DNA from: Phormidium sp. OSCR
Lineage (GTDB): Bacteria; Cyanobacteriota; Cyanobacteriia; Cyanobacteriales; Geitlerinemataceae
Reading direction: 5' to 3'
DNA: 64,000 bases
Assembly (NCBI GenBank): GCA_001314905.1
Contig: LJZT01000006.1
Coordinates: forward strand, 1-64,000
This document shows, piece after piece, positions 1 to 64,000 of the stretch. Within the stretch, counting starts at the first letter, position 1, and every line of letters starts with the position of its first letter. The position numbers and the translations under genes were made by a program. The notes below the pieces were generated by a model, which saw only the letters and a program-made list of their open reading frames with translations, ran no database searches and had not been told where the DNA came from.

Positions 1-99
1 TCGTTCCTCCTGATACTGACGTAGCTTGCTATCAAAACTCTCCTGCAACACCGACGGCAGAGTCATCATCCAATCCAACACCCGAAAGAAGCGAATCAT
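1..99 (-). CDS. Rpn-like nuclease C-terminal part, cut by left edge
   Basis: An open frame starts at ATG 99 (a GTG lies two codons upstream) and runs off the left edge after 33 codons. It begins MIRFFRVLDWMMTLP, which resembles the C-terminal half of cyanobacterial Rpn-family (PD-(D/E)XK, recombination-promoting nuclease) proteins, where a similar 'RFIDWLMxLP' stretch occurs after the nuclease domain. If so, the upstream nuclease part is missing and this is a relic or a short separate gene. It starts 12 bases after the Uma2 stop codon, so it may be co-transcribed with it. The family call rests on one short motif. Confidence 0.45.
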   Translation of the reverse strand, partial: MIRFFRVLDWMMTLPSVLQESFDSKLRQYQEER

Positions 100-111
100 C
101 GTCACTCAAAA

Positions 112-795
112 CTATAAATCATCAGGGTTCACGCCCAATTGCCGTAATCGCTCCGCCATTTTCTCTGATTTTTCCCGTTCCGCTTGTCTGGATGTCTCGA
201 TTTCCCTTAAACTCCCGAGCCGTTCTCCAGTTTCAGGATGATAAAAGCGAAAACTGCCATCCTGCAAACGTCGTAACTCTAACCCCAACACCTCCGAAAA
301 CAGGATTAAGCTGGGTTCACTCTCTCGGGGAGGAATCGGAAAATAATTACCATCGACCAAACGCAATCCTTGAAGTGAAGGACTTAAATAATCCGAGGTG
401 GGGTCATACTGAAAATACTCTTGAACGCCCAAATAGGCATAAAGTCCTTTTTTAGTGCCTTGGTCTTCACTGCGGGTACTTTTTGAGGTGATTTCCAAAA
501 TGAAACTGGGCAGTGTATAATCCTCTTCCCAGACTTTATACGATAACCGTTGTTTATCCTCAACCCCAAACACCACAAACACATCAGGAGCAACGACAGC
601 TTTCGGATTACCCCGTTCATAGTAAACAAATAAGTTACCCGAAACATAGACATCTGAGCGGTGCTGAAAATGCAGTTTCAGGCTCTCGGTTCCATAAATC
701 AAATAATCCCGCGCCGCGTCACTTTCCGCCATGGGTAATCCATCACAGTCAGGATACTCAACCTCATTCAAAATCTTGTTCAGGGACGTAGGCAT
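112..795 (-). CDS. Uma2 family PD-(D/E)XK protein
   Basis: A 227-residue Uma2-family protein, a group of putative restriction-endonuclease-like proteins heavily expanded in cyanobacteria; no member's cellular role is firmly known. The nuclease-like core is visible: a PD pair at residues 70-71 (VVAPDVFVV), the strand ILEITSKST with Glu101 and Lys105, and the motif YLGVQEYFQYDP that packs against the core. The C-terminal 40 residues are charged and helical (coiled coil-like), ending in GVNPDDL, a tail common in this family. It is the first of four Uma2 genes on the same strand but shares little sequence with the others, so they are not recent tandem duplicates. Confidence 0.88.
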   Translation of the reverse strand: MPTSLNKILNEVEYPDCDGLPMAESDAARDYLIYGTESLKLHFQHRSDVYVSGNLFVYYERGNPKAVVAPDVFVVFGVEDKQRLSYKVWEEDYTLPSFILEITSKSTRSEDQGTKKGLYAYLGVQEYFQYDPTSDYLSPSLQGLRLVDGNYFPIPPRESEPSLILFSEVLGLELRRLQDGSFRFYHPETGERLGSLREIETSRQAEREKSEKMAERLRQLGVNPDDL

Positions 796-950
796 GGGGT
801 GTTATCCTAAAACGCCATATCAGAAACAGCCTAACACAAGACTCACTCAATCCGCCTGCCCAAGACAGCCTCAGCCGCCCTAACTCCCACCGTTGCTCCC
901 CGCCAGCGAGCCAACGCCTCAACCGCCTCCACCGAAACGTATCTCCCCGA

Positions 951-1547
951 TTAGCCAGACAACTCTCTAAGAAAATCATTGACCGCATCATACTGGTCGT
1001 GATAAACAATATACTTCCTCAACAGACCCAAATCTAAATCCGGCAACAGACCACTCCTCTCGACCTGACAATACTCCCCTTGCCAAGAATAGACGGCCAA
1101 CACACCATCCTCCCAAAACCAAACCTCTTGAATCCCAAGCCTGCCATAGATTTCTAGCGAATCAATTCCACCACTGGACATAACCACCTCGATCGCTAGA
1201 TCGGGAATCGCCTTTCTACTACCAAAACTATAGGACTCATCAGGTTCCTTTTGAACCCCAACTCCCTCATCTCCCAATGTCGCACTGCCTTGACTATAAA
1301 AGCGAATTCCTTGACATCTAAAATAGGCTTCTAATAACAAGCTAATCGTCCGTTTATAATACTCATGCTCATCCCCCAAAATTACAATTTGTAAAACCCC
1401 ATCCAAATAGACTAATCTGACCCCAGCAATGGGAGCAAACGACGACTCCAAACTCTTAAACTGTTGCCAGGTAATACCAGACAGAACTAAAAATTCTTCG
1501 CGACTTTCAACAAAGTCTTGCCCTTGTCCTCCTGGTTGAATCCTCAT
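951..1547 (-). CDS. Uma2 family PD-(D/E)XK protein
   Basis: A 198-residue Uma2-family protein of the 'EVVxxSGGIDxLEIY' subtype. Core residues are PD at 115-116 and Glu120 in AIPDLAIEVV, followed by SGGIDSLEIYGRLGIQEVWFW. The usual Lys two positions after the Glu is replaced by Val; this is characteristic of the subtype, where the sequence SGGID follows instead. The N-terminus (ITWQQFKSLE, LVYLDGVLQI) matches the family lead-in 'W..Y..L....' and 'R..YLDG.LEI'. The biochemical role is unknown. It lies between two other Uma2 genes with 155-166 bp gaps and therefore probably has its own promoter. Confidence 0.88.
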   Translation of the reverse strand: MRIQPGGQGQDFVESREEFLVLSGITWQQFKSLESSFAPIAGVRLVYLDGVLQIVILGDEHEYYKRTISLLLEAYFRCQGIRFYSQGSATLGDEGVGVQKEPDESYSFGSRKAIPDLAIEVVMSSGGIDSLEIYGRLGIQEVWFWEDGVLAVYSWQGEYCQVERSGLLPDLDLGLLRKYIVYHDQYDAVNDFLRELSG

Positions 1548-1662
1548 CCCAAAACCTCCCGTAGCGTATCGACCACTCTATCCTAAGCCGCCTCCATCAA
1601 CCCATAAAACAACGGCAAACTCATCGCCTCCCCCCACTCTATCCGGCCACTGGCTCAGATTA

Positions 1663-1696
1663 AGACACCGGGTGTCTCCAAAGACACCCGGTGTCT
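1663..1696. repeat. 34-bp perfect hairpin, GC-rich
   Basis: Two 15-base arms, AGACACCGGGTGTCT and its exact reverse complement, are separated by the 4-base loop CCAA. Each arm is itself nearly palindromic (AGACACC/GGGTGTCT). It sits between two minus-strand Uma2 genes, 17 bases past the stop of the downstream-coordinate gene. It could be a rho-independent-type terminator, although no T tract follows on either strand, or a dispersed palindromic repeat. Confidence 0.8.
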
Positions 1697-1713
1697 GGAG
1701 TGACGGCCTGACC

Positions 1714-2379
1714 TCACCCCAACGCCTCAACAAACCGATCATGTTCAGGCGAACCCATCCCCTCCTGCAACCGGGTCAACACCTGTCCCATCTCCCCCGC
1801 CAACAGTGCCTTCACCTCCAACACCAACCCCGGAAAAAAGGGACTACTCAAACATCCCGCCGCGTCCAGTTCCTGCTGGCGATACTCCCCCTCATCGAGA
1901 ACATACCAACGAAACTCATCTTCGAGGACTACCCACACCAGATATTCCCGAACCCCATTGCGACGGTACGCCTGGAGCTTATCATGGAGGTCGTAAGATG
2001 CCGTACTCGCCGCAATCTCGACAATCAACTCCGGCGCACCTTCAATATAATCATCCTCACTAAGCCGCGACTGTCCCCCCACCGACTCATCCAAACGCAA
2101 GAGAGCATCGGGTTGGGGTTCGTTGTCCAAGTCCAGACGAACCGTCGTGTTATCAAACACCATAACAGTCGGGGTAGCCGCTGCATAAACCATTAACCAG
2201 CCCATGATGAAGCCGTGAGGTTGGCCATGTTGTCTAGCTCTAACTGGCGATGCCATATAAACCACCCCTTCGACTAATTCGGCTTTCTTCACCTCTGGCA
2301 GCAACCCATAGCGTCGCTCGAATTCAGTCCGAGTGAGGCGATCGCCACTTTCCAAAATTGGCATGAGTTTCAACGTCAT
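1714..2379 (-). CDS. Uma2 family PD-(D/E)XK protein
   Basis: A 221-residue Uma2-family protein with the best-conserved domain of the four. The N-terminus has the family signature ELVEGVVYMASPVRARQH (residues 34-51). The PD pair is at 90-91 (QPDALLRLD), then PELIVEIAASTASYD with Glu121, Lys134 in DLHDKLQAYRRNGVREYLVW, and the terminal strand FRWYVLDEGEY. The alternative ATG at residue 6 would also work. Role unknown; the fold implies nuclease-like chemistry. The next Uma2 gene ends 30 bases upstream, so 2410-2979 and this gene may form one transcription unit. Confidence 0.9.
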   Translation of the reverse strand: MTLKLMPILESGDRLTRTEFERRYGLLPEVKKAELVEGVVYMASPVRARQHGQPHGFIMGWLMVYAAATPTVMVFDNTTVRLDLDNEPQPDALLRLDESVGGQSRLSEDDYIEGAPELIVEIAASTASYDLHDKLQAYRRNGVREYLVWVVLEDEFRWYVLDEGEYRQQELDAAGCLSSPFFPGLVLEVKALLAGEMGQVLTRLQEGMGSPEHDRFVEALG

Positions 2380-2409
2380 TGATTTTTCTCAACCTCTTGT
2401 GGGACTGTT

Positions 2410-2979
2410 TTATTGAAAACTCAACCAAGAAAATAGTTCTTGTGCCGATAGTTGTAAATCTTCCAGCGTCTCCAGGGTAGGCAAAATGTCGTCCCCAAAT
2501 TTAATCTCAGGAAACAGGTTAGGTTTAACGATCATGACTGACTCATCTGTCGGGTCAATCAACCAGCCAAGTTGAGTTCCATGATGAATACAAAAAAGGA
2601 TTTTCCGAATAACTTGATTAGCAGATTGATCAGGAGATAAAATCTCAATGACCCAATCGGGATGACTCTCAAAACGATTGGCTATTTTTCCCTGTTCAGT
2701 TTTGGGGATGCGCTCCCACGTAAAAACACTGATATCTGGCACAACAGAACGTCCTGCGAACGTACACCGTAACTCAGTAAACGCATGAGCCAACTTTTTG
2801 GCTAAAGCAGCCTCGTTAATCACCGTTCCTAAACGAATTTGTAACGTACTCTGTTCTCCCTGAGGCATTGGCTTCTGCTCTATTTGTCCTTCAACATATT
2901 CCCGTGCGGGTTGAGTTTCAGGAAGCGCCAAAAATTCCTCTAGGGTAATTTGGATTTCAGCTTGAGTAACACGAACCAT
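2410..2979 (-). CDS. Uma2 family PD-(D/E)XK protein
   Basis: A 189-residue Uma2-family protein. Family signatures are TLEEFLALPETQPAREYVEG (N-terminal lead-in), VVPDISVF with the PD pair at 81-82, WVIEILSPDQSANQVIRK with Glu112 and Lys126, and GWLIDPTDESV. The C-terminus ends with a short amphipathic helix (AQELFSWLSFQ). The gene heads the minus-strand Uma2 run, and the 230-bp upstream gap (2980-3210) is AT-rich near 3150 and probably holds its promoter. Role unknown. Confidence 0.9.
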   Translation of the reverse strand: MVRVTQAEIQITLEEFLALPETQPAREYVEGQIEQKPMPQGEQSTLQIRLGTVINEAALAKKLAHAFTELRCTFAGRSVVPDISVFTWERIPKTEQGKIANRFESHPDWVIEILSPDQSANQVIRKILFCIHHGTQLGWLIDPTDESVMIVKPNLFPEIKFGDDILPTLETLEDLQLSAQELFSWLSFQ

Positions 2980-3210
2980 ATCTGTTCTCCTAACCGTTTA
3001 TCGGCGATTGATGGTCTTTTCCAGGAATAGACATCACCGCTGCGATCAATGCTTAGTCCTGGGGATGCGATCGCCCTATTCTCAGCCTAAAATCGTATTG
3101 TGGCGAAGATTAAACAAATCCAAGCTGTAAAATCTTGAACAATACCTAACGAATAAAACGTTCCCATTTTAACGACTTAAACCCACCCTAAACAGTCTAT
3201 AATAACAAGT

Positions 3211-3708
3211 TTAACCCAAATCTTTAGAATCTGCCAAAGCCAAGAGAAAATCAACATACCCCTGCAAATCCGCGCCAATCAAAGGAACCACCTGGTCATA
3301 CACCGACCTGAGATAATCCAATCGCCGCCAATCATAATCAAACTCATAGTAATACCGCTTAAAATGGCGAAAGCGCCGCAGTTCATCGAGCAAGCGATAG
3401 GTTTCTCGCGACAAAACCGCTTTACGCACACCCGGAACCTCAACCCGCATTTTTTGCAATAACTCCTTGTGCCACTGCTGCGGGTCTAAATGATTCTCAA
3501 ACTGGCGAGCAATCCGAAACAAAATTGTTTCGACACAGGTGTAGGTATTACACAAAATCTCCGCCAACAAGACCGCATCCCGCACATCCCGTTGACTCGG
3601 GTCAGCAAACTGGCTCTCATAGGACTCATAAAGCCCTTGCAGCCGTTCGAGAACCGACTGACTCTCACGAATTTCCCCCACCAACAGCAACAGGTTATCT
3701 CTCACCAT
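3211..3708 (-). CDS. HepT-like (HEPN) protein of an MNT-HepT pair
   Basis: A 165-residue all-alpha protein that looks like the HepT-like family often paired with a minimal nucleotidyltransferase. The strongest cue is the helix LRRFRHFKRYYYEFDYDW, with an Arg/His cluster at the place of the HEPN RNase motif; the spacing is R-x3-H rather than the classical R-x4-6-H. I choose ATG 3708 (MVRDNLLLL); a longer reading from 3756 would extend far into the neighbour. The start lies 14 bases inside the end of the MNT gene, with AGGTG upstream in that gene, so the two are translationally coupled. By analogy with MNT/HepT systems this would be the RNase toxin, to be silenced by AMPylation by its partner; this is inference. 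Confidence 0.65.
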   Translation of the reverse strand: MVRDNLLLLVGEIRESQSVLERLQGLYESYESQFADPSQRDVRDAVLLAEILCNTYTCVETILFRIARQFENHLDPQQWHKELLQKMRVEVPGVRKAVLSRETYRLLDELRRFRHFKRYYYEFDYDWRRLDYLRSVYDQVVPLIGADLQGYVDFLLALADSKDLG

Positions 3709-4060
3709 ACAACACCTCACCCTTGGCCAAAATGATCTTCTGGAACGACGGGTCAATCTCCTCCCAGCGCAGCAAATCCAGCGAGAAGCGCGTCAACTCC
3801 TCCGCCTCTCCAAACAAGCGCATAAACTGGGGAAACGCTAACCCCGCCACCGCCAAATCAATATCCGAGGCCTCGGAAAAATGCTCTGGCTGCAATACCG
3901 ACCCCCACTGAATTATCATCCGAGGTTGATAGTGGTCAAGGGTCAACTGCACAATCCGCTGAGCATCGTCCTGCGCCTGTTGCCACAAACTCAACCGTTG
4001 CTTCTGACGAGCCTCTTGTCGAGCCTGCAAACGCCGTCGAGCTGCTGCATAATCAAACAT
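3695..4060 (-). CDS. MNT-type nucleotidyltransferase (antitoxin-like)
   Basis: A 121-residue minimal nucleotidyltransferase. The catalytic pattern is GSVLQPEHFSEASDIDLAV: a Gly-Ser pair followed after 11 residues by Asp-x-Asp, as in MNT antitoxins and kanamycin nucleotidyltransferase-like folds. A third acidic residue on a later strand is expected, and Asp91 or so in EIDPS is a candidate. I choose ATG 4060 (AGGT 9 bases upstream) over ATG 4093, because a TTGACA box at 4112-4107 would place the -10 on or after codon 4093. It overlaps the HepT-like gene by 14 bases, the typical MNT-HepT arrangement in which the MNT enzyme adds AMP to a Tyr of the HEPN toxin. Confidence 0.75.
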   Translation of the reverse strand: MFDYAAARRRLQARQEARQKQRLSLWQQAQDDAQRIVQLTLDHYQPRMIIQWGSVLQPEHFSEASDIDLAVAGLAFPQFMRLFGEAEELTRFSLDLLRWEEIDPSFQKIILAKGEVLYGER

Positions 4061-4083
4061 AGGTTTACCTGGGCTTTGTTTAT

Positions 4084-4112
4084 CGCTTAGCATAAAACTA
4101 TTACAATGTCAA
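4084..4112 (-). promoter_or_regulatory. possible promoter of the MNT-HepT pair
   Basis: On the minus strand a perfect TTGACA (4112-4107) lies upstream of the MNT gene, with a poor -10 candidate (TAAGCG at 4089-4084, 17-base spacing). Only the -35 box is convincing. Confidence 0.3.
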
Positions 4113-4169
4113 GTCTTATTCAGGCGATCGCCGTCCCATGGTGAACAGCCTGTCTCCTGCCCCTGAGCC

Positions 4170-5282
4170 TCATTCAGCAGCGATACGTTCTTCGGTGATG
4201 GGGTTAAAACAGAGGAGACTCTCGGGGGGAAAGCGGACCCACAGCACCTCCCCCGGCTGCGGTTGAATGTTGGCGGGGACAAAGAGATTGAGAGTCTCAT
4301 TGTGACTCGCAGCTCCCTCAGAGACGATCGCACCCCGCACCAGAGTTTCCCGTCCGAGAGGTTCCGTGAGACTAACTCGCACCCGCAGACTTCCCGGTTG
4401 CTCAGACGAGAGTTCGATCGCCTCGGGACGAATCCCCAGATTAACGGTAATCGGAGACGTTGAGTTGGGCATCTGTTCAAGCGATCGCCGCAGTTGAGGA
4501 GCCAGCGGCAGCGCATAACCACTCACATCGAGACTCGACCCGCTATAACTCGCGACTAACAGATTCATCGGTGGACTGCCCAAAAACGTAGCAATCACCT
4601 GATTATTAGGTTGGTTATACACCTGTAACGGCGTACCAATTTGTTGAATCTTGCCCTCATGTAACACCACCAGGCGATCGCTCAAGGTCATGGCTTCCGT
4701 CTGATCATGAGTCACATAAATCGTCGTAATCCCCAACTGTTGATGTAACCCCTTCAACTGCGATCGCATCTCATCCCGTAATTGCGCATCCAAATTACTC
4801 AGAGGTTCATCCAACAAAAACACCTGAGGTTGACGAGCAATGGCCCGGCCCAGGGCCACCCGTTGCTGCTGACCTCCCGAAAGCTGTTTCGGCTTACGCT
4901 GCAACAAATGCGCAATCTCCAAAATCTCCGCCACCTGCGTTACGCGATCGCAAATCGTCTTCTTGTCCGCTCCCCGCATCCGTAAGCCAAAAGACAAATT
5001 CTCGGCCACCGTCATATGGGGATAGAGAGCATAATTCTGAAACACCATAGCCACATCCCGATCGCGAGCTGGGATATCATTAGCCCGGCGATCGCCAATA
5101 TACAGATCCCCCGACGTCGCCTGTTCCAAGCCAGCGATAGTTCTGAGAATGGTGGATTTCCCACAACCGGAGGCCCCCACTAACACCCAAAACTCGCCAT
5201 CAGGAACCGTAAAACTAATATCTTCAATCGCATTTGTGGCATCAAAGCGTCGTGTAATCTGATTGAGTCGAACCGTTGCCAT
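4170..5282 (-). CDS. MalK/UgpC-type ABC transporter ATP-binding protein
   Basis: A 370-residue CUT1-type ATPase that would energise a sugar or polyol importer. Visible motifs are Walker A GASGCGKST, Q-loop VFQNYALYPHMTV, signature LSGGQQQRVALGRA, Walker B VFLLDEPLSNLD and the H-loop VTHDQTEAM. The C-terminal regulatory TOBE/MalK domain follows (GIRPEAIELS, LGRETLVRG). ATG 5282 (MATVRLNQITRRF) is the homologous start; the upstream 37 codons read through low-complexity Gly/Trp sequence. No permease or binding protein is adjacent, so this is an orphan ATPase probably serving transporters encoded elsewhere, as often seen in cyanobacteria. Confidence 0.93.
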   Translation of the reverse strand: MATVRLNQITRRFDATNAIEDISFTVPDGEFWVLVGASGCGKSTILRTIAGLEQATSGDLYIGDRRANDIPARDRDVAMVFQNYALYPHMTVAENLSFGLRMRGADKKTICDRVTQVAEILEIAHLLQRKPKQLSGGQQQRVALGRAIARQPQVFLLDEPLSNLDAQLRDEMRSQLKGLHQQLGITTIYVTHDQTEAMTLSDRLVVLHEGKIQQIGTPLQVYNQPNNQVIATFLGSPPMNLLVASYSGSSLDVSGYALPLAPQLRRSLEQMPNSTSPITVNLGIRPEAIELSSEQPGSLRVRVSLTEPLGRETLVRGAIVSEGAASHNETLNLFVPANIQPQPGEVLWVRFPPESLLCFNPITEERIAAE

Positions 5283-5471
5283 AGTAGTTGTGGGGGTATC
5301 GAGAAGCCGGACCAAACGTTGGGGGTCATCTGAGTTCCCCCAGAGTTCACTGTAACGCGATTTCCAGCCTCCCATCCCCCCCAATCCTCCCATCGTCCTA
5401 GCAGGGATTGAGCCAGAACTTGCGCTATCCTAGATTGGGCGTATAAGAACAATCCCTTAATAACCGAATCC

Positions 5472-6443
5472 ATGACTTCTACCGTTTCCGCCGCCGATCG
5501 CACCATTCGCATCGCCTCCCGTAAAAGCCAACTCGCCCTCGTGCAAACCCACTGGGTACGCGATCGCCTGCAAGAATCCCACCCCAGTCACCAATTTGAC
5601 GTTCACACCATGAGTACCCAAGGGGACAACATCCTCGACGTGGCTCTGGCGAAAATTGGCGACAAAGGCCTCTTCACCAAAGAACTCGAAGTGCGAATGC
5701 TCAGCGGCGATGCGGACTTTGCGGTGCATTCCCTCAAAGACTTACCCACCAATCTTCCCGACGGACTCATTCTCGGCTGCATCACCGAACGAGAAGATCC
5801 CGCCGATGCGTTGGTGGTGCATGAAAAACATCAAGACAAACAACTGGCCACCCTCCCCGAAGGCTCAGTCATTGGCACCTCCTCCCTGCGTCGTCTGGCT
5901 CAATTGCGCCATCATTACCCCCACCTCACCTTCAAAGACATTCGCGGCAACCTCAACACCCGCCTAGCTAAACTCGATGAAGGTCAATATGACGCCATTA
6001 TCCTCGCCGTAGCTGGCCTAGAACGCCTGGGAATGGGCGATCGCGTCCACCAAGTCATCCCCAGCGACGTTTCCCTCCACGCCGTCGGCCAAGGGGCCTT
6101 AGGCATCGAATGTCGCGACGGCGACCCGGAAATTCTCGAACTCCTGCAAGCGATCGCCCACACCCCCACCAGCCAACGCTGCTTAGCCGAACGGGCCTTC
6201 TTACGCAGTTTAGAAGGGGGCTGTCAAGTTCCCATCGGCGTGAATACCCGTATTGACGGCGACCAACTCAGCCTCACCGGAATGGTGGCCCGTCTCGACG
6301 GCCAAAAACTGATCAAAGACAGCATCCAGGGGCCAGCCAGCGACGCCGAACAACTCGGAGAACAACTCGCCAACATCCTGCGCAACCAAGGCGCAACAGA
6401 AATCCTAGAAGAAATCTTCCAAGAAATCCAGCGAGGATCTTAA
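5472..6443 (+). CDS. hemC: porphobilinogen deaminase
   Basis: Hydroxymethylbilane synthase, which polymerises four porphobilinogen molecules into the linear tetrapyrrole leading to haem, chlorophyll and bilins in the cytosol. At 323 residues it has the usual length. Motifs are [13 protein letters not shown] near the N-terminus, the catalytic Asp90 in [15 protein letters not shown] with substrate-binding arginines, [10 protein letters not shown], and the dipyrromethane-cofactor Cys251 in [10 protein letters not shown]. It starts 189 bases upstream-divergent from the ABC ATPase gene, so the shared gap should hold both promoters. Function fits the acsF and bvdR genes further along. Confidence 0.97.
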
Positions 6444-6547
6444 GTTCCACTAGAGCCATCTAGGGAAGCCATCTAGGGGAGCAATTTGCCCAACCGCTCA
6501 GGAGCAGCGTTATCGTAGAGGAGATTGGCGGTTCCTGACAGTGGCCT

Positions 6548-8905
6548 ATGTCTCCTCCCATTCCTCCTCATCCCCCTCGTTCAGCTAAACAACTCCTACA
6601 ATTAGGACTGGCCCAAATGCAACGGGGCCAGTTTCAAGCGGCGATCGCCTCATTCGAGCAAGTCTGTCGTCTCAGTCCTCATGCCGTCCAACAGTTCAAA
6701 GCCCAGCGAGCCTTAGTCTCGTTATATCGCAAAACCGGCCAAGACCAGACGGCGATCGCCCTCTGTCAAGACCTATGTCAACATCCCCATCCCAAAGTCC
6801 AAACCTGGGCCAGCCAGAAACTCCAACAACTCAGCCCCAACTCCCCGGAACCGCCCTCAGAAGCCTTGGGGTTTATTCCCCTAGACACCAGCCCCGAAGC
6901 GTCCACCCCCAGCCAACGGGAAGTCTACAGCCCTCCCCAAAAACCAGCCACAGAACCCGAATTAGCCTTTACCCTCCTAGACAACGCCACCCCCGACGCT
7001 CCCAACCCGGACAAACCCCAACCATCTCCCGAAGCATCTCCCGAAGCATCTCCCGAAGCATCTCCCGAAGCATCTCCCCAAACAACCAGTAGCGAAGACT
7101 GGCAAGAGAAGCCCCTAGAGCGTCCCCAAGAGCGGCGATCGCTCAAACCCCCTCCCCTCGGACGACTGCGAGGACTAGAGGTAGTGACCGCCATATTGGT
7201 CTTTATCAGCATCTCCCTGCCCCTGCATGGGCTGCTAACGGCAATCAATGAACTTTTTATCAGAACGGGTCTCCTTCGTCCCATTCAAGCCTTTTTCAAT
7301 AACTACAACGGTCAGATTATCCTGTTCTTGATCGTCTGCACCGCCATCTCCCCCTGGCTCTTAGACGCGATACTACGTCTCAATTGGGGCAGCCGTAGCT
7401 TTTCCCTAACTCAACTCGGGACCTTTAGCCCCGAAGCCAAACAGGCCCTGCGTCAACTCTGCCGCAACCATCAAATTGCCATCCCGCAATTGCGCCTCAT
7501 TGCCGACGACGCGCCGATTCTCTTTAGCTATGGAACCCTGCCCCGTTATGGCCGCCTAGCCATCAGTCGCGGTCTCCTCAACCGCCTCAACTCCGAGGAA
7601 ATTGCCCTGTTAGTCATCGCCGAACTAGCCCACATTCGCCATGGGAACCTCCTGGCCCTGTCCGGCTTCGGGGCTATCTTGCAACTGCCCTATACCCTCT
7701 ATCTCCAGAGTAGTCGTTTAGGAGATTGGCTGGGCGATCGCGCCTCAAACAGCTCCCAAACCGCACTGGTGATTCTTTATCAAACCGGCTTTTGGCTGAC
7801 AGCCATCCTATCCAGCCTCAGTTATGGCCTCTTCAAACTCTGGCGCTATCCCATTCTTCCCCTCTCCCGCCTGCATCACAGTTATCGCGATCGCCTCGCC
7901 TTGGACTTGAGCGGCCATCCCAACGGCCTCACCCGAGGCTTACTCTCCCTGGCCCAAGCCATTGGCGAACATCGACGCCAGCACCCCGAATCGGGCAGCC
8001 TCTACGAAAGTTGGGAACCCCTAACCCCCATCGGCGATCGTGATGGCCAAATCTCAGGCCAATTACTCCACCACTATCCCCCCGAAACCCTCTTTTCCTG
8101 GCACTTAAAAAGCCCCTACGCTCCCTGGCTGAATCTCAACCAAACCCATCCCCTCCTCGGGCGGCGTTTATATCGTTTCCAGCGTTGCGCCGAATTTTGG
8201 CAAGTCTCCCCCCTCCTCAACTGGGCCGACGCCACCCCAGTCAAACCCCATCTGCGCACTCCCGGCCTCTTTCGCCTGCAAGGAGCGCCCTTTTTCGCCA
8301 CCGCGATCGGCATCGGCTTCGCCCTCGGTCCGGCCCTCATTGGCTGGATCGATCGCCTCTTTAAACTCCGCTACGTCGGCTGGCTGTATACCGATCGCTG
8401 GTGGCTTTTATTGGGGCTAACCCTGGGTGGATTTGCCGTAGGAACAGTCCTTCGCTTCAACGCCTTTTTCCCCGAGTTAAAACCCCAGCTTTTCCATGAC
8501 TCACCCGACTGGCACAAATGGCTCACCAACCCCCAAGCCTTGCCCATTGATAGTTTCCCAGTGAAACTCTCAGGACGATTGCGAGGACGCAAAGGAACCG
8601 AAAACTGGCTCGGTCAAGATCTCGTGTTAGACCTCGACGATTGGCAGATTCCTCTCCATATCTGTAGTCGTTTCGGTCCTCTGGGGGAGGTTTTACCGCA
8701 ACCACTACGCCCTCTGGAAGCCTGCGATCAGGAGGTAGTCGTCACGGGTTGGTTCCGTCGTGGGGTTAGCCCTTGGATTGACGTGGATCAGATACAGTGT
8801 TCTCAGGGAGAAACTCCGCCCAATGGACATCCTGTTTGGTCAATTATTGTCGTCTTGTTAGGTGCCGTTTGGGGGGCGTACTTTCTCGTTCGAGGTGGAT
8901 TATAA
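6548..8905 (+). CDS. TPR protein with degenerate M48 peptidase domain
   Basis: A 785-residue multidomain membrane protein. Residues 12-100 form TPR-like helices; 100-200 are Pro/Ser/Glu-rich with a four-fold SPEA repeat; hydrophobic segments lie near 211-235 and 257-280; and an HtpX/M48-like domain follows (about 300-480). At the expected HExxH zinc site the sequence is AELAHIRHG: the first His is Ala358 while Glu359 and His362 remain, so classical metalloprotease activity looks lost or altered. Further hydrophobic segments occur around 575-640, and the C-terminus carries a beta-rich region resembling an OB-like extension (WLGQDLVLDLDDW) and a final membrane helix. Role unknown; possibly a pseudo-protease scaffold in membrane quality control. 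Confidence 0.8.
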   Translation: MSPPIPPHPPRSAKQLLQLGLAQMQRGQFQAAIASFEQVCRLSPHAVQQFKAQRALVSLYRKTGQDQTAIALCQDLCQHPHPKVQTWASQKLQQLSPNSPEPPSEALGFIPLDTSPEASTPSQREVYSPPQKPATEPELAFTLLDNATPDAPNPDKPQPSPEASPEASPEASPEASPQTTSSEDWQEKPLERPQERRSLKPPPLGRLRGLEVVTAILVFISISLPLHGLLTAINELFIRTGLLRPIQAFFNNYNGQIILFLIVCTAISPWLLDAILRLNWGSRSFSLTQLGTFSPEAKQALRQLCRNHQIAIPQLRLIADDAPILFSYGTLPRYGRLAISRGLLNRLNSEEIALLVIAELAHIRHGNLLALSGFGAILQLPYTLYLQSSRLGDWLGDRASNSSQTALVILYQTGFWLTAILSSLSYGLFKLWRYPILPLSRLHHSYRDRLALDLSGHPNGLTRGLLSLAQAIGEHRRQHPESGSLYESWEPLTPIGDRDGQISGQLLHHYPPETLFSWHLKSPYAPWLNLNQTHPLLGRRLYRFQRCAEFWQVSPLLNWADATPVKPHLRTPGLFRLQGAPFFATAIGIGFALGPALIGWIDRLFKLRYVGWLYTDRWWLLLGLTLGGFAVGTVLRFNAFFPELKPQLFHDSPDWHKWLTNPQALPIDSFPVKLSGRLRGRKGTENWLGQDLVLDLDDWQIPLHICSRFGPLGEVLPQPLRPLEACDQEVVVTGWFRRGVSPWIDVDQIQCSQGETPPNGHPVWSIIVVLLGAVWGAYFLVRGGL
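7023..7080 (+). repeat. 12-bp in-frame tandem repeat (SPEA)
   Basis: Four perfect copies of a 12-base unit (CATCTCCCGAAG) plus a partial fifth, encoding SPEA repeats in the linker between the TPR and membrane parts of the M48-like protein. Perfect nucleotide identity suggests recent slippage expansion. Confidence 0.9.
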
Positions 8906-8927
8906 GACCTAGGGATTAACCCCTAAT

Positions 8928-10382
8928 TCAAAACGGCGATCGCCAATGATTTCCCCTATACTCTTTCCAATACTTTGAGGGTACAGTAACAGAAATACTT
9001 TTGGAATAATCGCAGGCTTGACACTCGAAGGTCATCTGTTGAAGTCCACTACTGCGACGGTTAACATGAACCAAAACCTCAGTGCTACAAGTTACCGTCA
9101 ACTCTTGACAATTTGGACATTCTTTAAACTTGTTTTTAACTAAGCGATAACCTCTTAAATGAAAGTGAGACAAAATGGGCGTACAATTGGGACAATTCAA
9201 GCCTTGAAATGAGGTACTTCCAAGTTGTTGAGCGACCGTTTGCGGCTGAGTTAATCCATCCTCGACTTGCTCCTTTGCAACAGGTAACAAGTCCGCCTGA
9301 CAGGTTTGACAAACAAAGTGAATCTTCGACTGAATCCAATATTGGGTAATGTCATAGACAATCCACATGACTCCCAATGAGGTTATACCATAGAGAACCG
9401 CCATTAGGAACATATGTTCTCCCCACAAAATATACAGGAGAAATAGAAAATTGATGAAGATTACCAAAACAACCGAACTGATAACAACCAAAGCAATTCC
9501 CCGCACCAGTAAGCGAATCGGGAATACCGCTAAGCTGAGAGTTCGATAAAATCCCTCTCGATTCAGAGCAATTCTCCAGTAATGACCCGTCGATTTAGCA
9601 AGAGTTTGACCCCAAACAATAAGAACTTTGATGATAAGAATCGCCAAAATACCTAGACATATAATCCCGGCTAAATTATAATAAGGGTCGATAAAAATTG
9701 TTGCCGTCAAGAGTCCCATCGAGAGAGAGAACGCACAAAATCCCAGTTTAAGAACCGCTGAATGATAGAGAGCGCGATCGCGGTGTCCGGGAACCTGCGA
9801 TCGCCCATTTGGGTCTAATTCAATCTGACCCCGTAGCTGAGGAATAAGATGTTTTATCCCCGAAATAGCGACTCCCCAAAATGCTAAAATCACACAACCG
9901 AGTAACCCAACCTCAAACAAATTGAGTTGAACAGGCTCTTGAGCGGAGCGTAACAGCATCAAGAAATTCTTGAAGATTATAGCGTTGTCTGTAAAAGTTC
10001 TGGGTGACTCGATTATCTCTTCAATCTCTTCAATCCGTTGTTCACGATTCTCAGACTCAAAACGTTGTAGCCGCCACCGTTGTTCAAACTCCTGTTGTTC
10101 CCAATTCTGACTCATCCTCCCGGTGGAGTCCTCCAGCCAACGCCGAGATAACGACTCCTGAGAAACCCCCTCTGGCGTCATCCATCCATAACTCAGCCGA
10201 GGGAAAAGAACCAGGCTTAAACCCAACACAACACCGCAAATCACTATCAGGGGTTGATAATTTCTCCCGAACCCTCCCCACCACAAGCGACGCTGGCTAT
10301 TCCGTCTCAGCCTTATAAAAAGCCTGATAACTTTGCAGCCATTTCCATAAACCTCATCAAGCCAACCCAAAAAATTCAGCAT
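8928..10382 (-). CDS. membrane protein with C-terminal four-CxxC module
   Basis: A 484-residue protein paralogous to the next two minus-strand genes. It has an N-terminal membrane segment (about 44-62, ending LSYGW), a charged Glu/Arg-rich coiled stretch (about 75-130), then several hydrophobic segments (about 150-350). A cytosolic-looking C-terminus carries four CxxC pairs: CQTC, CPNC, CPNC and CQAC, suggesting two zinc ribbons. It shares the blocks QPQTVAQQLGSTSFQGL and FHLRGYRL with its paralogues, but lacks the TPM domain and the Gly-rich tail. I do not recognise a named family. The start is supported because the adjacent paralogue begins with the same MLNxLxW sequence. Function unknown; the cluster context suggests an envelope role together with TPM/LemA proteins. 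Confidence 0.75.
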   Translation of the reverse strand: MLNFLGWLDEVYGNGCKVIRLFIRLRRNSQRRLWWGGFGRNYQPLIVICGVVLGLSLVLFPRLSYGWMTPEGVSQESLSRRWLEDSTGRMSQNWEQQEFEQRWRLQRFESENREQRIEEIEEIIESPRTFTDNAIIFKNFLMLLRSAQEPVQLNLFEVGLLGCVILAFWGVAISGIKHLIPQLRGQIELDPNGRSQVPGHRDRALYHSAVLKLGFCAFSLSMGLLTATIFIDPYYNLAGIICLGILAILIIKVLIVWGQTLAKSTGHYWRIALNREGFYRTLSLAVFPIRLLVRGIALVVISSVVLVIFINFLFLLYILWGEHMFLMAVLYGITSLGVMWIVYDITQYWIQSKIHFVCQTCQADLLPVAKEQVEDGLTQPQTVAQQLGSTSFQGLNCPNCTPILSHFHLRGYRLVKNKFKECPNCQELTVTCSTEVLVHVNRRSSGLQQMTFECQACDYSKSISVTVPSKYWKEYRGNHWRSPF

Positions 10383-10428
10383 TTAAACACAATTTTTGAA
10401 AAATGGTATCACTTAACCGTCTCTGGCT

Positions 10429-11649
10429 TTATGAGTTGATACTATGTTCTTCTTTAGAATAACCACAGATTTGACAGTTATAGGTCGTCTGCTGAATCTT
10501 CCTGTTGGAACTCAGAGAGGGTCCTAATGTCGATAATGTCTTAGTTACGGTAAATTCTTGGCAATTTGGACAGTTGTCAAACATCCAGGGATTGATCACA
10601 CAGCTTTGCAAATGAAAGTCAGACCCATGACCCGTACAACTCGGACAGTTCCAGCCTTTAAATTGGGTACTCGATAAGTCTTTAGCGACCCTTTGCGCTT
10701 CGTTGAGACGGTCATGAAGCCGAGAGTCTGCAACGGACACCAATTCAGTACCACAAGTGTTACAAATAAAATTCCGATTCTTTTCGATCCAGCTTTCGGC
10801 TAGAACCGCTGTCCACCAACCATTGACGGAGGAGGCGACGACGCTAAAAAACAAGACGAGGTTAATTCCATTTCCCCACATTCTAATCAGAGAAAAGGAG
10901 GGAAATAAGACGAGCCAGATAAAGATAAACGGAATGATACTGTAAACAACTAATGTAAATATGCCGTTGAGGAGTGCTTGAGATGGACTGACTCCCTGTT
11001 GCTCAATACTTTTTGCTTTGGCGCTAATAACGACGCTAATACTGGTACGAATTGCCTGAATTATACCGAGTCCTAAACTGATGGCGATCGCAACCACTGC
11101 TATATTTACATTCAGGAGAACTAGAGGTAAAAATACTCCCAAAGACAGAAAAAATCCCACAATTCCCGCTTTGGCGAAAACCTGGAAATAACGCCCATGA
11201 TCAACAGAAGCCTGGATACGAGATTCTCCCCGAGGAGCGATTTGAGTGGGTTGCTTTAATTTATCCTGGGTACTCGAATAAACCGACAGAGAAATAAGCC
11301 AACCAACGGCGGCTATACTCCCTAAAATCCAAACCGCATCAAAGTCAAACCAACGCAACCGGTTAATTTCCGCTTCATGATCGAGAAATTGGAATGTTCC
11401 TAAACCAGACTCCCTGGCTAGTCCAAAATCTTCCGCCGCAGTCAGTTGAGGAACCAGCACCAGGCTTAAGCCCAAAATAACGGCTGCGATCGCCCTCCAG
11501 AGTTTATCAGGCCTCCTGAACCTTCGACGACGCAATATGCGACGGGTCATGCTTGAGTTGAGGCTTTGGTTGAGGCTTAATATAGACTTCATGACGGGGC
11601 GATCGCCACCAGTCCAAACCCAGTTAATCCAGCTTAGAATATTCAGCAT
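10429..11649 (-). CDS. membrane protein with C-terminal four-CxxC module (paralogue)
   Basis: A 406-residue paralogue of the flanking genes. ATG 11649 is chosen because the product then begins MLNILSWINWVWTGG, matching the start MLNFLGWLDEVYGNG of the neighbour, and the bases around the two ATGs (TTTAAATGCTGAAT / TCTTAATGCTGAAT) are also conserved; later ATGs at 11592 or 11550 are possible. It has an Arg-rich patch, a membrane anchor or signal (about 50-70), four to five further hydrophobic segments, then CNTC, CPSC, CPNC and CQIC pairs. It lacks both the TPM domain and the Gly-rich tail. Role unknown. It is 46 bases upstream of the 8928-10382 gene, so co-transcription is likely. Confidence 0.72.
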   Translation of the reverse strand: MLNILSWINWVWTGGDRPVMKSILSLNQSLNSSMTRRILRRRRFRRPDKLWRAIAAVILGLSLVLVPQLTAAEDFGLARESGLGTFQFLDHEAEINRLRWFDFDAVWILGSIAAVGWLISLSVYSSTQDKLKQPTQIAPRGESRIQASVDHGRYFQVFAKAGIVGFFLSLGVFLPLVLLNVNIAVVAIAISLGLGIIQAIRTSISVVISAKAKSIEQQGVSPSQALLNGIFTLVVYSIIPFIFIWLVLFPSFSLIRMWGNGINLVLFFSVVASSVNGWWTAVLAESWIEKNRNFICNTCGTELVSVADSRLHDRLNEAQRVAKDLSSTQFKGWNCPSCTGHGSDFHLQSCVINPWMFDNCPNCQEFTVTKTLSTLGPSLSSNRKIQQTTYNCQICGYSKEEHSINS

Positions 11650-11774
11650 TAAGAGCAGTTGCCAGATTATATAGGACAAATGTAAGGTAGGACGTTTAAG
11701 CCACAATAGAGGCTACCCTATTCTTAACGATAAATCATCAACTGTCAATCATGAATTATCAATTGTTCATAACT

Positions 11775-13451
11775 CTAATAGCTACCACCAGCACCGCCAC
11801 CGCCGCTATCACCGCCGCCAAAACCGCCGCCGCCACCGCCGCCGCCGTCAAAACCACCACCCCCGCCACCGCTAACTCCTCCCGTAGAAGTAGTCTGTCG
11901 AGCAATGATAATCTCTTCTTTTTTCGAGTAATCACAGACCTGACAATGATACGTTTTTTCTTTCAATCCTGTTTTGTAAGGGGTTGGTTCAACCACAGTT
12001 TCCAGCGTATGAGTAACCGTGAACTCCTCATAAACAGGACATTCATCAAATTTCTTCGGCTTGAGACGATAGCTTCGTAGATGAAACTGGGACTCTTGCG
12101 GGCAACAGTTGGGACAACGCAAACCCGTAAATTGAGTACTTCCTAACTCTTTTGCCACGGTTTGCGGGTGATTGAGTTTTTCATCAACCCGATGGTCTTC
12201 AACCGGGACAAGTTTCCCCTGACAGGTTTGACAAACCATCGTGAGTTGTTTTTGTATCCAAGTTTTCGCCAAATCATAGGCCAGCCAAGCCACAGAGAAG
12301 GAAGCCAGACTCGAACAGAAGATAAGGGGGGCGACTGTTGGTTCCCCGGGGGTAGAGGATCGAGCGGTCAACAAAACAATCAAGCCCAGGACCAGTACCA
12401 GAGCAATCCCGATGATGACTAACTGCACCAGGGGGTTGAGACGTTCGAGATCGATCTCATCCCACGCTAGGTCAAACTGACCGTCTTGCGAATCCTCGTA
12501 AAATTGATTCAAGGCCACGTTCGCCTTAGCAACACCAATTCCTAAGAGCATCACAATGACAATCCAGGCGATCTTGTCATCTAGGATGATCAGAGGAATT
12601 AACACCCCAACCGAGAGTGTAAACCCAGCGATCACAGCGACAACTAACAAGCCTTTATAGAGAGTATAATCTCCAAGTCCCATCACCCGCGATCGCCCCC
12701 GAGGATCGAGTTCAATCGGGCGACGCAATCGTTGGCGAATCGTCCCATAGCCTAACGCCGAGACTCCCCAACCGACTAAAGCGGCGAGCCAAAAATCGCC
12801 CCGGTTATCCATGTCCGCCAACCGATCCGAGACAGAATTGGACAGATTCCCAGGACGATTTCCAGGAACTTGGAACTCCTCCTCCGACAGAACGGCTATC
12901 AACGCCTCAACCCCCGCTAGAGTTCCCCCATCGAAATCATCCTCTCGAAACTGGGGAATGATCACCTCATCAATAATCCCGCCAACTTGAGCATCCGGTA
13001 AAATCCCTTCAATCCCATAGCCGGTTTCAATTTCGACACGGCGATCGCCCACAGAATGCAGCCACAACACCCCATTATCCACATCCGCCTTCCCCACACC
13101 CCAATGGTTAAACAGTCGCGTTGCAAAGGCTTTGGGAGTAGCCTCAGATGACGTATCCCGAACCGTCACCACTGCGATTTCGGTTCCGTTTTGGGCTTCT
13201 AACTCACTAATTTTCTGATTCAGTGCCTGTTCCGTCTCCTCACTCAGAACATTGGCCCTATCCGTCACCCAACCGCCATACTGTTCTTGAGGATTGGGAA
13301 CCTCCTGCACCGTCAGGGCCTGACTCACCAAGGGAAAGCCAATCACCGCCACCGAGAGAAGTAGCCCCCAGATGAGCCTCCTCACCCGTTGCCGATGACG
13401 ACTCCGCCGCCGTGGCTTAATCCCTTGCCACAAATCTGTTAATGTCCACAT
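11775..13451 (-). CDS. TPM-domain membrane protein with four CxxC pairs and Gly-rich tail
   Basis: A 558-residue protein of the YgcG/TPM type. It has an N-terminal signal or anchor (about 30-48), then a TPM domain (about 50-195) with VTDRANVLSEE, IAVVTVRDT, RLFNHWGVGKADVDNGVLW and IETGYGIEGILPDAQ, the expected landmarks. Next are several membrane segments, a C-terminal module with CQTC, CPNC, a variant third pair (CPVY) and CQVC, and a long Gly-rich tail ending GGAGGSY. TPM domains are linked to acid-phosphatase activity in a thylakoid photosystem-repair protein and occur with LemA in bacteria. ATG 13451 has GAGG 8 bases upstream and is preferred over ATG 13481. The gene heads the CxxC paralogue run. 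Confidence 0.85.
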   Translation of the reverse strand: MWTLTDLWQGIKPRRRSRHRQRVRRLIWGLLLSVAVIGFPLVSQALTVQEVPNPQEQYGGWVTDRANVLSEETEQALNQKISELEAQNGTEIAVVTVRDTSSEATPKAFATRLFNHWGVGKADVDNGVLWLHSVGDRRVEIETGYGIEGILPDAQVGGIIDEVIIPQFREDDFDGGTLAGVEALIAVLSEEEFQVPGNRPGNLSNSVSDRLADMDNRGDFWLAALVGWGVSALGYGTIRQRLRRPIELDPRGRSRVMGLGDYTLYKGLLVVAVIAGFTLSVGVLIPLIILDDKIAWIVIVMLLGIGVAKANVALNQFYEDSQDGQFDLAWDEIDLERLNPLVQLVIIGIALVLVLGLIVLLTARSSTPGEPTVAPLIFCSSLASFSVAWLAYDLAKTWIQKQLTMVCQTCQGKLVPVEDHRVDEKLNHPQTVAKELGSTQFTGLRCPNCCPQESQFHLRSYRLKPKKFDECPVYEEFTVTHTLETVVEPTPYKTGLKEKTYHCQVCDYSKKEEIIIARQTTSTGGVSGGGGGGFDGGGGGGGGFGGGDSGGGGAGGSY

Positions 13452-13486
13452 GGCCTTCACCTCAAACGGGTTTATCTTCATCAGGG

Positions 13487-13894
13487 CTAAGAATTGCCGC
13501 CAGCACCGCCGCCGCCACTGGCTCCTCCGCCAAAGCTACCGCCGCCACTCCCGAAGCCGCCACCGGCCCAGCCATCAACCCCAGTATGACGATCTAAATC
13601 GGCAGCGGGACGATGAGAGGAATCAATACGGTCATAACTTAATTTTCCCTTAGCCGCCATCAGTTCCTCTCGCTCCTCCTGATAGCCGCAGGCTTGACAG
13701 GTATAGCCCACATGACACATCCCCGGCCCCGATTCCGTCGCCTCGTCTTCCATCGTCTGGCTGCGAGTCATGGTCAGTTCATGACAATGGGGACATTCCT
13801 GAAAATCGATGGCATCCAAAATGTAGTCCCGGCGGTGAACTCGCGAGGAATCCTGGGGGAAACAATGGGAACAATGCCACAGTTCAAAGCAGGG
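13487..13894 (-). pseudogene. truncated paralogue: C-terminal CxxC module and Gly-rich tail only
   Basis: An open minus-strand frame of 136 codons bounded upstream by TAA at 13897, with no ATG start. It encodes WHCSHC, then FQECPHCHELTMTRS, a CHVGYTCQAC segment and a Gly/Ser-rich tail ending GGAGGNS, i.e. the last third of the TPM/CxxC family. The membrane and TPM parts are missing, and only 170 bp separate it from lemA. It is either a remnant of a fourth paralogue or a short gene using a non-ATG start (TTG at 13819 would lose the first CxxC pair). It ends 6 bases before the alternative ATG of the next gene. Confidence 0.6.
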
Positions 13895-14064
13895 TTACTT
13901 TAACCCCTATCTGGAACTTGACATCCATCGGAGGCTATTTCCCAGTAGCTTAACATTTCGTAAGTTCAAAAAACGTTATAATCTTGCTTTAAAATAAAAC
14001 CAATCTCCAGCCAAGAGCCAAACCGTTAAGTAGGCAACAATACTAAAATGAAAAATAAGGAAAA

Positions 14065-14841
14065 ATGGATAGAAAAACCCCTAAAATACCCGATGAACTC
14101 GCACCCGAAATCCTAGAAATTGCCTCCCGTTACTATAGCGAATCTCAGAACAGCTACTCCTTAGCGGAACTGCAAGATGCGGGAGCCGAAGTTCAGATTC
14201 CACCGGAATTTATTGAAAAGGCCCTTCAAGATGTTCAGGCCAAAAAACAGCAGGAACAGCAACAACAGCAACAGTCCCAAGAGCGGCGCAAAACCGTACA
14301 ATGGATTGCCGCTGGAGTGGCCGTAATCCTCTCACTCTGGGGCATTGCTGCCTATAACGGCTTAACCAGTCGCGCCCAAAACGTCGAGGCCCGCTGGGCG
14401 CAAGTGGAAAACCAACTGCAACGGCGAGCGGATCTCATCCCCAACCTCGTCACAGTTGCGCGAAGCCAAGCCACCGCTGAACAGGAGCTGATTGAGGAAT
14501 TAGAGCGATCGCGCCAAGCCTATCTCCAAGCCGCCAGCATCGAGGAACAACAGGCGGCGATCGCCGAAGTCGAAGCCGCCATCGGCCAATTTCAGGAGGC
14601 GATCGCCCGTAATCCCGAATTACAAACCTCCCAAGCCTTCCAAAACCTCAGCCATGAAATTGCCGGCACCGAGAACCGTATCGCCGTCGAACGAATGCGC
14701 TACAACCAAGCCGTGCAAGCCTATAACCGCAGTTTAAATCAGTTTCCCCAATCCTTCATCGCCAACCTCGCGAGTTTAGATGAAAAGCCCTATTTTGAGG
14801 CTCAAACCACAGAGGTTCCTGACGTAGATGCCATCAATTAA
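14065..14841 (+). CDS. lemA: LemA family protein
   Basis: A 258-residue LemA-family protein. A charged, Gln-rich cytosolic N-terminus (1-75) is followed by one membrane helix (about 77-97) and the long antiparallel helical LemA domain: VENQLQRRADLIPNLV, a variable Glu-rich helix, and IAVERMRYNQAVQAYNRSL with FPQSFIANL near the end. LemA function is not settled; in many bacteria lemA is adjacent to a TPM-domain (YgcG-like) gene, as here with the divergent 11775-13451 gene, which argues that the products act together in the envelope. Compared with typical LemA (about 190 residues), the extra N-terminal region is unusual. Confidence 0.9.
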   Translation: MDRKTPKIPDELAPEILEIASRYYSESQNSYSLAELQDAGAEVQIPPEFIEKALQDVQAKKQQEQQQQQQSQERRKTVQWIAAGVAVILSLWGIAAYNGLTSRAQNVEARWAQVENQLQRRADLIPNLVTVARSQATAEQELIEELERSRQAYLQAASIEEQQAAIAEVEAAIGQFQEAIARNPELQTSQAFQNLSHEIAGTENRIAVERMRYNQAVQAYNRSLNQFPQSFIANLASLDEKPYFEAQTTEVPDVDAIN

Positions 14842-14904
14842 ACCATTAATAAAACTACTATTTTACCCTAAAAAAACACTGAAGTGCAACCCCAATCCAT
14901 CTCG

Positions 14905-15303
14905 TTACTGAGGAGCAAAAAACGAGTAAATCAAGCGAATCACAAGCCAACCGAGTAACGCATAAGCCCCCATTGCCACCAACACATTAACATCCAACAC
15001 ATTGGTTCCCACTAAATCCGTGGGGTTCATAAATAGATTATCAAAAGGCGCAAAAAATGGCTCCGACAAATCATAAATAAAACTAGCAAACATATTCTCA
15101 GGATTCGCTCCACTTAAGCGGAGTAGAAACCGTAAAAATAGCAACACCAATAACGCGCTCACCAAATAAGAAATAATGCGAATAATGCGGGAGATGATCA
15201 AAGAGAGTTGAGAGATCTCCACCCGGTCTTCCTCACCGTGAAGGCGATCGCGCTCCTCAGGCGAGAGATTGCTGTTCGGATCAGGATTAGGATTCATAAC
15301 CAT
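14905..15303 (-). CDS. YggT family membrane protein
   Basis: A 132-residue small membrane protein of the YggT/Ycf19-related family. After a hydrophilic acidic N-terminus, two hydrophobic segments are visible (about 45-65 and 108-128), separated by FLLRLSGANPENMFASFIY and SEPFFAPF, the conserved family loop. In cyanobacteria and plastids, YggT/CCB3-like proteins are linked to cytochrome b6f assembly or nucleoid distribution; the specific role of this paralogue is unknown. It is convergent with lemA, with 63 bp between the genes. Confidence 0.82.
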   Translation of the reverse strand: MVMNPNPDPNSNLSPEERDRLHGEEDRVEISQLSLIISRIIRIISYLVSALLVLLFLRFLLRLSGANPENMFASFIYDLSEPFFAPFDNLFMNPTDLVGTNVLDVNVLVAMGAYALLGWLVIRLIYSFFAPQ

Positions 15304-15511
15304 GGCACTCCAATGGACTATCTGCCCAAATCATAGCCAGTTTGGCCCCAGGCAGACTAACTCAGTCCCGAACTCAGTCCCTAACAGAGTTTGCGGCGGA
15401 GTCATGACCCCATCCCCATCCCGAATCGAGTCTCAGCCAACTCGCCCCAATCCCGGGTCAGATTTGCGTTAGGATCAAAGAGTTCTCTAACCCCTACTTA
15501 CATACTCGTCC

Positions 15512-17341
15512 ATGGTCGTTTCCCAGTCTCCTGTCAGCGAACACGCCGAACAGCCGATTCGCCTTCCTCGTACCAGCGAGTCGGACTCCATCAAACGGAT
15601 TCGCCACACCGCCTCCCACGTCATGGCGATGGCCGTACAACGGTTGTTCCCCGGAACCCAAGTGACCATCGGCCCCTGGACAGAGTATGGCTTCTACTAC
15701 GACTTCGATCGCCCCGAACCCTTCACCGAAAAAGATCTCAAAGCCATCAAAAAAGAGATGGTGAAGATTATCAAACAGAAACTCCCCGTCACCCGAGAAG
15801 TCGTCAGCCGAGACGAAGCCCAAAAGCGCATCGAGGACATCCAAGAACCCTACAAACTCGAAATCCTCGCCGACATCAAAGAAGAACCCATCACCGTCTA
15901 TCACCTCGGCGACCAATGGTGGGATCTCTGTGCCGGTCCCCACGTCGAAACCACCGGCGACCTGCACCCCAAAGCCATCGACCTCGAAAGCATCGCCGGG
16001 GCCTACTGGCGTGGGGATGCCAACAACCCCCAACTGCAACGGATTTACGGAACCGCCTGGGAAACCCCCGAACAACTGCAAGAATACAAACGGCGCAAAC
16101 AAGAAGCCCTCAAACGAGATCACCGCAAACTCGGCAAAGAACTGGGCCTGTTCGTTCTCAACGATGTCGTGGGTCCCGGCTTACCCATGTGGACCCCCAA
16201 AGGAACCCTGCTGCGGTCAACCCTGCAAGACTTCCTCAAACAAGAACAACAAAAACGGGGCTACCAGGACGTCGTCACCCCCCATATCGCTCGTGTGGAC
16301 CTCTTCAAAACCTCGGGCCATTGGCAGAACTACAAAGACGATATGTTCCCCATGATGTCCGACGAGGACTCCACCATTGAAGATGAGCGGGGATTTGTCC
16401 TCAAACCCATGAACTGTCCCTTCCACGTGCAACTCTACAAAAACGAATTGCGCTCCTATCGAGACCTCCCCATCCGTTACGCCGAATTTGGCACCGTCTA
16501 TCGTTACGAACAGTCCGGGGAACTCGGCGGACTAACACGGGTGCGTGGCTTTACCCAAGATGACTCTCACCTGTTCGTCACCCCCGACCAACTCGAAGCC
16601 GAATTTCTCAGCGTGGTGGACTTGATTTTAACCGTCTTCCAAAGCCTCCGTTTAACCAACTTCAAATCCCGCCTCAGCACCCGCGACGCCGACTCCGACA
16701 AATATATCGGGTCCGACGCCGCTTGGGACAAAGCCGAGAACGCCATCCGCCAAGCCATGGAATCTCGGGGAATGAGCTACTTTGAAGCCCCCGGAGAAGC
16801 CGCCTTCTACGGTCCCAAACTCGACTTTATCTTCCAAGATGCCCTGGAACGAGAATGGCAGTTGGGAACCGTGCAGGTGGACTATAACCTCCCCGAACGC
16901 TTTGAACTCGAATATGTAGCCGAGGATGGCTCTCGTCAGCGTCCGGTGATGATTCACCGCGCTCCTTTTGGTTCCTTAGAGCGTCTCATCGGGATTTTAA
17001 TCGAAGAGTACGCCGGAGACTTCCCCCTCTGGTTAGCCCCCGAACAGGTGCGTCTGTTGCCCGTCAGCGAGGAGTTTTTACCCTTCGCCAAAGACGTAGA
17101 AGCACAAATGCTGGCCGTTGGCGTTCGTGCTAAAGCCGACACCAGTAACGAACGCTTGGGGAAACAGATTCGCAATGCTGAAAAAGGGAAAATCCCTGTT
17201 ATGTGTATTGTCGGGGCGAAAGAACAAGAGTCCAACTCTCTCAGTGTCCGCACTCGCGCCTCTGGGGAGTTGGGAGCTTTGGAGATTCCTGAGGTAATCG
17301 AGAAACTGACCACGGCGTTACAAACTCGCGGCGACTTCTAA
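15512..17341 (+). CDS. thrS: threonine--tRNA ligase
   Basis: Threonyl-tRNA synthetase, charging tRNA-Thr in the cytosol. At 609 residues it lacks the N-terminal TGS domain of longer ThrRS forms and starts directly before the editing domain (IRHTASHVMAMAVQ with the His pair, and WDLCAGPHVETTGDL carrying the editing/zinc-like Cys and His). Class II motif 2 is RYAEFGTVYRYEQSGEL...RVRGFTQDDSH, motif 3 is GSLERLIGILIEEYAG, and a C-terminal anticodon-binding domain follows. The TGS-less form is common in cyanobacteria. A hairpin at 17378-17400 probably terminates it. Confidence 0.96.
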   Translation: MVVSQSPVSEHAEQPIRLPRTSESDSIKRIRHTASHVMAMAVQRLFPGTQVTIGPWTEYGFYYDFDRPEPFTEKDLKAIKKEMVKIIKQKLPVTREVVSRDEAQKRIEDIQEPYKLEILADIKEEPITVYHLGDQWWDLCAGPHVETTGDLHPKAIDLESIAGAYWRGDANNPQLQRIYGTAWETPEQLQEYKRRKQEALKRDHRKLGKELGLFVLNDVVGPGLPMWTPKGTLLRSTLQDFLKQEQQKRGYQDVVTPHIARVDLFKTSGHWQNYKDDMFPMMSDEDSTIEDERGFVLKPMNCPFHVQLYKNELRSYRDLPIRYAEFGTVYRYEQSGELGGLTRVRGFTQDDSHLFVTPDQLEAEFLSVVDLILTVFQSLRLTNFKSRLSTRDADSDKYIGSDAAWDKAENAIRQAMESRGMSYFEAPGEAAFYGPKLDFIFQDALEREWQLGTVQVDYNLPERFELEYVAEDGSRQRPVMIHRAPFGSLERLIGILIEEYAGDFPLWLAPEQVRLLPVSEEFLPFAKDVEAQMLAVGVRAKADTSNERLGKQIRNAEKGKIPVMCIVGAKEQESNSLSVRTRASGELGALEIPEVIEKLTTALQTRGDF

Positions 17342-17377
17342 TGGGTTGTCCTCGTTGAGTTGGTCAAGTTCAGAAAC

Positions 17378-17400
17378 GGGGTGTCCATCCAGAACACCCC
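17378..17400 (+). terminator. hairpin after thrS
   Basis: GGGGTGT and ACACCCC form a 7-bp stem around CCATCCAGA, 37 bases past the thrS stop, followed by AATTTCTT. The T-rich tail is weak. Confidence 0.55.
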
Positions 17401-17408
17401 AATTTCTT

Positions 17409-17655
17409 GGGTTAACCAAAGAAGATAAAATTCAGTACAGCATTGAGTCGGATGGACAGGGTTTTAGTTTCGGTAGCTCAAAACGACAATAACGATCCGA
17501 TTTTAGGAGCTTTTTTAGAGTTTCTAGCCCGGGATATTGCCAAAAATCCTCAGTGTTTAGAACCGGTTAGCACGAATCTCTTAAGCCGAGTTCAATCCTT
17601 ACTCGGGGATGTCGATGTCTCTCTTGATGAGCCTCTAGCAGACGAGGATGAGTAG
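17409..17655 (+). pseudogene. frameshifted, truncated PrlF-family antitoxin
   Basis: The open frame from TTG 17443 or ATG 17452 encodes about 68 residues whose sequence GAFLEFLARDIAKNP and final acidic DVSLDEPLADEDE match the C-terminal half of PrlF/SohA, the antitoxin of YhaV. The missing middle part is present immediately upstream in another frame: codons 17409-17459 read LTKEDKIQYSIESDGQ, as expected for the end of the AbrB-like DNA-binding domain. A single extra G at 17460 breaks the frame. The N-terminal AbrB part is absent (the thrS terminator is there instead), and no YhaV toxin follows. This looks like a decayed antitoxin. Confidence 0.7.
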
Positions 17656-17859
17656 GGGGGCGGATGATGCGACTCGCCAGGACAGCGGCAACGGTTGACT
17701 GAGGTGCGGGCGAAGATCGAGATTTCCGTACCAGATGCCTCTCCCCGGTTGATCCCCTGAGCTATAATGACCCTTGGCGTTACGGCTGCCTCCTGGGGCT
17801 GGCCGAACTTCTTTTCAATCATCAATTTTCTTATAAAAGCCGTCACTTAATCCATACGT

Positions 17860-18990
17860 ATGACTGTACTGAAACGCTGGCTGAAACTCGCACTCCTCGT
17901 CACCCTACTGCTTCCCCTCTCCCTGGGACTCAGTGCCGCCTGGTGGGATGGCGACGACGCGGGGGGAGACCGCCAGAACTATCGCCAAAGCCGGATGCCC
18001 CAAGGGGATGCGGTGACTGATCCAAAGGCCCTGCTACAATATGCTCTCCCCATCGAGAACGACTCGGTGCGACGGATTCAAGAACAAATTGAGGACATTG
18101 GGCGACAGCTTCGCGCTCGTAAACGCTGGTCCGCTGTGAGTCGCGATGTGCGCGGAGCAAAGTCAACGCTGGCCTATCGCCGCGATGAAATCCTAGAGAC
18201 GGTGGTTCCCTCGCAACGGGAGACGGGACAGGAGTATTTGCAACGCCTTGATGAGCAAATTCGTGACTTAGAAGCCGTTGCCGAAACGAAAGACCGAGAA
18301 GAGGCTTGGATTGTTCGCCGCAAGATTCTCAACACCTTGGGCGAGTTGCAATCGCTCATGGTGGGTGAGTTCCCCTTTGAGATTCCCGAAGAATATGCCG
18401 ATTTACCCCAACTCAAGGGACGCGCCACGGTGGAAATGACCACCAGTCAAGGAGACTTAACCATGGTCGTCGATGGCTACAATGCCCCCATCACGGCCGG
18501 AAACTTTGTGGATTTGGTGCAACGAGGTTTCTATGATGGCATCGACTTTGTCCGGGCTGAAGCCAATTATGTCTTACAAGCGGGAGATCCGCCGGGACCT
18601 GAGGATGGGTTTGTGGACCCGGAGACGGGTGAGTATCGCACCATTCCCCTAGAAATTCGGGTTCGCAGTGAGAATGAGCCGATTTATGGCTTCACCCTCG
18701 AAGAAATTGGCCTCTATCGTGAACAGCCGGTGCTGCCGTTTTCGGCCTTTGGGACTCTGGGGATGGCTCATCGGGATCTCGATGCCAACAGTGGCTCCTC
18801 TCAGTTCTTCTTTTTCCTGTTTGAACCGGAGTTAACGCCGGCGGGGTTGAACTTGCTCGATGGTCGCTATGCGGCTTTTGGCTATGTGGTTGAGGGAGCT
18901 GAGGTTCTCGAAAAACTCGGCCGGGGCGATCGCATCGAATCGGCTCGCGTCGTCGATGGCGAGCAATATCTGGTCACCAGTCAGTCGTGA
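17860..18990 (+). CDS. TLP40/CYP38-like lumenal peptidyl-prolyl isomerase
   Basis: A 376-residue protein with a cleavable or anchoring signal (LALLVTLLLPLSLGLSAAWW), an all-helical N-terminal region (about 50-190), and a divergent cyclophilin domain (about 195-376) with VEMTTSQGDLTMVVDGYNAPI, FVDLVQRGFYDGIDF, GTLGMAHRDLDANSGSSQFFFF and LLDGRYAAFGYVVEG. This architecture matches chloroplast TLP40/CYP38, a thylakoid-lumen protein needed for photosystem II assembly and repair. Cyclophilin active-site residues are only partly kept, as in CYP38, so it may act as a chaperone more than an isomerase. Single gene with 92-bp and 200-bp flanks. Confidence 0.88.
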   Translation: MTVLKRWLKLALLVTLLLPLSLGLSAAWWDGDDAGGDRQNYRQSRMPQGDAVTDPKALLQYALPIENDSVRRIQEQIEDIGRQLRARKRWSAVSRDVRGAKSTLAYRRDEILETVVPSQRETGQEYLQRLDEQIRDLEAVAETKDREEAWIVRRKILNTLGELQSLMVGEFPFEIPEEYADLPQLKGRATVEMTTSQGDLTMVVDGYNAPITAGNFVDLVQRGFYDGIDFVRAEANYVLQAGDPPGPEDGFVDPETGEYRTIPLEIRVRSENEPIYGFTLEEIGLYREQPVLPFSAFGTLGMAHRDLDANSGSSQFFFFLFEPELTPAGLNLLDGRYAAFGYVVEGAEVLEKLGRGDRIESARVVDGEQYLVTSQS

Positions 18991-19083
18991 ACAGTTCTAG
19001 GTTGAGAATTGGCCCTTAATTAAAGAACCGGTCCCATTGACTGATGAACAGTTGATTCCCCTCCTAATTATCCTTGAGTCTCT

Positions 19084-21093
19084 ATGCACGCAGACCCTTC
19101 CCCTGAGCAGACGATTCTGGAGGTTCGCAATCTCCAGGTTCAATTCCAAACCAATGAACGCCTGGTTCATGCTGTCGATGATGTCAGTTTTCAGGTTCCT
19201 CGGGGTCAAACCTTGGGCATTGTTGGGGAGTCGGGATCAGGGAAATCCGTCACGTCTCTGGCAGTGATGGGATTGGTGCCGAGTCCTCCGGGTAAGATAG
19301 CAGGAGGGGAAATTTGGTTTAGGGACCCAGTCGTCGGCGATCGCGTCAACCTTTTAAATCTCCCCCCGAAACAGCTACGACGCTATCGGGGCGGGCGCAT
19401 CGCCACCATCTTTCAGGAACCAATGACCGCCCTAAACCCGGTCTATAGTATCGGGTTTCAGTTGGTTGAGGCCATTCGCCTACATCGTAAAATCTCCAAA
19501 GCCGAGGCTCAACAACAGGCGATCGCCCGGCTGCAAGAAGTGAAGTTACTCCCCCCCGAAGAGCAGCTTCAGGACGAGGCCTTAGCGGCTCTCGGAGGCG
19601 TCCAGGCCGCTCCAGGACGGCGAGAGGTCTTGCAAGAGGTCGAACGGCGCAAACAGACCCTCCTCAACCGCTATCCCCATCAATTCTCTGGGGGACAACT
19701 GCAACGGGTGACCATTGCCATGGCGATCGCCTGTGACCCCGCCCTCCTGATGGCCGATGAACCCACCACCGCCCTTGATGTGACAGTCCAGGCGACCATT
19801 TTGCAACTGTTGCGGGAGCTGCGATCGCGCCATCAGATGTCCATGATTTTCATCACCCATGATCTCGGCGTCATTGCCGAAATCGCCGATCATGTGGCCG
19901 TCATGTATCAGGGTAAAATCGTCGAAACCGGTAGCCTCAGCGACATTTTCTCCCGCCCACAACATCCTTACACCCAGGGACTTCTGGCCTGTCGCCCCCA
20001 AACAGAACTACGATTGCGCTGTCTCCCCACCATTGCCGACTTCATGACGGCCCAAGCCCAGACCTCACCGCCCTCCGTCAACAACGAGCAACCCCAGGTC
20101 GCAGAGCGAGATAGTCCTCCTCCTAAAGACTCTCAGAGCGACCCTCCAGCGACCGAAGAAGCCTCCCAAACTGATGATTCCGACACAAATGTCATCCAGT
20201 CCTCGCCCCTAACCTTACTGACCAATCCTGAAAACCGCATCTCTGACCTAGAGATGGCCCAACGCCTGGCCCATCTACAACGGCAACCTCCCTTACTGCA
20301 AGTTGAGAACCTGCAAGTGGGGTATCCCGTGCGCGGCGGTCTCTTTGGCCAAACCCAACGCTACGCCATGGCCGTCAACGGCATTTCCTTTCATGTCTAT
20401 CCCGGAGAAACCCTCGGTCTCGTGGGAGAGTCCGGTTGCGGAAAAACCACCCTGGCTCGAACCTTATTACAGTTGATTGAACCCACCAGTGGCCGGATGT
20501 TCTTTGAAGGTCAAGAGATTACCCATCTCAAAGGTAAACAACTGCAAGGCCTGCGCCGTAACATCCAAGCGATTTTTCAAGATCCCTTCAGTTCCCTCAA
20601 TCCTCGCATGAGTGTTGGGGCGGCGATCGCCGAACCCCTGAAAATTCACAACGTCGGTGGCACCCCTCGCCAACGACGAGAACGCTGCATTTGGCTTCTC
20701 GAACGGGTGGGACTCAGCGCCGACTGTCTCAAACGCTATCCCCACGAGTTTTCTGGCGGCCAGCGGCAACGGATCTGTATTGCCCGGGCCTTGGCCCTCA
20801 ATCCCAAATTTGTCATCTGTGACGAATCCGTCTCAGCCCTCGATGTCTCCGTACAGGCTCAAGTTTTAAATCTTTTGCGCCAATTGCAAGATGAGTTTGG
20901 CTTGACCTATATCTTTATCTCCCATGACCTGAGTGTCGTGAAGTTTATGAGCGATCGCATCATGGTCATGAACCAAGGCAAAATCGAAGAAATCGGGGCC
21001 GCTGACCGAGTTTATCGTGAGCCAGAACGCGAGTATACCCGGCAACTGATTGCCTCAATTCCCAATCCAGCGGCCCTGCTGCAAAGTGCCTAG
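19084..21093 (+). CDS. fused dipeptide/oligopeptide ABC transporter ATPase (DppD-DppF type)
   Basis: A 669-residue protein holding two complete ABC ATPase domains. The first has [42 protein letters not shown] and [12 protein letters not shown]; the second has [49 protein letters not shown] and [11 protein letters not shown]. An acidic Pro/Ser linker (about 325-385) joins them. Each half has the oligopeptide-type C-terminal tail ([20 protein letters not shown]). It resembles GsiA/YejF-type fusions energising peptide or glutathione import. No permease or binding protein is adjacent. Confidence 0.93.
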
Positions 21094-21243
21094 TCAGGCC
21101 CCCCAATATCTCAAATTGCTACAGTTTGCTCCCAGATTCACCTAGCCATCCCCAAGAGTCGGTAGTATCTTGGGTGTAACCTGATGGTATTTCCTGGAAA
21201 CGCCTCAGACAATCCATTAGAACCTGGTTAGGGGAGTGACTGT

Positions 21244-22632
21244 ATGCCCATGCAACTCAATCCGTCGAAATTCCCAATTCATTGGGGAATTGCCCTCGGT
21301 GCGATCGCCTGCACCCAGCCGGCGATCGCCTCGACGGTCTCATCAGCGTCCAATCTGCCCACGTCATCATTAAACCCAACCTCGGGACATGAAGCCCCCC
21401 AACTGGCCCAAGGCTTCAACTTTGAAACCGAAAGTCCCACGCGCTTCATCCCCATTCTCGGCCCCATTCCCAGACAACGGCCAGAAGTCTATTCCCCCGA
21501 AATCCTAGAACGCCTCCGTTCCGGCTTTTTCCTCGGTGGTGACTTTGGCATCGAAAGTGCCGAAGGGATCTTCGCCGGATTACGTCTCGGCTACCGTGAC
21601 GAAGAAGGACGTTCCATCGTCTTTACCGGCGAAGGAGGAGAGTTTCTCGCCGGGGCCGATGTCACCTATACCCAAGCCGCCTTCAGTGGCGATGAAAATG
21701 GAGACGGCCGGCGAGTCGGCTACCGCCTCTCAGCCAACTTCAACAATACCCGCGACAACGCCTTTCTCAGCGACGACGATGACGAGGATGTCCGCGAAGT
21801 CTTCCTACCCATTGGTGACGAACATGAACCCTGGGTGAACCGGATTGGCTTTGAGAGCCAAGTCGTCGTCCCCGTCAGCCGCACCACCGTGCTAATGCCC
21901 GGACTCAGCTACGAGAAAATCCGCATCCAAAACCGAGCCTTCGACGACGACCTCTTTCCCCTCGATGAAGAAGGCAATCAACTCTCCGCCAGCGACGATG
22001 GTAAAGATGACATCGTACTGCTGAGTCTCTTTGCCCTACAAGACAACGCCAGTCGCGACGAGTATGGCTTTCCCCTATCGGGTAACGTCTTTCAATTGGG
22101 AACTGAACAATCGATTCCCACTGGAAACAGCACCCTTGACTTCAACCGTCTCAGTGCTGGTTATGTCCAATATCTCCCCGTCAACCTCTTCGGATTTGCC
22201 GAGGGACCCCGCACCCTAATTTTAGGACTGCAAGGGGGAACCATTCTCGGAGATGTTCCCGGTTACGAAGCCTTTAACCTCGGGGGATTTAACTCCGCCC
22301 GAGGCTATGGCCAAGGTGACGTCGGAACCGCGAGCAGCTTCATTCAGGCCCGGTTAGAATACCGCTTCCCCATCGCCGTTACCCCCGGCGGTTTTTTTGA
22401 GGAATTACGCGGTAGTCTAGGGGTTCAATATGTCTCGGATTTCGACACCGCCTCTGATGTCATCGGTCGTCCGTCTGAAGTACGTAACGAACCCGGAGAC
22501 GGTTTCGGATTTAGTGTTGGTTTCCACTTCTTGGACCTAAATGTCCCCGTTGTCGACACCTTACGGGTCACGGCTGGGGTCAACGATCGCGGTGACTTCC
22601 GGGCCTATTTCTCCATCGGCCCAGCGTTCTAG
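21244..22632 (+). CDS. Omp85-superfamily outer-membrane barrel protein
   Basis: A 462-residue secreted beta-barrel protein. A signal peptide is visible (WGIALGAIACTQPAIASTV). The C-terminal half resembles the bacterial surface antigen/D15 barrel, including the loop motif NSARGYGQGD (the VRGY/F motif of Omp85 L6) and a terminal aromatic strand ending FSIGPAF. POTRA domains are absent or reduced to the short N-terminal stretch containing RFIPILGPIPRQRPEV. It may be a BamA/TamA-like relative without POTRA, or a cyanobacterial porin-like protein. It stands alone between the ABC ATPase and RusA genes. Confidence 0.78.
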   Translation: MPMQLNPSKFPIHWGIALGAIACTQPAIASTVSSASNLPTSSLNPTSGHEAPQLAQGFNFETESPTRFIPILGPIPRQRPEVYSPEILERLRSGFFLGGDFGIESAEGIFAGLRLGYRDEEGRSIVFTGEGGEFLAGADVTYTQAAFSGDENGDGRRVGYRLSANFNNTRDNAFLSDDDDEDVREVFLPIGDEHEPWVNRIGFESQVVVPVSRTTVLMPGLSYEKIRIQNRAFDDDLFPLDEEGNQLSASDDGKDDIVLLSLFALQDNASRDEYGFPLSGNVFQLGTEQSIPTGNSTLDFNRLSAGYVQYLPVNLFGFAEGPRTLILGLQGGTILGDVPGYEAFNLGGFNSARGYGQGDVGTASSFIQARLEYRFPIAVTPGGFFEELRGSLGVQYVSDFDTASDVIGRPSEVRNEPGDGFGFSVGFHFLDLNVPVVDTLRVTAGVNDRGDFRAYFSIGPAF

Positions 22633-22708
22633 GCCGTTATTGGTTTTGGCAACACCCCCTCTAAGTCGCTAGACTCAGAGGGGATGTCGATTACGCAAAG
22701 CGATTGAA

Positions 22709-23125
22709 TTGAGAACATTCGAGTTTACAGTCGATGGTCCCCCTGTGTCTCAGCAAACTCGGCGACGACAACGACTGAAAGTATGGAAACAGCAGGTTCG
22801 TCAGGAAGCTGAGACAGCGTGGCCAGACGCTTCTCCTCCCTTGACGGGTTTATTGGGGCTGCAAGTCATTTATTTTTATCAAGATCATGACTTGGATATT
22901 GATAACATCGTTAAGCCAATTCAAGATGCCTTAATTGGACTGGTTTATGATGACGATGTCCAAATTACGGATATTCTCATTTGTAAAAGACGACTGGATA
23001 AAACGTTTAGAATCACCAATTCATCGTCAGTGTTGGAAAAAGGATTATCTAACAATCAGGAATTTTTATATATCTTGATTAGTGAATGTCCCAAGCAAGA
23101 GGTATTAGAATTATGGACTCTTTAA
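22709..23125 (+). CDS. RusA-family Holliday junction resolvase-like protein
   Basis: A 138-residue RusA-like endonuclease, a fold that resolves Holliday junctions and is usually prophage-derived. The catalytic block DLDIDNIVKPIQDALIGLVY with a following DDDVQI supplies the Asp cluster and Lys69. The start is TTG 22709 (no ATG in range gives a full N-terminus FEFTVDGPPVSQQTR, the expected family opening). It overlaps the next gene by 13 bases, so they are translationally coupled. No other phage genes are nearby; RusA homologues are common as single genes in cyanobacteria. Confidence 0.85.
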   Translation: MRTFEFTVDGPPVSQQTRRRQRLKVWKQQVRQEAETAWPDASPPLTGLLGLQVIYFYQDHDLDIDNIVKPIQDALIGLVYDDDVQITDILICKRRLDKTFRITNSSSVLEKGLSNNQEFLYILISECPKQEVLELWTL

Positions 23126-23847
23126 CCAACCAGAAGCGAGATACAGAACTGCTCGACTTGGAACAAGACTATCGCAATCAAGGATATGAAACCGTTTCAG
23201 CCTCTGAATCTCTCCAGGATGCCTTTGGGTTGACTCCCGAGTTCGTTACCACCCATGCTCCTGATCTCCTCCTGCGTCGAGGTCGTGAACTCGTGATCCT
23301 TAAAGTGACCTCCCGTAACGAACTTGGCTCCCCTCAACTGGCCCAACTCACCCAAGAGATAGAACAACATGACAACTGGAGATTAGATTTACTGGTCTTA
23401 GCCGAGCCACCTAAACCTCAAGACAGCGACTCCAGTTGGCAAAAGGACGAGATTTTAGCCCGACTCAAGACCTTAAAACCTTTAATTGAGCAAAACCCAG
23501 AACCCGCCTGGCTCTACAGTTGGGCTATACTCGAAGCCACCCTTAGACTCATCGCTGAGCAAGAGGAGATTCGGCTCAAACATCAGGATTGCGCCTATCT
23601 GATTAAAATTATGGTGTTTGAAGGAGTCTTATCTCGCCAAGACTACCAGGACTTGCACAGCCTGCTTCCCCGACGTCATCAGTTCAGTCATGGCCTCAAA
23701 ACCCCTCCGATTGAACCAGAAGCCGTTCGTCGGATTGTGGAGGTGATTGAGAGCCTATTCGTTGAATTTATCAACAACAACCCACAGGGCTGCGGTTCGG
23801 TTGAGATGGACAACAGTCGCGACGATGCTGAGGTTGTCAGGGGCTAA
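23113..23847 (+). CDS. REase-like (AHJR-type) domain joined to a HEPN-like helical domain
   Basis: A 244-residue protein from ATG 23113, coupled to RusA. The N-terminus (1-110) looks like a restriction-endonuclease/AHJR-type fold: APDLLLRRGRELVILKVTSR has the PD pair at 50-51, but the expected E-x-K is K64-V-T66, so the active site seems degenerate. The C-terminus (about 115-240) is all-helical with WLYSWAILEATLR and then RRHQFSHGL, an R-x4-H arrangement (R188, H193) as in HEPN RNase domains. Overlap with RusA suggests a shared process. Function unknown; it could act as an RNA- or DNA-targeting defence or repair accessory protein. Confidence 0.65.
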   Translation: MDSLTNQKRDTELLDLEQDYRNQGYETVSASESLQDAFGLTPEFVTTHAPDLLLRRGRELVILKVTSRNELGSPQLAQLTQEIEQHDNWRLDLLVLAEPPKPQDSDSSWQKDEILARLKTLKPLIEQNPEPAWLYSWAILEATLRLIAEQEEIRLKHQDCAYLIKIMVFEGVLSRQDYQDLHSLLPRRHQFSHGLKTPPIEPEAVRRIVEVIESLFVEFINNNPQGCGSVEMDNSRDDAEVVRG

Positions 23848-23863
23848 TTCTGAGAACTCGCCT

Positions 23864-26311
23864 CTACTCACCCTTCAACGCCGTTTTAATCCGTTTCCGC
23901 CGCCGCAGGGGAATGGCCTCAAAATGCAACTCATTCTCCCGTGCATCGGCACAAATCAGCGAATGGGGCGAAAATTGACCGCTGAGAATCGCTCGACTCA
24001 GAGGACGCACCAATAGCCGTTCTACGGTGCGCTCAATCTCCCGAGCGCCTAACTCGGCATTGTAGCCCTGTTCCATCAGTAACTCATAGGCCGTTTCCGT
24101 CAGTTTCAGCCGTAGATGTTGCCGTTGTAACCGTTGGTGGACTTGCTCAATTACTTTCTCCACAATTTGCCGTAACGTGTCCACTGAGAGAGGATCGAAA
24201 TAGACAATTTGCCCGATACGGTTGAGGAGTTCGGGCCGCAGAGCTTGGCGTAAACTCTTGAAGATGCCCTCACGATAGCGTTGACGATCGCCCGCCTCAA
24301 ACTCCCCAGACTCTCCAGACTCTAAACCAAACCCTAACGTCCCCTGAGAACTCACACTCGCTCCCAAATTGGAGGTCATGATAATAATCGTCTCTCGGAA
24401 GGACACCTGATGTCCGTGGCTATCGGTGAGCCGTCCCTCATCCAAAATTTGTAGGAATAAATCCAACACCTGGGGATGAGCTTTCTCAATTTCATCGAAC
24501 AGCACTACACTGTGGGGATGGGTGCGAATGGCCCCGGTTAACTGGCCCTCCCCTTCATGACCAATGTATCCCGGCGGTGCGCCAATTAAGCGGGAGGTGG
24601 AACTCGGCTCCATATATTCAGACATATCCACCCGAATCAGTTTTTGGGGACTGTCAAAGAGAAATTCCGCCAACGCTTGCGCTAACTGGGTTTTGCCGGT
24701 TCCCGTCTGTCCCACAAATAAAAACGCTCCCACAGGCTTCTGAGGTGCTTTTAAGCCGGCCCGAGCGGTCCGAATGGCGTCGGCTACTGCGGCGATCGCC
24801 TCATCTTGGCCCATCACCTGTTTTTGCAGGGCGCTTTCGAGTCGCAACAGGCGCGATCGCTCATCCTCAGAAATCTGTTGCAGAGGTAAACGACATTGAT
24901 GGGCCACCACCCGCGCAATATCACTGCGACTCACCGAACGTGGCCCCGACAGAGGTACCCCTTTCTGAGCCAAAATCCCCCCGGAATCCAAGCGGGCCTC
25001 AGCACAGGCGCGATCGATCACATCAATCGCTTTATCCGGGAAACGGGCATCACTCACATAGCGGCCCGTCAACTCCACCGCCGCCGTCAAAGCACTATCG
25101 TGAATTTTCAGGTCATGGTGACGCTCAAACTGCGATCGCAACCCCTGTAAAATCGCCTGAGTCTCCTCAGCCGTCGGTTCCGACACCCAAACCACCTGAA
25201 AACGCCGTTCCAAGGCTCCATCCTTCTCAATGGTCTGGCGATATTCCCGAACCGTCGTCGCCCCAATACAGTGGATTTCCCCCCGGGCTAGGGCCGGCTT
25301 AAGGATATTAGCCGCATCACTGGCCCCCGTTCCCCCAGCTCCCAACACCGTATGGATTTCATCAATAAAGACAATCGTATCCGCCGCCGCACTCGCTTCG
25401 CGAATCAGGGCCTGAATCCGCTCCTCAAACTCGCCGCGATATTTAGAACCCGCCAACAGCGACGCCATCGACACTTCCACCACTCGTTTTTGTCGCAGGG
25501 CTTCCGGTGGCCCCGAAGAACTGGACAGCCATTGCGTTAAACCCTCGACAATGCAGGTTTTCCCCACACCGGGATCTCCGACGAGAATCGCATTGCGTTT
25601 GCGCTTCTGCATCAAAATACTGGCCAGGGCTAGAATCTCCGTTTGTCGGCCCACCACCGGATCGAGTTGACATTTACGAGCCAACTCCGACAAATCTCGA
25701 CCAAAACAGTCGAGAAGTGGCGTAGCCGGTTTTTCCAAATCCTGATACAGTGGGTCGCCATCGAGGATTAAATGAGGGTCCGCCGGCAACGCATCTAAGG
25801 CCCATTCCGCCCCATCGCCGAAGGGAGTATCCACACCACAGGCGCTCATTTCCGAGAGCAGATCATCCCAGGGCGTATTACTGAGTTCACAGAGGGACTG
25901 GAGGAGGTGATAGGGACGCACCACCGCTTCATCGAGGGATTGTAGGGCCGAGAGTTCCTCGGCTCGGGCAAAGACTTGCCGCGCATGGGCATCCCGGTGC
26001 ATAATCCCCTGATGGACTGGTAACGGGCTGGCCGATGAGATTTGCGATCGCAGGCGACGGCGAAAATTGCTGCGATCGAGTCCCCAAGTATCAAACCATT
26101 GTTGCAACACTTGGATATCACTGCGGAAATCGCGCTTCTGCATCGGGTTATCGCGAATTTGTCGGGGACAAAACCGTTCTAAATCCAGATCGCAGAGTTT
26201 ACAAAGTCCCAGCAACAGATGTGCTGGAGAGATCTCGCTCGCATGACCGGATTTTGCTTCGATCGCAGCGATATTCCAAGCGAGAACAGTGCTAGGCGCG
26301 TAAACAGCCAT
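23864..26311 (-). CDS. ClpA/ClpC-type AAA+ unfoldase without M-domain
   Basis: An 815-residue two-ring Clp ATPase. The N-domain (about 1-160) has two Clp-N repeats; D1 carries Walker A GDPGVGKT (245-252) and Walker B IVFIDEIH; D2 carries GQTGTGKT and VVLFDEIEKAHPQV. Between D1 (ending about 441) and D2 there is no coiled M-domain, unlike ClpC or ClpB. D2 contains TLGFGL at 658-663, a good candidate for the ClpP-binding LGF loop, so it probably feeds ClpP rather than acting as a disaggregase. ATG 26311 (MAVYAPSTVLAWN) is chosen over ATG 26395. It resembles ClpA in layout but not closely enough for a firm symbol. Confidence 0.85.
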   Translation of the reverse strand: MAVYAPSTVLAWNIAAIEAKSGHASEISPAHLLLGLCKLCDLDLERFCPRQIRDNPMQKRDFRSDIQVLQQWFDTWGLDRSNFRRRLRSQISSASPLPVHQGIMHRDAHARQVFARAEELSALQSLDEAVVRPYHLLQSLCELSNTPWDDLLSEMSACGVDTPFGDGAEWALDALPADPHLILDGDPLYQDLEKPATPLLDCFGRDLSELARKCQLDPVVGRQTEILALASILMQKRKRNAILVGDPGVGKTCIVEGLTQWLSSSSGPPEALRQKRVVEVSMASLLAGSKYRGEFEERIQALIREASAAADTIVFIDEIHTVLGAGGTGASDAANILKPALARGEIHCIGATTVREYRQTIEKDGALERRFQVVWVSEPTAEETQAILQGLRSQFERHHDLKIHDSALTAAVELTGRYVSDARFPDKAIDVIDRACAEARLDSGGILAQKGVPLSGPRSVSRSDIARVVAHQCRLPLQQISEDERSRLLRLESALQKQVMGQDEAIAAVADAIRTARAGLKAPQKPVGAFLFVGQTGTGKTQLAQALAEFLFDSPQKLIRVDMSEYMEPSSTSRLIGAPPGYIGHEGEGQLTGAIRTHPHSVVLFDEIEKAHPQVLDLFLQILDEGRLTDSHGHQVSFRETIIIMTSNLGASVSSQGTLGFGLESGESGEFEAGDRQRYREGIFKSLRQALRPELLNRIGQIVYFDPLSVDTLRQIVEKVIEQVHQRLQRQHLRLKLTETAYELLMEQGYNAELGAREIERTVERLLVRPLSRAILSGQFSPHSLICADARENELHFEAIPLRRRKRIKTALKGE

Positions 26312-26485
26312 TCGCCAATTCCGTGAAGGTCTAAGGGGGGGACGGGACGGGAGCCAGACTGGGGACAAGACCACGAGCCGGGTTGCTAAACCCACCCTTC
26401 TCTACACTACATCTTGATCTGAGTCTCGGCAGCACTCGGGCTCAATTCTCCCCGAAAATTCCCCCAAATCGGATTCCTGGGACGA

Positions 26486-27442
26486 TTAGAGATACGTGTC
26501 GGGGTTTTGGGCTACCCACCCCAGTTCTGAGTTATTACGAACTTCAAAATGCAGATGGGTTTCAGCCACATCGGGCGTTCCCGTGTTCCCCACGGTTCCC
26601 AGGGTTTGTCCCGCATCGACAAATTCTCCCTGTTCCACATCCAGCCTCGCCAGATGAGCATAGCGGGTTTGGCGACCCCGGCTATGGTTAATCACCACGA
26701 GATTACCATAGGGCTGTTGAACGCCGGCAAAAGCGACAATGCCATCCTCACTGGCCCGGACTTGGGTTCCGGCTGTTGCCGGTAAGTCCCAGCCACTATG
26801 GAAGACAGCCGACGAGGCCCCAGGGGGCAGCACCCAACCGTAGCTTAACAGTGGCTCCACCACAGTCGGCAAGGGATATTCAGCCAACACGGAACTGGCT
26901 GAGGGATCGTCCTCCGTTGGAGTCGCATCGGGGGTATCTCGATGGGGATACCAGTTGGCACCGGGGATAAAGGCGACATCGGTGGGCGGATTGCAGTTAT
27001 TGGCTTCAAAGAGAACATCGGCTCGCACGTTATACTCTTGGGCTAAATCGCTCCAGAGATCGTCGGGGCTAACATTGACTTCAATGCCATCGTAGGGGGG
27101 GATGCGCAGCTGCATTCCTGGCCGAACCATGCCATTTCGCACCTGGGGATTCATCCCCATGAGGGTGGTGGGAAACAGATCATACTCGTCGGCGATCGCC
27201 TCTAGGGTTTCTCCTGGGGCCACGGTATGCGATCGCACCCGTGACAAAGCCGAGGGAGGACACAAATTCTCACGGCGGGGGCTAAGGCGCGGGAAGCTCG
27301 GCCCCCCTGGATCTTGAGCCAGGGTTGGACTTTGACGGATAGTCCCTAAACTGACGGCGAGTAGGCACGATAACACGAACCCACACCACCATCGCCCCGA
27401 TGGGGAACGACTCCATTGCCACAGGTTTAAAACTCGTTTCAT
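26486..27442 (-). CDS. LysM-M23 family murein hydrolase-like protein
   Basis: A 318-residue exported protein: an N-terminal signal or anchor (WWCGFVLSCLLAVSLGTI), one clear LysM (HTVAPGETLEAIADEYDL, ending LRIPP), a second weaker LysM-like segment (VNVSPDDLWSDLAQEYNV), then an M23 peptidase domain from about 205. Zinc-site residues are present: HSGWDLP and THLHFEV, with TRYAHL between. It would cut or remodel peptidoglycan, or activate an amidase as EnvC/NlpD do. Start ATG at 27442. It is followed on the same strand by the Clp gene after 174 bp, so probably a separate unit. Confidence 0.9.
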   Translation of the reverse strand: MKRVLNLWQWSRSPSGRWWCGFVLSCLLAVSLGTIRQSPTLAQDPGGPSFPRLSPRRENLCPPSALSRVRSHTVAPGETLEAIADEYDLFPTTLMGMNPQVRNGMVRPGMQLRIPPYDGIEVNVSPDDLWSDLAQEYNVRADVLFEANNCNPPTDVAFIPGANWYPHRDTPDATPTEDDPSASSVLAEYPLPTVVEPLLSYGWVLPPGASSAVFHSGWDLPATAGTQVRASEDGIVAFAGVQQPYGNLVVINHSRGRQTRYAHLARLDVEQGEFVDAGQTLGTVGNTGTPDVAETHLHFEVRNNSELGWVAQNPDTYL

Positions 27443-27568
27443 GTCCTTATGCAGCTCAACTGCACGATCAATACTCCTGTGTTAACGTCTTGCGGCAGCG
27501 CGATCGCCATGGGATCGGCCTCTTGTTTGAGGGCCACAAGTCCTCCCTTAACTGCCCGAACTCCGCCC

Positions 27569-28873
27569 CTACAGATTGCGGTGGCGAAAGGGTTTAGCAT
27601 CCTCACCGCTATAGGTGGCAGCAATATGACCATTCCCCACCACTTGATATTTGTAGGTGACGAGGCCTTCTAACCCCACTGGCCCGCGAGGAGGGAGTTT
27701 TTGGGTACTAATGCCCACTTCCGCCCCGAAACCGTAGCGGAAGCCATCGGCAAATCGAGTCGAACAGTTATGGAAAACTCCCGCTGCATCCACTTGGGCG
27801 AAAAAGCTATCCACGGCCTGGGGGGCTTCGCTGATAATGGCTTCGGTATGACGGGAGCCATAGGTGTTAATGTGGGCGATCGCCTCAGCCGGGGAATCCA
27901 CCACCCGAATTGCTAACACTAAATCGCTATACTCGGTTTGCCAGTCGTCTTCTGTTGCGGCCTCCATCTCGACGATTGATTGGGCGATCGCATCCCCCCG
28001 CAGGGTCACGCCTTTTTCCTGCAAGGCCTCAGCCAGCGGTGGCAAAAAGGCTTTGGCGACCCCCTGATGAATTAACAGGGTTTCGACGGCGTTACAGGCG
28101 GCGGGATATTGGGTTTTGGCATCGACCACAATGGGGATGGCTTTATCGAGGACGGCACTTTGGTCGATGAAGATATGACAAATCCCATCGGCATGGCCTA
28201 ATACGGGGATTCGGGTGTTTTCTTGCACAAACCGGACAAAGGCGTTGGAACCCCGAGGGATAATTAAATCCACCATGGAATCGAGTTGCAACAGTTCCAG
28301 GATTTCCTCGCGAGTGGTCAGCAGTTGAATGGCATCGCTGGGGAGTCCCACATACTCTAAGCCGCGATGAATGGCCGCAACGATCGCCTGACAGGAGCGA
28401 CTGGCTTCTTTACCCCCTTTGAAAATGACACCATTCCCGGATTTCAGGGCTAGGCTGGCGATTTGAATCGCCGCATCGGGGCGGGCCTCGAAAATCACCC
28501 CTAAGACCCCTAGGGGACAGGTGATGCGTTTGAGAACCAGTCCATCATCGAGTTCTCGGTGGAGTTGGGCGACACCGACGGGATCGGGGAGTTTGCCCAC
28601 ATCCCGCACCCCGGCGATGGCCCCTTGCAGTTTGCTTTCACTCAGTTTGAGGCGATCGTAGAGAGGCTTCGCCAGGCCCTCCTGTTGGGCCGCTTCGCAG
28701 TCAGCGGCGTTGGCTTCTAAAATCTCCCCAGCGGCCAGGTTCAGGGAATCTGCCACAGCCGCAATGGCTGCATTTTTGGCATCACGGCTGAGATATCCTA
28801 ACTGTTGCGCCGCCTGACGGGTTCGATGGGCGCTCTCAGCCAAGGACGAAGACGCTACAGTAGAAACAGTCAT
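27569..28873 (-). CDS. proA: glutamate-5-semialdehyde dehydrogenase
   Basis: Gamma-glutamyl phosphate reductase, second step of proline biosynthesis. At 434 residues it is of standard length. Signatures are [32 protein letters not shown], the conserved NAVETLLI with the catalytic Cys in YPAACNAVE, and [20 protein letters not shown] near the C-terminus. No proB is in the window. It is divergent from the PTPS-like gene with a 214-bp gap holding both promoters. Confidence 0.96.
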
Positions 28874-29087
28874 TCTTACTTCTCCGATTGGGTTAAAGGA
28901 TCGCTTAAGCTCCTTTCAGTGTACCGTTTGCCGGGGAACCCTTCGACTGGGGCGATCGGTCCCTTGGGGATTTTTTGCCCCTCTCACGTCGATTTGGCTG
29001 AGATCTTCGCTACAATTAAGGACAGCTTTACAAAAGTTTAAGAATAGCGCCAACGCAACCATTCACTGAGTCGCCCAGCGAAGATTT

Positions 29088-29951
29088 ATGGACTGTATTA
29101 TCAACCGTCGCGCCCAATTTTCCGCCGGTCACCGCTACTGGCTCCCGGAACTGAGCGAAGCCGAGAATCGCCGCCAGTTCGGGGCTTGCGCCAATACCCA
29201 CGGCCACGGACACAACTATGTTCTCTATGTATCAATGGCCGGAGAACTCGATGAGTATGGCATGGTGCTGAACTTATCGAACATCAAACATGATATTAAA
29301 CGGGAAGTCACCAGTCAGCTTGACTTTTCCTTTTTGAACGAAGTTTGGCCCGAATTTAAGGAGACTTTACCCACCACTGAAAATGTGGCGCGGGTCATTT
29401 GGCAACGACTCCAGCCCCATCTCCCCCTCGTCAAAATTCAGCTTTCGGAACATCCTGATTTATGGGCCGATTACTTTGGCAACGGCTGGGAAGCTCATTT
29501 AACCACTTGCACTCATTTTAGTGCCGCCCATCGCCTGGCCATTCCTGATGCCAGCGACGATGAAAATGATGCGATTTATGGCAAATGTGCTTATCCCCAT
29601 GGTCATGGTCACAACTACAATTTAGAAGTGACGGTGAAGGGAGAAATGGATCAACGCACGGGAATGCTAGTTGATTTGGGGGCATTAAATCAACTAATCG
29701 AGGATTTGGTGGCCGAACCCTTCGACCATACCTTCCTGAATTATGACATTCCCTATTTTGAGAAAACCGTCCCCACTACTGAGAATTTTGTCCTACATAT
29801 TCGCGATATTTTGACGCAACCGATTCGCGATTTGGGAGCAAGTTTATATAAGGTGAAACTGATTGAAAGTCCGGGCAATTCCTGTGAAGTGTTGGGAGAA
29901 GCGGATGCCGAAACTCCCCCGTCGGAAGCGGAATTAGTGGGTGCAGTTTAA
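29088..29951 (+). CDS. tandem-domain 6-pyruvoyl/6-carboxytetrahydropterin synthase
   Basis: A 287-residue protein made of two fused PTPS/QueD domains. Copy one (1-125) has FSAGHRYW, GACANTHGHGHNY and PTTENVARVI; copy two (about 135-265) has FSAAHRL, GKCAYPHGHGHNY and VPTTENFVLHI. Both retain the catalytic Cys and the zinc His triad (H-HGHGH), so two active sites per chain are plausible. QueD makes 6-carboxytetrahydropterin in queuosine synthesis; PTPS makes pyruvoyl-tetrahydropterin. Which reaction applies cannot be told from sequence alone. Tandem forms are known in cyanobacteria. Confidence 0.88.
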   Translation: MDCIINRRAQFSAGHRYWLPELSEAENRRQFGACANTHGHGHNYVLYVSMAGELDEYGMVLNLSNIKHDIKREVTSQLDFSFLNEVWPEFKETLPTTENVARVIWQRLQPHLPLVKIQLSEHPDLWADYFGNGWEAHLTTCTHFSAAHRLAIPDASDDENDAIYGKCAYPHGHGHNYNLEVTVKGEMDQRTGMLVDLGALNQLIEDLVAEPFDHTFLNYDIPYFEKTVPTTENFVLHIRDILTQPIRDLGASLYKVKLIESPGNSCEVLGEADAETPPSEAELVGAV

Positions 29952-29976
29952 CAGCACAAACATACGACAGCGAAGA

Positions 29977-30076
29977 GGGCGAACCGCCGTTCGCCCCTAC
30001 AATTGCACTTCCCACTCTCCCCCTCTCGTGTCATGGCTGAAGCCGTGACACGCTCTGGGGGAGGCTCCGCCTCCCC
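29977..30076. repeat. three adjacent intergenic hairpins
   Basis: GGGCGAAC-cgcc-GTTCGCCC (29977-29996), a 12-bp stem CGTGTCATGGCT/AGCCGTGACACG with one mismatch (30027-30052), and GGGGAGGC-tcc-GCCTCCCC (30058-30076) lie in the gap between the PTPS gene and the aldo/keto reductase. Such hairpin-forming units are typical dispersed intergenic repeats of cyanobacteria; no gene is seen in 29952-30209. Confidence 0.75.
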
Positions 30077-30209
30077 TAAGCTGAACAGCAAAAAGAACCG
30101 GGAAGCCATGGCGAAACCCATTACCACAAAAACGATAAAACGTCAAGAGGCGACTTTCAAATCCTAGAATTCTTCCGGAAACTAGGAACGATGGAGATTT
30201 CTCAGCCAA

Positions 30210-31184
30210 CTACACCCCGGCAAACTCCCAGAGGACGTTATTGCCGTAGTCGAGGGGATCGGTGACGATGCGACCGATGCGATCGATCTCGGCAAGGTCG
30301 TTGGAGGAGAGGTCGAGTTCGGCGGCTTTGGCGTTGTCCTGCGCCTGTTCCGGGCTGCGCGCCCCGACGATCGCAAACGACTCCGGCTGTTTCACCAACC
30401 AGGCGATCGCCAGTTGTGCCAGGGTGCAGTGGTTGCGTTCGGCGACGGGACGGAGTTTGTCGAGGGCGGTTTGCACGCGATCGTAGTTGTTGCGATCGGC
30501 AAACAGCTTGTTTTTCGCGCGGTGGTCGCCCTCCTCGAACTGGTGATCGCGTCCGAACTTACCCGTCAGCAACCCTTGCGCCAGGGACGAGTAGGCCAAA
30601 ATTGCGATGTTGTGTTCGACGCAGTAAGGCATTACCCCGTCCTCGATCTCGCGCCAGAACAGGGAATAGGGCGGTTGCAGGCTATCGATGCGTCCGTACT
30701 GCGACGCTTCTGCCAGTTGCGCGGCGGAAAAGTTAGACACGCCGATCGCCCGAATCTTACCGTCTGCCTTCAGCTTCGTCAGCGCCGACATGGTTTCTTC
30801 AAGGGGAACCACGTCGCTGCCCCAACAGCCGGAGGGCCAGTGAATTTGGTAGAGGTCGATGTAGTCGGTTTGCAGGTTCCGCAGCGATCGCTCGCAGGCT
30901 TCGAGTACCTGGTCGTACTTAAGATGGTTGGCAAAGACTTTGTCGGCGTACACCACCTTATCGCGCACGTCAGCCAGCGCCCGCGCCACGATCTGTTCGG
31001 AATGTCCGTCGCCGTACTGTTCGGCGGTGTCGATGCTGGTGATGCCCGCATCGTAGGCGGCGCGAATCGTCCGCACCATCTCCTCGTCGTCGATTCCCGT
31101 CCACATGGCTTTGCCCGCCTGCCAGGTTCCCAGCAAAACGGGGGTCATTTGCACGTCAGATTTACCAAGTTTGCGCGTGTTCAC
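30210..31184 (-). CDS. aldo/keto reductase
   Basis: A 324-residue NAD(P)H-dependent aldo/keto reductase. The catalytic tetrad is visible: Asp and Tyr in SIDTAEQYGDG, Lys in VVYADKVF, and His in LYQIHWP. Cofactor-side motifs are IGVSNFSAAQL and IAILAYSSLAQGLLTGKF, with AIVGARSPEQAQDN near the end. GTG 31184 is the chosen start because AGGAGA lies 8 bases upstream; a TTG at 31202 is less likely. Codon use is clearly GC-richer than the neighbours (many GCG, CGC, ACG), and it lies next to repeats and fragments, so recent transfer is likely. The substrate is unknown. Confidence 0.92.
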   Translation of the reverse strand: MNTRKLGKSDVQMTPVLLGTWQAGKAMWTGIDDEEMVRTIRAAYDAGITSIDTAEQYGDGHSEQIVARALADVRDKVVYADKVFANHLKYDQVLEACERSLRNLQTDYIDLYQIHWPSGCWGSDVVPLEETMSALTKLKADGKIRAIGVSNFSAAQLAEASQYGRIDSLQPPYSLFWREIEDGVMPYCVEHNIAILAYSSLAQGLLTGKFGRDHQFEEGDHRAKNKLFADRNNYDRVQTALDKLRPVAERNHCTLAQLAIAWLVKQPESFAIVGARSPEQAQDNAKAAELDLSSNDLAEIDRIGRIVTDPLDYGNNVLWEFAGV

Positions 31185-31275
31185 GGTGAAGTCTCCTTGC
31201 AATGAGTTGGGACAATTGAGGGGGATTAGCTTACGATTTCGGTCTTCAGAATCGGGATATATTAGGCTGATGCAG

Positions 31276-31341
31276 AAACCCGGTCTCTAAACGGTGTGTT
31301 CTGGTTTGAGCGTCTCGTTCTCAACGGGAAGCCGGGTTTTT
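31276..31341. repeat. inverted-repeat unit ending AAACCCGG...CCGGGTTT
   Basis: AAACCCGG (31276-31283) pairs with CCGGGTTT (31332-31339), with about 48 bases between and a T run after. This resembles the common dispersed cyanobacterial 'AAACCCGGTTT' repeat. It lies upstream of the aldo/keto reductase start and could also act as a plus-strand terminator. Confidence 0.6.
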
Positions 31342-31641
31342 CAGTTTAAAATAGCTCGATTTTAGTCTGGGTTTTGAACGCGATCGAGACTCAGGCTAGA
31401 CTATCTTTTCAAAAATAGGACGGTTTTAAAAACAGCGCATCCTACTTTGGATGGATAGTGCGATCGGCTCGATGCCGAATCTCGACGACGACGCGGCTGA
31501 CAATTCCTCGGAGGCGGCGATCGTCAAGCAGCTATGCGGAGGCGATCGACGATCTGACGCTTGCGGCGGAGAATGCCAGTCTCTACAAGGGCTTGCAGGA
31601 GCTGAACGAGCCGAAAAGTGTTCAACCTCTGGTACTCCCAT
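31342..31641. other. gene-poor stretch with unidentified coding scrap
   Basis: No complete gene is seen. A plus-strand open stretch (31458-31643) encodes YAEAIDDLTLAAENASLYKG near its end, which looks protein-like but is not assigned, and it abuts the integrase fragment on the opposite strand. This suggests an insertion or rearrangement breakpoint. Confidence 0.4.
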
Positions 31642-31731
31642 AACGTAAGTTTGTTCGGTACGGTAGGAGTAGTGTTTGACTCGGATCGCGTCGCGCAGGC
31701 GATCGGGCAGCTTCTTGGGAGGAGGTTGCAT
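31642..31731 (-). pseudogene. N-terminal fragment of integron-type tyrosine recombinase
   Basis: The first 30 codons from ATG 31731 read RLRDAIRVKHYSYRTEQTYV near their end, the characteristic N-terminal SAM-like/core-binding opening of integron integrases and related tyrosine recombinases. After that the frame turns into unrelated sequence (a separate plus-strand open stretch at 31458-31643 crosses the junction), so the catalytic domain is gone. It is a relic. Confidence 0.65.
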
Positions 31732-31852
31732 GATTTGGGAATGCTTGTGCTGGGAAGTATTAAATTAATCCTAATGCAGCCTTGACGTTCGATCAAAATG
31801 GTAGTTATATTTTTCCGAAGCAGACGGGCTGTGAATGCGTAAGAAGTGCGGC

Positions 31853-31909
31853 GGCTGTGTTCCTGCGGAATAAGAATCCGTCTACAAAAACCGTGCGAAT
31901 CCTTAAATT
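31853..31909 (+). repeat. direct repeat, copy A (57 bp)
   Basis: Copy A of a diverged direct repeat whose other copy is at 32328-32385. Both begin GGCTGTGTTCCTG and share AATAAGAA and AACCGTGCG, ending in CCTT.AATT. Together they bracket the HPr-like gene. Confidence 0.7.
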
Positions 31910-32039
31910 AATAGGGTCTTCGGGGTTTAAGGCATAGAATGTGTAGTATAATAAAAAAAACAGGATTTTGATCGCTAAAATCCCTGAAGTTTCGTTGGCT
32001 TATTTTTTCTTTCACCCTAAACTCGGAAGACCCAATTAA
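31908..32039. mobile_element. MITE-like element with 14-bp terminal inverted repeats
   Basis: TTAATAGGGTCTTC (31908-31921) and GAAGACCCAATTAA (32026-32039) are inverted repeats with one mismatch, enclosing about 104 bp of AT-rich, non-coding sequence with an internal hairpin (CAGGATTTT...AAAATCCCTG, 31961-31986). TTAA sequences at the ends are reminiscent of TA/TTAA-target elements. No transposase is present. Confidence 0.5.
31947..31952 (+). promoter_or_regulatory. candidate -10 box for the HPr-like gene
   Basis: A perfect TATAAT lies about 100 bases upstream of the HPr-like ATG, inside the MITE-like element; no convincing -35 is seen at 17 bases. If used, the leader carries the hairpin at 31961-31986. 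Confidence 0.3.
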
Positions 32040-32052
32040 CAGGAGGTTCAAG

Positions 32053-32304
32053 ATGTATCAAAAAGAGATAGAAATTAAAGCAGATTTAGAAACTCGTCCA
32101 GCAGCACAGTTTGTTAAGGAAGCAAAGTCATTTGACGCTGAAATTGTCGTAACCGCTAATGGAAAGAGTGCAAGAGCAAAGAGTCTTTTTAAACTGCAAG
32201 CTCTTGGGTTGGTAAAAGGTACTGTAATTACCATTTCTGCAGAAGGACGTCAAGCGCAAGCCTCAGTTGACCATTTAGCTGATCTCATAGAACAACTGTG
32301 TTAG
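32053..32304 (+). CDS. HPr-like phosphocarrier with Glu at the phospho-His position
   Basis: An 83-residue HPr-family protein strikingly close to enterobacterial HPr: [33 protein letters not shown] and [10 protein letters not shown] align without gaps. The active-site loop is ADLETRPAA, two residues shorter than the usual NGLHTRPAA, and the phosphorylatable His15 is Glu13. Arg15 (Arg17 equivalent) and Ser44 (Ser46 equivalent) are kept. It therefore cannot carry phosphate in the normal PTS way and may be a mimic, a regulator or a decaying gene. ATG has a strong AGGAGG at 32041-32046. AT-richer codons than the surroundings and bracketing repeats point to horizontal gain. No PTS enzyme I or II is in the window. 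Confidence 0.85.
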
Positions 32305-32327
32305 CTCGAGGTAAGGTAAACTGACTT

Positions 32328-32385
32328 GGCTGTGTTCCTGATAAATAAGAAGCCATTTAAAACGAACCGTGCGGAACCTTGAATT
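32328..32385 (+). repeat. direct repeat, copy B
   Basis: Second copy of the repeat at 31853-31909, starting 23 bases after the HPr-like stop; identity is roughly three-quarters. It could represent an old element end or a cassette-like boundary. Confidence 0.7.
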
Positions 32386-32717
32386 TCAGATGATGGCAAG
32401 GGGACTAAAGTCCCCGAGTCGCTTTTCCACCCCGCTCTAAAGAGTCGGGGCTATCAAGCTCCCGAATCCTGGCGTATCCAGGAATAAACGATCGCGACTC
32501 ATTCGTTTCGATGACTTTAGCCGTAATCGAGTTACTCATAGGGTTTGTTTTTGACACTCCCTGAAAATGGGAAGGCAAGGGGCTTGCTGAGGTGGAACTG
32601 ATGGTTCAGTGCCAGTCGGAACAACCCGGCGCTCATCCGCTCATCATTGATATGATAGATGATAGAGCGCGGGCAAAACCAAGTGGAGGGTTCCCAATTT
32701 CTCGGCAACTGCCTCAA
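32386..32717. other. non-coding stretch with small hairpins
   Basis: No gene is supported. Palindromes include GGGGACTAAAGTCCCC (32400-32415) and CCTGG-cgtat-CCAGG (32467-32481), and a related GAGTCGGGG segment lies between them. This resembles an eroded insertion-sequence end. A 61-codon minus-strand frame at 32532-32717 has no recognisable domain. Confidence 0.4.
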
Positions 32718-33131
32718 CTAACTATCCTTATTCGCCTGAAACGCCTCGCGATCGCTCATCTCCACATCAATCCGAATCGACTCAATCCCATCCCGAGCCG
32801 CCAAAGACAGCATCGAATCTAATTGCACCCAAACCAGAAGTGCTGTGGGAATGACAACAATTGCACCTAGGGGATAGGCAAACAGGGGCGGAACTTCAAA
32901 GGTCGATAAACTCGTACAAACGCAAATCGTGGCAAACAGACAAGTGAACAGATAAGCCAGCTTTAAATTTGGCGTTTTATAGTGAATTTCTGAAGGATTG
33001 CCCTTCGACTTCCATAGAGCAAACTGATATTCCAAAATATCTTTAAAAACAATCCCGCAGAGAACCGCAAAGATACAACTAATCACAACAATCGTGTAAC
33101 TCGGTAAATTGGCTAGGCTGGAAAAATTCAT
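32718..33131 (-). CDS. small membrane protein of unknown function
   Basis: A 137-residue protein with three hydrophobic segments: YTIVVISCIFAVLCGIVF (about 12-29), YLFTCLFATICVCTSL (about 60-75) and FAYPLGAIVVIPTALLVWVQL (about 84-104). A hydrophilic C-terminus follows (MSDREAFQANKDS). No known family is recognised. The region upstream is AT-rich, consistent with a promoter. It is likely real because the hydrophobic pattern and codon use are gene-like. Confidence 0.6.
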   Translation of the reverse strand: MNFSSLANLPSYTIVVISCIFAVLCGIVFKDILEYQFALWKSKGNPSEIHYKTPNLKLAYLFTCLFATICVCTSLSTFEVPPLFAYPLGAIVVIPTALLVWVQLDSMLSLAARDGIESIRIDVEMSDREAFQANKDS

Positions 33132-33213
33132 AATTTTTAGAAATTTATTGAGTTCTTCGCCAATTGTAACACAAATCTTAACAAAAAATAGCCCTTAACT
33201 CCTTGACAAAACG

Positions 33214-33243
33214 AAAAAAGCCCCCCAAAAAATTAGGAGGGCT
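33214..33243 (-). terminator. terminator of grxD
   Basis: On the minus strand, AGCCCTCCT pairs with GGGGGGCT across an AT-rich loop and is followed by TTTTTT (33219-33214). It lies 25 bases after the grxD stop. Confidence 0.8.
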
Positions 33244-33268
33244 AAATCGGCAGAGCCAATCAAGATGA

Positions 33269-33592
33269 TTAGGAGGCTAAAGCAACCTGTACCATCTGCT
33301 GAAGCTCACCATTTTGATAGAGTTCGATCGCAATATCCGACCCGCCAACGAACTCCCCATCAATATAGAGTTGAGGAATCGTCGGCCAGTTAGAATACTC
33401 CTTAATCCCTTGGCGAATGTCAAAATCCTCTAAAACATCAACCGTTTGATAGGGAACACCAAGGCTATTGAGCATTTGCACGACGTTATTCGAGAAGCCG
33501 CACTGGGGCATCAGTTTATTTCCCTTCATGAAAACCAGCACTTTATGCTGTTTCAACAGGTCGTCGATTCGTTGCTTAACATCTGGGGTCAT
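33269..33592 (-). CDS. grxD: monothiol glutaredoxin
   Basis: A 107-residue Grx4-type monothiol glutaredoxin that binds and transfers [2Fe-2S] clusters as a dimer with glutathione. The active site is CGFS (PQCGFSNNVV), preceded by KVLVFMKGNKLMP, with WPTIPQLYIDGEFVGGSDI (cis-Pro TIPQ and the glutathione-binding GGSD) downstream. It follows bolA on the same strand with a 70-bp gap. Grx4 and BolA proteins form [2Fe-2S] heterodimers, so they likely act together in iron-sulfur sensing or delivery. A strong terminator follows. Confidence 0.96.
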   Translation of the reverse strand: MTPDVKQRIDDLLKQHKVLVFMKGNKLMPQCGFSNNVVQMLNSLGVPYQTVDVLEDFDIRQGIKEYSNWPTIPQLYIDGEFVGGSDIAIELYQNGELQQMVQVALAS

Positions 33593-33662
33593 GGCAATTC
33601 AATAATGTGAGTTTCGTGTAAATGGAGTTCAGAGGACTGGTGAAAAAGGGGCCGTTTATACC

Positions 33663-33923
33663 TTAGCCAACTTGGCCAGCGGCCGCCCACTTTTCTGGAG
33701 TGTAGGTTTTCAGCGCTAGGGCGTGGATGGCTTCTGAAGCCAATTCACCACGCAACGCACCGTAAACCAGTTGATGCTGTTTGACCAAGGATAGGCCAGC
33801 AAATTTTGGGGAAACCACGACGGCTTCGAGGTGATCTCCGCCACCCGTGAGGTCCCGAACCTGCACTTCGGCTTCACCGAGTTCCGTTCGGATAATGTCT
33901 GCGACGCGATCGAGGCTAACCAT
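33663..33923 (-). CDS. bolA: BolA family protein
   Basis: An 86-residue BolA-family protein with the family core: VEVQVRDL-like strand ([22 protein letters not shown]), [18 protein letters not shown] with the cluster-ligand His in the helix-turn region, and [15 protein letters not shown] at the end. Members bind a [2Fe-2S] cluster together with a monothiol glutaredoxin through a Cys or His. Start ATG 33923. It is the first gene of the bolA-grxD pair; the 540-bp stretch on its other side is a dead TnpB element. Confidence 0.93.
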
Positions 33924-33984
33924 GCCTACTCCTTACAATTCGTTAGGGCTTTTCAAACTTCTATTAAGACATTTTGACATCCTC

Positions 33985-34309
33985 CCACGCTAATTCAAAG
34001 AATATAGCGTGGAATTCCCACCATCACTGATGAGGTTTCCTCTTTCTACGACTCGGCTTACCTTGAGGAGTCTCCCCACCAAGGCAGAGGTCGATATCTC
34101 CGGAGGCGTGAGTTTCCGTATGCCCTACGGTACTTACTTATTGACTGAAGATTGTGATTCCTTACCCGGTCCTGCACCTTCAAGTCTTCATAGGCGACCC
34201 AGTCGTTAGACTGGCTGACGCACGATGCCATCTTAATGGCAAAGTTTTTACGCTGCCTACTTACCTTGAAGTATTTCCCGATTATACTACAGTGGTTGCC
34301 GCGATTCAT
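33985..34309 (-). mobile_element. decayed IS1341/TnpB element with right-end hairpin
   Basis: Minus-strand codons 34309-34130 encode a TnpB segment: KVSRQRKNFAIKM and DWVAYEDLKVQDRVRN, the latter with the RuvC-II Glu. From 34128 the reading continues in another frame as VGHTETHASGDIDLCL and GGETPQGKPSRRKRKP, the usual TnpB C-terminal tail, stopping at TGA 34026. The zinc-finger and RuvC-III part between them is deleted. Beyond the stop is a hairpin CCACGCTA...TAGCGTGG (33985-34012) and the terminal GGATGTCAAAA, as in IS200/IS605 right ends where the guide omega-RNA is encoded. Sequence 34310-34466 holds no recognisable gene. Confidence 0.8.
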
Positions 34310-34466
34310 CTCAACGGACGTTGAATCGAAAGATTACAACGTGAGCCTTCTCGCGGGGTAGGTAAAGGAATTGTCGTATCAGATCCCCCGAAGCCTAAGT
34401 TTTTTTTGCCTAGAGTGACGGCGAGGCCCCAACCCGCGGCCCTCAGCCTCCAACCTCAGCGCCCTA

Positions 34467-35045
34467 TCAGAGAGCGTGAATCACATGGGTGACTCGCCCC
34501 AAAAGATAAAACTCGATCGCCTCCGTGAGCCAGAGAATCGGATACTCTGGGTTTTCGGGAACGAGAGCTAGGCGATCGCCCTCACAGCGGAGTCGTTTCA
34601 CCGTCAATTCCCCATTCACCACCACAATCACAATATCCCCATCCTCGGGTTCAGGAACCGTATCCACCAGCAGCAAATCCTCCGCCTCAATCCCCGCCCC
34701 AATCATCGAATCCCCCATCGCCCGGACACAAAAACTCGCCTCCGGGTGAGCCGTTAAATACTCATGAAGATCCAAATTTTGCTCAATCTCATCGGTGACT
34801 GCACTCGGGACCCCCGCCGCCACCCCATGAGAATAGAGCGGTAAACGGGGCCAGTTCTCCCCCCTCTGCCGCAATCGTTGCAGATGTGGCACAATAGCCT
34901 CGAATCGTGAGCGATCCCAGGTAGCCAAAACCTCCCGAAGTTGCTCAGCTAGACTGATCGGTAGGCGCATCGCTGTCGTCGGTTCCCCATATTTTCCCGT
35001 TCCTGGGGGACGACCTGCGCCAGCCCGTTTGCCTCCACGACCCAT
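34467..35045 (-). CDS. LexA/UmuD-like S24 self-cleaving protein
   Basis: A 192-residue S24-family protein. The N-terminal 30 residues are basic and Gly-rich (RGGKRAGAGRPPGTGKYG); a helical stretch follows. The C-terminal peptidase domain has SHGVAAGVPS with the candidate Ala77-Gly78 self-cleavage bond, the nucleophile Ser113 in MGDSMIGAGI, and general base Lys150 in LTVKRL. Start ATG 35045, with AAGGGAG upstream; the longer reading from 35078 is less likely. It resembles cyanobacterial UmuD-like proteins; no umuC or other polymerase gene is adjacent, so it is an orphan, possibly SOS-regulated. Confidence 0.85.
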   Translation of the reverse strand: MGRGGKRAGAGRPPGTGKYGEPTTAMRLPISLAEQLREVLATWDRSRFEAIVPHLQRLRQRGENWPRLPLYSHGVAAGVPSAVTDEIEQNLDLHEYLTAHPEASFCVRAMGDSMIGAGIEAEDLLLVDTVPEPEDGDIVIVVVNGELTVKRLRCEGDRLALVPENPEYPILWLTEAIEFYLLGRVTHVIHAL

Positions 35046-35127
35046 ACAACTCCCTTCCGGTCTTACATTTAAGTACAATAATCAAAATTATAGTCTGTCC
35101 TCCCCCAACTCGCACCCCCCCCAGACC

Positions 35128-35385
35128 ATGACTGAGCCAATCACCATTGTTGTTAAACTTTTCGCCGCCTATCAAGAGGCCTATCAAGTTGACCAACTCA
35201 CCTGGCAATTTCCCGCCAACAGTCCCGTCTCCTGCGTCTTAGATCGCTGCCTTGCCGAACATCCCCAGCTTCAGAATTGGCGCGATCTAACCCGCTTTGG
35301 CATTAACCTAGAGTTTGTTAGTCCACAGACGCTTCTACAAGACGGCGATGAAGTGGTTTTAATTCCTCCCGTCAGCGGCGGCTAA
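35128..35385 (+). CDS. MoaD/ThiS-family sulfur carrier protein
   Basis: An 85-residue beta-grasp protein ending in the Gly-Gly tail (PPVSGG) used for C-terminal thiocarboxylation. The core ITIVVKLFAAYQEAY and LLQDGDEVVLIPPVSGG match MoaD, the small subunit of molybdopterin synthase; ThiS-like or other sulfur carriers cannot be excluded. ATG 35128 is chosen because an earlier in-frame start would enter the divergent S24 promoter region. It is followed by the phosphatase gene 28 bases later, probably co-transcribed. Confidence 0.88.
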   Translation: MTEPITIVVKLFAAYQEAYQVDQLTWQFPANSPVSCVLDRCLAEHPQLQNWRDLTRFGINLEFVSPQTLLQDGDEVVLIPPVSGG

Positions 35386-35413
35386 CCCCAATCCACAATC
35401 AACCAAACTCCTG

Positions 35414-36217
35414 ATGACTGTCGTTGTTTTCACTGATCTCGATGGAACCCTCCTCAATAGCCATGATTACCGCTTTGACGAAGCCATCCCCACCCTCGTC
35501 CTCCTAAAACAACAGAACATTCCCATCATCCCCGTCACCAGTAAAACCCGGATTGAAGTGGAATCTCTACTTCAGCAGTTGCAATTCAAATCACCCTTCA
35601 TCGTCGAAAACGGCAGTGGCGTCTTTATTCACCCAGACGATCGCCGCTTTGAACTAAAAGAGACCGAATCCTGGCAAGGGTATCAACTCAAGCGATTGGG
35701 GGGACTCTATCGGGAGGCTCGTTCAGCCTTAGCACAACTGAGTCAACGGCTTGGGGTGGAGTTACAAGGATTTGGCGATTTGACCGTTGCCGATCTCACC
35801 GCCATCACGGGCTTGTCTCCTGAGGCGGCGGGGCAGGCGCAAACTCGTGAGTTTAGCGAACCCTTCGTGACCCCGCGAGGCCTCTCCCCGCAAGAGATTG
35901 AGGCGGCGGCGGCTGAGTTGGGGGTTCGGGTTGTCGTCGGCGATCGCTTCTCCCATCTCATTGGCCAACAGGCCGGCAAAGGCCAAGCCGTTCGCTGGCT
36001 CATTCAGCAGTATCAGCACTCCGGCCCGTTGACCACCGTCGGACTGGGCAATAGTCCCAATGATTTAGAGATGCTGCAAGCCGTCGATCGCCCCATCATT
36101 ATCCCCAACAACAAAGGCCTCATTCATCCCGGACTGAGCCATCTCAAGGCTCAAATTGCCCCCCATGCAGGCGCTCAAGGCTGGGCGGCGGCGATCGCCC
36201 CCATCGGGCGTCAATAG
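35414..36217 (+). CDS. mannosyl-3-phosphoglycerate phosphatase-like HAD enzyme
   Basis: A 267-residue Cof/MPGP-type HAD phosphatase. Catalytic motif I is FTDLDGTLL; motif II is PVTSKTRIEVE, characteristic of mannosyl- or glucosyl-3-phosphoglycerate phosphatases; motif III/IV is VGLGNSPNDLEML. These enzymes make the compatible solutes mannosylglycerate or glucosylglycerate by removing phosphate. No partner synthase is adjacent, so the sugar substrate cannot be told. It overlaps nothing; the next gene is convergent. Confidence 0.88.
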   Translation: MTVVVFTDLDGTLLNSHDYRFDEAIPTLVLLKQQNIPIIPVTSKTRIEVESLLQQLQFKSPFIVENGSGVFIHPDDRRFELKETESWQGYQLKRLGGLYREARSALAQLSQRLGVELQGFGDLTVADLTAITGLSPEAAGQAQTREFSEPFVTPRGLSPQEIEAAAAELGVRVVVGDRFSHLIGQQAGKGQAVRWLIQQYQHSGPLTTVGLGNSPNDLEMLQAVDRPIIIPNNKGLIHPGLSHLKAQIAPHAGAQGWAAAIAPIGRQ

Positions 36218-36232
36218 TCCACGAGCCTCCCC

Positions 36233-37744
36233 TTACAACTCCCGAAACCGATAGACCACCGCTCCCGTGGTCTCATCATTGCCCACATCCACATATCCCG
36301 TTTTCGCCAAGTCCATCAAGAGCTTCTCGGCCCGCTCAAAGGACAACCCGGTCGCCATCACCGCTTGTGTAACCGTCAGTTGTCCCCCCTGGCGTTGGGC
36401 CACCTCCAGCAGCTTCATCACCTGTTCATCCTGAGTCGCCTTCGGTAAAACCCGACTAATTGAAGTTTGGGGTGTTAGCGGCACTCCTGAATCAGATACC
36501 CCTAATTTGGCCCGAATTTTCTCCTCTTGCTCCTGGGCCATCCCTGGAATTAGAAATAAATCAATTAAGCCGCCAATTTCCCCAACCCCTGGAACCATCC
36601 AGAGAAATCCTGTGAAGATTTTGCCGTTATAAAACCGGTGTAGGCCCTTTAGGGGACGAACCGTAGAGCCGACAAAAAAGGCAATTAACCACAAAAAATA
36701 GCTGGTGCGAACGCGAGCTTGATATTCGGGGGTTTCTTCCGTCTTGGCTGAAGTCGGAGCCAAATTGGACGAGTCAAACAGGGAATAGCCTGGCCCGGGA
36801 GAGTCGGTTGTCAGTGAAACCGGACTGACTGAACTCCCCTGAGATTTTGGCACATAGCTCGGACGCGGATTCTCTAAGTCCGAGAGAATCGCCGCCGGGG
36901 AACGGTAACGTCGGCCTGTGGCGGTTTCGACCATTTTGTCTAAGACCTTCAGCAAATGGGGGTCAACCCTGCGTCCCTGATCGAGGTAATCCTGCCAACG
37001 TAGTTTGCCATCGTTACTGTCATACAGGTCAAAGGGGGCAATGTTGGTTAACAGATGAATGCAGGTGACCCCCAGACTATAGATATCACTGGCAAAGGTG
37101 GCTTTGCCCATCGCCTGTTCTGGGGCGGCATAGCCGGCTGAACCAATGCTAGTTCCGGTCAGGGCTAAACTGGCAGCGGTAGCGAGTTTGGAAGCGCCAA
37201 AATCGACGAGGTATAGCCGTCCGTTCTGACTACGAATCAGATTGGCTGGTTTGATGTCTCGGTGGATGACTTTGTGATCATGGACAAACTGAAGCACCGG
37301 TAGGATGTCTTTGAGAAGGGCGAGGATTTCGCGATCGCTCAAGCAACCGGCGTTTTGCAGTTCTTCTTCAAGGTTGCAGCCGTTGATAAATTCTTGAATC
37401 AGGTATTGGCGTTGGTTCCATTGGAAATGGGCCAAGAGATCCGGGATTTGGGGATGGCTGCCGAGTTCATCGAGCCGTGTGGCTTCTTGCTGAAACAGTT
37501 GCGCCGCGCGATCGCGGTTCTGACTTCCCTGTTCCCGTGGGCTAAATTGTTTGATGACACAGGGGGGTTTCGAGGGCTTATATTCATCAACCCCGAGAAA
37601 GGTGCGGCCAAATCCACCCACGGCGATCGCCCGCAGTGGACGGTAACGCTCCCCCACCAAGAGCGGAGAACCACAGGTCGCACAGATCGAAGCCGTGTTA
37701 CTGTTCTGGGGCTGAGGACAGTCGGGGTTGAGGCAAAACGTCAT
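36233..37744 (-). CDS. Ser/Thr protein kinase with N-terminal zinc ribbon and TM2 domain
   Basis: A 503-residue protein. The N-terminus has a four-Cys ribbon (CLNPDC...CATC), then a protein kinase domain (about 35-290) with AVGGFGRTFLG (Gly loop), Lys65 in CVIKQF, HRDIKPAN and the DFG motif VDFGASK, plus YAAPEQ. A Pro/Ser linker leads to a TM2-type segment (GLHRFYNGKIFTGFLW) with membrane stretches, and a winged-helix-like C-terminal region (TVTQAVMATGLSFERAEKLL). ATG 37744 is preferred over the TTG at 37771, because the latter is within a tandem repeat. The targets are unknown; the ribbon-kinase start resembles cyanobacterial SpkB-type kinases. Confidence 0.88.
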   Translation of the reverse strand: MTFCLNPDCPQPQNSNTASICATCGSPLLVGERYRPLRAIAVGGFGRTFLGVDEYKPSKPPCVIKQFSPREQGSQNRDRAAQLFQQEATRLDELGSHPQIPDLLAHFQWNQRQYLIQEFINGCNLEEELQNAGCLSDREILALLKDILPVLQFVHDHKVIHRDIKPANLIRSQNGRLYLVDFGASKLATAASLALTGTSIGSAGYAAPEQAMGKATFASDIYSLGVTCIHLLTNIAPFDLYDSNDGKLRWQDYLDQGRRVDPHLLKVLDKMVETATGRRYRSPAAILSDLENPRPSYVPKSQGSSVSPVSLTTDSPGPGYSLFDSSNLAPTSAKTEETPEYQARVRTSYFLWLIAFFVGSTVRPLKGLHRFYNGKIFTGFLWMVPGVGEIGGLIDLFLIPGMAQEQEEKIRAKLGVSDSGVPLTPQTSISRVLPKATQDEQVMKLLEVAQRQGGQLTVTQAVMATGLSFERAEKLLMDLAKTGYVDVGNDETTGAVVYRFREL

Positions 37745-37765
37745 TGCTGGTGCTGATACAGAAAA

Positions 37766-37817
37766 CGTCAAGGGGAAGTGTCAAGGGGAAACGTCAAGGG
37801 GAAGCGTCAAGGGGAAG
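37766..37817. repeat. 13-bp tandem repeat, four copies
   Basis: The unit CGTCAAGGGGAAG is repeated four times with one or two changes, directly upstream of the kinase ATG. It may be a slippage product or influence kinase expression. Confidence 0.85.
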
Positions 37818-37940
37818 TGGTGAGCCAAGAGACTGTCTATCGATGTCAGATGATTGAGGTTAGACAGCGGGCGATCGCCCTCAACTCCCGCTCAACTCCC
37901 GCTCAACTCCCATTGTGACAAATTGGCCGCATTTCGGTTT

Positions 37941-37957
37941 TGTAACGGAATGTTGCA
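37941..37957. promoter_or_regulatory. TGTAAC-N5-GTT(G)CA palindrome upstream of acsF
   Basis: TGTAACGGAATGTTGCA, one mismatch from the perfect palindrome at 40038-40054; the shared 20-base context is TTTGTAACGGAATGTTRCAG. It lies about 200 bases before the acsF ATG. An operator is plausible. Confidence 0.45.
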
Positions 37958-38156
37958 GATTGTTATAACTTTTAACGAAATTCCCGCCGTCTCCCTCTCC
38001 CAACATTGGTACACTGAAAACCAATAGTAATTTCGGCGCAATTTCGGCAAACCTTTAGCATTCGCCGACCCCTGGCGGACTCAAACTCCGTTCGTCACGG
38101 TCTAAATCTAAAACAAGCCCCCGATCGCAGTGATAGGAAACGAGTAGAAAAATCCT

Positions 38157-39233
38157 ATGGTAGATTCCGTTCAACGACCCGTCGCCGATGAGATTCGTCC
38201 TGGCGTCAAAGCCCCCGCCAAAGACACCATTCTCACCCCTCGGTTTTACACCACTGATTTTGAAGAGATGGCCCAAATGGACATCTCCGTCAACGAAGAT
38301 GAACTACAAGCCATCCTCGAAGAGTTCCGAGTTGACTACAACCGACATCATTTTGTTCGGGACGAGGAATTCAACCAGTCTTGGGACAAAATCACAGGAG
38401 AGGAACGCCGGCTATTCGTTGAGTTCCTAGAACGCTCCTGCACGGCTGAGTTTTCTGGATTCCTACTCTATAAGGAACTGGGACGGCGGCTTAAGGATCG
38501 CAGCCCCGTTTTAGCCGAGTGCTTTAACTTGATGTCGCGCGATGAAGCCCGTCATGCTGGCTTCCTCAACAAAGCGATGTCTGACTTCAACTTACAGTTA
38601 GACCTCGGCTTCCTCACCAAGAGCAAGAAATACACCTTCTTTAAGCCCAAGTTCATCTTCTACGCCACCTATCTCTCCGAGAAAATCGGCTACTGGCGCT
38701 ACATCACCATCTATCGCCATCTCGAACAGCACCCCGAAGACCGGATTTATCCGATTTTCCGCTTCTTCGAGAACTGGTGTCAGGATGAGAACCGCCATGG
38801 TGACTTCTTTGATGCCATCATGCGCGCTCAACCCCAATATCTCAATGATTGGAAGGCCCGTCTCTGGAGTCGTTTCTTCCTGCTGTCGGTCTTCGCCACC
38901 ATGTACCTCAATGACATCCAACGGTCTGGGTTCTATAAAACCATTGGCCTCGATGCGCGTGAGTATGACATCGAAGTGATTGAGAAGACCAACGAAACCG
39001 CCGCTCGGGTCTTCCCGATTAAACTCGATGTGAATAATCCTCAGTTCTACGGTCGCCTCGATCGCTGTGTGGCCAACAACGAGAAGCTACGGGAGATTGA
39101 CAACTCCAACGGGCCAGGTGTGGTTAAGTTCTTCAAGAAACTGCCTCTGTTGGCTAACAATGGTCTGCAATTCGTGAAACTCTATTTCATGAAACCCATT
39201 GACATGGAAGCCAGCCGCGAAGTCGTCCGTTAA
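38157..39233 (+). CDS. acsF: Mg-protoporphyrin IX monomethyl ester oxidative cyclase
   Basis: Aerobic cyclase that forms the fifth (E) ring of chlorophyll, using O2 and a di-iron site. At 358 residues it has the usual length. Di-iron ligand regions are LYKEL (after [12 protein letters not shown]), [17 protein letters not shown] and [16 protein letters not shown]. The N-terminus ([22 protein letters not shown]) is typical of cyanobacterial AcsF. It stands alone with a strong bidirectional terminator after it. Tetrapyrrole neighbours in the window are hemC and bvdR. Confidence 0.98.
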
Positions 39234-39279
39234 GCCGGTTGATGCTTCTACCTGAGCTAACCCTAACTTAGTCAAAGAC

Positions 39280-39319
39280 AAAAAAGGAGATTCCCCAGTT
39301 GAGGGAGTCTCCTTTTTTT
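39280..39319. terminator. bidirectional terminator between acsF and ycf51
   Basis: AAAAAAGGAGATTCCCC pairs with GGGAGTCTCCTTTTTTT (one mismatch) around a short loop. T runs on both strands serve acsF (+) and the convergent Ycf51 gene (-). Confidence 0.85.
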
Positions 39320-39327
39320 CTGGGCCA

Positions 39328-39867
39328 TTAACTCTCAGAGGCTTGGGGGAGTCGCGCCAGGGCCGATTGATTCACCTCAATTTGGAAGTCATTTTCATCG
39401 CCATCGGACTGCGATCGCCGCACCTGACCGACGTAGAGTGGCTCCGTCACCCCCTCTTCTGGATGCAGAAGCACACGACCACGAATTAAGAGGTTTTGCC
39501 CCATGCGCCCCGGTGAGAACTGGTTAATGGCGGATTGACGCAGCGTGGCCTCAAGTTGGCTTTCGTTGATGTCATTGGGAAGTTTAATCACCACCTGTCC
39601 GGCACCGTTGTCATAGACGACATTATAAGGAACAGAGCCGGGAACAACGGTTGTGGTAATGGGAAACAGACTCAGAGAGAACAATCCCACGGTTAGCACA
39701 GCCATAAAGCCGGTGATGCCCACCAGTCGAAAGCGAATGCCCCATTGCAAGATAAAGGCCAGTAGAGCTAAAACCGCAAACAGGCCCGTGAACCCTAACG
39801 ACCAAAGGGTCGTTTGCAAAAAGTCCGCCGGAGTCAGAAAAGCTAAGGAGAGTTGGGAATACATCAC
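39328..39867 (-). CDS. ycf51: Ycf51 family membrane protein
   Basis: A 179-residue cyanobacterial/plastid Ycf51-family protein of unknown function. Two N-terminal membrane helices (about 20-40 and 46-68, the latter including GITGFMAVLTVGLFSLSLFP) precede a soluble domain with NVVYDNGAGQVVIKLP, ESQLEATLRQSA and FSPGRMGQNLLIRGRVLLHP. Family members have this length and pattern. Start ATG at 39867 (a second ATG follows immediately). Convergent with acsF. Confidence 0.88.
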   Translation of the reverse strand: MMYSQLSLAFLTPADFLQTTLWSLGFTGLFAVLALLAFILQWGIRFRLVGITGFMAVLTVGLFSLSLFPITTTVVPGSVPYNVVYDNGAGQVVIKLPNDINESQLEATLRQSAINQFSPGRMGQNLLIRGRVLLHPEEGVTEPLYVGQVRRSQSDGDENDFQIEVNQSALARLPQASES

Positions 39868-40037
39868 ATCGATAAGGGTGTAGTTGCATCGCCAGGAGAC
39901 CCCTGGCAGAAGTTAGGTGACCTCTTCCTAGATTACCTCGAACCCATGGCCAACGCTTCCCTAGGTTGAAACCCTGGCCCAATCCCTGCCTCAGCGAGGT
40001 TTGCCCCTGACACCCGTCCCAGGATTGACCCTGGCTT

Positions 40038-40054
40038 TGTAACGGAATGTTACA
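40038..40054. promoter_or_regulatory. perfect TGTAAC-N5-GTTACA palindrome upstream of RHH/ycf46
   Basis: TGTAACGGAATGTTACA is a perfect 6-bp inverted repeat with 5-base spacer, 92 bases before the RHH gene and within the 278-bp gap after ycf51. The same element with one mismatch is upstream of acsF, suggesting a shared regulator. Confidence 0.5.
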
Positions 40055-40145
40055 GTTATGCCGTCAAACCAGCAATACGTCTTGACAGTCCCGGAAATCC
40101 CCTTTAGAGTGTTGAACATACCTGGGTCGAACAACCCGAAATCAA

Positions 40146-40487
40146 ATGCAAGACAAACAGAAAGTAACCTTATATCTATCGTCCGAACTGCACCGCCAAC
40201 TCAAAATTAGAGCGGCGGTTGACGGGGAACCCATGTCAGCCCTAGCTCAAAAGGCACTCGTATTTTTTCTCGAACATCCTGAAGTGGTTGATAGCTTAGA
40301 CGCTGTATCGGGCCATGCCCATCAAGTCTATAGTTGTCCGAGCTGTGAAACACAGACGGTCGTCCGAGATGGGGAACTGGTAGCCGTCGGGCAAAGTTCT
40401 GAAGTCCTCGAAGGTGATTTAGTAGAACAGGTCAACGCTGGCCTGGAGCAGTCCTCAGAATCTGAAGAAGATTTAGTGACCTGTTAA
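40146..40487 (+). CDS. ribbon-helix-helix-like protein with C-terminal CxxC
   Basis: A 113-residue small protein. The N-terminal 50 residues (KVTLYLSSELHRQLKIRAAVDGE) fit a CopG/Arc-like ribbon-helix-helix fold, followed by a helix (MSALAQKALVFFLEHPEVVD). A middle CPSC pair (YSCPSCETQ) and an acidic tail ending in LVTC follow; the pair may bind metal. It precedes ycf46 by 82 bp on the same strand and could regulate or assist it. Function unknown. Confidence 0.68.
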   Translation: MQDKQKVTLYLSSELHRQLKIRAAVDGEPMSALAQKALVFFLEHPEVVDSLDAVSGHAHQVYSCPSCETQTVVRDGELVAVGQSSEVLEGDLVEQVNAGLEQSSESEEDLVTC

Positions 40488-40569
40488 AATCACGCCAAAC
40501 TCCCTGAGGTGAGCATTTCACCTTGAGTCTGTTAATCCCTATTTGCTCCGTTCACATTGGTCGATGGTT

Positions 40570-42081
40570 ATGAAAGAAGAGCTAAACATTCTCATCCAAG
40601 CTCAATACCCTTTAATATACCTCGTGACCTTTGAAGAGGAGCGATCTGAACAGGCGATCGAGGTGATTGCACAGTCGGTTAAACCACAGCGTCGGGTCTT
40701 TACCTGGACATCGACCAAAGGGTTGATTGATTACAGTCAATCCGGTGGGGCCAATCCTCACAACACCTTATCTCCCGAAGCCGCGTTAGATTGGGTCATC
40801 CGCCATAAAGAGCCAGGGATTTATATCTTCAAAGATTTGCATCCCTTTCTCGAAAATCCCAATGTGACTCGGGCCATTCGAGATGCGATCGCCTACTTCC
40901 GAGGCACCGATAAAACCATTATCCTCATGTCGCCACTTCAGACCGTGCCGGTTGAGTTGGAAAAGGAAGTCGTCGTCTTAGACTTTCCCCTTCCCGATCT
41001 CAAAGAACTCAACCGAGTCCTCTCTCGACAGTTGGCCGACTCTCGGAACAAGCGCATCAGCACCGAAGCTCGCGAAAAGCTGCTCAAAGCCGCCCTAGGA
41101 CTCACCAAGGACGAAGCTGAGAAGGTCTATCGCAAGGCTCAAGTCACCGCCAACCGTCTGACGGAAAGCGAAGTTGACATTGTTCTCTCGGAGAAAAAAC
41201 AACTGATTCGGCGCAATGGCATCCTAGAATACATCGACGAGGATGAAACCATTGACTCAGTGGGGGGTCTTGAGGAACTTAAACGTTGGCTTCATCAGCG
41301 CTCCGATGCCTTTACCGAAAAAGCTCGGGAGTACGGCCTACCTCAGCCGAAAGGGATGCTCATCCTCGGGGTTCCCGGTTGTGGTAAATCCATGATTGCC
41401 AAAACCACCGCTCGTCTCTGGGGACTCCCCCTACTGCGCTTGGATCTCGGACGGGTGTATGACGGCTCCATGGTGGGACGTTCCGAAGCGAACCTCCGCA
41501 ATGCGCTGAAAACAGCCGAGTCCATCTCGCCGGCTATCCTCTTCATTGATGAATTGGATAAAGCCTTCGCCGGGGGAGCCGGTTCCGGGGACTCCGATGG
41601 CGGAACCTCTAGCCGCATCTTTGGCTCCTTCCTGACTTGGATGCAGGAGAAAACCTCTCCCGTCTTCGTCATGGCGACAGCCAACCGGGTTGAACGCCTC
41701 CCTGGGGAGTTTCTCCGCAAAGGGCGTTTCGATGAAATCTTCTTTGTGGATTTACCCACCAAAGAAGAACGACAAGAAATTTACCGCATCCATTTACTGA
41801 AGCGACGCACCGATATCAGCCGCTTCGATCTGGATCAACTGGCAAAAGTTTCCGAAGGATTTTCGGGGGCAGAAATCGAGCAAGCAACCATCGCCGCGAT
41901 GTATGAGGCCTTTGCCCAAGATCGCGAGTTCACCCAGCTCGACATTATCGCCGCCGTCAAATCCACGCTCCCGCTGTCCAAAACCATGACCGAACAGGTC
42001 ACTGCGCTACGAGATTGGGCAAGACAGCGAGCGCGTCCGGCTGCGTCCGCCATGGCTGATTATCAGCGCATGGAGTCGTAG
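40570..42081 (+). CDS. ycf46: Ycf46-type AAA+ ATPase
   Basis: A 503-residue AAA ATPase of the Ycf46 family, conserved in cyanobacteria and red-lineage plastids and linked to photosynthesis or CO2 adaptation. It has an N-terminal region (YPLIYLVTFEEERSEQAIE), then the ATPase domain with Walker A LILGVPGCGKS, Walker B ILFIDELDKAFAG, the Arg finger region EFLRKGRFDEIFFVDLP and the C-terminal lid (GFSGAEIEQATIAAMYEAF). ATG 40570 (MKEELNILIQ) is the homologous start; ATG 40564 is possible. Next gene ycf35 lies 140 bp downstream, so the two plastid-conserved genes probably act together. Confidence 0.93.
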   Translation: MKEELNILIQAQYPLIYLVTFEEERSEQAIEVIAQSVKPQRRVFTWTSTKGLIDYSQSGGANPHNTLSPEAALDWVIRHKEPGIYIFKDLHPFLENPNVTRAIRDAIAYFRGTDKTIILMSPLQTVPVELEKEVVVLDFPLPDLKELNRVLSRQLADSRNKRISTEAREKLLKAALGLTKDEAEKVYRKAQVTANRLTESEVDIVLSEKKQLIRRNGILEYIDEDETIDSVGGLEELKRWLHQRSDAFTEKAREYGLPQPKGMLILGVPGCGKSMIAKTTARLWGLPLLRLDLGRVYDGSMVGRSEANLRNALKTAESISPAILFIDELDKAFAGGAGSGDSDGGTSSRIFGSFLTWMQEKTSPVFVMATANRVERLPGEFLRKGRFDEIFFVDLPTKEERQEIYRIHLLKRRTDISRFDLDQLAKVSEGFSGAEIEQATIAAMYEAFAQDREFTQLDIIAAVKSTLPLSKTMTEQVTALRDWARQRARPAASAMADYQRMES

Positions 42082-42221
42082 TAAAAGGCTTTCCCCCCGA
42101 ACTCACCTTTCGGGGGGGAGAGGCTAACCCAACCGGTTAGCTGTTCAGACGACACGCAAGTGTCATTTATCTAAACCAACCACGTTGTTCTAAACCAAGT
42201 TCCACACGGAGGAAACTACTC

Positions 42222-42575
42222 ATGTCTCACTTTAGCACCCTGCGCACCAAAATCACCGATGCAGAAGTTTTAAAATCTTCTCTGCGTGATCTCGGAATCA
42301 ATGTTAAAACCGAAGCTGATGTGCGTGGTTACAACGGTCAACGTGTTCGCGCCGACCTGGTGGCGGTTCTCGAAGGCGAATACGATTTGGGCTGGTCTCG
42401 CAATGGCGACGGCTCCTTTGACCTCATTGCTGACCTCTGGGGTGTTGCTAAGAAACACAATCAGACGGAACTGATCAACTCCATCAATCAGAAGTACGCG
42501 GTTAACAAGACTCTGGCTGAAGTCCGCCGTCCGGGTCTGCAAAACGCGAACGTCAAACTGATGGTTCAAAAGTAA
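42222..42575 (+). CDS. ycf35: Ycf35 (DUF1257) protein
   Basis: A 117-residue DUF1257 protein, the cyanobacterial/plastid Ycf35 family: MSHFSTLRTKITDAEVLK, then LGINVKTEADVRGYNGQ, DLGWSRNGDGSFDLIADLWG and the basic C-terminus. Role unknown; frequent neighbour of ycf46. A good SD (GGAGGAAA) precedes ATG 42222, and a strong terminator follows at 42600-42636, so ycf46 and ycf35 may be one unit with a weak intergenic region, or ycf35 has its own promoter (upstream gap 140 bp). Confidence 0.93.
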   Translation: MSHFSTLRTKITDAEVLKSSLRDLGINVKTEADVRGYNGQRVRADLVAVLEGEYDLGWSRNGDGSFDLIADLWGVAKKHNQTELINSINQKYAVNKTLAEVRRPGLQNANVKLMVQK

Positions 42576-42599
42576 AATCGTTGCGCGTTCCCAATCTTG

Positions 42600-42636
42600 C
42601 GGGCTAACCTGAACTGAACGGGTTAGCCCGTTTTTT
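42600..42636 (+). terminator. terminator after ycf35
   Basis: CGGGCTAACC pairs with GGTTAGCCCG around TGAACTGAACG, followed by six T (42631-42636). A classical rho-independent terminator 25 bases past the ycf35 stop. Confidence 0.92.
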
Positions 42637-42650
42637 CTGGGCCATTTTTC

Positions 42651-42689
42651 TGGGGGGAATTTCTGGGGGGAATTTCTGGGGGGAATTTC
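42651..42689. repeat. 13-bp tandem repeat, three copies
   Basis: TGGGGGGAATTTC is repeated three times in the intergenic gap after the terminator. A slippage repeat without obvious function. Confidence 0.8.
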
Positions 42690-42789
42690 GGGGGAGTTGG
42701 GGCGGGACCCAAGTTTGTTAAGATAAATTAAGCATACATGGGTCGCTCTGAAGTGACCCCAAACTTGGGAGTCTCTGTGGAAATTCAGC

Positions 42790-43209
42790 GTGGAAATTCA
42801 GCAATTTTTGGGATTTTTCCTACTTCTGGCTGTGGCGATCGCCGGTATGGGAGTGATGGTTTGGGCTTATGCTGGCAGTGGTAGCCGGGCCGTCTTATTT
42901 GTGACGCCGGTTCCGGCTCAGGAGAGTCTGGGAGAAGCATTCAACGCTGGCTGTCAGGCCTTTAGTGAGGGGGAGTATGCTCAAGCGATCGCCGCCTTTG
43001 AGAGAGAGTTGCGATCGCACCCGAGCCATGCCGAAGCCTATCACAACCGAGGATTGGCCTTTGCCAACCTACGTCAAGACGACAAGGCCGTTGAGAATCT
43101 GCTCAAAGCCAGTCAATGTTACGCCGAAGCCGATCGCCCCGACGCCTTAGAGCAACTGCGATCGCAACTACAGGCCATCAAAGCCCGTAAACTCGCCCAA
43201 ACCCAATAA
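42790..43209 (+). CDS. membrane-anchored TPR protein
   Basis: A 139-residue protein with an N-terminal membrane helix (FLGFFLLLAVAIAGMGVMVWAYAG), then three TPR-like units (GCQAFSEGEYAQAIAAF, HAEAYHNRGLAFANLRQD, and KAVENLLKASQCYAEA). GTG 42790 is the start. It probably exposes its TPRs in the cytosol or lumen for protein contacts; partners unknown. It is followed after 26 bases by the SDR gene, so co-transcription is likely. Confidence 0.78.
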   Translation: MEIQQFLGFFLLLAVAIAGMGVMVWAYAGSGSRAVLFVTPVPAQESLGEAFNAGCQAFSEGEYAQAIAAFERELRSHPSHAEAYHNRGLAFANLRQDDKAVENLLKASQCYAEADRPDALEQLRSQLQAIKARKLAQTQ

Positions 43210-43235
43210 GCCTACCTCAAAACCATCGCACCCCC

Positions 43236-44033
43236 ATGCCGAGAGCCTTAATTACCGGCGCCTCATCAGGAATTGGCGCCGAATTTGCCCGCCAACTTGC
43301 CCCCAAGGGCTATGATTTAGTCCTCACCGCGCGATCGCAGTCAGCCCTAGAGAGCCTGGCCACCCAACTGCGCCAGAATCATGACATTGAGGTGGAGGTG
43401 ATCCCCCTGGATTTAACCGAACCGAATGCCCCGAGTCAGTTATATCAACAGACGAGCGATCGCCAACTCCAGATTGATCTCCTCATCAACAATGCCGGGT
43501 TTGGAGACTACGGAGACTTTGCCGAAGGCGATCGCAGCAAACTCCTGGCCCTGATGCAACTCAACATCATCGCCTTGGCCGATTTAACCCATCAGTTCTT
43601 ACAACCGATGCGATCGCGCCACTCAGGAACCATCCTCAACATCGGCTCCATTGCCGGGTTCCAACCCATCCCCTATCTCGCCCTCTACGCCGCCAGCAAA
43701 GCCTTCGTTCTCAGCTTCAGTGAGGCACTCTGGGCAGAAAATCAAGCCTTTGGAGTTCAGGTGATGGCCATTTGTCCCGGGCCAACCGAAACTCAGTTCA
43801 ACCAAACCGCCGGATTTCCCCAATCCGACTCATCCAGTTCCGCCCCCGCCATGGCCAATGTCACCGCAGTGGTGGCCGAATCCCTCCAGGCCATGAAACG
43901 CGATCATGGCAGTGCCGTAGTCGGAGGCTGGGCTAACCACATCATCACCAGCCTTCCCCGTCTCTTACCCCGAGATACCCTCGCCAAAGTCGTGGGCGAG
44001 CAGTTTCGCCCAGCCACAACAAGCGGCGAGTAA
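43236..44033 (+). CDS. SDR family oxidoreductase
   Basis: A 265-residue classical short-chain dehydrogenase/reductase. The N-terminal GASSGIGAEFARQ is the NAD(P) glycine motif, NNAGFGDYG is the central strand, and YAASKAF gives the Tyr-x3-Lys catalytic pair (with the Ser in NIGSIAG). CPGPTETQF is the later loop. It resembles DltE/YdfG-like SDRs, but the substrate is unknown. It follows the TPR gene and is convergent with the thioredoxin gene. Confidence 0.93.
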   Translation: MPRALITGASSGIGAEFARQLAPKGYDLVLTARSQSALESLATQLRQNHDIEVEVIPLDLTEPNAPSQLYQQTSDRQLQIDLLINNAGFGDYGDFAEGDRSKLLALMQLNIIALADLTHQFLQPMRSRHSGTILNIGSIAGFQPIPYLALYAASKAFVLSFSEALWAENQAFGVQVMAICPGPTETQFNQTAGFPQSDSSSSAPAMANVTAVVAESLQAMKRDHGSAVVGGWANHIITSLPRLLPRDTLAKVVGEQFRPATTSGE

Positions 44034-44046
44034 TCCCGGCCCAGGG

Positions 44047-44646
44047 TCAGTTAACCCCCTCTTGGACTTGCGCCCCATGCCGACGGGGATCATCCCCCTG
44101 AGCGCCCAAATTGGGGGCCGTCGTCACCTCAGAAGTCCGGCCAGCTTGGCGATTATAGGGCAGTGGCGTGCCGGCTAACAGGGCCTCCAGATTCGCCGCT
44201 ACAATCTGCCGTGGCTGTTCGCCAATGGTTTGGGCGATCGCCTCTCCCGTCTCATCTAAGAAGACAAAATGGGGGATACCATCGACCTCATATTGGCTCA
44301 TTTCCGGTAGCCATTTGCTATTGTCGACGTTGAGCATGACAAAATTGACGCGATCGCCATAGTCTTCCCGCAACGCCGCCATATCCCCCGCCATCGCCTG
44401 ACAACTGGTACACCAATCGGCGTAAAATTCCACAAACGTCGGTTGCTCATTTCCCAAAGCCACCTCCAAGGGAACCGACCTGTCCGCTAAGCTAGACAAA
44501 GAGGCCGTCGTTCCCTGAGTCTGAAGTGCCAAAACAATCAAGACACTGAGAACAGCGGCCACCGTAACCACAACCAAATTGCGGATTCGCACCGCTAGAG
44601 TCGCCTCTGAAGAGTCAAAATTTGTATCCAATGGTTTCTCGCCCAT
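44047..44646 (-). CDS. membrane-anchored thioredoxin (TxlA/HCF164-like)
   Basis: A 199-residue thioredoxin-like protein with an N-terminal membrane anchor (VVVTVAAVLSVLIVLALQ, about 25-42) and the fold placed outside the cytosol. The active site is WCTSC (ADWCTSCQAM), and the cis-Pro is in VDGIPHFVFLD. The Cys-Thr-Ser-Cys variant and anchor match TxlA/HCF164, which donates electrons for cytochrome c/b6f haem attachment in the thylakoid lumen. It is a single gene, convergent with the SDR. Confidence 0.88.
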   Translation of the reverse strand: MGEKPLDTNFDSSEATLAVRIRNLVVVTVAAVLSVLIVLALQTQGTTASLSSLADRSVPLEVALGNEQPTFVEFYADWCTSCQAMAGDMAALREDYGDRVNFVMLNVDNSKWLPEMSQYEVDGIPHFVFLDETGEAIAQTIGEQPRQIVAANLEALLAGTPLPYNRQAGRTSEVTTAPNLGAQGDDPRRHGAQVQEGVN

Positions 44647-44729
44647 GAGTTCGTTTGACAGCCATACAACAACACCTTCTCTAGTTTAAAGCCCTAGCCG
44701 GGCGATCGCCCTTGAGAGATTTAGTTTTC

Positions 44730-45134
44730 ATGAAAAAGCGCGTCACCCTCACCTTTCCCCGCCAATCCGTACAAATGCCCATCACCTACCGACTGGCCAA
44801 AGATTTTAACATCGCCTCCAACATTATTCGCGCCCAAGTCGCCCCCAACCAAATTGGCAAACTGGTGCTAGAACTATTAGGAGACATTGACGAAATCCAC
44901 GAAGCCATCGAATGGATGCGTGCCCAGGATATCGCCGTGTCCATCGCCAGTGGCGAAATCGAAATCGATGAAACCGCTTGCGTTGACTGTGGCCTCTGTA
45001 CGGGGGTTTGTCCCACCCAGGCCCTATCCCTGCATCCTGAGACCTTTGAACTACACTTTACGCGATCGCGCTGTATCGTCTGCGAACAGTGCATCGCCAC
45101 CTGTCCCGTTCAAGCCATTTCCACCAACCTCTAA
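44730..45134 (+). CDS. NIL-domain ferredoxin (2x4Fe-4S)
   Basis: A 134-residue protein with an N-terminal NIL domain (RVTLTFPRQSVQMPITYRLA, about 3-80) and a C-terminal bacterial ferredoxin domain with two CxxCxxCxxxCP motifs (CVDCGLCTGVCP and CIVCEQCIATCP). NIL domains also occur in the C-terminal sensing part of methionine ABC ATPases. In cyanobacteria this architecture is widespread; it may act in sulfur-metabolism or homocysteine-related redox chemistry. ATG 44730 is preferred over TTG 44712. Confidence 0.9.
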   Translation: MKKRVTLTFPRQSVQMPITYRLAKDFNIASNIIRAQVAPNQIGKLVLELLGDIDEIHEAIEWMRAQDIAVSIASGEIEIDETACVDCGLCTGVCPTQALSLHPETFELHFTRSRCIVCEQCIATCPVQAISTNL

Positions 45135-45203
45135 TTGCCCCAATTTGCTAATCTTTGAGATTCTGTGTGGTTAATGTTTTAAGTCTTACCTGTTTAGTGC
45201 CAT

Positions 45204-45653
45204 ATGGGTCCGTTACACCTGCTCTCAACCGTTAAAACCCGCTCTTGGCTCTCATTTAGTATCTTCCTGCTGGTCTATATTAACCTGGGTTGGATTCTCC
45301 TTGAAGACCAAGCCTCCTGGAGCCTTTGGCTTTTGATCTTCATTATGACCATTGCCTTAGCCGAAGCCCTCGCCTCACCTTGGTCTGTTATTCGTAACAT
45401 CTGTACCCGCTGGTTAAACTCTAGTTTTCGTGGTTTTGTTACCGCCATGACGGCTGCCTTTCTGGCGGTAATCTTTTTAACCGAAATCTCTATTTTTTCT
45501 CATTTAGTGCTATTAATCTCGGCTGGATTACTCTACCGACTAGATGCCACCATCATGGGATTGACAGCACTACAGTCCTTGCTCTTAATTTTTGTGACGG
45601 CCATACTGGGCTTAGGAATCGGCAGCTTATCCTATTTTATTGTTTACGGATAG
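45204..45653 (+). CDS. small polytopic membrane protein of unknown function
   Basis: A 149-residue protein with four or five hydrophobic segments: LSFSIFLLVYINLGWILL, WSLWLLIFIMTIALAEAL, GFVTAMTAAFLAVIFL and LLIFVTAILGLGIGSL. No motif is recognised; cyanobacterial 'hypothetical membrane protein' families look like this. It is 69 bp after the ferredoxin gene on the same strand. Confidence 0.65.
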   Translation: MGPLHLLSTVKTRSWLSFSIFLLVYINLGWILLEDQASWSLWLLIFIMTIALAEALASPWSVIRNICTRWLNSSFRGFVTAMTAAFLAVIFLTEISIFSHLVLLISAGLLYRLDATIMGLTALQSLLLIFVTAILGLGIGSLSYFIVYG

Positions 45654-45684
45654 TCCTGACTTAAACACTAAAAACACAAAAAAT

Positions 45685-46041
45685 ATGACCAATTTCCCCT
45701 ATAAATTAGTCCGCGATCGCATCCCCGAAATCATCAAAAAAGCCGGTAAAACCTGTGAAATCGAATACCTCGATCGCGAACACTATCAACAAGCCCTACG
45801 AGACAAACTCATCGAAGAAGCCCAAGAAGCCGCCCAAGCCAACCCTGAAGATCTCCTAAGCGAACTGGCCGATCTCAGCGAAGTCATTGAAGCCCTTTTA
45901 AAGACCCATCACATCAGCCTGGACACCCTGAAACAGGTTCAATCCCAGCGCCAGCAACAACGAGGAGGCTTTGACCAACAAATCCGCCTTTTGAGCGTCT
46001 CAAGAGACGACCAATCAATCAACAGCAATATCTCACGCTAG
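45685..46041 (+). CDS. MazG/PRA-PH-like NTP pyrophosphohydrolase
   Basis: A 118-residue all-alpha pyrophosphohydrolase-like protein. Motifs are KLVRDRIPEIIKKAG (N-terminal), then KLIEEAQEAA and LLSELADLSEVIEALL, the acidic metal-binding pairs EExxE and ExxD of MazG/phosphoribosyl-ATP pyrophosphatase relatives. ATG 45685 is chosen (MTNFPYKLVRDR). It may cleave non-canonical NTPs (house-cleaning); it is too divergent for HisE with confidence. Confidence 0.8.
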   Translation: MTNFPYKLVRDRIPEIIKKAGKTCEIEYLDREHYQQALRDKLIEEAQEAAQANPEDLLSELADLSEVIEALLKTHHISLDTLKQVQSQRQQQRGGFDQQIRLLSVSRDDQSINSNISR

Positions 46042-46142
46042 ACTTTAACTAAGCCCATGAGACCAACCACAGGATTGAGGACCCCCCTCAAGCCAGTTGT
46101 CCATCATGAGCGAGCCGACGTCCTCTTATCCTCAATGTCCCT

Positions 46143-47033
46143 ATGGCTATGGTTTGTCATCCTGTCTCATCCCTAACCCTGAGCCTGGGGCTGCTGCTCG
46201 GTTTGCTCAGCAGTCCCCTGACTCCAGTCAAGGCGCAATTTCCAACCCCGAGTCAAGAAACACCCCTCAACTCTCAGGGACGAGCCGTTCAGTTCTCCCC
46301 TCCCGATCGCGGTGCCCCCGACTCAACCGAAGGAGGCGCCACTCGTCGCTCTGATTGCATTCATGTCGTCCCCCTGATGCCCACCGACGACGAGCAGGCT
46401 TACTTTGGTCTCACCTATCAAGAGCATCCGAGCTTATATTGGTATATCGGTAGTGCTAAAGCCGGCTTAGAAACAGCCGAAATTATTATTGAACGAGATA
46501 ACAACAGCGGAGACATAGAAGAAGTTCATCGTGTCACGGTCCCCTTACCGCCCAACCTCAACGAACAAGAACATATTTTACGGTTCTCTCCCTCCCCCGA
46601 TGAACCCGGCTTAGAGGTGGGACAGACCTATCGTTGGTATCTCGAAGTTCAATGTAACCTACAGGACAGACAAGATCCGACCACCTTGGCAATTTACGAT
46701 GGTTGGATTGAACGCGTCGACCCCGACCCCGAACAGACTGTTGAGCTAGAAAATACCAACAATGCTCAAGACCTAGCCTATCTTTATGGAAGCGCCGGGA
46801 TTTGGTTTGACTATTTAGACGTGATGGTTAACCGCCTCGATGCCTGGCCCGATATCCTCACAGACTTAGATCTGATCGCGGCTGATACCCAGATTGAGAT
46901 CGCCTCCCCTGGGGATGGCCCGCGAACCTCGATGGAGATGCCGCAAATCCAGTTTTTCTCCTTCAACCGCGATCGCTCATCAGGCGACAACATTCCCGAA
47001 GAGGTCGACGACGCCGGAGAACTGCAGTTTTAG
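46143..47033 (+). CDS. DUF928 exported protein
   Basis: A 296-residue cyanobacterial DUF928-family protein of unknown function. A signal peptide is visible (SSLTLSLGLLLGLLSSP, cleavage near VKA-QF). The domain signatures are LMPTDDEQAYFGLTYQEHPS with LYWYIGSA, YRWYLEVQC and the C-terminal VELENTNNAQDLAYLYGSAG plus GIWFDYLDVM. The family is often near CHASE2 proteins, as here: the CHASE2 cyclase starts 100 bp downstream, which suggests joint function in sensing at the envelope. Confidence 0.88.
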   Translation: MAMVCHPVSSLTLSLGLLLGLLSSPLTPVKAQFPTPSQETPLNSQGRAVQFSPPDRGAPDSTEGGATRRSDCIHVVPLMPTDDEQAYFGLTYQEHPSLYWYIGSAKAGLETAEIIIERDNNSGDIEEVHRVTVPLPPNLNEQEHILRFSPSPDEPGLEVGQTYRWYLEVQCNLQDRQDPTTLAIYDGWIERVDPDPEQTVELENTNNAQDLAYLYGSAGIWFDYLDVMVNRLDAWPDILTDLDLIAADTQIEIASPGDGPRTSMEMPQIQFFSFNRDRSSGDNIPEEVDDAGELQF

Positions 47034-47133
47034 CCGTCAACGCTGAAACTCCAACTCAGAGAATCTAGCGGATTGACGGTTAGGGAACCCGCCATCTTGG
47101 GTGCATCCAATGGTCTTCCCGAACTAAACTCTC

Positions 47134-49455
47134 ATGTGGGATAAACTGCGACAACAGATTTGGCGGTGGCGAGGCATTTGGGCGATCGCTCCCACAACAA
47201 CCCTACTGGTCTTTCTCTTACGAGCCACGGGAGTCCTCCAGGGGCCAGAACTGGCCGCCTTAGATATGTTCTTTCGTCTACGGCCGACTGAACCCATCGA
47301 TGAACGTATCTTAGTTGTTGGCATTTCCGAAGCGGATCTACAACATTACGGCCATCCCATCAACGACCAGCTTCTGGCCGAGGCCCTGCGACGCATCGCC
47401 GCCGCTGAACCTCGGGCCATCGGCCTGGATATCTACCGGGATTTACCCGTCCCGCCTCCCTACGGGAAGATTGTCGAGATGTTTCGGCAACAACCCCAGT
47501 TACTTCAGGAAACTCCCCCCCTCGAACCGGGCTATGCTGAGCTAACACAGCTCTATCGAGAGCTTGAGAATCTCATCGGTATTGCCAAAATCACCGGTGG
47601 ACTCGAACGAGTCGCTCCCCCGCCTGTCTTAGCCGAATTGGGGCGTGTTGGTGCCAATGATTTACCTCGGGATAAAGATGGCCGGCTACGACGGGCCTTT
47701 CTCTATCTCACCGATCCTCAATCTGAAGAAGTCGTCCTCAGTATTGGCTTACGTTTGGCCCTACTCCACCTCGAACCTGAGGGCATTTTGCCACAAACCA
47801 CCGAGGATGAGCGACAATGGGTGCAACTGGCAGACACCATATTTGTCCCTCTTTCTAGTGGTGATGGCGGCTATGGCGCCTTTGACGATCGCGGCTACCA
47901 AATTTTTATCAACTACCGCAATAATGGCCAAACCTTTGAGACCATTGAACTACGGGATATCTTAGAAGGGAACATCTCTAGCGATATCTTTTTCGATCGC
48001 ACGGTGATGATTGGCCATACCGCCGAGAGCTTAAAAGACTTTTTTGACACGCCGTTGAGTATCCAGGCCCAAGGAATTGAGAAAACCTCAGGCGTCGAAG
48101 TTCACGCCAATGTCGTCAGTCATATTCTCAGTAGTGTCCTCGATGGGCGATCGCAACTTCTCACCCTCCCCAAACCCCTAGAATGGGCCTGGATTTTTTT
48201 CGCCGCCATCTCCGGGGCTGGCTTAGCTTGGATTTGGCGCTATAGCGATCGCGCTATGCGGCTATTAGGGCAACTTCTCTCGGGAACTCTAATCATTGGC
48301 GTCAGTTATCTCGCTTTTTTACAAGGATGGTGGATTCCCCTACTTCCCCCCCTCTTGGCTCAAGGAGTCGCCGCCTTGTCTGTCGTCGCCTATGTGGCGC
48401 GATCGGCGATCGACATTCGCCATACCTTTAGTCGTTACCTCACCGATGAAGTGGTCGCCACTATCCTAGAAACTCCCGAAGGATTACGTTTAGGAGGAGA
48501 ACGCCGTAAAATTACCATTCTCACCTCCGATTTACGGGGATTTACCAGCATTTCGGAACGACTCCCCCCCGAAGAAGTGTTATCGATTTTAAACATCTAT
48601 CTCGAAGCCATGGCCGATGCCATTACCGCCTATCAAGGGACGATTGATGAGTTTATGGGAGATGGGATTTTAGTCCTTTTTGGCGCACCCACTCAACGAG
48701 AGGATGATGCCGAACGGGCCATTGCTTGTGCGATCGCCATGCAGCAAGCTATGACTCAGGTTAACCAAAAAATGAGCGAGTTAGACCTGCCAACCCTAGA
48801 AATGGGCATTGGTATTAATACCGGAGAGGTCGTCGTCGGGAACATTGGTTCCCTCAAACGCACCAAATATGGCGTCGTCGGATCTCAAGTTAATTTAACC
48901 TATCGCATTGAATCTTATACCGTCGGCGGACAAATTTTAGTCACAGAATCCACCTTAAATGAAGTCGATAACATCGTCGATTTTGACGGCGAAGAAAAAG
49001 TTTGTCCCAAAGGCGTAATTCAACCCATCTCAATTTATTCAGTCGTGGGAATTGCAGGCAAACATAACCTTAGTTTATCCCGTGAGCAACTTCCACTCCA
49101 TGACCTCCACCCGGCCCTACCCGTCTCCTTGACTCCCTTACAGGGTAAACAACTCAGCGATCGCCAGTATCAAGGCCATCTCATCAAACTCTCGCCTCAT
49201 GCTGCTCATATTACCTCAAATTATACCGCCAAACCCTTGACAAATATCAAATTTATGATAAAAACTCCTCAAGCAGTGGGAGAGGGAACCGATGAATTTT
49301 ATGGGAAAGTCATCAAAGAGGATCACGTACCCCCAGGCTGTTTTGCTATTCGACTTACCGCTGTTTCTATGGAACTCAAAGCCTATTTTGAACAGCTTTA
49401 TCACGCCAAATGTTCTCAACCGTCCTCGGTTAATCAATCCTTACCCCCGAGCTGA
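47134..49455 (+). CDS. CHASE2-domain adenylate/guanylate cyclase with C-terminal extension
   Basis: A 773-residue membrane signalling protein. CHASE2 sensor (about 30-350) with ERILVVGISEADL and MIGHTAESLKDFFDTPL, three membrane helices (about 350-425), a class III cyclase domain (about 460-635) and a C-terminal PilZ-like region (LSPHAAHITSN, about 660-765). Metal-binding Asp residues are in LTSDLRGF and FMGDGILV. The purine-specificity position is Glu in IDEFMGD, as in guanylate cyclases (adenylate cyclases have Lys), and the second specificity site is Ser (VVGSQVNL), so product specificity is uncertain. Transition-state Asn and Arg (VNLTYRIES) are present. Likely makes a cyclic nucleotide in response to an external signal. 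Confidence 0.9.
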   Translation: MWDKLRQQIWRWRGIWAIAPTTTLLVFLLRATGVLQGPELAALDMFFRLRPTEPIDERILVVGISEADLQHYGHPINDQLLAEALRRIAAAEPRAIGLDIYRDLPVPPPYGKIVEMFRQQPQLLQETPPLEPGYAELTQLYRELENLIGIAKITGGLERVAPPPVLAELGRVGANDLPRDKDGRLRRAFLYLTDPQSEEVVLSIGLRLALLHLEPEGILPQTTEDERQWVQLADTIFVPLSSGDGGYGAFDDRGYQIFINYRNNGQTFETIELRDILEGNISSDIFFDRTVMIGHTAESLKDFFDTPLSIQAQGIEKTSGVEVHANVVSHILSSVLDGRSQLLTLPKPLEWAWIFFAAISGAGLAWIWRYSDRAMRLLGQLLSGTLIIGVSYLAFLQGWWIPLLPPLLAQGVAALSVVAYVARSAIDIRHTFSRYLTDEVVATILETPEGLRLGGERRKITILTSDLRGFTSISERLPPEEVLSILNIYLEAMADAITAYQGTIDEFMGDGILVLFGAPTQREDDAERAIACAIAMQQAMTQVNQKMSELDLPTLEMGIGINTGEVVVGNIGSLKRTKYGVVGSQVNLTYRIESYTVGGQILVTESTLNEVDNIVDFDGEEKVCPKGVIQPISIYSVVGIAGKHNLSLSREQLPLHDLHPALPVSLTPLQGKQLSDRQYQGHLIKLSPHAAHITSNYTAKPLTNIKFMIKTPQAVGEGTDEFYGKVIKEDHVPPGCFAIRLTAVSMELKAYFEQLYHAKCSQPSSVNQSLPPS

Positions 49456-49477
49456 AAAATTGCTTTTTTTTACGAAT

Positions 49478-49957
49478 TTATACCCCTTGAAAATCCGCAA
49501 TTAACCGCGTCCAAACCGCACATACATCCGGCGTTCCCGAAACTTGCACTTGCCGCGCTTCATCCTGATACAACAAATGCAGCGTCAAATACGAGTCCGG
49601 CAACTCCGGTAAACGCTCAGCCCATTCAACCACCATCAATCCCGGTTCAACCTCCAAACCGTCCCAGTACAACTGAGGCTGTAACCCCTGAACCTCAGAA
49701 GAATTAAGGCGATATAAATCCAAATGATACAGAGGAATCCGACCATCATCATACTCATTGATGAGCGTAAACGTGGGGCTAACAATGCGATCGCAAATCC
49801 CTAACCCCGCACCAATTCCTTGAACAAGGGTCGTTTTACCCGCCCCTAACTCCCCTTGCAGCAGTAACGTAGTGCCGGCAGGTAATCCCTGGCCGAGTCT
49901 TTCACCCAGGCGGTGGGTAGCATCAGCATTCGCAAGAAACAGATCCAACGAGGTCAT
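49478..49957 (-). CDS. tsaE: tRNA threonylcarbamoyladenosine biosynthesis ATPase TsaE
   Basis: A 159-residue TsaE (YjeE) ATPase, required for t6A37 formation on ANN-decoding tRNAs together with TsaB, TsaC and TsaD. Walker A is GELGAGKTTLVQG; the family motifs SPTFTLINEY, LYHLDLYRL and VEWAERLP follow. It is the usual length. Start ATG 49957. The neighbouring cyclase is convergent, with 22 bp between. Confidence 0.95.
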   Translation of the reverse strand: MTSLDLFLANADATHRLGERLGQGLPAGTTLLLQGELGAGKTTLVQGIGAGLGICDRIVSPTFTLINEYDDGRIPLYHLDLYRLNSSEVQGLQPQLYWDGLEVEPGLMVVEWAERLPELPDSYLTLHLLYQDEARQVQVSGTPDVCAVWTRLIADFQGV

Positions 49958-50111
49958 AGAGCAGTCAACAACGAAACAATGAATTTAATCCCAATTTTCA
50001 GGCATTCGTACCAGAGATGAAGGCAAACTCTCTCGATGCTCCTACAGAGCAAGGCGCATCAGCCTCGGGTTTGATAGACTCAGACCCAACTACTCACATT
50101 AATCCCGTTCC

Positions 50112-50234
50112 GTGCGCCATAGCTTCATTATCGATCCCGAGGGGATTCTCCGCGATCGCTTCGTCAAAGTAAACCCCTCCATCCACAGTCAAGACGTTCT
50201 CGCCCACCTCGACGAACTCCAAACCGCCTCCTAA
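50112..50234 (+). pseudogene. C-terminal relic of a peroxiredoxin
   Basis: From GTG 50112 to TAA 50232-50234, 40 codons read RHSFIIDPEGILRDRF then VNPSIHSQDVLAHLDEL, the last strand and helix of BCP/AhpC-type peroxiredoxins ('F.IDP.G.....Y..V.p..H...VL'). A TAA at 50100-50102 ends the frame upstream and the catalytic Cys part is absent. It is a fragment of a lost gene. Confidence 0.6.
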
Positions 50235-50244
50235 CGCCTTTCTC

Positions 50245-50694
50245 CTAATCCCCGTAATAGCCCTTTGGGGTAATGAGATAGGTCGTCCAATCCGGTTCAG
50301 CCCCCATCTCGGACGGGCCATACCTCGCTAAACGCCAAGTTTTGCCCTCCTTTTGTCCCTGGAGATAAAGATCAAAGGGTTGCTTGGGCCGGATTACCGT
50401 TCCTGTCGGCAGATCGATGCTTAAACGATAAGTTCCCTGAAGATGGTAGCCCGGTAAATCTTGAATCATCACCGGTGCATTATCCGTCACTCGCACACGC
50501 TCAACCCGCCAGGTGGGAGTTTGCGCCAATCGTAACTGAGAACTTAACTGGGCCTGGGTTTGTTCTAATTGCAGGGAAATCGCATCGGCCACTAAGTCCG
50601 TATCAAAAAACACCGGGACCGCCGCACAGGCCGCCAACACCACGATTAATAGGCTCATCAGAAGCCAACGGAATACCCACCTCAAGTTTGCCAC
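50245..50694 (-). CDS. putative lipoprotein or membrane-anchored protein of unknown function
   Basis: A 149-residue protein with an N-terminal hydrophobic signal and a lipobox-like LAAC (LLIVVLAACAAVPVF, about 16-30). The mature part is beta-rich with VRVTDNAPVMIQDLPGYHLQ and RLSIDLPTGTV, ending LITPKGYYGD. No family is recognised; similar short exported proteins are found in cyanobacteria. Start ATG 50694. Confidence 0.65.
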   Translation of the reverse strand: MANLRWVFRWLLMSLLIVVLAACAAVPVFFDTDLVADAISLQLEQTQAQLSSQLRLAQTPTWRVERVRVTDNAPVMIQDLPGYHLQGTYRLSIDLPTGTVIRPKQPFDLYLQGQKEGKTWRLARYGPSEMGAEPDWTTYLITPKGYYGD

Positions 50695-50847
50695 CAGAAA
50701 CCTTAACTTGTGATATCTCCAGGCAAACCTACCATATCCCCATCGAGAATGGACAGTCAGCGCCCAAGTGAGTCAGGGAAATTCAACCCAGAACACCGAA
50801 AACCGCGTTAAAATCTCAACGATAGCGTTGCATTTGCGAGGTTGACC

Positions 50848-51411
50848 GTGAACGATAAAGAGCTAAATTTTTCCCAGACTCGCCCGTCCTGGACACGACT
50901 CCCTCATCGATTCCGCCAGACTCTGTTCGTCTTCTGTAGCCTACTGCTGCTGCTGGGAACCCTGTTTTCGAGCCTACCCACGCTCCCTGTGGCCCAAGCG
51001 GCCCCGATTCGACAACAAACAGAAGCTCCCGGACAAGTCGTTTACCAAACCCGCCATACCCTCAAGGATAGTTTGGGGAATACCTGGCAGGTCATCTTCT
51101 ACAAACGGGTTGAAGATTCCGAGCAAAGTAATCTCAATCTACGACTGGCGGGATTTCCCGGAGCGGTTGAGTTTCAGCATCCCAAGCCCCTAAAGTTAAC
51201 CAGCTCACGGGGCGACAGCTTAGAAGCCGCCGATGACTTTGCCGAAAACCCCCCGGCTCCTAATATCGGTGAATATGATTTTCGCGACCTTGCTAATCGT
51301 CTTCCCTCCCGCAGTTCTCTGGAATTAAGCTTGCCCCTGAAGGAGCGATCGGCTACGCTACAAATCCCGCTCCCTGTCGTCCTAGAATGGCAGGAAGTTA
51401 TCAAAAAATAG
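50848..51411 (+). CDS. DUF3122 exported protein
   Basis: A 187-residue DUF3122-family protein of unknown function, mainly cyanobacterial. It has an N-terminal hydrophobic signal (LFVFCSLLLLLGTLFSSLP, ending QAAPI) and the domain with VVYQTRHTLKDSLGNTWQVI and LNLRLAGFPGAVEFQHPKPL, then ELSLPLKERSATLQIPLPVV. GTG 50848 is chosen since GAGG lies 6-9 bases upstream; TTG 50842 is the only alternative. Confidence 0.86.
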   Translation: MNDKELNFSQTRPSWTRLPHRFRQTLFVFCSLLLLLGTLFSSLPTLPVAQAAPIRQQTEAPGQVVYQTRHTLKDSLGNTWQVIFYKRVEDSEQSNLNLRLAGFPGAVEFQHPKPLKLTSSRGDSLEAADDFAENPPAPNIGEYDFRDLANRLPSRSSLELSLPLKERSATLQIPLPVVLEWQEVIKK

Positions 51412-51460
51412 CTTATTGCCCAAAACAAGCATATCTTTAGGGTTGCCCGTAGATCTTTTC

Positions 51461-51613
51461 TGTTCCGGTGTTCCCTTCCCCTCTTGGGAGGGGCCAGGGG
51501 TGGGTTATCCCAGTTCCCAGTTGCCTGTTCCGGTGTTCCCTTCCCCTCTTGGGAGGGGCCAGGGGTGGGTTATCCCAGTTCCCAGTTGCCTGTTCCGGTG
51601 TTCCGGTGTTCCC
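51461..51613. repeat. 65-bp tandem repeat, two and a half copies
   Basis: Two identical 65-base units (51461-51525 and 51526-51590) and a broken third copy (from 51591). Each contains the hairpin CCCCTCTTGGGAGGGG, then GGCCAGGGGTGGG. The array ends about 12 bases before the GH15 start codon. Looks like a dispersed repeat amplified at this place. Confidence 0.9.
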
Positions 51614-51624
51614 AGTTCCCAACC

Positions 51625-54600
51625 ATGCTTAACCCCAAACTCGATCGCCTGTACCACGAAATCAAAGGGGTTATCCTCGCCAAACAACATCCCGTGAGTG
51701 GATTACTCCCTGCCAGTACCGCCATCACCGAACATGGCGACTATACCGATGCTTGGGTCCGAGATAACGTCTATAGCATCTTAGCGGTTTGGGGGTTGGC
51801 CCTGGCGTACCGCAAAATTGATACGGAACAGGGACGAGCTTACGAACTCGAACAGAGTGTCGTCAAACTGATGCGGGGGTTGTTGCGTTCGATGATGAAC
51901 CAAGCCCATAAAGTCGAACGCTTCAAACATACTCAAGATCCTCTCGATGCTCTTCATGCCAAATACGATACCAGTAGCGGCAATCCTGTGGTCGGCGATC
52001 ATGAATGGGGACATCTCCAGATTGACGCCACCTCGGTTTTTCTGGTGATGTTGTCCCAAATGACTGCTTCGGGACTGCAAATTGTCTTTAATTTGGATGA
52101 AGTCAATTTTGTGCAAAATTTGGTCTATTACATTGGCCGCACCTATCGCACTCCTGATTATGGAATTTGGGAACGGGGCAACAAAATTAATCATGGCAAG
52201 CCGGAACTTAATGCGAGTTCGGTGGGGATGGCAAAAGCGGCTTTGGAGTCGATGCAGGGGGTTAATTTATTTGGCAGTCGCGGGGATCAGGCTTCGGTGA
52301 TTCATGTGGTTCCCGATGACATTGCCCGAGCGCGAATTACTTTAGAAGCCTTGCTTCCTCGTGAGTCAAACTCCAAGGAAGTCGATGCGGCGTTGTTGAG
52401 TGTGATTGGCTTCCCCGCCTTTGGGGTTGAGGATAGAAAGTTGCGCGATCGCACCCACCGTAAAATCGTCGATAAACTCGAAGGAAACTATGGCTGTAAA
52501 CGCTTTCTTCGCGATGGTCATCAGACGGTCATTGAAGATAGTAACCGCCTCCATTATGAGCCGCAAGAACTGCAACAGTTTGAAAATATTGAATGTGAAT
52601 GGCCGCTCTTTTTCTGCTATTTATATTTAAATAATCTGTTCATGGGCAATCGGGAAGTTGCCCGTGAGTATGGACAGAAAATTCAAAACATTCTGGTGGA
52701 TAAAGATGGCTGGAAACTTCTGCCAGAATTGTATTACGTTCCTGAAGAAGCATTAGAAGCTGAGCGAGAAAATCCTCATTCTCAAACTCGATTACCTAAT
52801 GAAAATATCCCCTTGGTTTGGGCGCAAAGTCTTTATTGGCTTGGGGAAATTCTCGAAGAGGGATTGATTGATCTTGGAGATATCGACCCGCTAGGACGAC
52901 ATTTACACAAACGGAAACCGTATCCTTCTGTGGTTCAAGTGGCGCTGCTGGCTGAAGATGAAGACTTACAAGATGAACTCGCCAGTTATGGAATTGCGAC
53001 AGAAACTCTTGCTGAAATTGAGCCAGTCAAACTCAGTGAAGCCCAAGAACTCGCTTGGATTTATCATCAAGTTGGGCGCAATGACAAACTTAATCTAACG
53101 GGCCGACCGATTCGTTTGGTTCGCAGTTTGACTACGGCTCAAGTCTTCCGCATTCGGGGCGATCGCGTCATGTTTTTGCCCTCATTTGTGAATCCACAGC
53201 AGTTTTATTTGACCCTAGATTATCACTTTCTAGTGGCTCAAATTGAAAGTGAAATCTCTTACGTATCACGTCATTGGTATAACTTAGGTCGTCCCACCCT
53301 AGTTTTAATGTTAACCCGTAAATTAGTTGAGACGGGTCAAGAACCCTTATTACAACTGATGTTGCAATTACGGGATGGCGATTGCAAAGGAACTCCCGTT
53401 CGTTTAGGGTCTCTCAATCAATTGATGTTGACCGCCGGAAGCGAGCGAATCGATGATTTGGAAGACTTTGAATTTTCCCCACCCTCTAAAACTGAAGCCG
53501 AACTCCGCAGTTCCTATCTTCTCTACAATCCGGCCCAAAGTCGTCCCCTAACTCCCACCCAGGAGTTTAGCTTAGAATGCGAACGGGATGGCCAAGTGTT
53601 GATTCACCGTTTACGAGAGTCTGAAAATATCTACGAACAAGTTGAAATTCTCCATGGCTTAGTTACCCTAGAAGGCTTAGACTTTGATACGGGGTTAGGG
53701 GAAGGAACCCCAGTGACTGTCGCCGATTTGCTCGAAGAACTCTATAACAAAGCCAGTCATAGTGATGTAGGCGATGCGGCCGACGTACAATGGTCGGTTG
53801 TTCGCTATGCAGCGGGGTTACTCGGTAAAGCCAGTTTAGGCTTAACCGAAGCCGTCACCGATATTGTGGTGCGTCAAAAACAGTTAGCGATTGGCAAATC
53901 CTACAGTGAGGAGTCGATGATCACCAGTCCCCTCCCTCATAACGAACTGATGGAGAAAATCAATCGCTTCTGTCATGAAGATGTCCGCGATCGCGTCCTG
54001 ACTCAAGAAATTGCTATCTATCTCGGCTTAATGATTCAAGCTGAACCCAGCTTATTCGATGGCTTGTTAACGCTGCGAGTTGGCTATCTCATTTTGCTGC
54101 TCACCAGTGAAATTGTCAGTGAATTTGCCATGACTCAGGATGAAGCCTACAGTCAACTGATGCAACTGAGTCCCTTTGAGATTCAAACCCGCCTGCGGGA
54201 TGCGATCGCCGGCTACACAGGCTTTAACCGTCGCCTACAAGAGCAAGAATCCCTCCATATCAAATCCTCCAAAACAACCATTAACTGGCGGGTTCTCCCC
54301 CAAGACATGACCGAAGAAACACCCCCCGACGACTGGTTACGTCAACGTCAACGAGATGGGGCCGCCGGACGAGTTCCCAAACAGTTTTATCCCCGAGTCT
54401 GGCAAATCCTCCAACATTGTAAGGGCCTCGTCATTGGCGATAAACTCGAAAGTCGCAACCGCATCGAGAGCGAATATATCCTGGCCGAGATGACACCGGG
54501 AGAGAAAAACTTTGCCCTACGGGTTGAACGGCTATTAAACAAAATTCCCGCTCCCCAATATCGCCATCTCACCATTGAAGCCTTAATGGAATTACAGGCG

Positions 54601-54873
54601 ATTTTCGATCGCAACCCCGAGTTAGAAATCGACGACTATATTGTCTTAGACATCCTCATTGGTCACGCCGTGCGCCTGTCTTGGCAACAGCGTTATCCCG
54701 AACGGATTGACCGCTATGATGAAGACCGAGCCGCCGCCTGGAGTCAGTTCTATGAAGCCTCGCCGCAAATTTGCGCCCAATTCATCGCCCAGGCCTTTGA
54801 ATTCCTCAGCCAAGAACAAGACCAGTCGCCTCTAGTTGAGTTAGACCCACCAGTGGTCAACCATGAATCCTAG
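51625..54873 (+). CDS. GH15 / phosphorylase kinase alpha-like protein
   Basis: A 1082-residue protein of the GH15-like / phosphorylase kinase regulatory-subunit alpha/beta family found in cyanobacteria. An (alpha/alpha)6-type domain (about 1-400) includes GLLPASTAITEHGDYTDAWV and VGDHEWGHLQIDATSVFLV with NASSVGMAKAALE, followed by a long helical second half. Whether it still hydrolyses alpha-glucans or is regulatory is not clear; glucoamylase-type general acids cannot be fixed here. ATG 51625 is chosen because earlier in-frame ATGs lie in the tandem repeat. It ends in a 4-bp overlap with the convergent alpha/beta hydrolase. Confidence 0.85.
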   Translation: MLNPKLDRLYHEIKGVILAKQHPVSGLLPASTAITEHGDYTDAWVRDNVYSILAVWGLALAYRKIDTEQGRAYELEQSVVKLMRGLLRSMMNQAHKVERFKHTQDPLDALHAKYDTSSGNPVVGDHEWGHLQIDATSVFLVMLSQMTASGLQIVFNLDEVNFVQNLVYYIGRTYRTPDYGIWERGNKINHGKPELNASSVGMAKAALESMQGVNLFGSRGDQASVIHVVPDDIARARITLEALLPRESNSKEVDAALLSVIGFPAFGVEDRKLRDRTHRKIVDKLEGNYGCKRFLRDGHQTVIEDSNRLHYEPQELQQFENIECEWPLFFCYLYLNNLFMGNREVAREYGQKIQNILVDKDGWKLLPELYYVPEEALEAERENPHSQTRLPNENIPLVWAQSLYWLGEILEEGLIDLGDIDPLGRHLHKRKPYPSVVQVALLAEDEDLQDELASYGIATETLAEIEPVKLSEAQELAWIYHQVGRNDKLNLTGRPIRLVRSLTTAQVFRIRGDRVMFLPSFVNPQQFYLTLDYHFLVAQIESEISYVSRHWYNLGRPTLVLMLTRKLVETGQEPLLQLMLQLRDGDCKGTPVRLGSLNQLMLTAGSERIDDLEDFEFSPPSKTEAELRSSYLLYNPAQSRPLTPTQEFSLECERDGQVLIHRLRESENIYEQVEILHGLVTLEGLDFDTGLGEGTPVTVADLLEELYNKASHSDVGDAADVQWSVVRYAAGLLGKASLGLTEAVTDIVVRQKQLAIGKSYSEESMITSPLPHNELMEKINRFCHEDVRDRVLTQEIAIYLGLMIQAEPSLFDGLLTLRVGYLILLLTSEIVSEFAMTQDEAYSQLMQLSPFEIQTRLRDAIAGYTGFNRRLQEQESLHIKSSKTTINWRVLPQDMTEETPPDDWLRQRQRDGAAGRVPKQFYPRVWQILQHCKGLVIGDKLESRNRIESEYILAEMTPGEKNFALRVERLLNKIPAPQYRHLTIEALMELQAIFDRNPELEIDDYIVLDILIGHAVRLSWQQRYPERIDRYDEDRAAAWSQFYEASPQICAQFIAQAFEFLSQEQDQSPLVELDPPVVNHES

Positions 54874-55754
54874 GCCACTTCATCGGCAGCGTCATCCCCC
54901 ACAATCGTGGTGTTAATAATCTCATCGAGATGGTGCAGCAATTGGTCGGTCTGTTCCAACATCGAGAGGTGGCCGCAGCCGTCGATTTCGATGACATTAG
55001 CGCCGCAACAGCGTTTGAAAAGGGGGTGAAAACTGGCTAAATGATGGACATATTTCGGTTCCATAATCATATCCTTGGCCCCGGCAATGAAATAGACCGG
55101 TTGCTGAAGCTGGGAGACAATATGGGGCAGACGATGCACCTCCTCCTCCGTCGTCGAGTCAAGAAGCGCCCCTAGGGCGGCATCCGCATCGGCCATCACC
55201 CAATCAATGACTCGTTGTTGTCCCCAAGCAAAGGATAGAGGCTGAGCTACAGCGGCTCGGGTAAACAGCCAACAAATGGCAGAAACTTGACTGAACCAGC
55301 GCCATCGCCATTGGACAATCCGCTGGCCGACGGCTCGGAAGCGTTCAAATTCTTCTTTGAGGTAAATTCCACCGCCGGCGTTGACACAAACAACTCCTTT
55401 CACCCGCTCAGGGAATAAATGAGCCGTCCACAACGCCAAGGTGCCACCGAGGGAATGGCCCACGAGCCAAACCTCATTGAGATTGAGTTGTTCGAGCAGG
55501 TGGTCTAGGTCTTTGGCATAGTCGGCGGGACTATACCCCATGGGAGACGGACAATCTGGGGACAGTTGGGAGTCGCCAAAGCCCCGTAAATCGTAACTTA
55601 AGCATTGGTGCGATCGCGATAGGCGATCGATGGCAGGCTGCCAATAGTGACGACTAAGCAGCCAACCGTGAATGAAGACCAACACAGAACCGTTAGGGAC
55701 GGGATCAGTTAACTCGTAAACGTGTTTGACCCCAAGGATATCAATGGTTGCCAT
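54870..55754 (-). CDS. alpha/beta hydrolase
   Basis: A 294-residue alpha/beta-hydrolase-fold enzyme. The nucleophile elbow is VGHSLGGTLALW (Ser), the oxyanion HG motif is FIHGWLLS, and the catalytic His lies in IDGCGHLSMLEQ; the Asp is probably in FIAGAKDMI. The substrate is unknown; similar proteins are annotated as hydrolase or esterase. It overlaps the end of the GH15 gene by 4 bases, tail to tail. Confidence 0.92.
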   Translation of the reverse strand: MATIDILGVKHVYELTDPVPNGSVLVFIHGWLLSRHYWQPAIDRLSRSHQCLSYDLRGFGDSQLSPDCPSPMGYSPADYAKDLDHLLEQLNLNEVWLVGHSLGGTLALWTAHLFPERVKGVVCVNAGGGIYLKEEFERFRAVGQRIVQWRWRWFSQVSAICWLFTRAAVAQPLSFAWGQQRVIDWVMADADAALGALLDSTTEEEVHRLPHIVSQLQQPVYFIAGAKDMIMEPKYVHHLASFHPLFKRCCGANVIEIDGCGHLSMLEQTDQLLHHLDEIINTTIVGDDAADEVA

Positions 55755-55818
55755 GACTCCATCATAACGCCAAGGGGACCCCTTTTTCCGCTACAACCCT
55801 TTGAGGGGGTGAGCTAAC

Positions 55819-56817
55819 TTAGGAATTTCCTTGACGCATCTGTTCCATATAGGAGCGAGGGGTGAGGCGGCGGGCCAGATTCCAGAGTTGGCCGCGAACA
55901 GCGGCGGGAAGGTAAGACAGGGTCAGGCCAAACATGGCTTTACGATTGGAGGCATCCTGTTGTCGATAGTCTCGTAAAATCTCTCGCCCTTGATGCAGCT
56001 GATTGGCTTCGATGTAGCGTAGGCCGAGTAATAGGCGGGTGTCTTGGAGACGCTGTTGGCGGTTTTGTTCTAAGGAGGCGCGGTCGTGAAAGTCGAAATA
56101 CTCTAGGTATTTGAGTTTATCTTCGAGATAGCGGATATCCCGCTGAAGATTTTGCTGTTCGGCGTGGACTCGATATTCCATGAGACAGTCATCGAGGTAA
56201 TAGCCGACGTTTCCGGCCAGGGCCAGCCGCACTAAGAGGTCATTGTCTTCGCAGTTTTGTAAATCGGCCCGCATGAACCCCACCGCGTCTAAGGCGGGTT
56301 TGCGAAAGAGGGTGGTTCCCACTTGCAGACTTTGCTGAATAAATACTACTTCTAGCAAGTTTTCGATGATGCCGGTCGAGAGGGAGTCACGTCCCCAATA
56401 GCGAGAGTTTTTTCGGGTGGCTTCAGCATCTCGTTGGTTGCTTTCATCAATCAGCCAATGGTCGCAACTGACAAAATCGACCTGGGTCTGGTTATCTAGG
56501 ATGGCCACCATCTGGGTGAGAAATTCCGGGGTGAGGCGATCGTCGTCGTCAAATTTGATAAAGTAGTCTCCTTCGGCGGCATCAAAACCGGAGCGCATGT
56601 TGTTGCTTTTGCCGATATTTTGGGGATGGCGTAGGTAACGGATGCGATCGTCTTGCTGTTCGTAGGCCTGCATTAAGGTGGGGGTTTCGTCGGTAGACCC
56701 ATCATCACAGACAATCAGTTGCCAATCCTGAAATGATTGTTTGAGGACACTGTCTACGGCAAAGGGAAGCAGGGTTTGCCGGTTATAGGTGGGGATACAA
56801 ACGCTAACTTTAGGCAT
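55819..56817 (-). CDS. glycosyltransferase family 2
   Basis: A 332-residue GT-A (family 2) glycosyltransferase. The N-terminal VSVCIPTYNRQTLLPFAVD and CDDGSTDETPT bind the nucleotide-sugar; FIKFDDDDRLTPEF gives the DxD-type metal site, and CEDNDLLVRLAL contains the acceptor-side acidic motif. No membrane segment. It probably transfers a sugar to an envelope or extracellular polysaccharide; the acceptor is unknown. ATG 56817 is used (a TTG lies 6 bases upstream). Confidence 0.92.
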   Translation of the reverse strand: MPKVSVCIPTYNRQTLLPFAVDSVLKQSFQDWQLIVCDDGSTDETPTLMQAYEQQDDRIRYLRHPQNIGKSNNMRSGFDAAEGDYFIKFDDDDRLTPEFLTQMVAILDNQTQVDFVSCDHWLIDESNQRDAEATRKNSRYWGRDSLSTGIIENLLEVVFIQQSLQVGTTLFRKPALDAVGFMRADLQNCEDNDLLVRLALAGNVGYYLDDCLMEYRVHAEQQNLQRDIRYLEDKLKYLEYFDFHDRASLEQNRQQRLQDTRLLLGLRYIEANQLHQGREILRDYRQQDASNRKAMFGLTLSYLPAAVRGQLWNLARRLTPRSYMEQMRQGNS

Positions 56818-56998
56818 TAACAACTTAGCATCAACAACTTAGGGGGCAAACTTAGGGGGCAAGATCGATACTTTGGAGGCGATCGCCTCTAGTATAGTCT
56901 GGCAGGTCTGCGATCGCCGTAGCCGGCCGTTAAAAACCCGCGCCAAAGCAGATTGCTTCGTTGCGGGTCGCGTTAGCCTTTAAGCTATTGGGATACAA

Positions 56999-57027
56999 GA
57001 CGCTGACCGACTCACTCAGTCAGCGTC
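56999..57027 (-). terminator. hairpin after petF
   Basis: GACGCTGAC and GTCAGCGTC form a strong stem around a repeated ACTGAGTGAGT-type loop, 19 bases past the petF stop. The T tract on the minus strand is weak (TTGTATCC). Confidence 0.65.
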
Positions 57028-57045
57028 GCACCTTAAAAAACTTGT

Positions 57046-57345
57046 CTAGTACAGCGCTTCTTCTTGGTGGGTTTCGATGGTGCAGTCAGAGGTGGGGTAA
57101 GCCACGCAAGTCAGCACGTAACCCGCTTCAATCTGGTCATCATCGAGGAAGGATTGGTCAGACTGATCGATGCTTCCTTCAGTGAGTTTACCAGCGCAGG
57201 TCGAGCAAGCACCGGCACGGCAGGAGTAAGGCAGATCTAAACCTTGCTCTTCGGCGACATCGAGGATGTACTCGTCATCGGGAACTTCGATCGTCGTGTT
57301 GAGACCTTGCTCTTCGTTAACGAGCGTGACCTTGTAAGTAGCCAT
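57046..57345 (-). CDS. petF: plant-type [2Fe-2S] ferredoxin
   Basis: A 99-residue soluble ferredoxin that carries electrons from photosystem I to FNR, nitrite reductase, thioredoxin reductase and other acceptors. Cluster ligands are in [13 protein letters not shown] with the fourth Cys in VLTCVAYP, and acidic patches (DDEY, EEQGLD, EEALY) fit the partner docking site. ATG 57345 ([11 protein letters not shown]) has GAGAGGA upstream. A well-formed hairpin follows; a TGTAACG sequence lies near its promoter. Confidence 0.98.
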
Positions 57346-57658
57346 GAAATGATCCTCTCTATATCTATAAGTTTTCCTGATCCTACAAATCGGAGTCTGG
57401 GACACCGACCTGAGTTGTTTAGGTATCTTCTATCTCTGATATTACGGGAAAAGCTAACGGATGCAACCCCTAGATCGGGAATCGTTGTAACGAAATTTAT
57501 TATAATAATTCCTAATTCAATGCGGATTTGCTTATGGATCGCATCAGGCTAATCTGAAAATCCGTTAATCCAAGTCTTGGGGTCTCAACAACTCAAGGCT
57601 TGGACAGAACTAGGTTACAGTGATGTAATACGCAGGCTGAGACTAGAGAAACAGGGAA
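57346..57658. other. divergent intergenic region between petF and bvdR
   Basis: No gene is seen. A minus-strand TATAAT (57504-57499) about 155 bases upstream of petF is a likely -10, without a clear -35. TGTAACG at 57486 partly resembles the palindrome half-site at 37941 and 40038. Confidence 0.45.
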
Positions 57659-58660
57659 ATGCTCGAAGAACCGCCGATTCGCGTAGGTTTAGTGGGAACT
57701 GGGTTTGTCGCTCGCTGGCGATCGCAGGCCCTCGAACGAGATCCCCGCGCTCAGCTCGTGGCTGTGGCGGGCCGCACCTGGGAGAGCGCCTGTGAGTTTG
57801 CTCAAACCTGGGAGGCGGTTCCCTGTCCAAGTTGGCAACACCTCGTCGAACGCGAAGATCTCGATCTGGTGGTGATCTCAAGTCTAAATCATCAGCGGGC
57901 GGCGATCGCCCAAGCGGCCCTAGAGCAGCAAAAACACGTTGTGGCGGAATATCCCCTGGCCCTAAATCCCGCCCAAGCTCAAGCTCTTCTCGCTCTGGCT
58001 AACCAGCAGCAGAGATTGCTGCATATCGCCCATATCGAACTCCTCGGAGGACTGCACCAGGCCTTTCTGGACTATCTGCCCCATCTCGGCGGGGTTAGTG
58101 ATGTTCGTTATTGCACCATTAACCCCAAACATCCCGCTCCTCGCCGTTGGACCTATTCCCTAGAGCAATTTGGCTTTCCCCTCATCGGCGCTCTCTCGCG
58201 ACTGCATCGTCTGGTATCTGTTTTTGGTCAAGTCGAGTCTGTGACCGCCCAGGCTCGTATTTGGCCCGGGGCCGAGTCAGACTATTATCGAGCCTGTCTG
58301 TGCAAAGCTCAATTACGGTTCACCTCGGGAGTCTTTGCCGATGTGATTTATGGTAAGGGCGATCGCTTTACCGAGAAAGAACATCTCCTAGAAGCGCGAG
58401 GCGTCGGGGGCCTGCTGCATCTGACCCCCGACGGCGGCCAATTGCGTCAGGGTGAGCAACACGAGGCGATCGCTGTCGGCTCTCGACGAGGCCTCTTTGC
58501 CCAAGATATGCAGCGAGTCTTAGATTATCTGTGTCAGGGGCGACCTCTCTATCTCGATCCTCGTCAAAGCCTCTATACCCTCAGCGTGGCTGAAGCCGTC
58601 CGCCAAGCGGCCAGCCAAGATGGCTCTGTACGCTTAGGGGATGGGGACGGTTTCGAGTAA
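57659..58660 (+). CDS. bvdR: biliverdin reductase
   Basis: A 333-residue Gfo/Idh/MocA-fold protein matching cyanobacterial biliverdin reductase (Synechocystis slr1784 type), which reduces biliverdin IX-alpha to bilirubin and influences phycobilisome content. Signatures are RVGLVGTGFVARWR (NAD(P) motif), VVAEYPLAL, IAHIELLGGLHQAFL, PAPRRWTYSLEQFGFPLIGAL-like sequence, DVIYGKGDRF and GSRRGLFAQDMQRVLDYL. Start ATG 57659. Its end overlaps the end of the convergent moxR gene by 27 bp. Confidence 0.92.
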   Translation: MLEEPPIRVGLVGTGFVARWRSQALERDPRAQLVAVAGRTWESACEFAQTWEAVPCPSWQHLVEREDLDLVVISSLNHQRAAIAQAALEQQKHVVAEYPLALNPAQAQALLALANQQQRLLHIAHIELLGGLHQAFLDYLPHLGGVSDVRYCTINPKHPAPRRWTYSLEQFGFPLIGALSRLHRLVSVFGQVESVTAQARIWPGAESDYYRACLCKAQLRFTSGVFADVIYGKGDRFTEKEHLLEARGVGGLLHLTPDGGQLRQGEQHEAIAVGSRRGLFAQDMQRVLDYLCQGRPLYLDPRQSLYTLSVAEAVRQAASQDGSVRLGDGDGFE

Positions 58661-59548
58661 GCGGGCAATAATCGCCTCTCCCTTACGACCCCCGGCGGGA
58701 ATCAGACGGTGAGTTAGCACATAGGGAGCCATGAATTTCACGTCATCGGGACTGGTATAGGTCCGTCCTTCTAGGAAGCCATAGGCTTGACTGGCCCGTT
58801 GTAGGGCCACGGCACCTCGGGGACTGACCCCAAGGGTCACATCATCATCGACGCGGGTGCTACGGACTAAATTCACCATATACTGCTGCAAAGGAGCCTC
58901 CACAGTCACCGTAGCCACCTGTTGGCTGAGGTGGTGTAACTCTTCGAGACTCAAACAGGGTTGGAGTTGGTCCACAGGGATACGGCTGGCTAATCCCTGC
59001 AACATTTGTAGTTCTTCGGCCTCACTGGGGTAGCCAAGGGACAGTGAGAGCATGAAGCGATCCATTTGTGCTTCGGGAAGGGGGAAGGTTCCTTGATATT
59101 CGATGGGGTTTTGGGTGGCGATGGTGAAAAACGGCTGTGGAACCCGTCGCGATTGGCCATCGACGGTGACTTGTTTTTCTTCCATCACTTCGAGGAGGGC
59201 CGATTGGGTGCGGGGGGTGGCCCGGTTAATTTCGTCGGCCAGTAAGACGTTGGCGAAGACGGGACCGGGTAGAAATTCAAAGCTACCGCTTTGGGGGTTC
59301 CAGATGTTCGTGCCGGTAATATCGGTGGGGAGAAGGTCTGGGGTACATTGGATGCGCTGAAATTTACCGCCAATCGATTGAGCTAGGGACTTGGCCAGGA
59401 GGGTTTTACCGACACCGGGGACATCTTCGAGGAGGGCATGGCCCCCGGCTAGGAGGGCGACGATGACTAAGCGCACGGCCTCATCTTTGCCCACGAGAGT
59501 TTTGCTGAGGTTGTCACGGAGTCGTTGTAGGGGTTGTAGATGATCCAT
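58634..59548 (-). CDS. MoxR family AAA+ ATPase
   Basis: A 304-residue MoxR-type ATPase, probably a chaperone or assembly ATPase for a membrane or metal-binding partner. Walker A is LEDVPGVGKTLLAK; Walker B is NVLLADEINRATPRTQ; sensor 1 is FTIATQNPIEYQGTFPLPEA. ATG 59548 (MDHLQPLQRL) is used; the longer frame from 59731 enters the ribF gene. It starts 8 bases after the ribF stop, so ribF-moxR is probably an operon. No von Willebrand partner gene is adjacent, which is unusual for MoxR. Confidence 0.93.
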   Translation of the reverse strand: MDHLQPLQRLRDNLSKTLVGKDEAVRLVIVALLAGGHALLEDVPGVGKTLLAKSLAQSIGGKFQRIQCTPDLLPTDITGTNIWNPQSGSFEFLPGPVFANVLLADEINRATPRTQSALLEVMEEKQVTVDGQSRRVPQPFFTIATQNPIEYQGTFPLPEAQMDRFMLSLSLGYPSEAEELQMLQGLASRIPVDQLQPCLSLEELHHLSQQVATVTVEAPLQQYMVNLVRSTRVDDDVTLGVSPRGAVALQRASQAYGFLEGRTYTSPDDVKFMAPYVLTHRLIPAGGRKGEAIIARLLETVPIP

Positions 59549-59556
59549 GATGGCAG

Positions 59557-60582
59557 TTACGGGGTGAGGGATGATTCGGGGTTGGGGAGTGAGTCTAGGT
59601 GCGATCGCGCGGTTTGGCAGTCTTGGCGAATTTGGGCTGTTAGGGCATCGAGGCCGGGGAACTGCTGTTCGGGACGTAGAAAGGTCATTAGATGCAGGCT
59701 GAGGGGGCGATCGTAGAGGTCGCCGTCCCAATCGAGGAGATGGACTTCGACGCTCGGGCGATCGCCGGCGACGGTGGGGCGACAGCCGAGATTCATGACA
59801 CCGGGGTGGTGGCTGCCATCGTCGAGTTGAACCCAGGTGCTGTAAACGCCCCAGTGGGGTAGAAATTTATCGTCGGGAAGTTTCAGGTTGGCGGTGGGGA
59901 AGCCGAGGGTGCGACCGAGTTGTTGTCCGAGTTCCACGGTTCCGTCGAGGCGATAGGGACGACCAAGGAGGCGGTTGGCGTGTTGGATTTGTCCGGCGGC
60001 TAGGGCTTGGCGAATGGTGGAACTACTGATGCGATCGCCATCGAGTTCTTGTAGGCCGGTGATGCAGGTTTCGATGTGGTACTGTTGGCCAATCTGTCGC
60101 AGCCGCTGAGAGTTGCCAGAGCGATTGCGGCCGAAGTGAAAGTTTTCACCGACGCTGACCCGTTGAGCGTTGAGATAGCGGCGCAGAATTTCTTCGACGA
60201 AGGCTTCGGGGCTAAGGCGGGCTAAGGCTTCGGTGAAGGGAAGCAGTACCAATTGTTCGACGCCGAGCGATCGCAACTGCTCAACTTTTTCCTTCACCGG
60301 GGTCAGCAACGGTTGCCGTTGCCCGCTAAAAAACTCTTGGGGATGGGGGCTAAAGGAGACGACGGTGGCGTAGCTGCGATCGCCGCGCTCTGGTTTCAGG
60401 CGAGATCTCGGGTCAGGGTCACGACCTTCGCCGAGAACCTGAGAGACGGATAAATCCCGTTGAGGGGTCTGATGGAGAATTTTTGCAATCACCGCTTGAT
60501 GGCCAAGATGCACACCATCAAAATTCCCTAAGGCAACATTAGCGGGACTCAGGGCGGTTGTTAAAGAGGATGTGACCCACAC
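59557..60582 (-). CDS. ribF: bifunctional riboflavin kinase/FAD synthetase
   Basis: A 341-residue bifunctional enzyme that phosphorylates riboflavin to FMN and adenylates FMN to FAD. The N-terminal FAD synthetase domain has LGNFDGVHLGHQAV and ISSSTIRQALAAG; the C-terminal flavokinase domain has GTVELGQQLGRTLGFPTANL and the metal/riboflavin motif GVYSTWV, with MNLGCRPT. Start ATG 60582. It is directly followed by moxR (8 bases). Confidence 0.95.
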   Translation of the reverse strand: MWVTSSLTTALSPANVALGNFDGVHLGHQAVIAKILHQTPQRDLSVSQVLGEGRDPDPRSRLKPERGDRSYATVVSFSPHPQEFFSGQRQPLLTPVKEKVEQLRSLGVEQLVLLPFTEALARLSPEAFVEEILRRYLNAQRVSVGENFHFGRNRSGNSQRLRQIGQQYHIETCITGLQELDGDRISSSTIRQALAAGQIQHANRLLGRPYRLDGTVELGQQLGRTLGFPTANLKLPDDKFLPHWGVYSTWVQLDDGSHHPGVMNLGCRPTVAGDRPSVEVHLLDWDGDLYDRPLSLHLMTFLRPEQQFPGLDALTAQIRQDCQTARSHLDSLPNPESSLTP

Positions 60583-60648
60583 AGGCGTTGTACGGTAAAC
60601 AAGAACGACGGAACATCCGGGATTGGCTCGACGGGTCTCCCAGTTGAA

Positions 60649-61536
60649 TCAAACTTTAGCATGGGCCGGCATGAAGGCACCGGGTGAGGGAGCAATCACG
60701 ACGGTCATTCCTTCTCGCGCCAGGAGACTACTACTAAAGGCGGCTTTCACCTGTTCCCCCATGTGATCGAGAAATTCATCGTTATGGAGTGGATCGTGAT
60801 GGAAAATGACCAGGCGTTTCACATTGGCGGCCTTGGCCACTTTCACGGCTTCTTGCCAGGTCGAATGTCCCCAGCCTTTCTTACTGGTTTTAGGATGATG
60901 ATATTCGTCATCCGTATAGGTGGCGTCGTAAATCACCACATCGGCGTCTTGAGCCAGTTTGAGAACATTGGGGTCGAGGCGATCGCCATAATGTTCGGTA
61001 TCTGTGATGTAGGCGGCGGCGTAGTTTTTCCAATTGACTCGGTAGCCAACGGCTTCTCCTGGATGATTCAGATGGGCGGTTTCGACACGAACCTCACCGA
61101 GTTGAATCGGCTCACCCACGGTAATATCGTTGAAATCCAGTTGCGCCCCCATAATTTGTAACGGTACTGGAAAGTTCGGGTGCAGCATCTGATCATTGAG
61201 TCGTTGCTCAATGGTTGCCCCGTTGGGGGCGATCGCACCATAAATATGAAATGTATTCCCTTTAATGAAGGCGGGGATGAAAAAGGGAAAGCCTTGAATA
61301 TGGTCCCAATGGGTATGCGTGAAAAAGAGACTGGCTTGGATGGGCATTTGTGACAGGAGATTCTGGCCGAGGACACGTAGGCCTGTTCCTCCGTCAAAAA
61401 TAAGGCGCTCACTGCCAACGCGCATCTCAACACAAGGCGTATTTCCGCCGTATCGGACTGTTTCGGGTCCAGGACAGGCAATACTACCTCTAACGCCCCA
61501 GAAATGAACCGTGAATTGGTCGTTCATGCTAGACAT
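60649..61536 (-). CDS. metallo-beta-lactamase fold hydrolase
   Basis: A 295-residue MBL-fold metallohydrolase. The family landmarks are HFWGVRGSIACPGPETVRYG, FFTHTHWDHIQGFPFF (the HxHxDH zinc site), VIYDATYTDDEYHH and VIFHHDPLHNDEFLD. This subtype, near cyclic-phosphodiesterase/RNaseZ-like proteins, is common in cyanobacteria; a role in cyclic nucleotide or signalling control is possible but unproven. ATG 61536 is used; ATG 61527 is also possible. Confidence 0.88.
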   Translation of the reverse strand: MSSMNDQFTVHFWGVRGSIACPGPETVRYGGNTPCVEMRVGSERLIFDGGTGLRVLGQNLLSQMPIQASLFFTHTHWDHIQGFPFFIPAFIKGNTFHIYGAIAPNGATIEQRLNDQMLHPNFPVPLQIMGAQLDFNDITVGEPIQLGEVRVETAHLNHPGEAVGYRVNWKNYAAAYITDTEHYGDRLDPNVLKLAQDADVVIYDATYTDDEYHHPKTSKKGWGHSTWQEAVKVAKAANVKRLVIFHHDPLHNDEFLDHMGEQVKAAFSSSLLAREGMTVVIAPSPGAFMPAHAKV

Positions 61537-62052
61537 GGGTGGTTTTCGCTTCGGTTGGCGAGAGCGCTTCAACTGTCAAGTCAAGGTCAAGGTTAACGTC
61601 AGTAAGCCTATGCGTCAGCTCCAGTGAGCGAGACGAGCCATCGACGATCGCCCTATGATAACCTAGGGGACTCGCTGGTCATCTAGCTCAGCTTACCGGG
61701 TTGATGCCTAGATTGAGAGGGTCGCACCCGGCTAAGTCCAACTCAACCCTTAGCGGGTTAGTCAATGAATTTGTTTCTTCACTAGCCTAACCTCGATTGT
61801 TCCGGTTATAGCAAACAGATTGCCCCAGACCCGACCTCAGCCGTGCTAACTTGCCAACGCCCAGGGCCGTCTTAGGGCTTGTTTCAGGGGCCAAGACGCA
61901 ACTGTATTGCTGACCATTTTAGCTTTGTCTAGCTTAGCAGGAGACCTCAATAACTGTCTGCTCAATGTTGACAACACCTGACTCTGGGGTTGGGGACATC
62001 GGAACGCAAGAGAGTCAGGACAGTTTATGATGTCAGCTTAGCCCGATTGGCG
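61537..62052. other. intergenic region between MBL hydrolase and cyAbrB
   Basis: No gene, tRNA or known small RNA is recognised in about 515 bp. A 9-bp inverted repeat CCTGACTCT/AGAGTCAGG with a 25-base loop lies at 61977-62019, and AACCC-ttagc-GGGTT at 61744-61758. It must hold the MBL promoter and could hide a small RNA. Confidence 0.4.
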
Positions 62053-62439
62053 TTACAGTTCTTCATCCTCAGCACCGACTTGTTTTAGATGAATGTGTTT
62101 GCGTCCCAAGGAAATTTCAAATTCATCCCCCGGGTTGAGTCCCATCTGTTTGGTGTAGGCGGCACCGATGAGCAAGTTGCCATTAGACTGCACACTAATA
62201 CGATAACTTGCACTGCGTCCACCGCGACCATTGGAGGGTTGCTTGCTGTCGAGTTCAATTCCTTCAGCATCAATGAGTGCATTGAGGAATTTCATCATGT
62301 TGACTCGTTCTACACCATTTTTCGTGACGGTGTAATAGCCACATTCTCGGGCTTTTTCCTCTTTGGGCAGACTTCCCAAGGCTCGCACTTTGTCAAGCAG
62401 TTCATTTCCGGTCAAGGCATTTGGATTGGTGTTACTCAT
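62053..62439 (-). CDS. cyAbrB-type transcriptional regulator
   Basis: A 128-residue cyanobacterial AbrB-like regulator. The N-terminal part is LTGNELLDKVRALG, KEEKARECGY; the C-terminal AbrB-like DNA-binding domain (about 85-120) has YRISVQSNGNLLIGAAYTKQ and PGDEFEISLGRKHIHL. Cyanobacteria have two (cyAbrB1/2), which control nitrogen, carbon and hydrogenase genes; which paralogue this is cannot be settled from sequence alone. ATG 62439 is used; upstream GAGAGAAGA is a plausible SD. Confidence 0.93.
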   Translation of the reverse strand: MSNTNPNALTGNELLDKVRALGSLPKEEKARECGYYTVTKNGVERVNMMKFLNALIDAEGIELDSKQPSNGRGGRSASYRISVQSNGNLLIGAAYTKQMGLNPGDEFEISLGRKHIHLKQVGAEDEEL

Positions 62440-62625
62440 TAATCTTCTCTCTAAAACGATAGACAACCGTTATTGGCTATTGTATCTTAACGGAAGTTTC
62501 TTTAGACTAAAAGTCTAACATTAATATCAATTTTCTCAACGTTCGTAGCTGTTTCGGGTCTCTGGACGGGTCTCAATCCTTAACGGTTCGACCGAGAGAC
62601 AAGCTGGCGAATCTTGCTGCCGAAG

Positions 62626-63069
62626 ATGAAACTAACGACCCAAGGTCACTACAGCGTCAAAGCATTGTTGGATCTCCGTTGTAACGGTTGCGATCGCCCC
62701 GTTTCGGTGCGGGAGATTGCCGAGCGGCAACATTTACCGGCCCCTTATTTAGAAAAGTTATTGATTCGACTGCGACAGGCGGGGATCGTGCAATCTGTAC
62801 GGGGTGCGCAGGGAGGCTATCAATTGGCGCGATCGCCCGCTCAAATTTGCCTCGGCGATATTTTAGAAGCCGTAGGTGAAACCCTAGAGCCCTTACCGCG
62901 TCACCATCCCGACGCTGAACTTGCCGAAGATTGGGTCACATTCGTCCTCTGGAATCAACTACACCAAAAACTCAAACAAGCCCTTGATCGCATCTCCTTA
63001 GAGGATTTATACCATGATGCCAGAAGTTGGCAAGCGGCCCAGGGAGAACAAGCAAGTTTTGTCGTTTAG
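62626..63069 (+). CDS. Rrf2 family transcriptional regulator
   Basis: A 147-residue Rrf2-type repressor. The winged-helix part is KLTTQGHYSVKALLDLR, VSVREIAERQHLPAPYLEKLL, VRGAQGGYQLARSP. IscR-type Rrf2 regulators bind an Fe-S cluster through three Cys after the wing; here that region (LEPLPRHHPDAELAEDW) has none, so cluster sensing there is not supported. Two Cys lie in the N-terminal CNGC pair. ATG 62626 is used; TTG 62614 is unlikely. 65 bp before pyrR. Confidence 0.9.
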   Translation: MKLTTQGHYSVKALLDLRCNGCDRPVSVREIAERQHLPAPYLEKLLIRLRQAGIVQSVRGAQGGYQLARSPAQICLGDILEAVGETLEPLPRHHPDAELAEDWVTFVLWNQLHQKLKQALDRISLEDLYHDARSWQAAQGEQASFVV

Positions 63070-63134
63070 CCCCAGATGGCTGTTAATCTTATAGCACCAC
63101 CGTGTCCCCCTTGCTCCTCCATTGACATCTTGTC

Positions 63135-63689
63135 ATGATGAAAGTTGTGGAAATTCTCTCGGCTGAAGAAATCCGCCGAACCCTGACCCGTCTGGCGTCA
63201 CAAATTTTAGAAAAGTCCGGTCATCCCGATCGCTTAGTCTTACTCGGGATTCATTCCCGAGGAGTCCCCCTGGCCCATCTGTTGGCCGAACAAATCGAGG
63301 TGTTAGAAAACGTCCCCGTTCCCGTCGGTTCTCTCGACATCACCTTTTATCGAGACGACCTCGATCGCATTGCCGTTCGGACCCCAGAACGCACCGAGAT
63401 TCCCTTCGATCTCAATGATAAAATTGCCCTACTCGTCGATGATGTTATCTATACCGGGCGAACCATTCGGGCCGCGTTGAATGCCGTGCAAGAATACGGT
63501 CGTCCCGAGGCAATTTGGTTAGCGGTTTTAGTCGATCGCGGTCATCGACAACTGCCAATCCATCCGGATTTCACCGGCAAAACCCTTCCCACCTCCAAAG
63601 ACGAGCAAGTGAAATTCTGGGTCGAAGATTGGGATGGCCGCGATGCCGTCGAACTGCTCAAACCCATCGAGGAGGGGGACGTCTCTTAA
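63135..63689 (+). CDS. pyrR: bifunctional pyrimidine regulatory protein / uracil phosphoribosyltransferase
   Basis: A 184-residue PRTase-fold protein that in many bacteria binds pyr mRNA leaders to cause attenuation and has uracil phosphoribosyltransferase activity. Motifs are [15 protein letters not shown] and the PRPP loop [17 protein letters not shown], plus [10 protein letters not shown]. Its C-terminus (PIEEGDVS) is standard. The stop codon is directly followed by the lspA start (TAA-ATG), so pyrR-lspA is an operon. Start ATG 63135 or 63138. Confidence 0.96.
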
Positions 63690-64000
63690 ATGCAACGGCA
63701 ACCCTTCAAGAATCTGGGATTTTGGCTAATTGCCATCATCGGAGTCCTCGTCGATTATCTGAGTAAGCGTTGGGTGTTAGCTCACTTCAGCCTCGGCGAA
63801 ACCCGACCCCTCATCCCCAATGTTTTCCATTTCACCTTCGTCACCAACACCGGCGCCGCCTTTAGTCTCTTTGAGGGCAGCGATTGGCTCAAATGGCTCT
63901 CTCTCGCCGTGAGTCTCGGATTGATGGCCGTTGCCCTTTGGGGTCCCCATCTCAGTCTTTGGGAACAACTCGGCTATGGCTGTATCCTCAGTGGTGCTGT
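63690..64000 (+). CDS. lspA: lipoprotein signal peptidase, cut by right edge
   Basis: The first 103 codons of signal peptidase II, which removes signal peptides from prolipoproteins in the plasma membrane. Visible parts are the first membrane helix (FWLIAIIGVLVDYLSKRWVL; the first catalytic-region motif D-x-x-S/T-K as DYLSK), the FTFVTNTGAAFSLF motif, and the next helices. The C-terminal half with the second catalytic Asp lies beyond the window. It starts right after the pyrR stop. Confidence 0.9.
   Translation, partial: MQRQPFKNLGFWLIAIIGVLVDYLSKRWVLAHFSLGETRPLIPNVFHFTFVTNTGAAFSLFEGSDWLKWLSLAVSLGLMAVALWGPHLSLWEQLGYGCILSGA

Follow-up and report, generated by a model that had tools for sequence, protein, structure and literature searches.

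In the cyanobacterium Phormidium sp. OSCR, we confirm, from its sequence, a foreign HPr gene of the gammaproteobacterial type whose product would be unable to use His15. The surprising part is that this residue appears to have been lost repeatedly in HPr genes captured by cyanobacteria. HPr is the textbook phosphocarrier defined by one histidine, and the known precedent of an HPr lacking His15 is Crh of Bacillus, a purely regulatory paralogue of Firmicute origin that carries Gln15, works through Ser46 phosphorylation and has HprK and CcpA as partners. No description of a His-less HPr in cyanobacteria was found in the literature that we searched, outside of which most subscription papers lie. 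Our tentative reading, to which we give slightly less than an even chance, is that the gene is a ptsH from a Vibrio-like donor, that it no longer takes part in phosphotransfer through His15, and that it would be kept as a phosphorylation-blind docking protein. Throughout, the window is the whole stretch of DNA that was analysed (64,000 nucleotides), G000 is the genome to which it belongs, and residue positions follow the numbering of enterobacterial HPr.

The gene encodes 83 amino acids, starts with ATG and contains no internal stop. Its product matches PF00381 (74-74.8 bits for a cut-off of 23) and TIGR01003 (68.3 bits for a cut-off of 47.9), and at 114.2 bits it misses the cut-off of 153 of the equivalog NF008104. 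In the alignment with Vibrio albus ptsH, 64 of the 83 residues are identical, N12 and G13 are gone, and the phosphorylatable His15 is replaced by Glu in a loop that is two residues shorter, which reads DLETRP where gammaproteobacterial HPr has NGLHTRP. Arg17, Lys24, Lys27, Ser46, Leu47, Phe48 and Lys49 are retained. Since the GAA codon is at least two base changes away from CAT or CAC and the adjoining 6-nt deletion is in frame, a sequencing error looks unlikely. The GC content of the reading frame is 0.397, to be compared with 0.518 for the whole window. Most of what a preliminary description had drawn from the letters alone is thus borne out, namely a gamma-type HPr with Glu in place of His15 and two residues lost, the retention of Ser46 and Arg17, the strong Shine-Dalgarno motif, the AT-rich composition and the flanking repeats (79-86% alike). 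Its label of enterobacterial-like has to be corrected, as the nearest relatives found are Vibrionaceae (77% identity), the Enterobacteriaceae standing at about 65%. A consensus scan of positions 31800-32720 detected no sigma-70-like promoter or consensus terminator, and no RNA element reached the gathering threshold in 31200-33200.

Table 1. Positions of the features, in the window unless a locus is named.
Feature	Position	Strand	Basis or remark
Integron-integrase-like tyrosine recombinase remnant, pointing away from the HPr gene	31426..31731	-	PF13495
First part of the attI-like region	31732..31809	.	homology with same-genus genomes
AT-rich stretch (GC 0.41) with the HPr gene	31810..32390	.	
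Left copy of the 57-58 nt direct repeat flanking the HPr gene	31853..31909	+	79% identical to right copy
AGGAGG ribosome-binding site, 6 nt 5' of the HPr ATG	32041..32046	+	read directly
HPr-like gene, His15 to Glu, N12-G13 deleted	32053..32304	+	PF00381, TIGR01003, alignment
Codons K A D L E T R P A of the shortened active-site loop, GAA at the His15 codon	32077..32103	+	
Right copy of the direct repeat flanking the HPr gene	32328..32385	+	
Orphan gamma-like EIIA-Glc gene of a cyanobacterium	L128:1799-2287	-	
Orphan gamma-like EIIA-Glc gene of a second cyanobacterium	L208:1432-1923	-	
Orphan gamma-like EIIA-Glc gene of a third cyanobacterium	L209:1381-1947	+	

The gene stands alone in its host. 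It is the sole HPr match in G000, and the earlier remark that no PTS partner lies in the window extends to the whole genome for HPr, EIIA-Glc and enzyme I as searched. Indeed, PF00358 returned no EIIA-Glc, and the enzyme I search, made with PF02896, returned two matches that both carry PPDK_N, so that they are PEP synthase/PPDK-like enzymes and not enzyme I. No enzyme I was found in G171 either, where the PEP-utiliser matches also carry PPDK_N. In one search, HPr was found in 8 of 59 genomes, including G000, and the other seven all lie outside its family. HPr is absent from all 13 other genomes of the family, of which six belong to the same genus and three are only 61-86% complete. The multi-domain HPr proteins of cyanobacteria, which are mostly about 815-890 aa long and about 28-44% identical to the queries, share the HPr domain family with the window protein, but they are fused and, in the copies fetched, have His at position 15, save one second domain with a gap there; none is found in the window genome.

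Two other cyanobacteria carry comparable genes. In G171, which belongs to a different family of the same order, a standalone HPr of 85 aa reads APNGLDTRP, with Asp for His15; in G552, from a third family, a standalone HPr reads APNGLYTRP, with Tyr. Against the NF008104 cut-off, the G552 protein passes with 174.3 bits despite its Tyr15, and the G171 protein stays below with 146.7. Directly upstream of the G552 HPr gene and on the same strand lies an EIIA-Glc-like gene of 162 aa, in which the motif FVYIG has a Tyr where Serratia and Aeromonas have the active-site His. Both Tyr codons of this pair are TAC, one base from CAC, and G552 also has a fused protein of the HPr plus enzyme I type. An RTX-repeat-like reading frame (GGNGNDIL-type repeats, by eye) is situated less than 1 kb upstream of the pair, on the minus strand (L141:11195-11848).

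Among the matches listed, His15 is lost in three of the three gamma-like standalone HPr genes of cyanobacteria (Glu in G000, Asp in G171, Tyr in G552), a small count that includes the window case, picked for its oddness (two of two without it), and that omits 11 genomes with one HPr match each, whose frame and residue 15 are not among the matches listed, as well as several short frames at 30-36% identity (such as that of 247 aa in G1020). The searches with HPr queries covered 59, 291, 388, 217 and 388 genomes in overlapping samples, and the tabulation of residue 15 comes from profile alignments in which a gene present in more than one locus can account for several rows. The 11 genomes belong to the sample of 217, of which the three that gave two matches, in addition to G552, were all followed up. 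The preliminary description had imagined a conserved clade of HPr with Glu15. No further Glu15 gamma-type HPr occurs among the cyanobacterial rows fetched, and by the refuting condition set in that description, the lack of other homologues of this type, the idea fails. The broader pattern, in which captured HPr genes lose His15 time and again, is stronger than the description had supposed. The sole other Glu15 was met in an HPr of an unverified faecal phage contig (L187, MT837595.1, about 3001-3225), which reads GLEARP and, by eye, is Crh/Firmicute-like and not gamma-type.

Short-frame, foreign-looking HPr genes that keep their His were found in G694, G695 and G1015, genomes rated 2-6% contaminated. 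The first two stand at contig starts, and all three look alphaproteobacterial by eye. One may wonder if the window gene, itself compositionally foreign, is not a product of contamination or of an assembly error. We regard this as extremely unlikely, since the gene lies within a contig of 82 kb, between neighbours that on both sides match same-genus genomes at about 80-95%; the genome is moreover rated 100% complete and 0.03% contaminated, and the foreign-looking HPr genes of the contaminated genomes have retained the His that is at stake here.

The captured EIIA proteins behave less uniformly than the HPr. The active-site His is lost in one of three standalone EIIA, two of which come from the 386 genomes searched and the third of which is the neighbour of the G552 HPr gene. 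The orphan gamma-like EIIA-Glc of G535 and G195 keep it, so that His loss is no general rule for captured PTS proteins, and the EIIA of G535 and G552 are 82% alike.

The three HPr genes point to different sources. Among the sequences at hand, the nearest by identity is Vibrio for the window gene (77%), Serratia for G171 (76.5%) and Salmonella for G552 (88%). The tree places the window gene with Vibrio albus (90/89), nested among Vibrionaceae, G171 next to Enterobacterales (94/87) and G552 within them (98/86). When the loop columns are removed, the grouping of the three copies into a single clade is rejected by the AU test (p = 0.0072) and appears in 0 of 200 bootstrap trees; the program warned here of few columns and long branches. 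With a single origin rejected in this way, the three copies were probably acquired separately. The reference set holds 84 gamma HPr genes, of which 79 are from Vibrionaceae (79 of the 80 Vibrionaceae loci entered the alignment), four from Enterobacterales and one from Aeromonas, and because of this composition the exact donors are not fixed. A Photobacterium plasmid HPr that keeps its His (L258) is in the tree and outside the 84. His15 is invariant across these 84 aligned genes.

This set also provides a measure of what has changed. At the 44 columns that are invariant in the gamma set, G552 shows 2 changes (H15Y, L53I), G171 shows 4 (V6A, H15D, A19V, A42V) and the window copy shows 7 (V6I, loss of N12, loss of G13, H15E, S43R, T52A, V78A). 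With His15 set aside, 4 of 48 cells are changed in the docking set, made up of 17 HPr residues described in the literature; outside this set, the count is 44 of 204 (p = 0.023, one-sided Fisher test). Part of these changes will be older than the transfers, and gamma HPr conserves its docking surface in any case. Values of dN for the HPr copies are 0.09-0.16 and dS is saturated; as each copy is a singleton in its sample, the constraint exerted before and after transfer is inseparable.

The predicted structure is that of an ordinary HPr. The AlphaFold model, built on an alignment of 15 sequences, has a mean pLDDT of 89.5, with 83 over residues 11-20, where the shortened loop lies. Its TM scores against the solved chains of E. 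coli HPr, 0.92-0.96 when taken by query length, place it in the open-faced beta-sandwich fold of HPr, and the shorter loop does not spoil this fold as predicted. The best PDB match is the engineered E. coli H15D HPr 1cm3 (rmsd 0.8, TM 0.93); the other close chains comprise 3ccd, Rsd-HPr, wild-type HPr, two glycogen phosphorylase-HPr complexes and the V. cholerae FruR-HPr. The change engineered in H15D HPr (1cm3, 1cm2, 3ccd) is carried naturally by G171, but H15D and H15A were engineered in the laboratory and act in cells whose PTS is complete, unlike the cyanobacterial copies. In the same way, the window protein has in common with gammaproteobacterial HPr (ptsH) its fold, Arg17, Lys24, Lys27, the Ser46-Leu47-Phe48 stretch and its identity to Vibrio, but it differs in its missing His15, its shorter loop and a genome without detected enzyme I. 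With Crh, it shares the fold (37% identity to 1zvv_J), a non-His residue at position 15 and a kept Ser46, but this residue is Glu and not Gln, and the protein is of the gamma type, nested among Vibrionaceae.

Why, then, would the same histidine go? The main rival to our reading is relaxed selection, in which a foreign ptsH, its phospho-acceptor useless in a host that has no enzyme I, drifts to loss and is still an intact reading frame only because it arrived recently. It is a weaker form of the recent degeneracy that the preliminary description had allowed for, and we hold it to be possible, if rather doubtful. In G000 and G171, where the searches gave no enzyme I, His15 could go without any positive cause. 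The AT-rich composition leaves room for a recent transfer, none of the six other same-genus genomes has the gene, and the window copy is changed at 7 of 44 otherwise invariant columns. Drift sits less well with the fact that His15 was struck in all three independent copies along with few other invariant sites; if changes were uniform, the chance of hitting it in the two later copies would be about 20/85 x 10/85 = 0.03. Furthermore, G552 has an enzyme I-type fusion and has nevertheless lost the His of both HPr and EIIA, and the change in the window took two base changes plus an in-frame deletion.

The loss of the same His in unrelated cyanobacteria rather suggests, at the level of sequence, a protein kept for something other than passing phosphate. 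HPr has a second activity, described for E. coli in three papers (PMC6763467, PMC5320558, PMC11046441): enzyme I, Rsd, LsrK and MtlR dock on it through Phe48 and a basic patch; the binding of MtlR and Rsd is lost when HPr is phosphorylated; that of MtlR is lost or reduced with R17A, K27E, S46D and L47A/F48A; and glycogen phosphorylase is also regulated by HPr. In gammaproteobacteria, dephospho-HPr acts as a regulator in its own right, and its docking face consists of Phe48/Leu47 and of the basic patch around Arg17 and Lys27. Since phosphorylation switches docking off for some partners, a copy that cannot be phosphorylated would be a constant 'on' ligand, equivalent to permanent dephospho-HPr. 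Such a protein can be made in the laboratory: the engineered HPr(H15A) is a dominant regulator in E. coli, according to PMC5320558, and in V. vulnificus, where dephospho-HPr stimulates pyruvate kinase A (PykA), HPr(H15A) stimulates PykA too and raises the resistance to H2O2 when PykA is present, as stated in PMC5987630. As HPr(H15A) still regulates its partners, removing the His is a known way to a constant regulator.

According to the docking reading, a ptsH captured from a Vibrio-like donor would have dropped out of phosphotransfer through His15 and gone on binding host proteins. The candidate partners would be the glycogen phosphorylase and the pyruvate kinase of the host, because HPr binds them in E. 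coli and Vibrio vulnificus, respectively. The PykA effect is reported, also in PMC5987630, to be absent in E. coli, so that the cyanobacterial pyruvate kinase may not respond. The production of the window protein, its binding to a partner and the identity of this partner are all steps that we infer. Five points argue, tentatively and with a little less than even weight, for this reading: the predicted fold, the loss of His15, the lack of any enzyme I found, the independent recurrence and the preservation of most of the docking surface. The EIIA of G552, which has also lost its active-site His, to Tyr, counts for it as well. Against it count the S43R, T52A and V78A changes and the loop deletion of the window copy, as expected of a slowly decaying gene, the negative promoter scan, the kept His of the G535 and G195 EIIA and the fact that the copies are singletons. 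Finally, the acidic Glu or Asp at position 15 might act in the way of a phosphate and make docking to acidic pockets weaker.

The acidic residues may also be read the other way. It had been proposed from the window alone that Glu may mimic phospho-His and give a permanently 'charged' regulatory HPr. This is improbable in our view. The residue is acidic in two of the three copies, and structures of the E. coli H15D HPr exist (1cm3, 3ccd), but the third copy has Tyr, which is no mimic of phospho-His, Glu and Asp are at best weak ones, and PF00358, which stands for the one EII family searched, detects no glucose-class EIIA in the genome. Of the proposed regulatory HPr, what stands is a foreign gamma-type HPr without a usable His15; its retention for regulation is plausible only, and the mimicry by Glu is not supported.

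A further use of a His-less HPr, or of a His-less HPr/EIIA pair, would be that of a decoy jamming the PTS of gammaproteobacterial neighbours if it were delivered to them. Extra HPr(H15A) does slow E. coli on mannitol, as PMC5320558 reports, and in G552 both members of the pair are His-less and an RTX-repeat-like reading frame lies within 1 kb. We nonetheless consider a decoy very improbable, given that no delivery system was noticed in the lists of reading frames of the window and of the G552 locus, and that neither PADLOC, run with the three HPr, nor PHROGs, run with the window HPr and the G552 EIIA, gave any match.

Taken beyond the window gene, the docking reading leads to a broader proposal that is possible but doubtful, well short of an even chance: that cyanobacteria repeatedly capture PTS proteins from gammaproteobacteria and turn them into phosphorylation-blind regulators or decoys by removing the phospho-acceptor His. 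If this were true, an invention like that of Crh would have arisen several times over out of another starting protein, two of the three hosts having no detectable enzyme I, and the second role of HPr, that of an allosteric ligand of proteins of carbon metabolism, would be selectable on its own. The H15E, H15D and H15Y alleles would then be natural material to address a question for which laboratory mutants have served until now. The hypothesis that they bring is that a foreign HPr gives a phototroph a ligand of its glycogen phosphorylase or pyruvate kinase that is constantly 'on'.

As to how the gene arrived, its sequence context looks like that of a former cassette slot. Integrons in cyanobacteria have already been reported (PMC2426708, PMC9668308). 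The integrase remnant of the window matches PF13495 over 25 residues with 19.6 bits, below the cut-off of 27. In four of the six same-genus genomes (G001, G004, G005, G006), homology with this remnant and the DNA that follows stops at 31802-31809, just before the foreign stretch, and the latter (31810-32390) has no match in the six genomes except a weak one of 64 nt in G004. Beyond the slot, these four genomes show by eye toxin-antitoxin-like pairs, a ParA-like protein and helicases, which differ per genome. The order aldo-keto reductase, remnant, variable slot and region from 32718 is found in one stretch only in G001 and G006, whereas G005 and G004 have the pieces apart. An attI-like stretch of repeated units is present in the relatives, together with attC-like hairpins. 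The integrase of G005 is longer than the remnant and contains an in-frame TAG (202 bits for a cut-off of 265 with TIGR02249); the same model has no match at E 1e-10 in the window's own genome. Integron-like platforms with an IntI-like gene and variable genes are also seen in the same-genus loci L220, L221, L223 and L225, some beside an aldo-keto reductase, and positions 31264-31809 of the window look like a truncated form of them.

The likeness to an integron cassette thus consists of a foreign gene that adjoins an attI-like site, is oriented away from an IntI-like remnant and lies between direct repeats; the window differs in that no attC-like hairpin was found, the attI is truncated and the integrase is a fragment. 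A home-made scan, which also matched loci without integron and had no shuffled control, gave no attC-like hairpin in 29501-33000 and gave candidates in L220, L221 and L223. The flanking repeats were considered as attC hairpins and rejected, their copies folding no better than shuffles. With no recognisable attC and a truncated attI, capture as a cassette is only something that we infer. The HPr gene of G171 is likewise flanked by direct repeats (L142:8064-8136 and 8619-8675), which, on account of their GCGATCGC-type sequence, are not taken as cassette ends.

A mobile slot would fit a donor that already held a His-less HPr paralogue on a mobile element, from which the cyanobacteria got it ready-made. 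We find this quite improbable, given the invariant His15 of the 84 gamma HPr genes and the attachment of the three copies to different gamma branches. Likewise, scanning IMG/VR with the window HPr and with that of G552 gave no relative, and the plasmid records with at least 60% identity are from Enterobacterales plus one Aeromonas and are ptsH where annotated, so plasmid carriage was set aside. Phage carriage was discarded as well, with six faecal phage contigs all under 41% identity (five with His, one with Glu). A single EIIA match was obtained in IMG/VR (L172), and it keeps its His. Lastly, an element of about 90 nt (32390-32478) directly follows the right flanking repeat, with 100% copies in G006 and G003 and shorter copies elsewhere in the genus.
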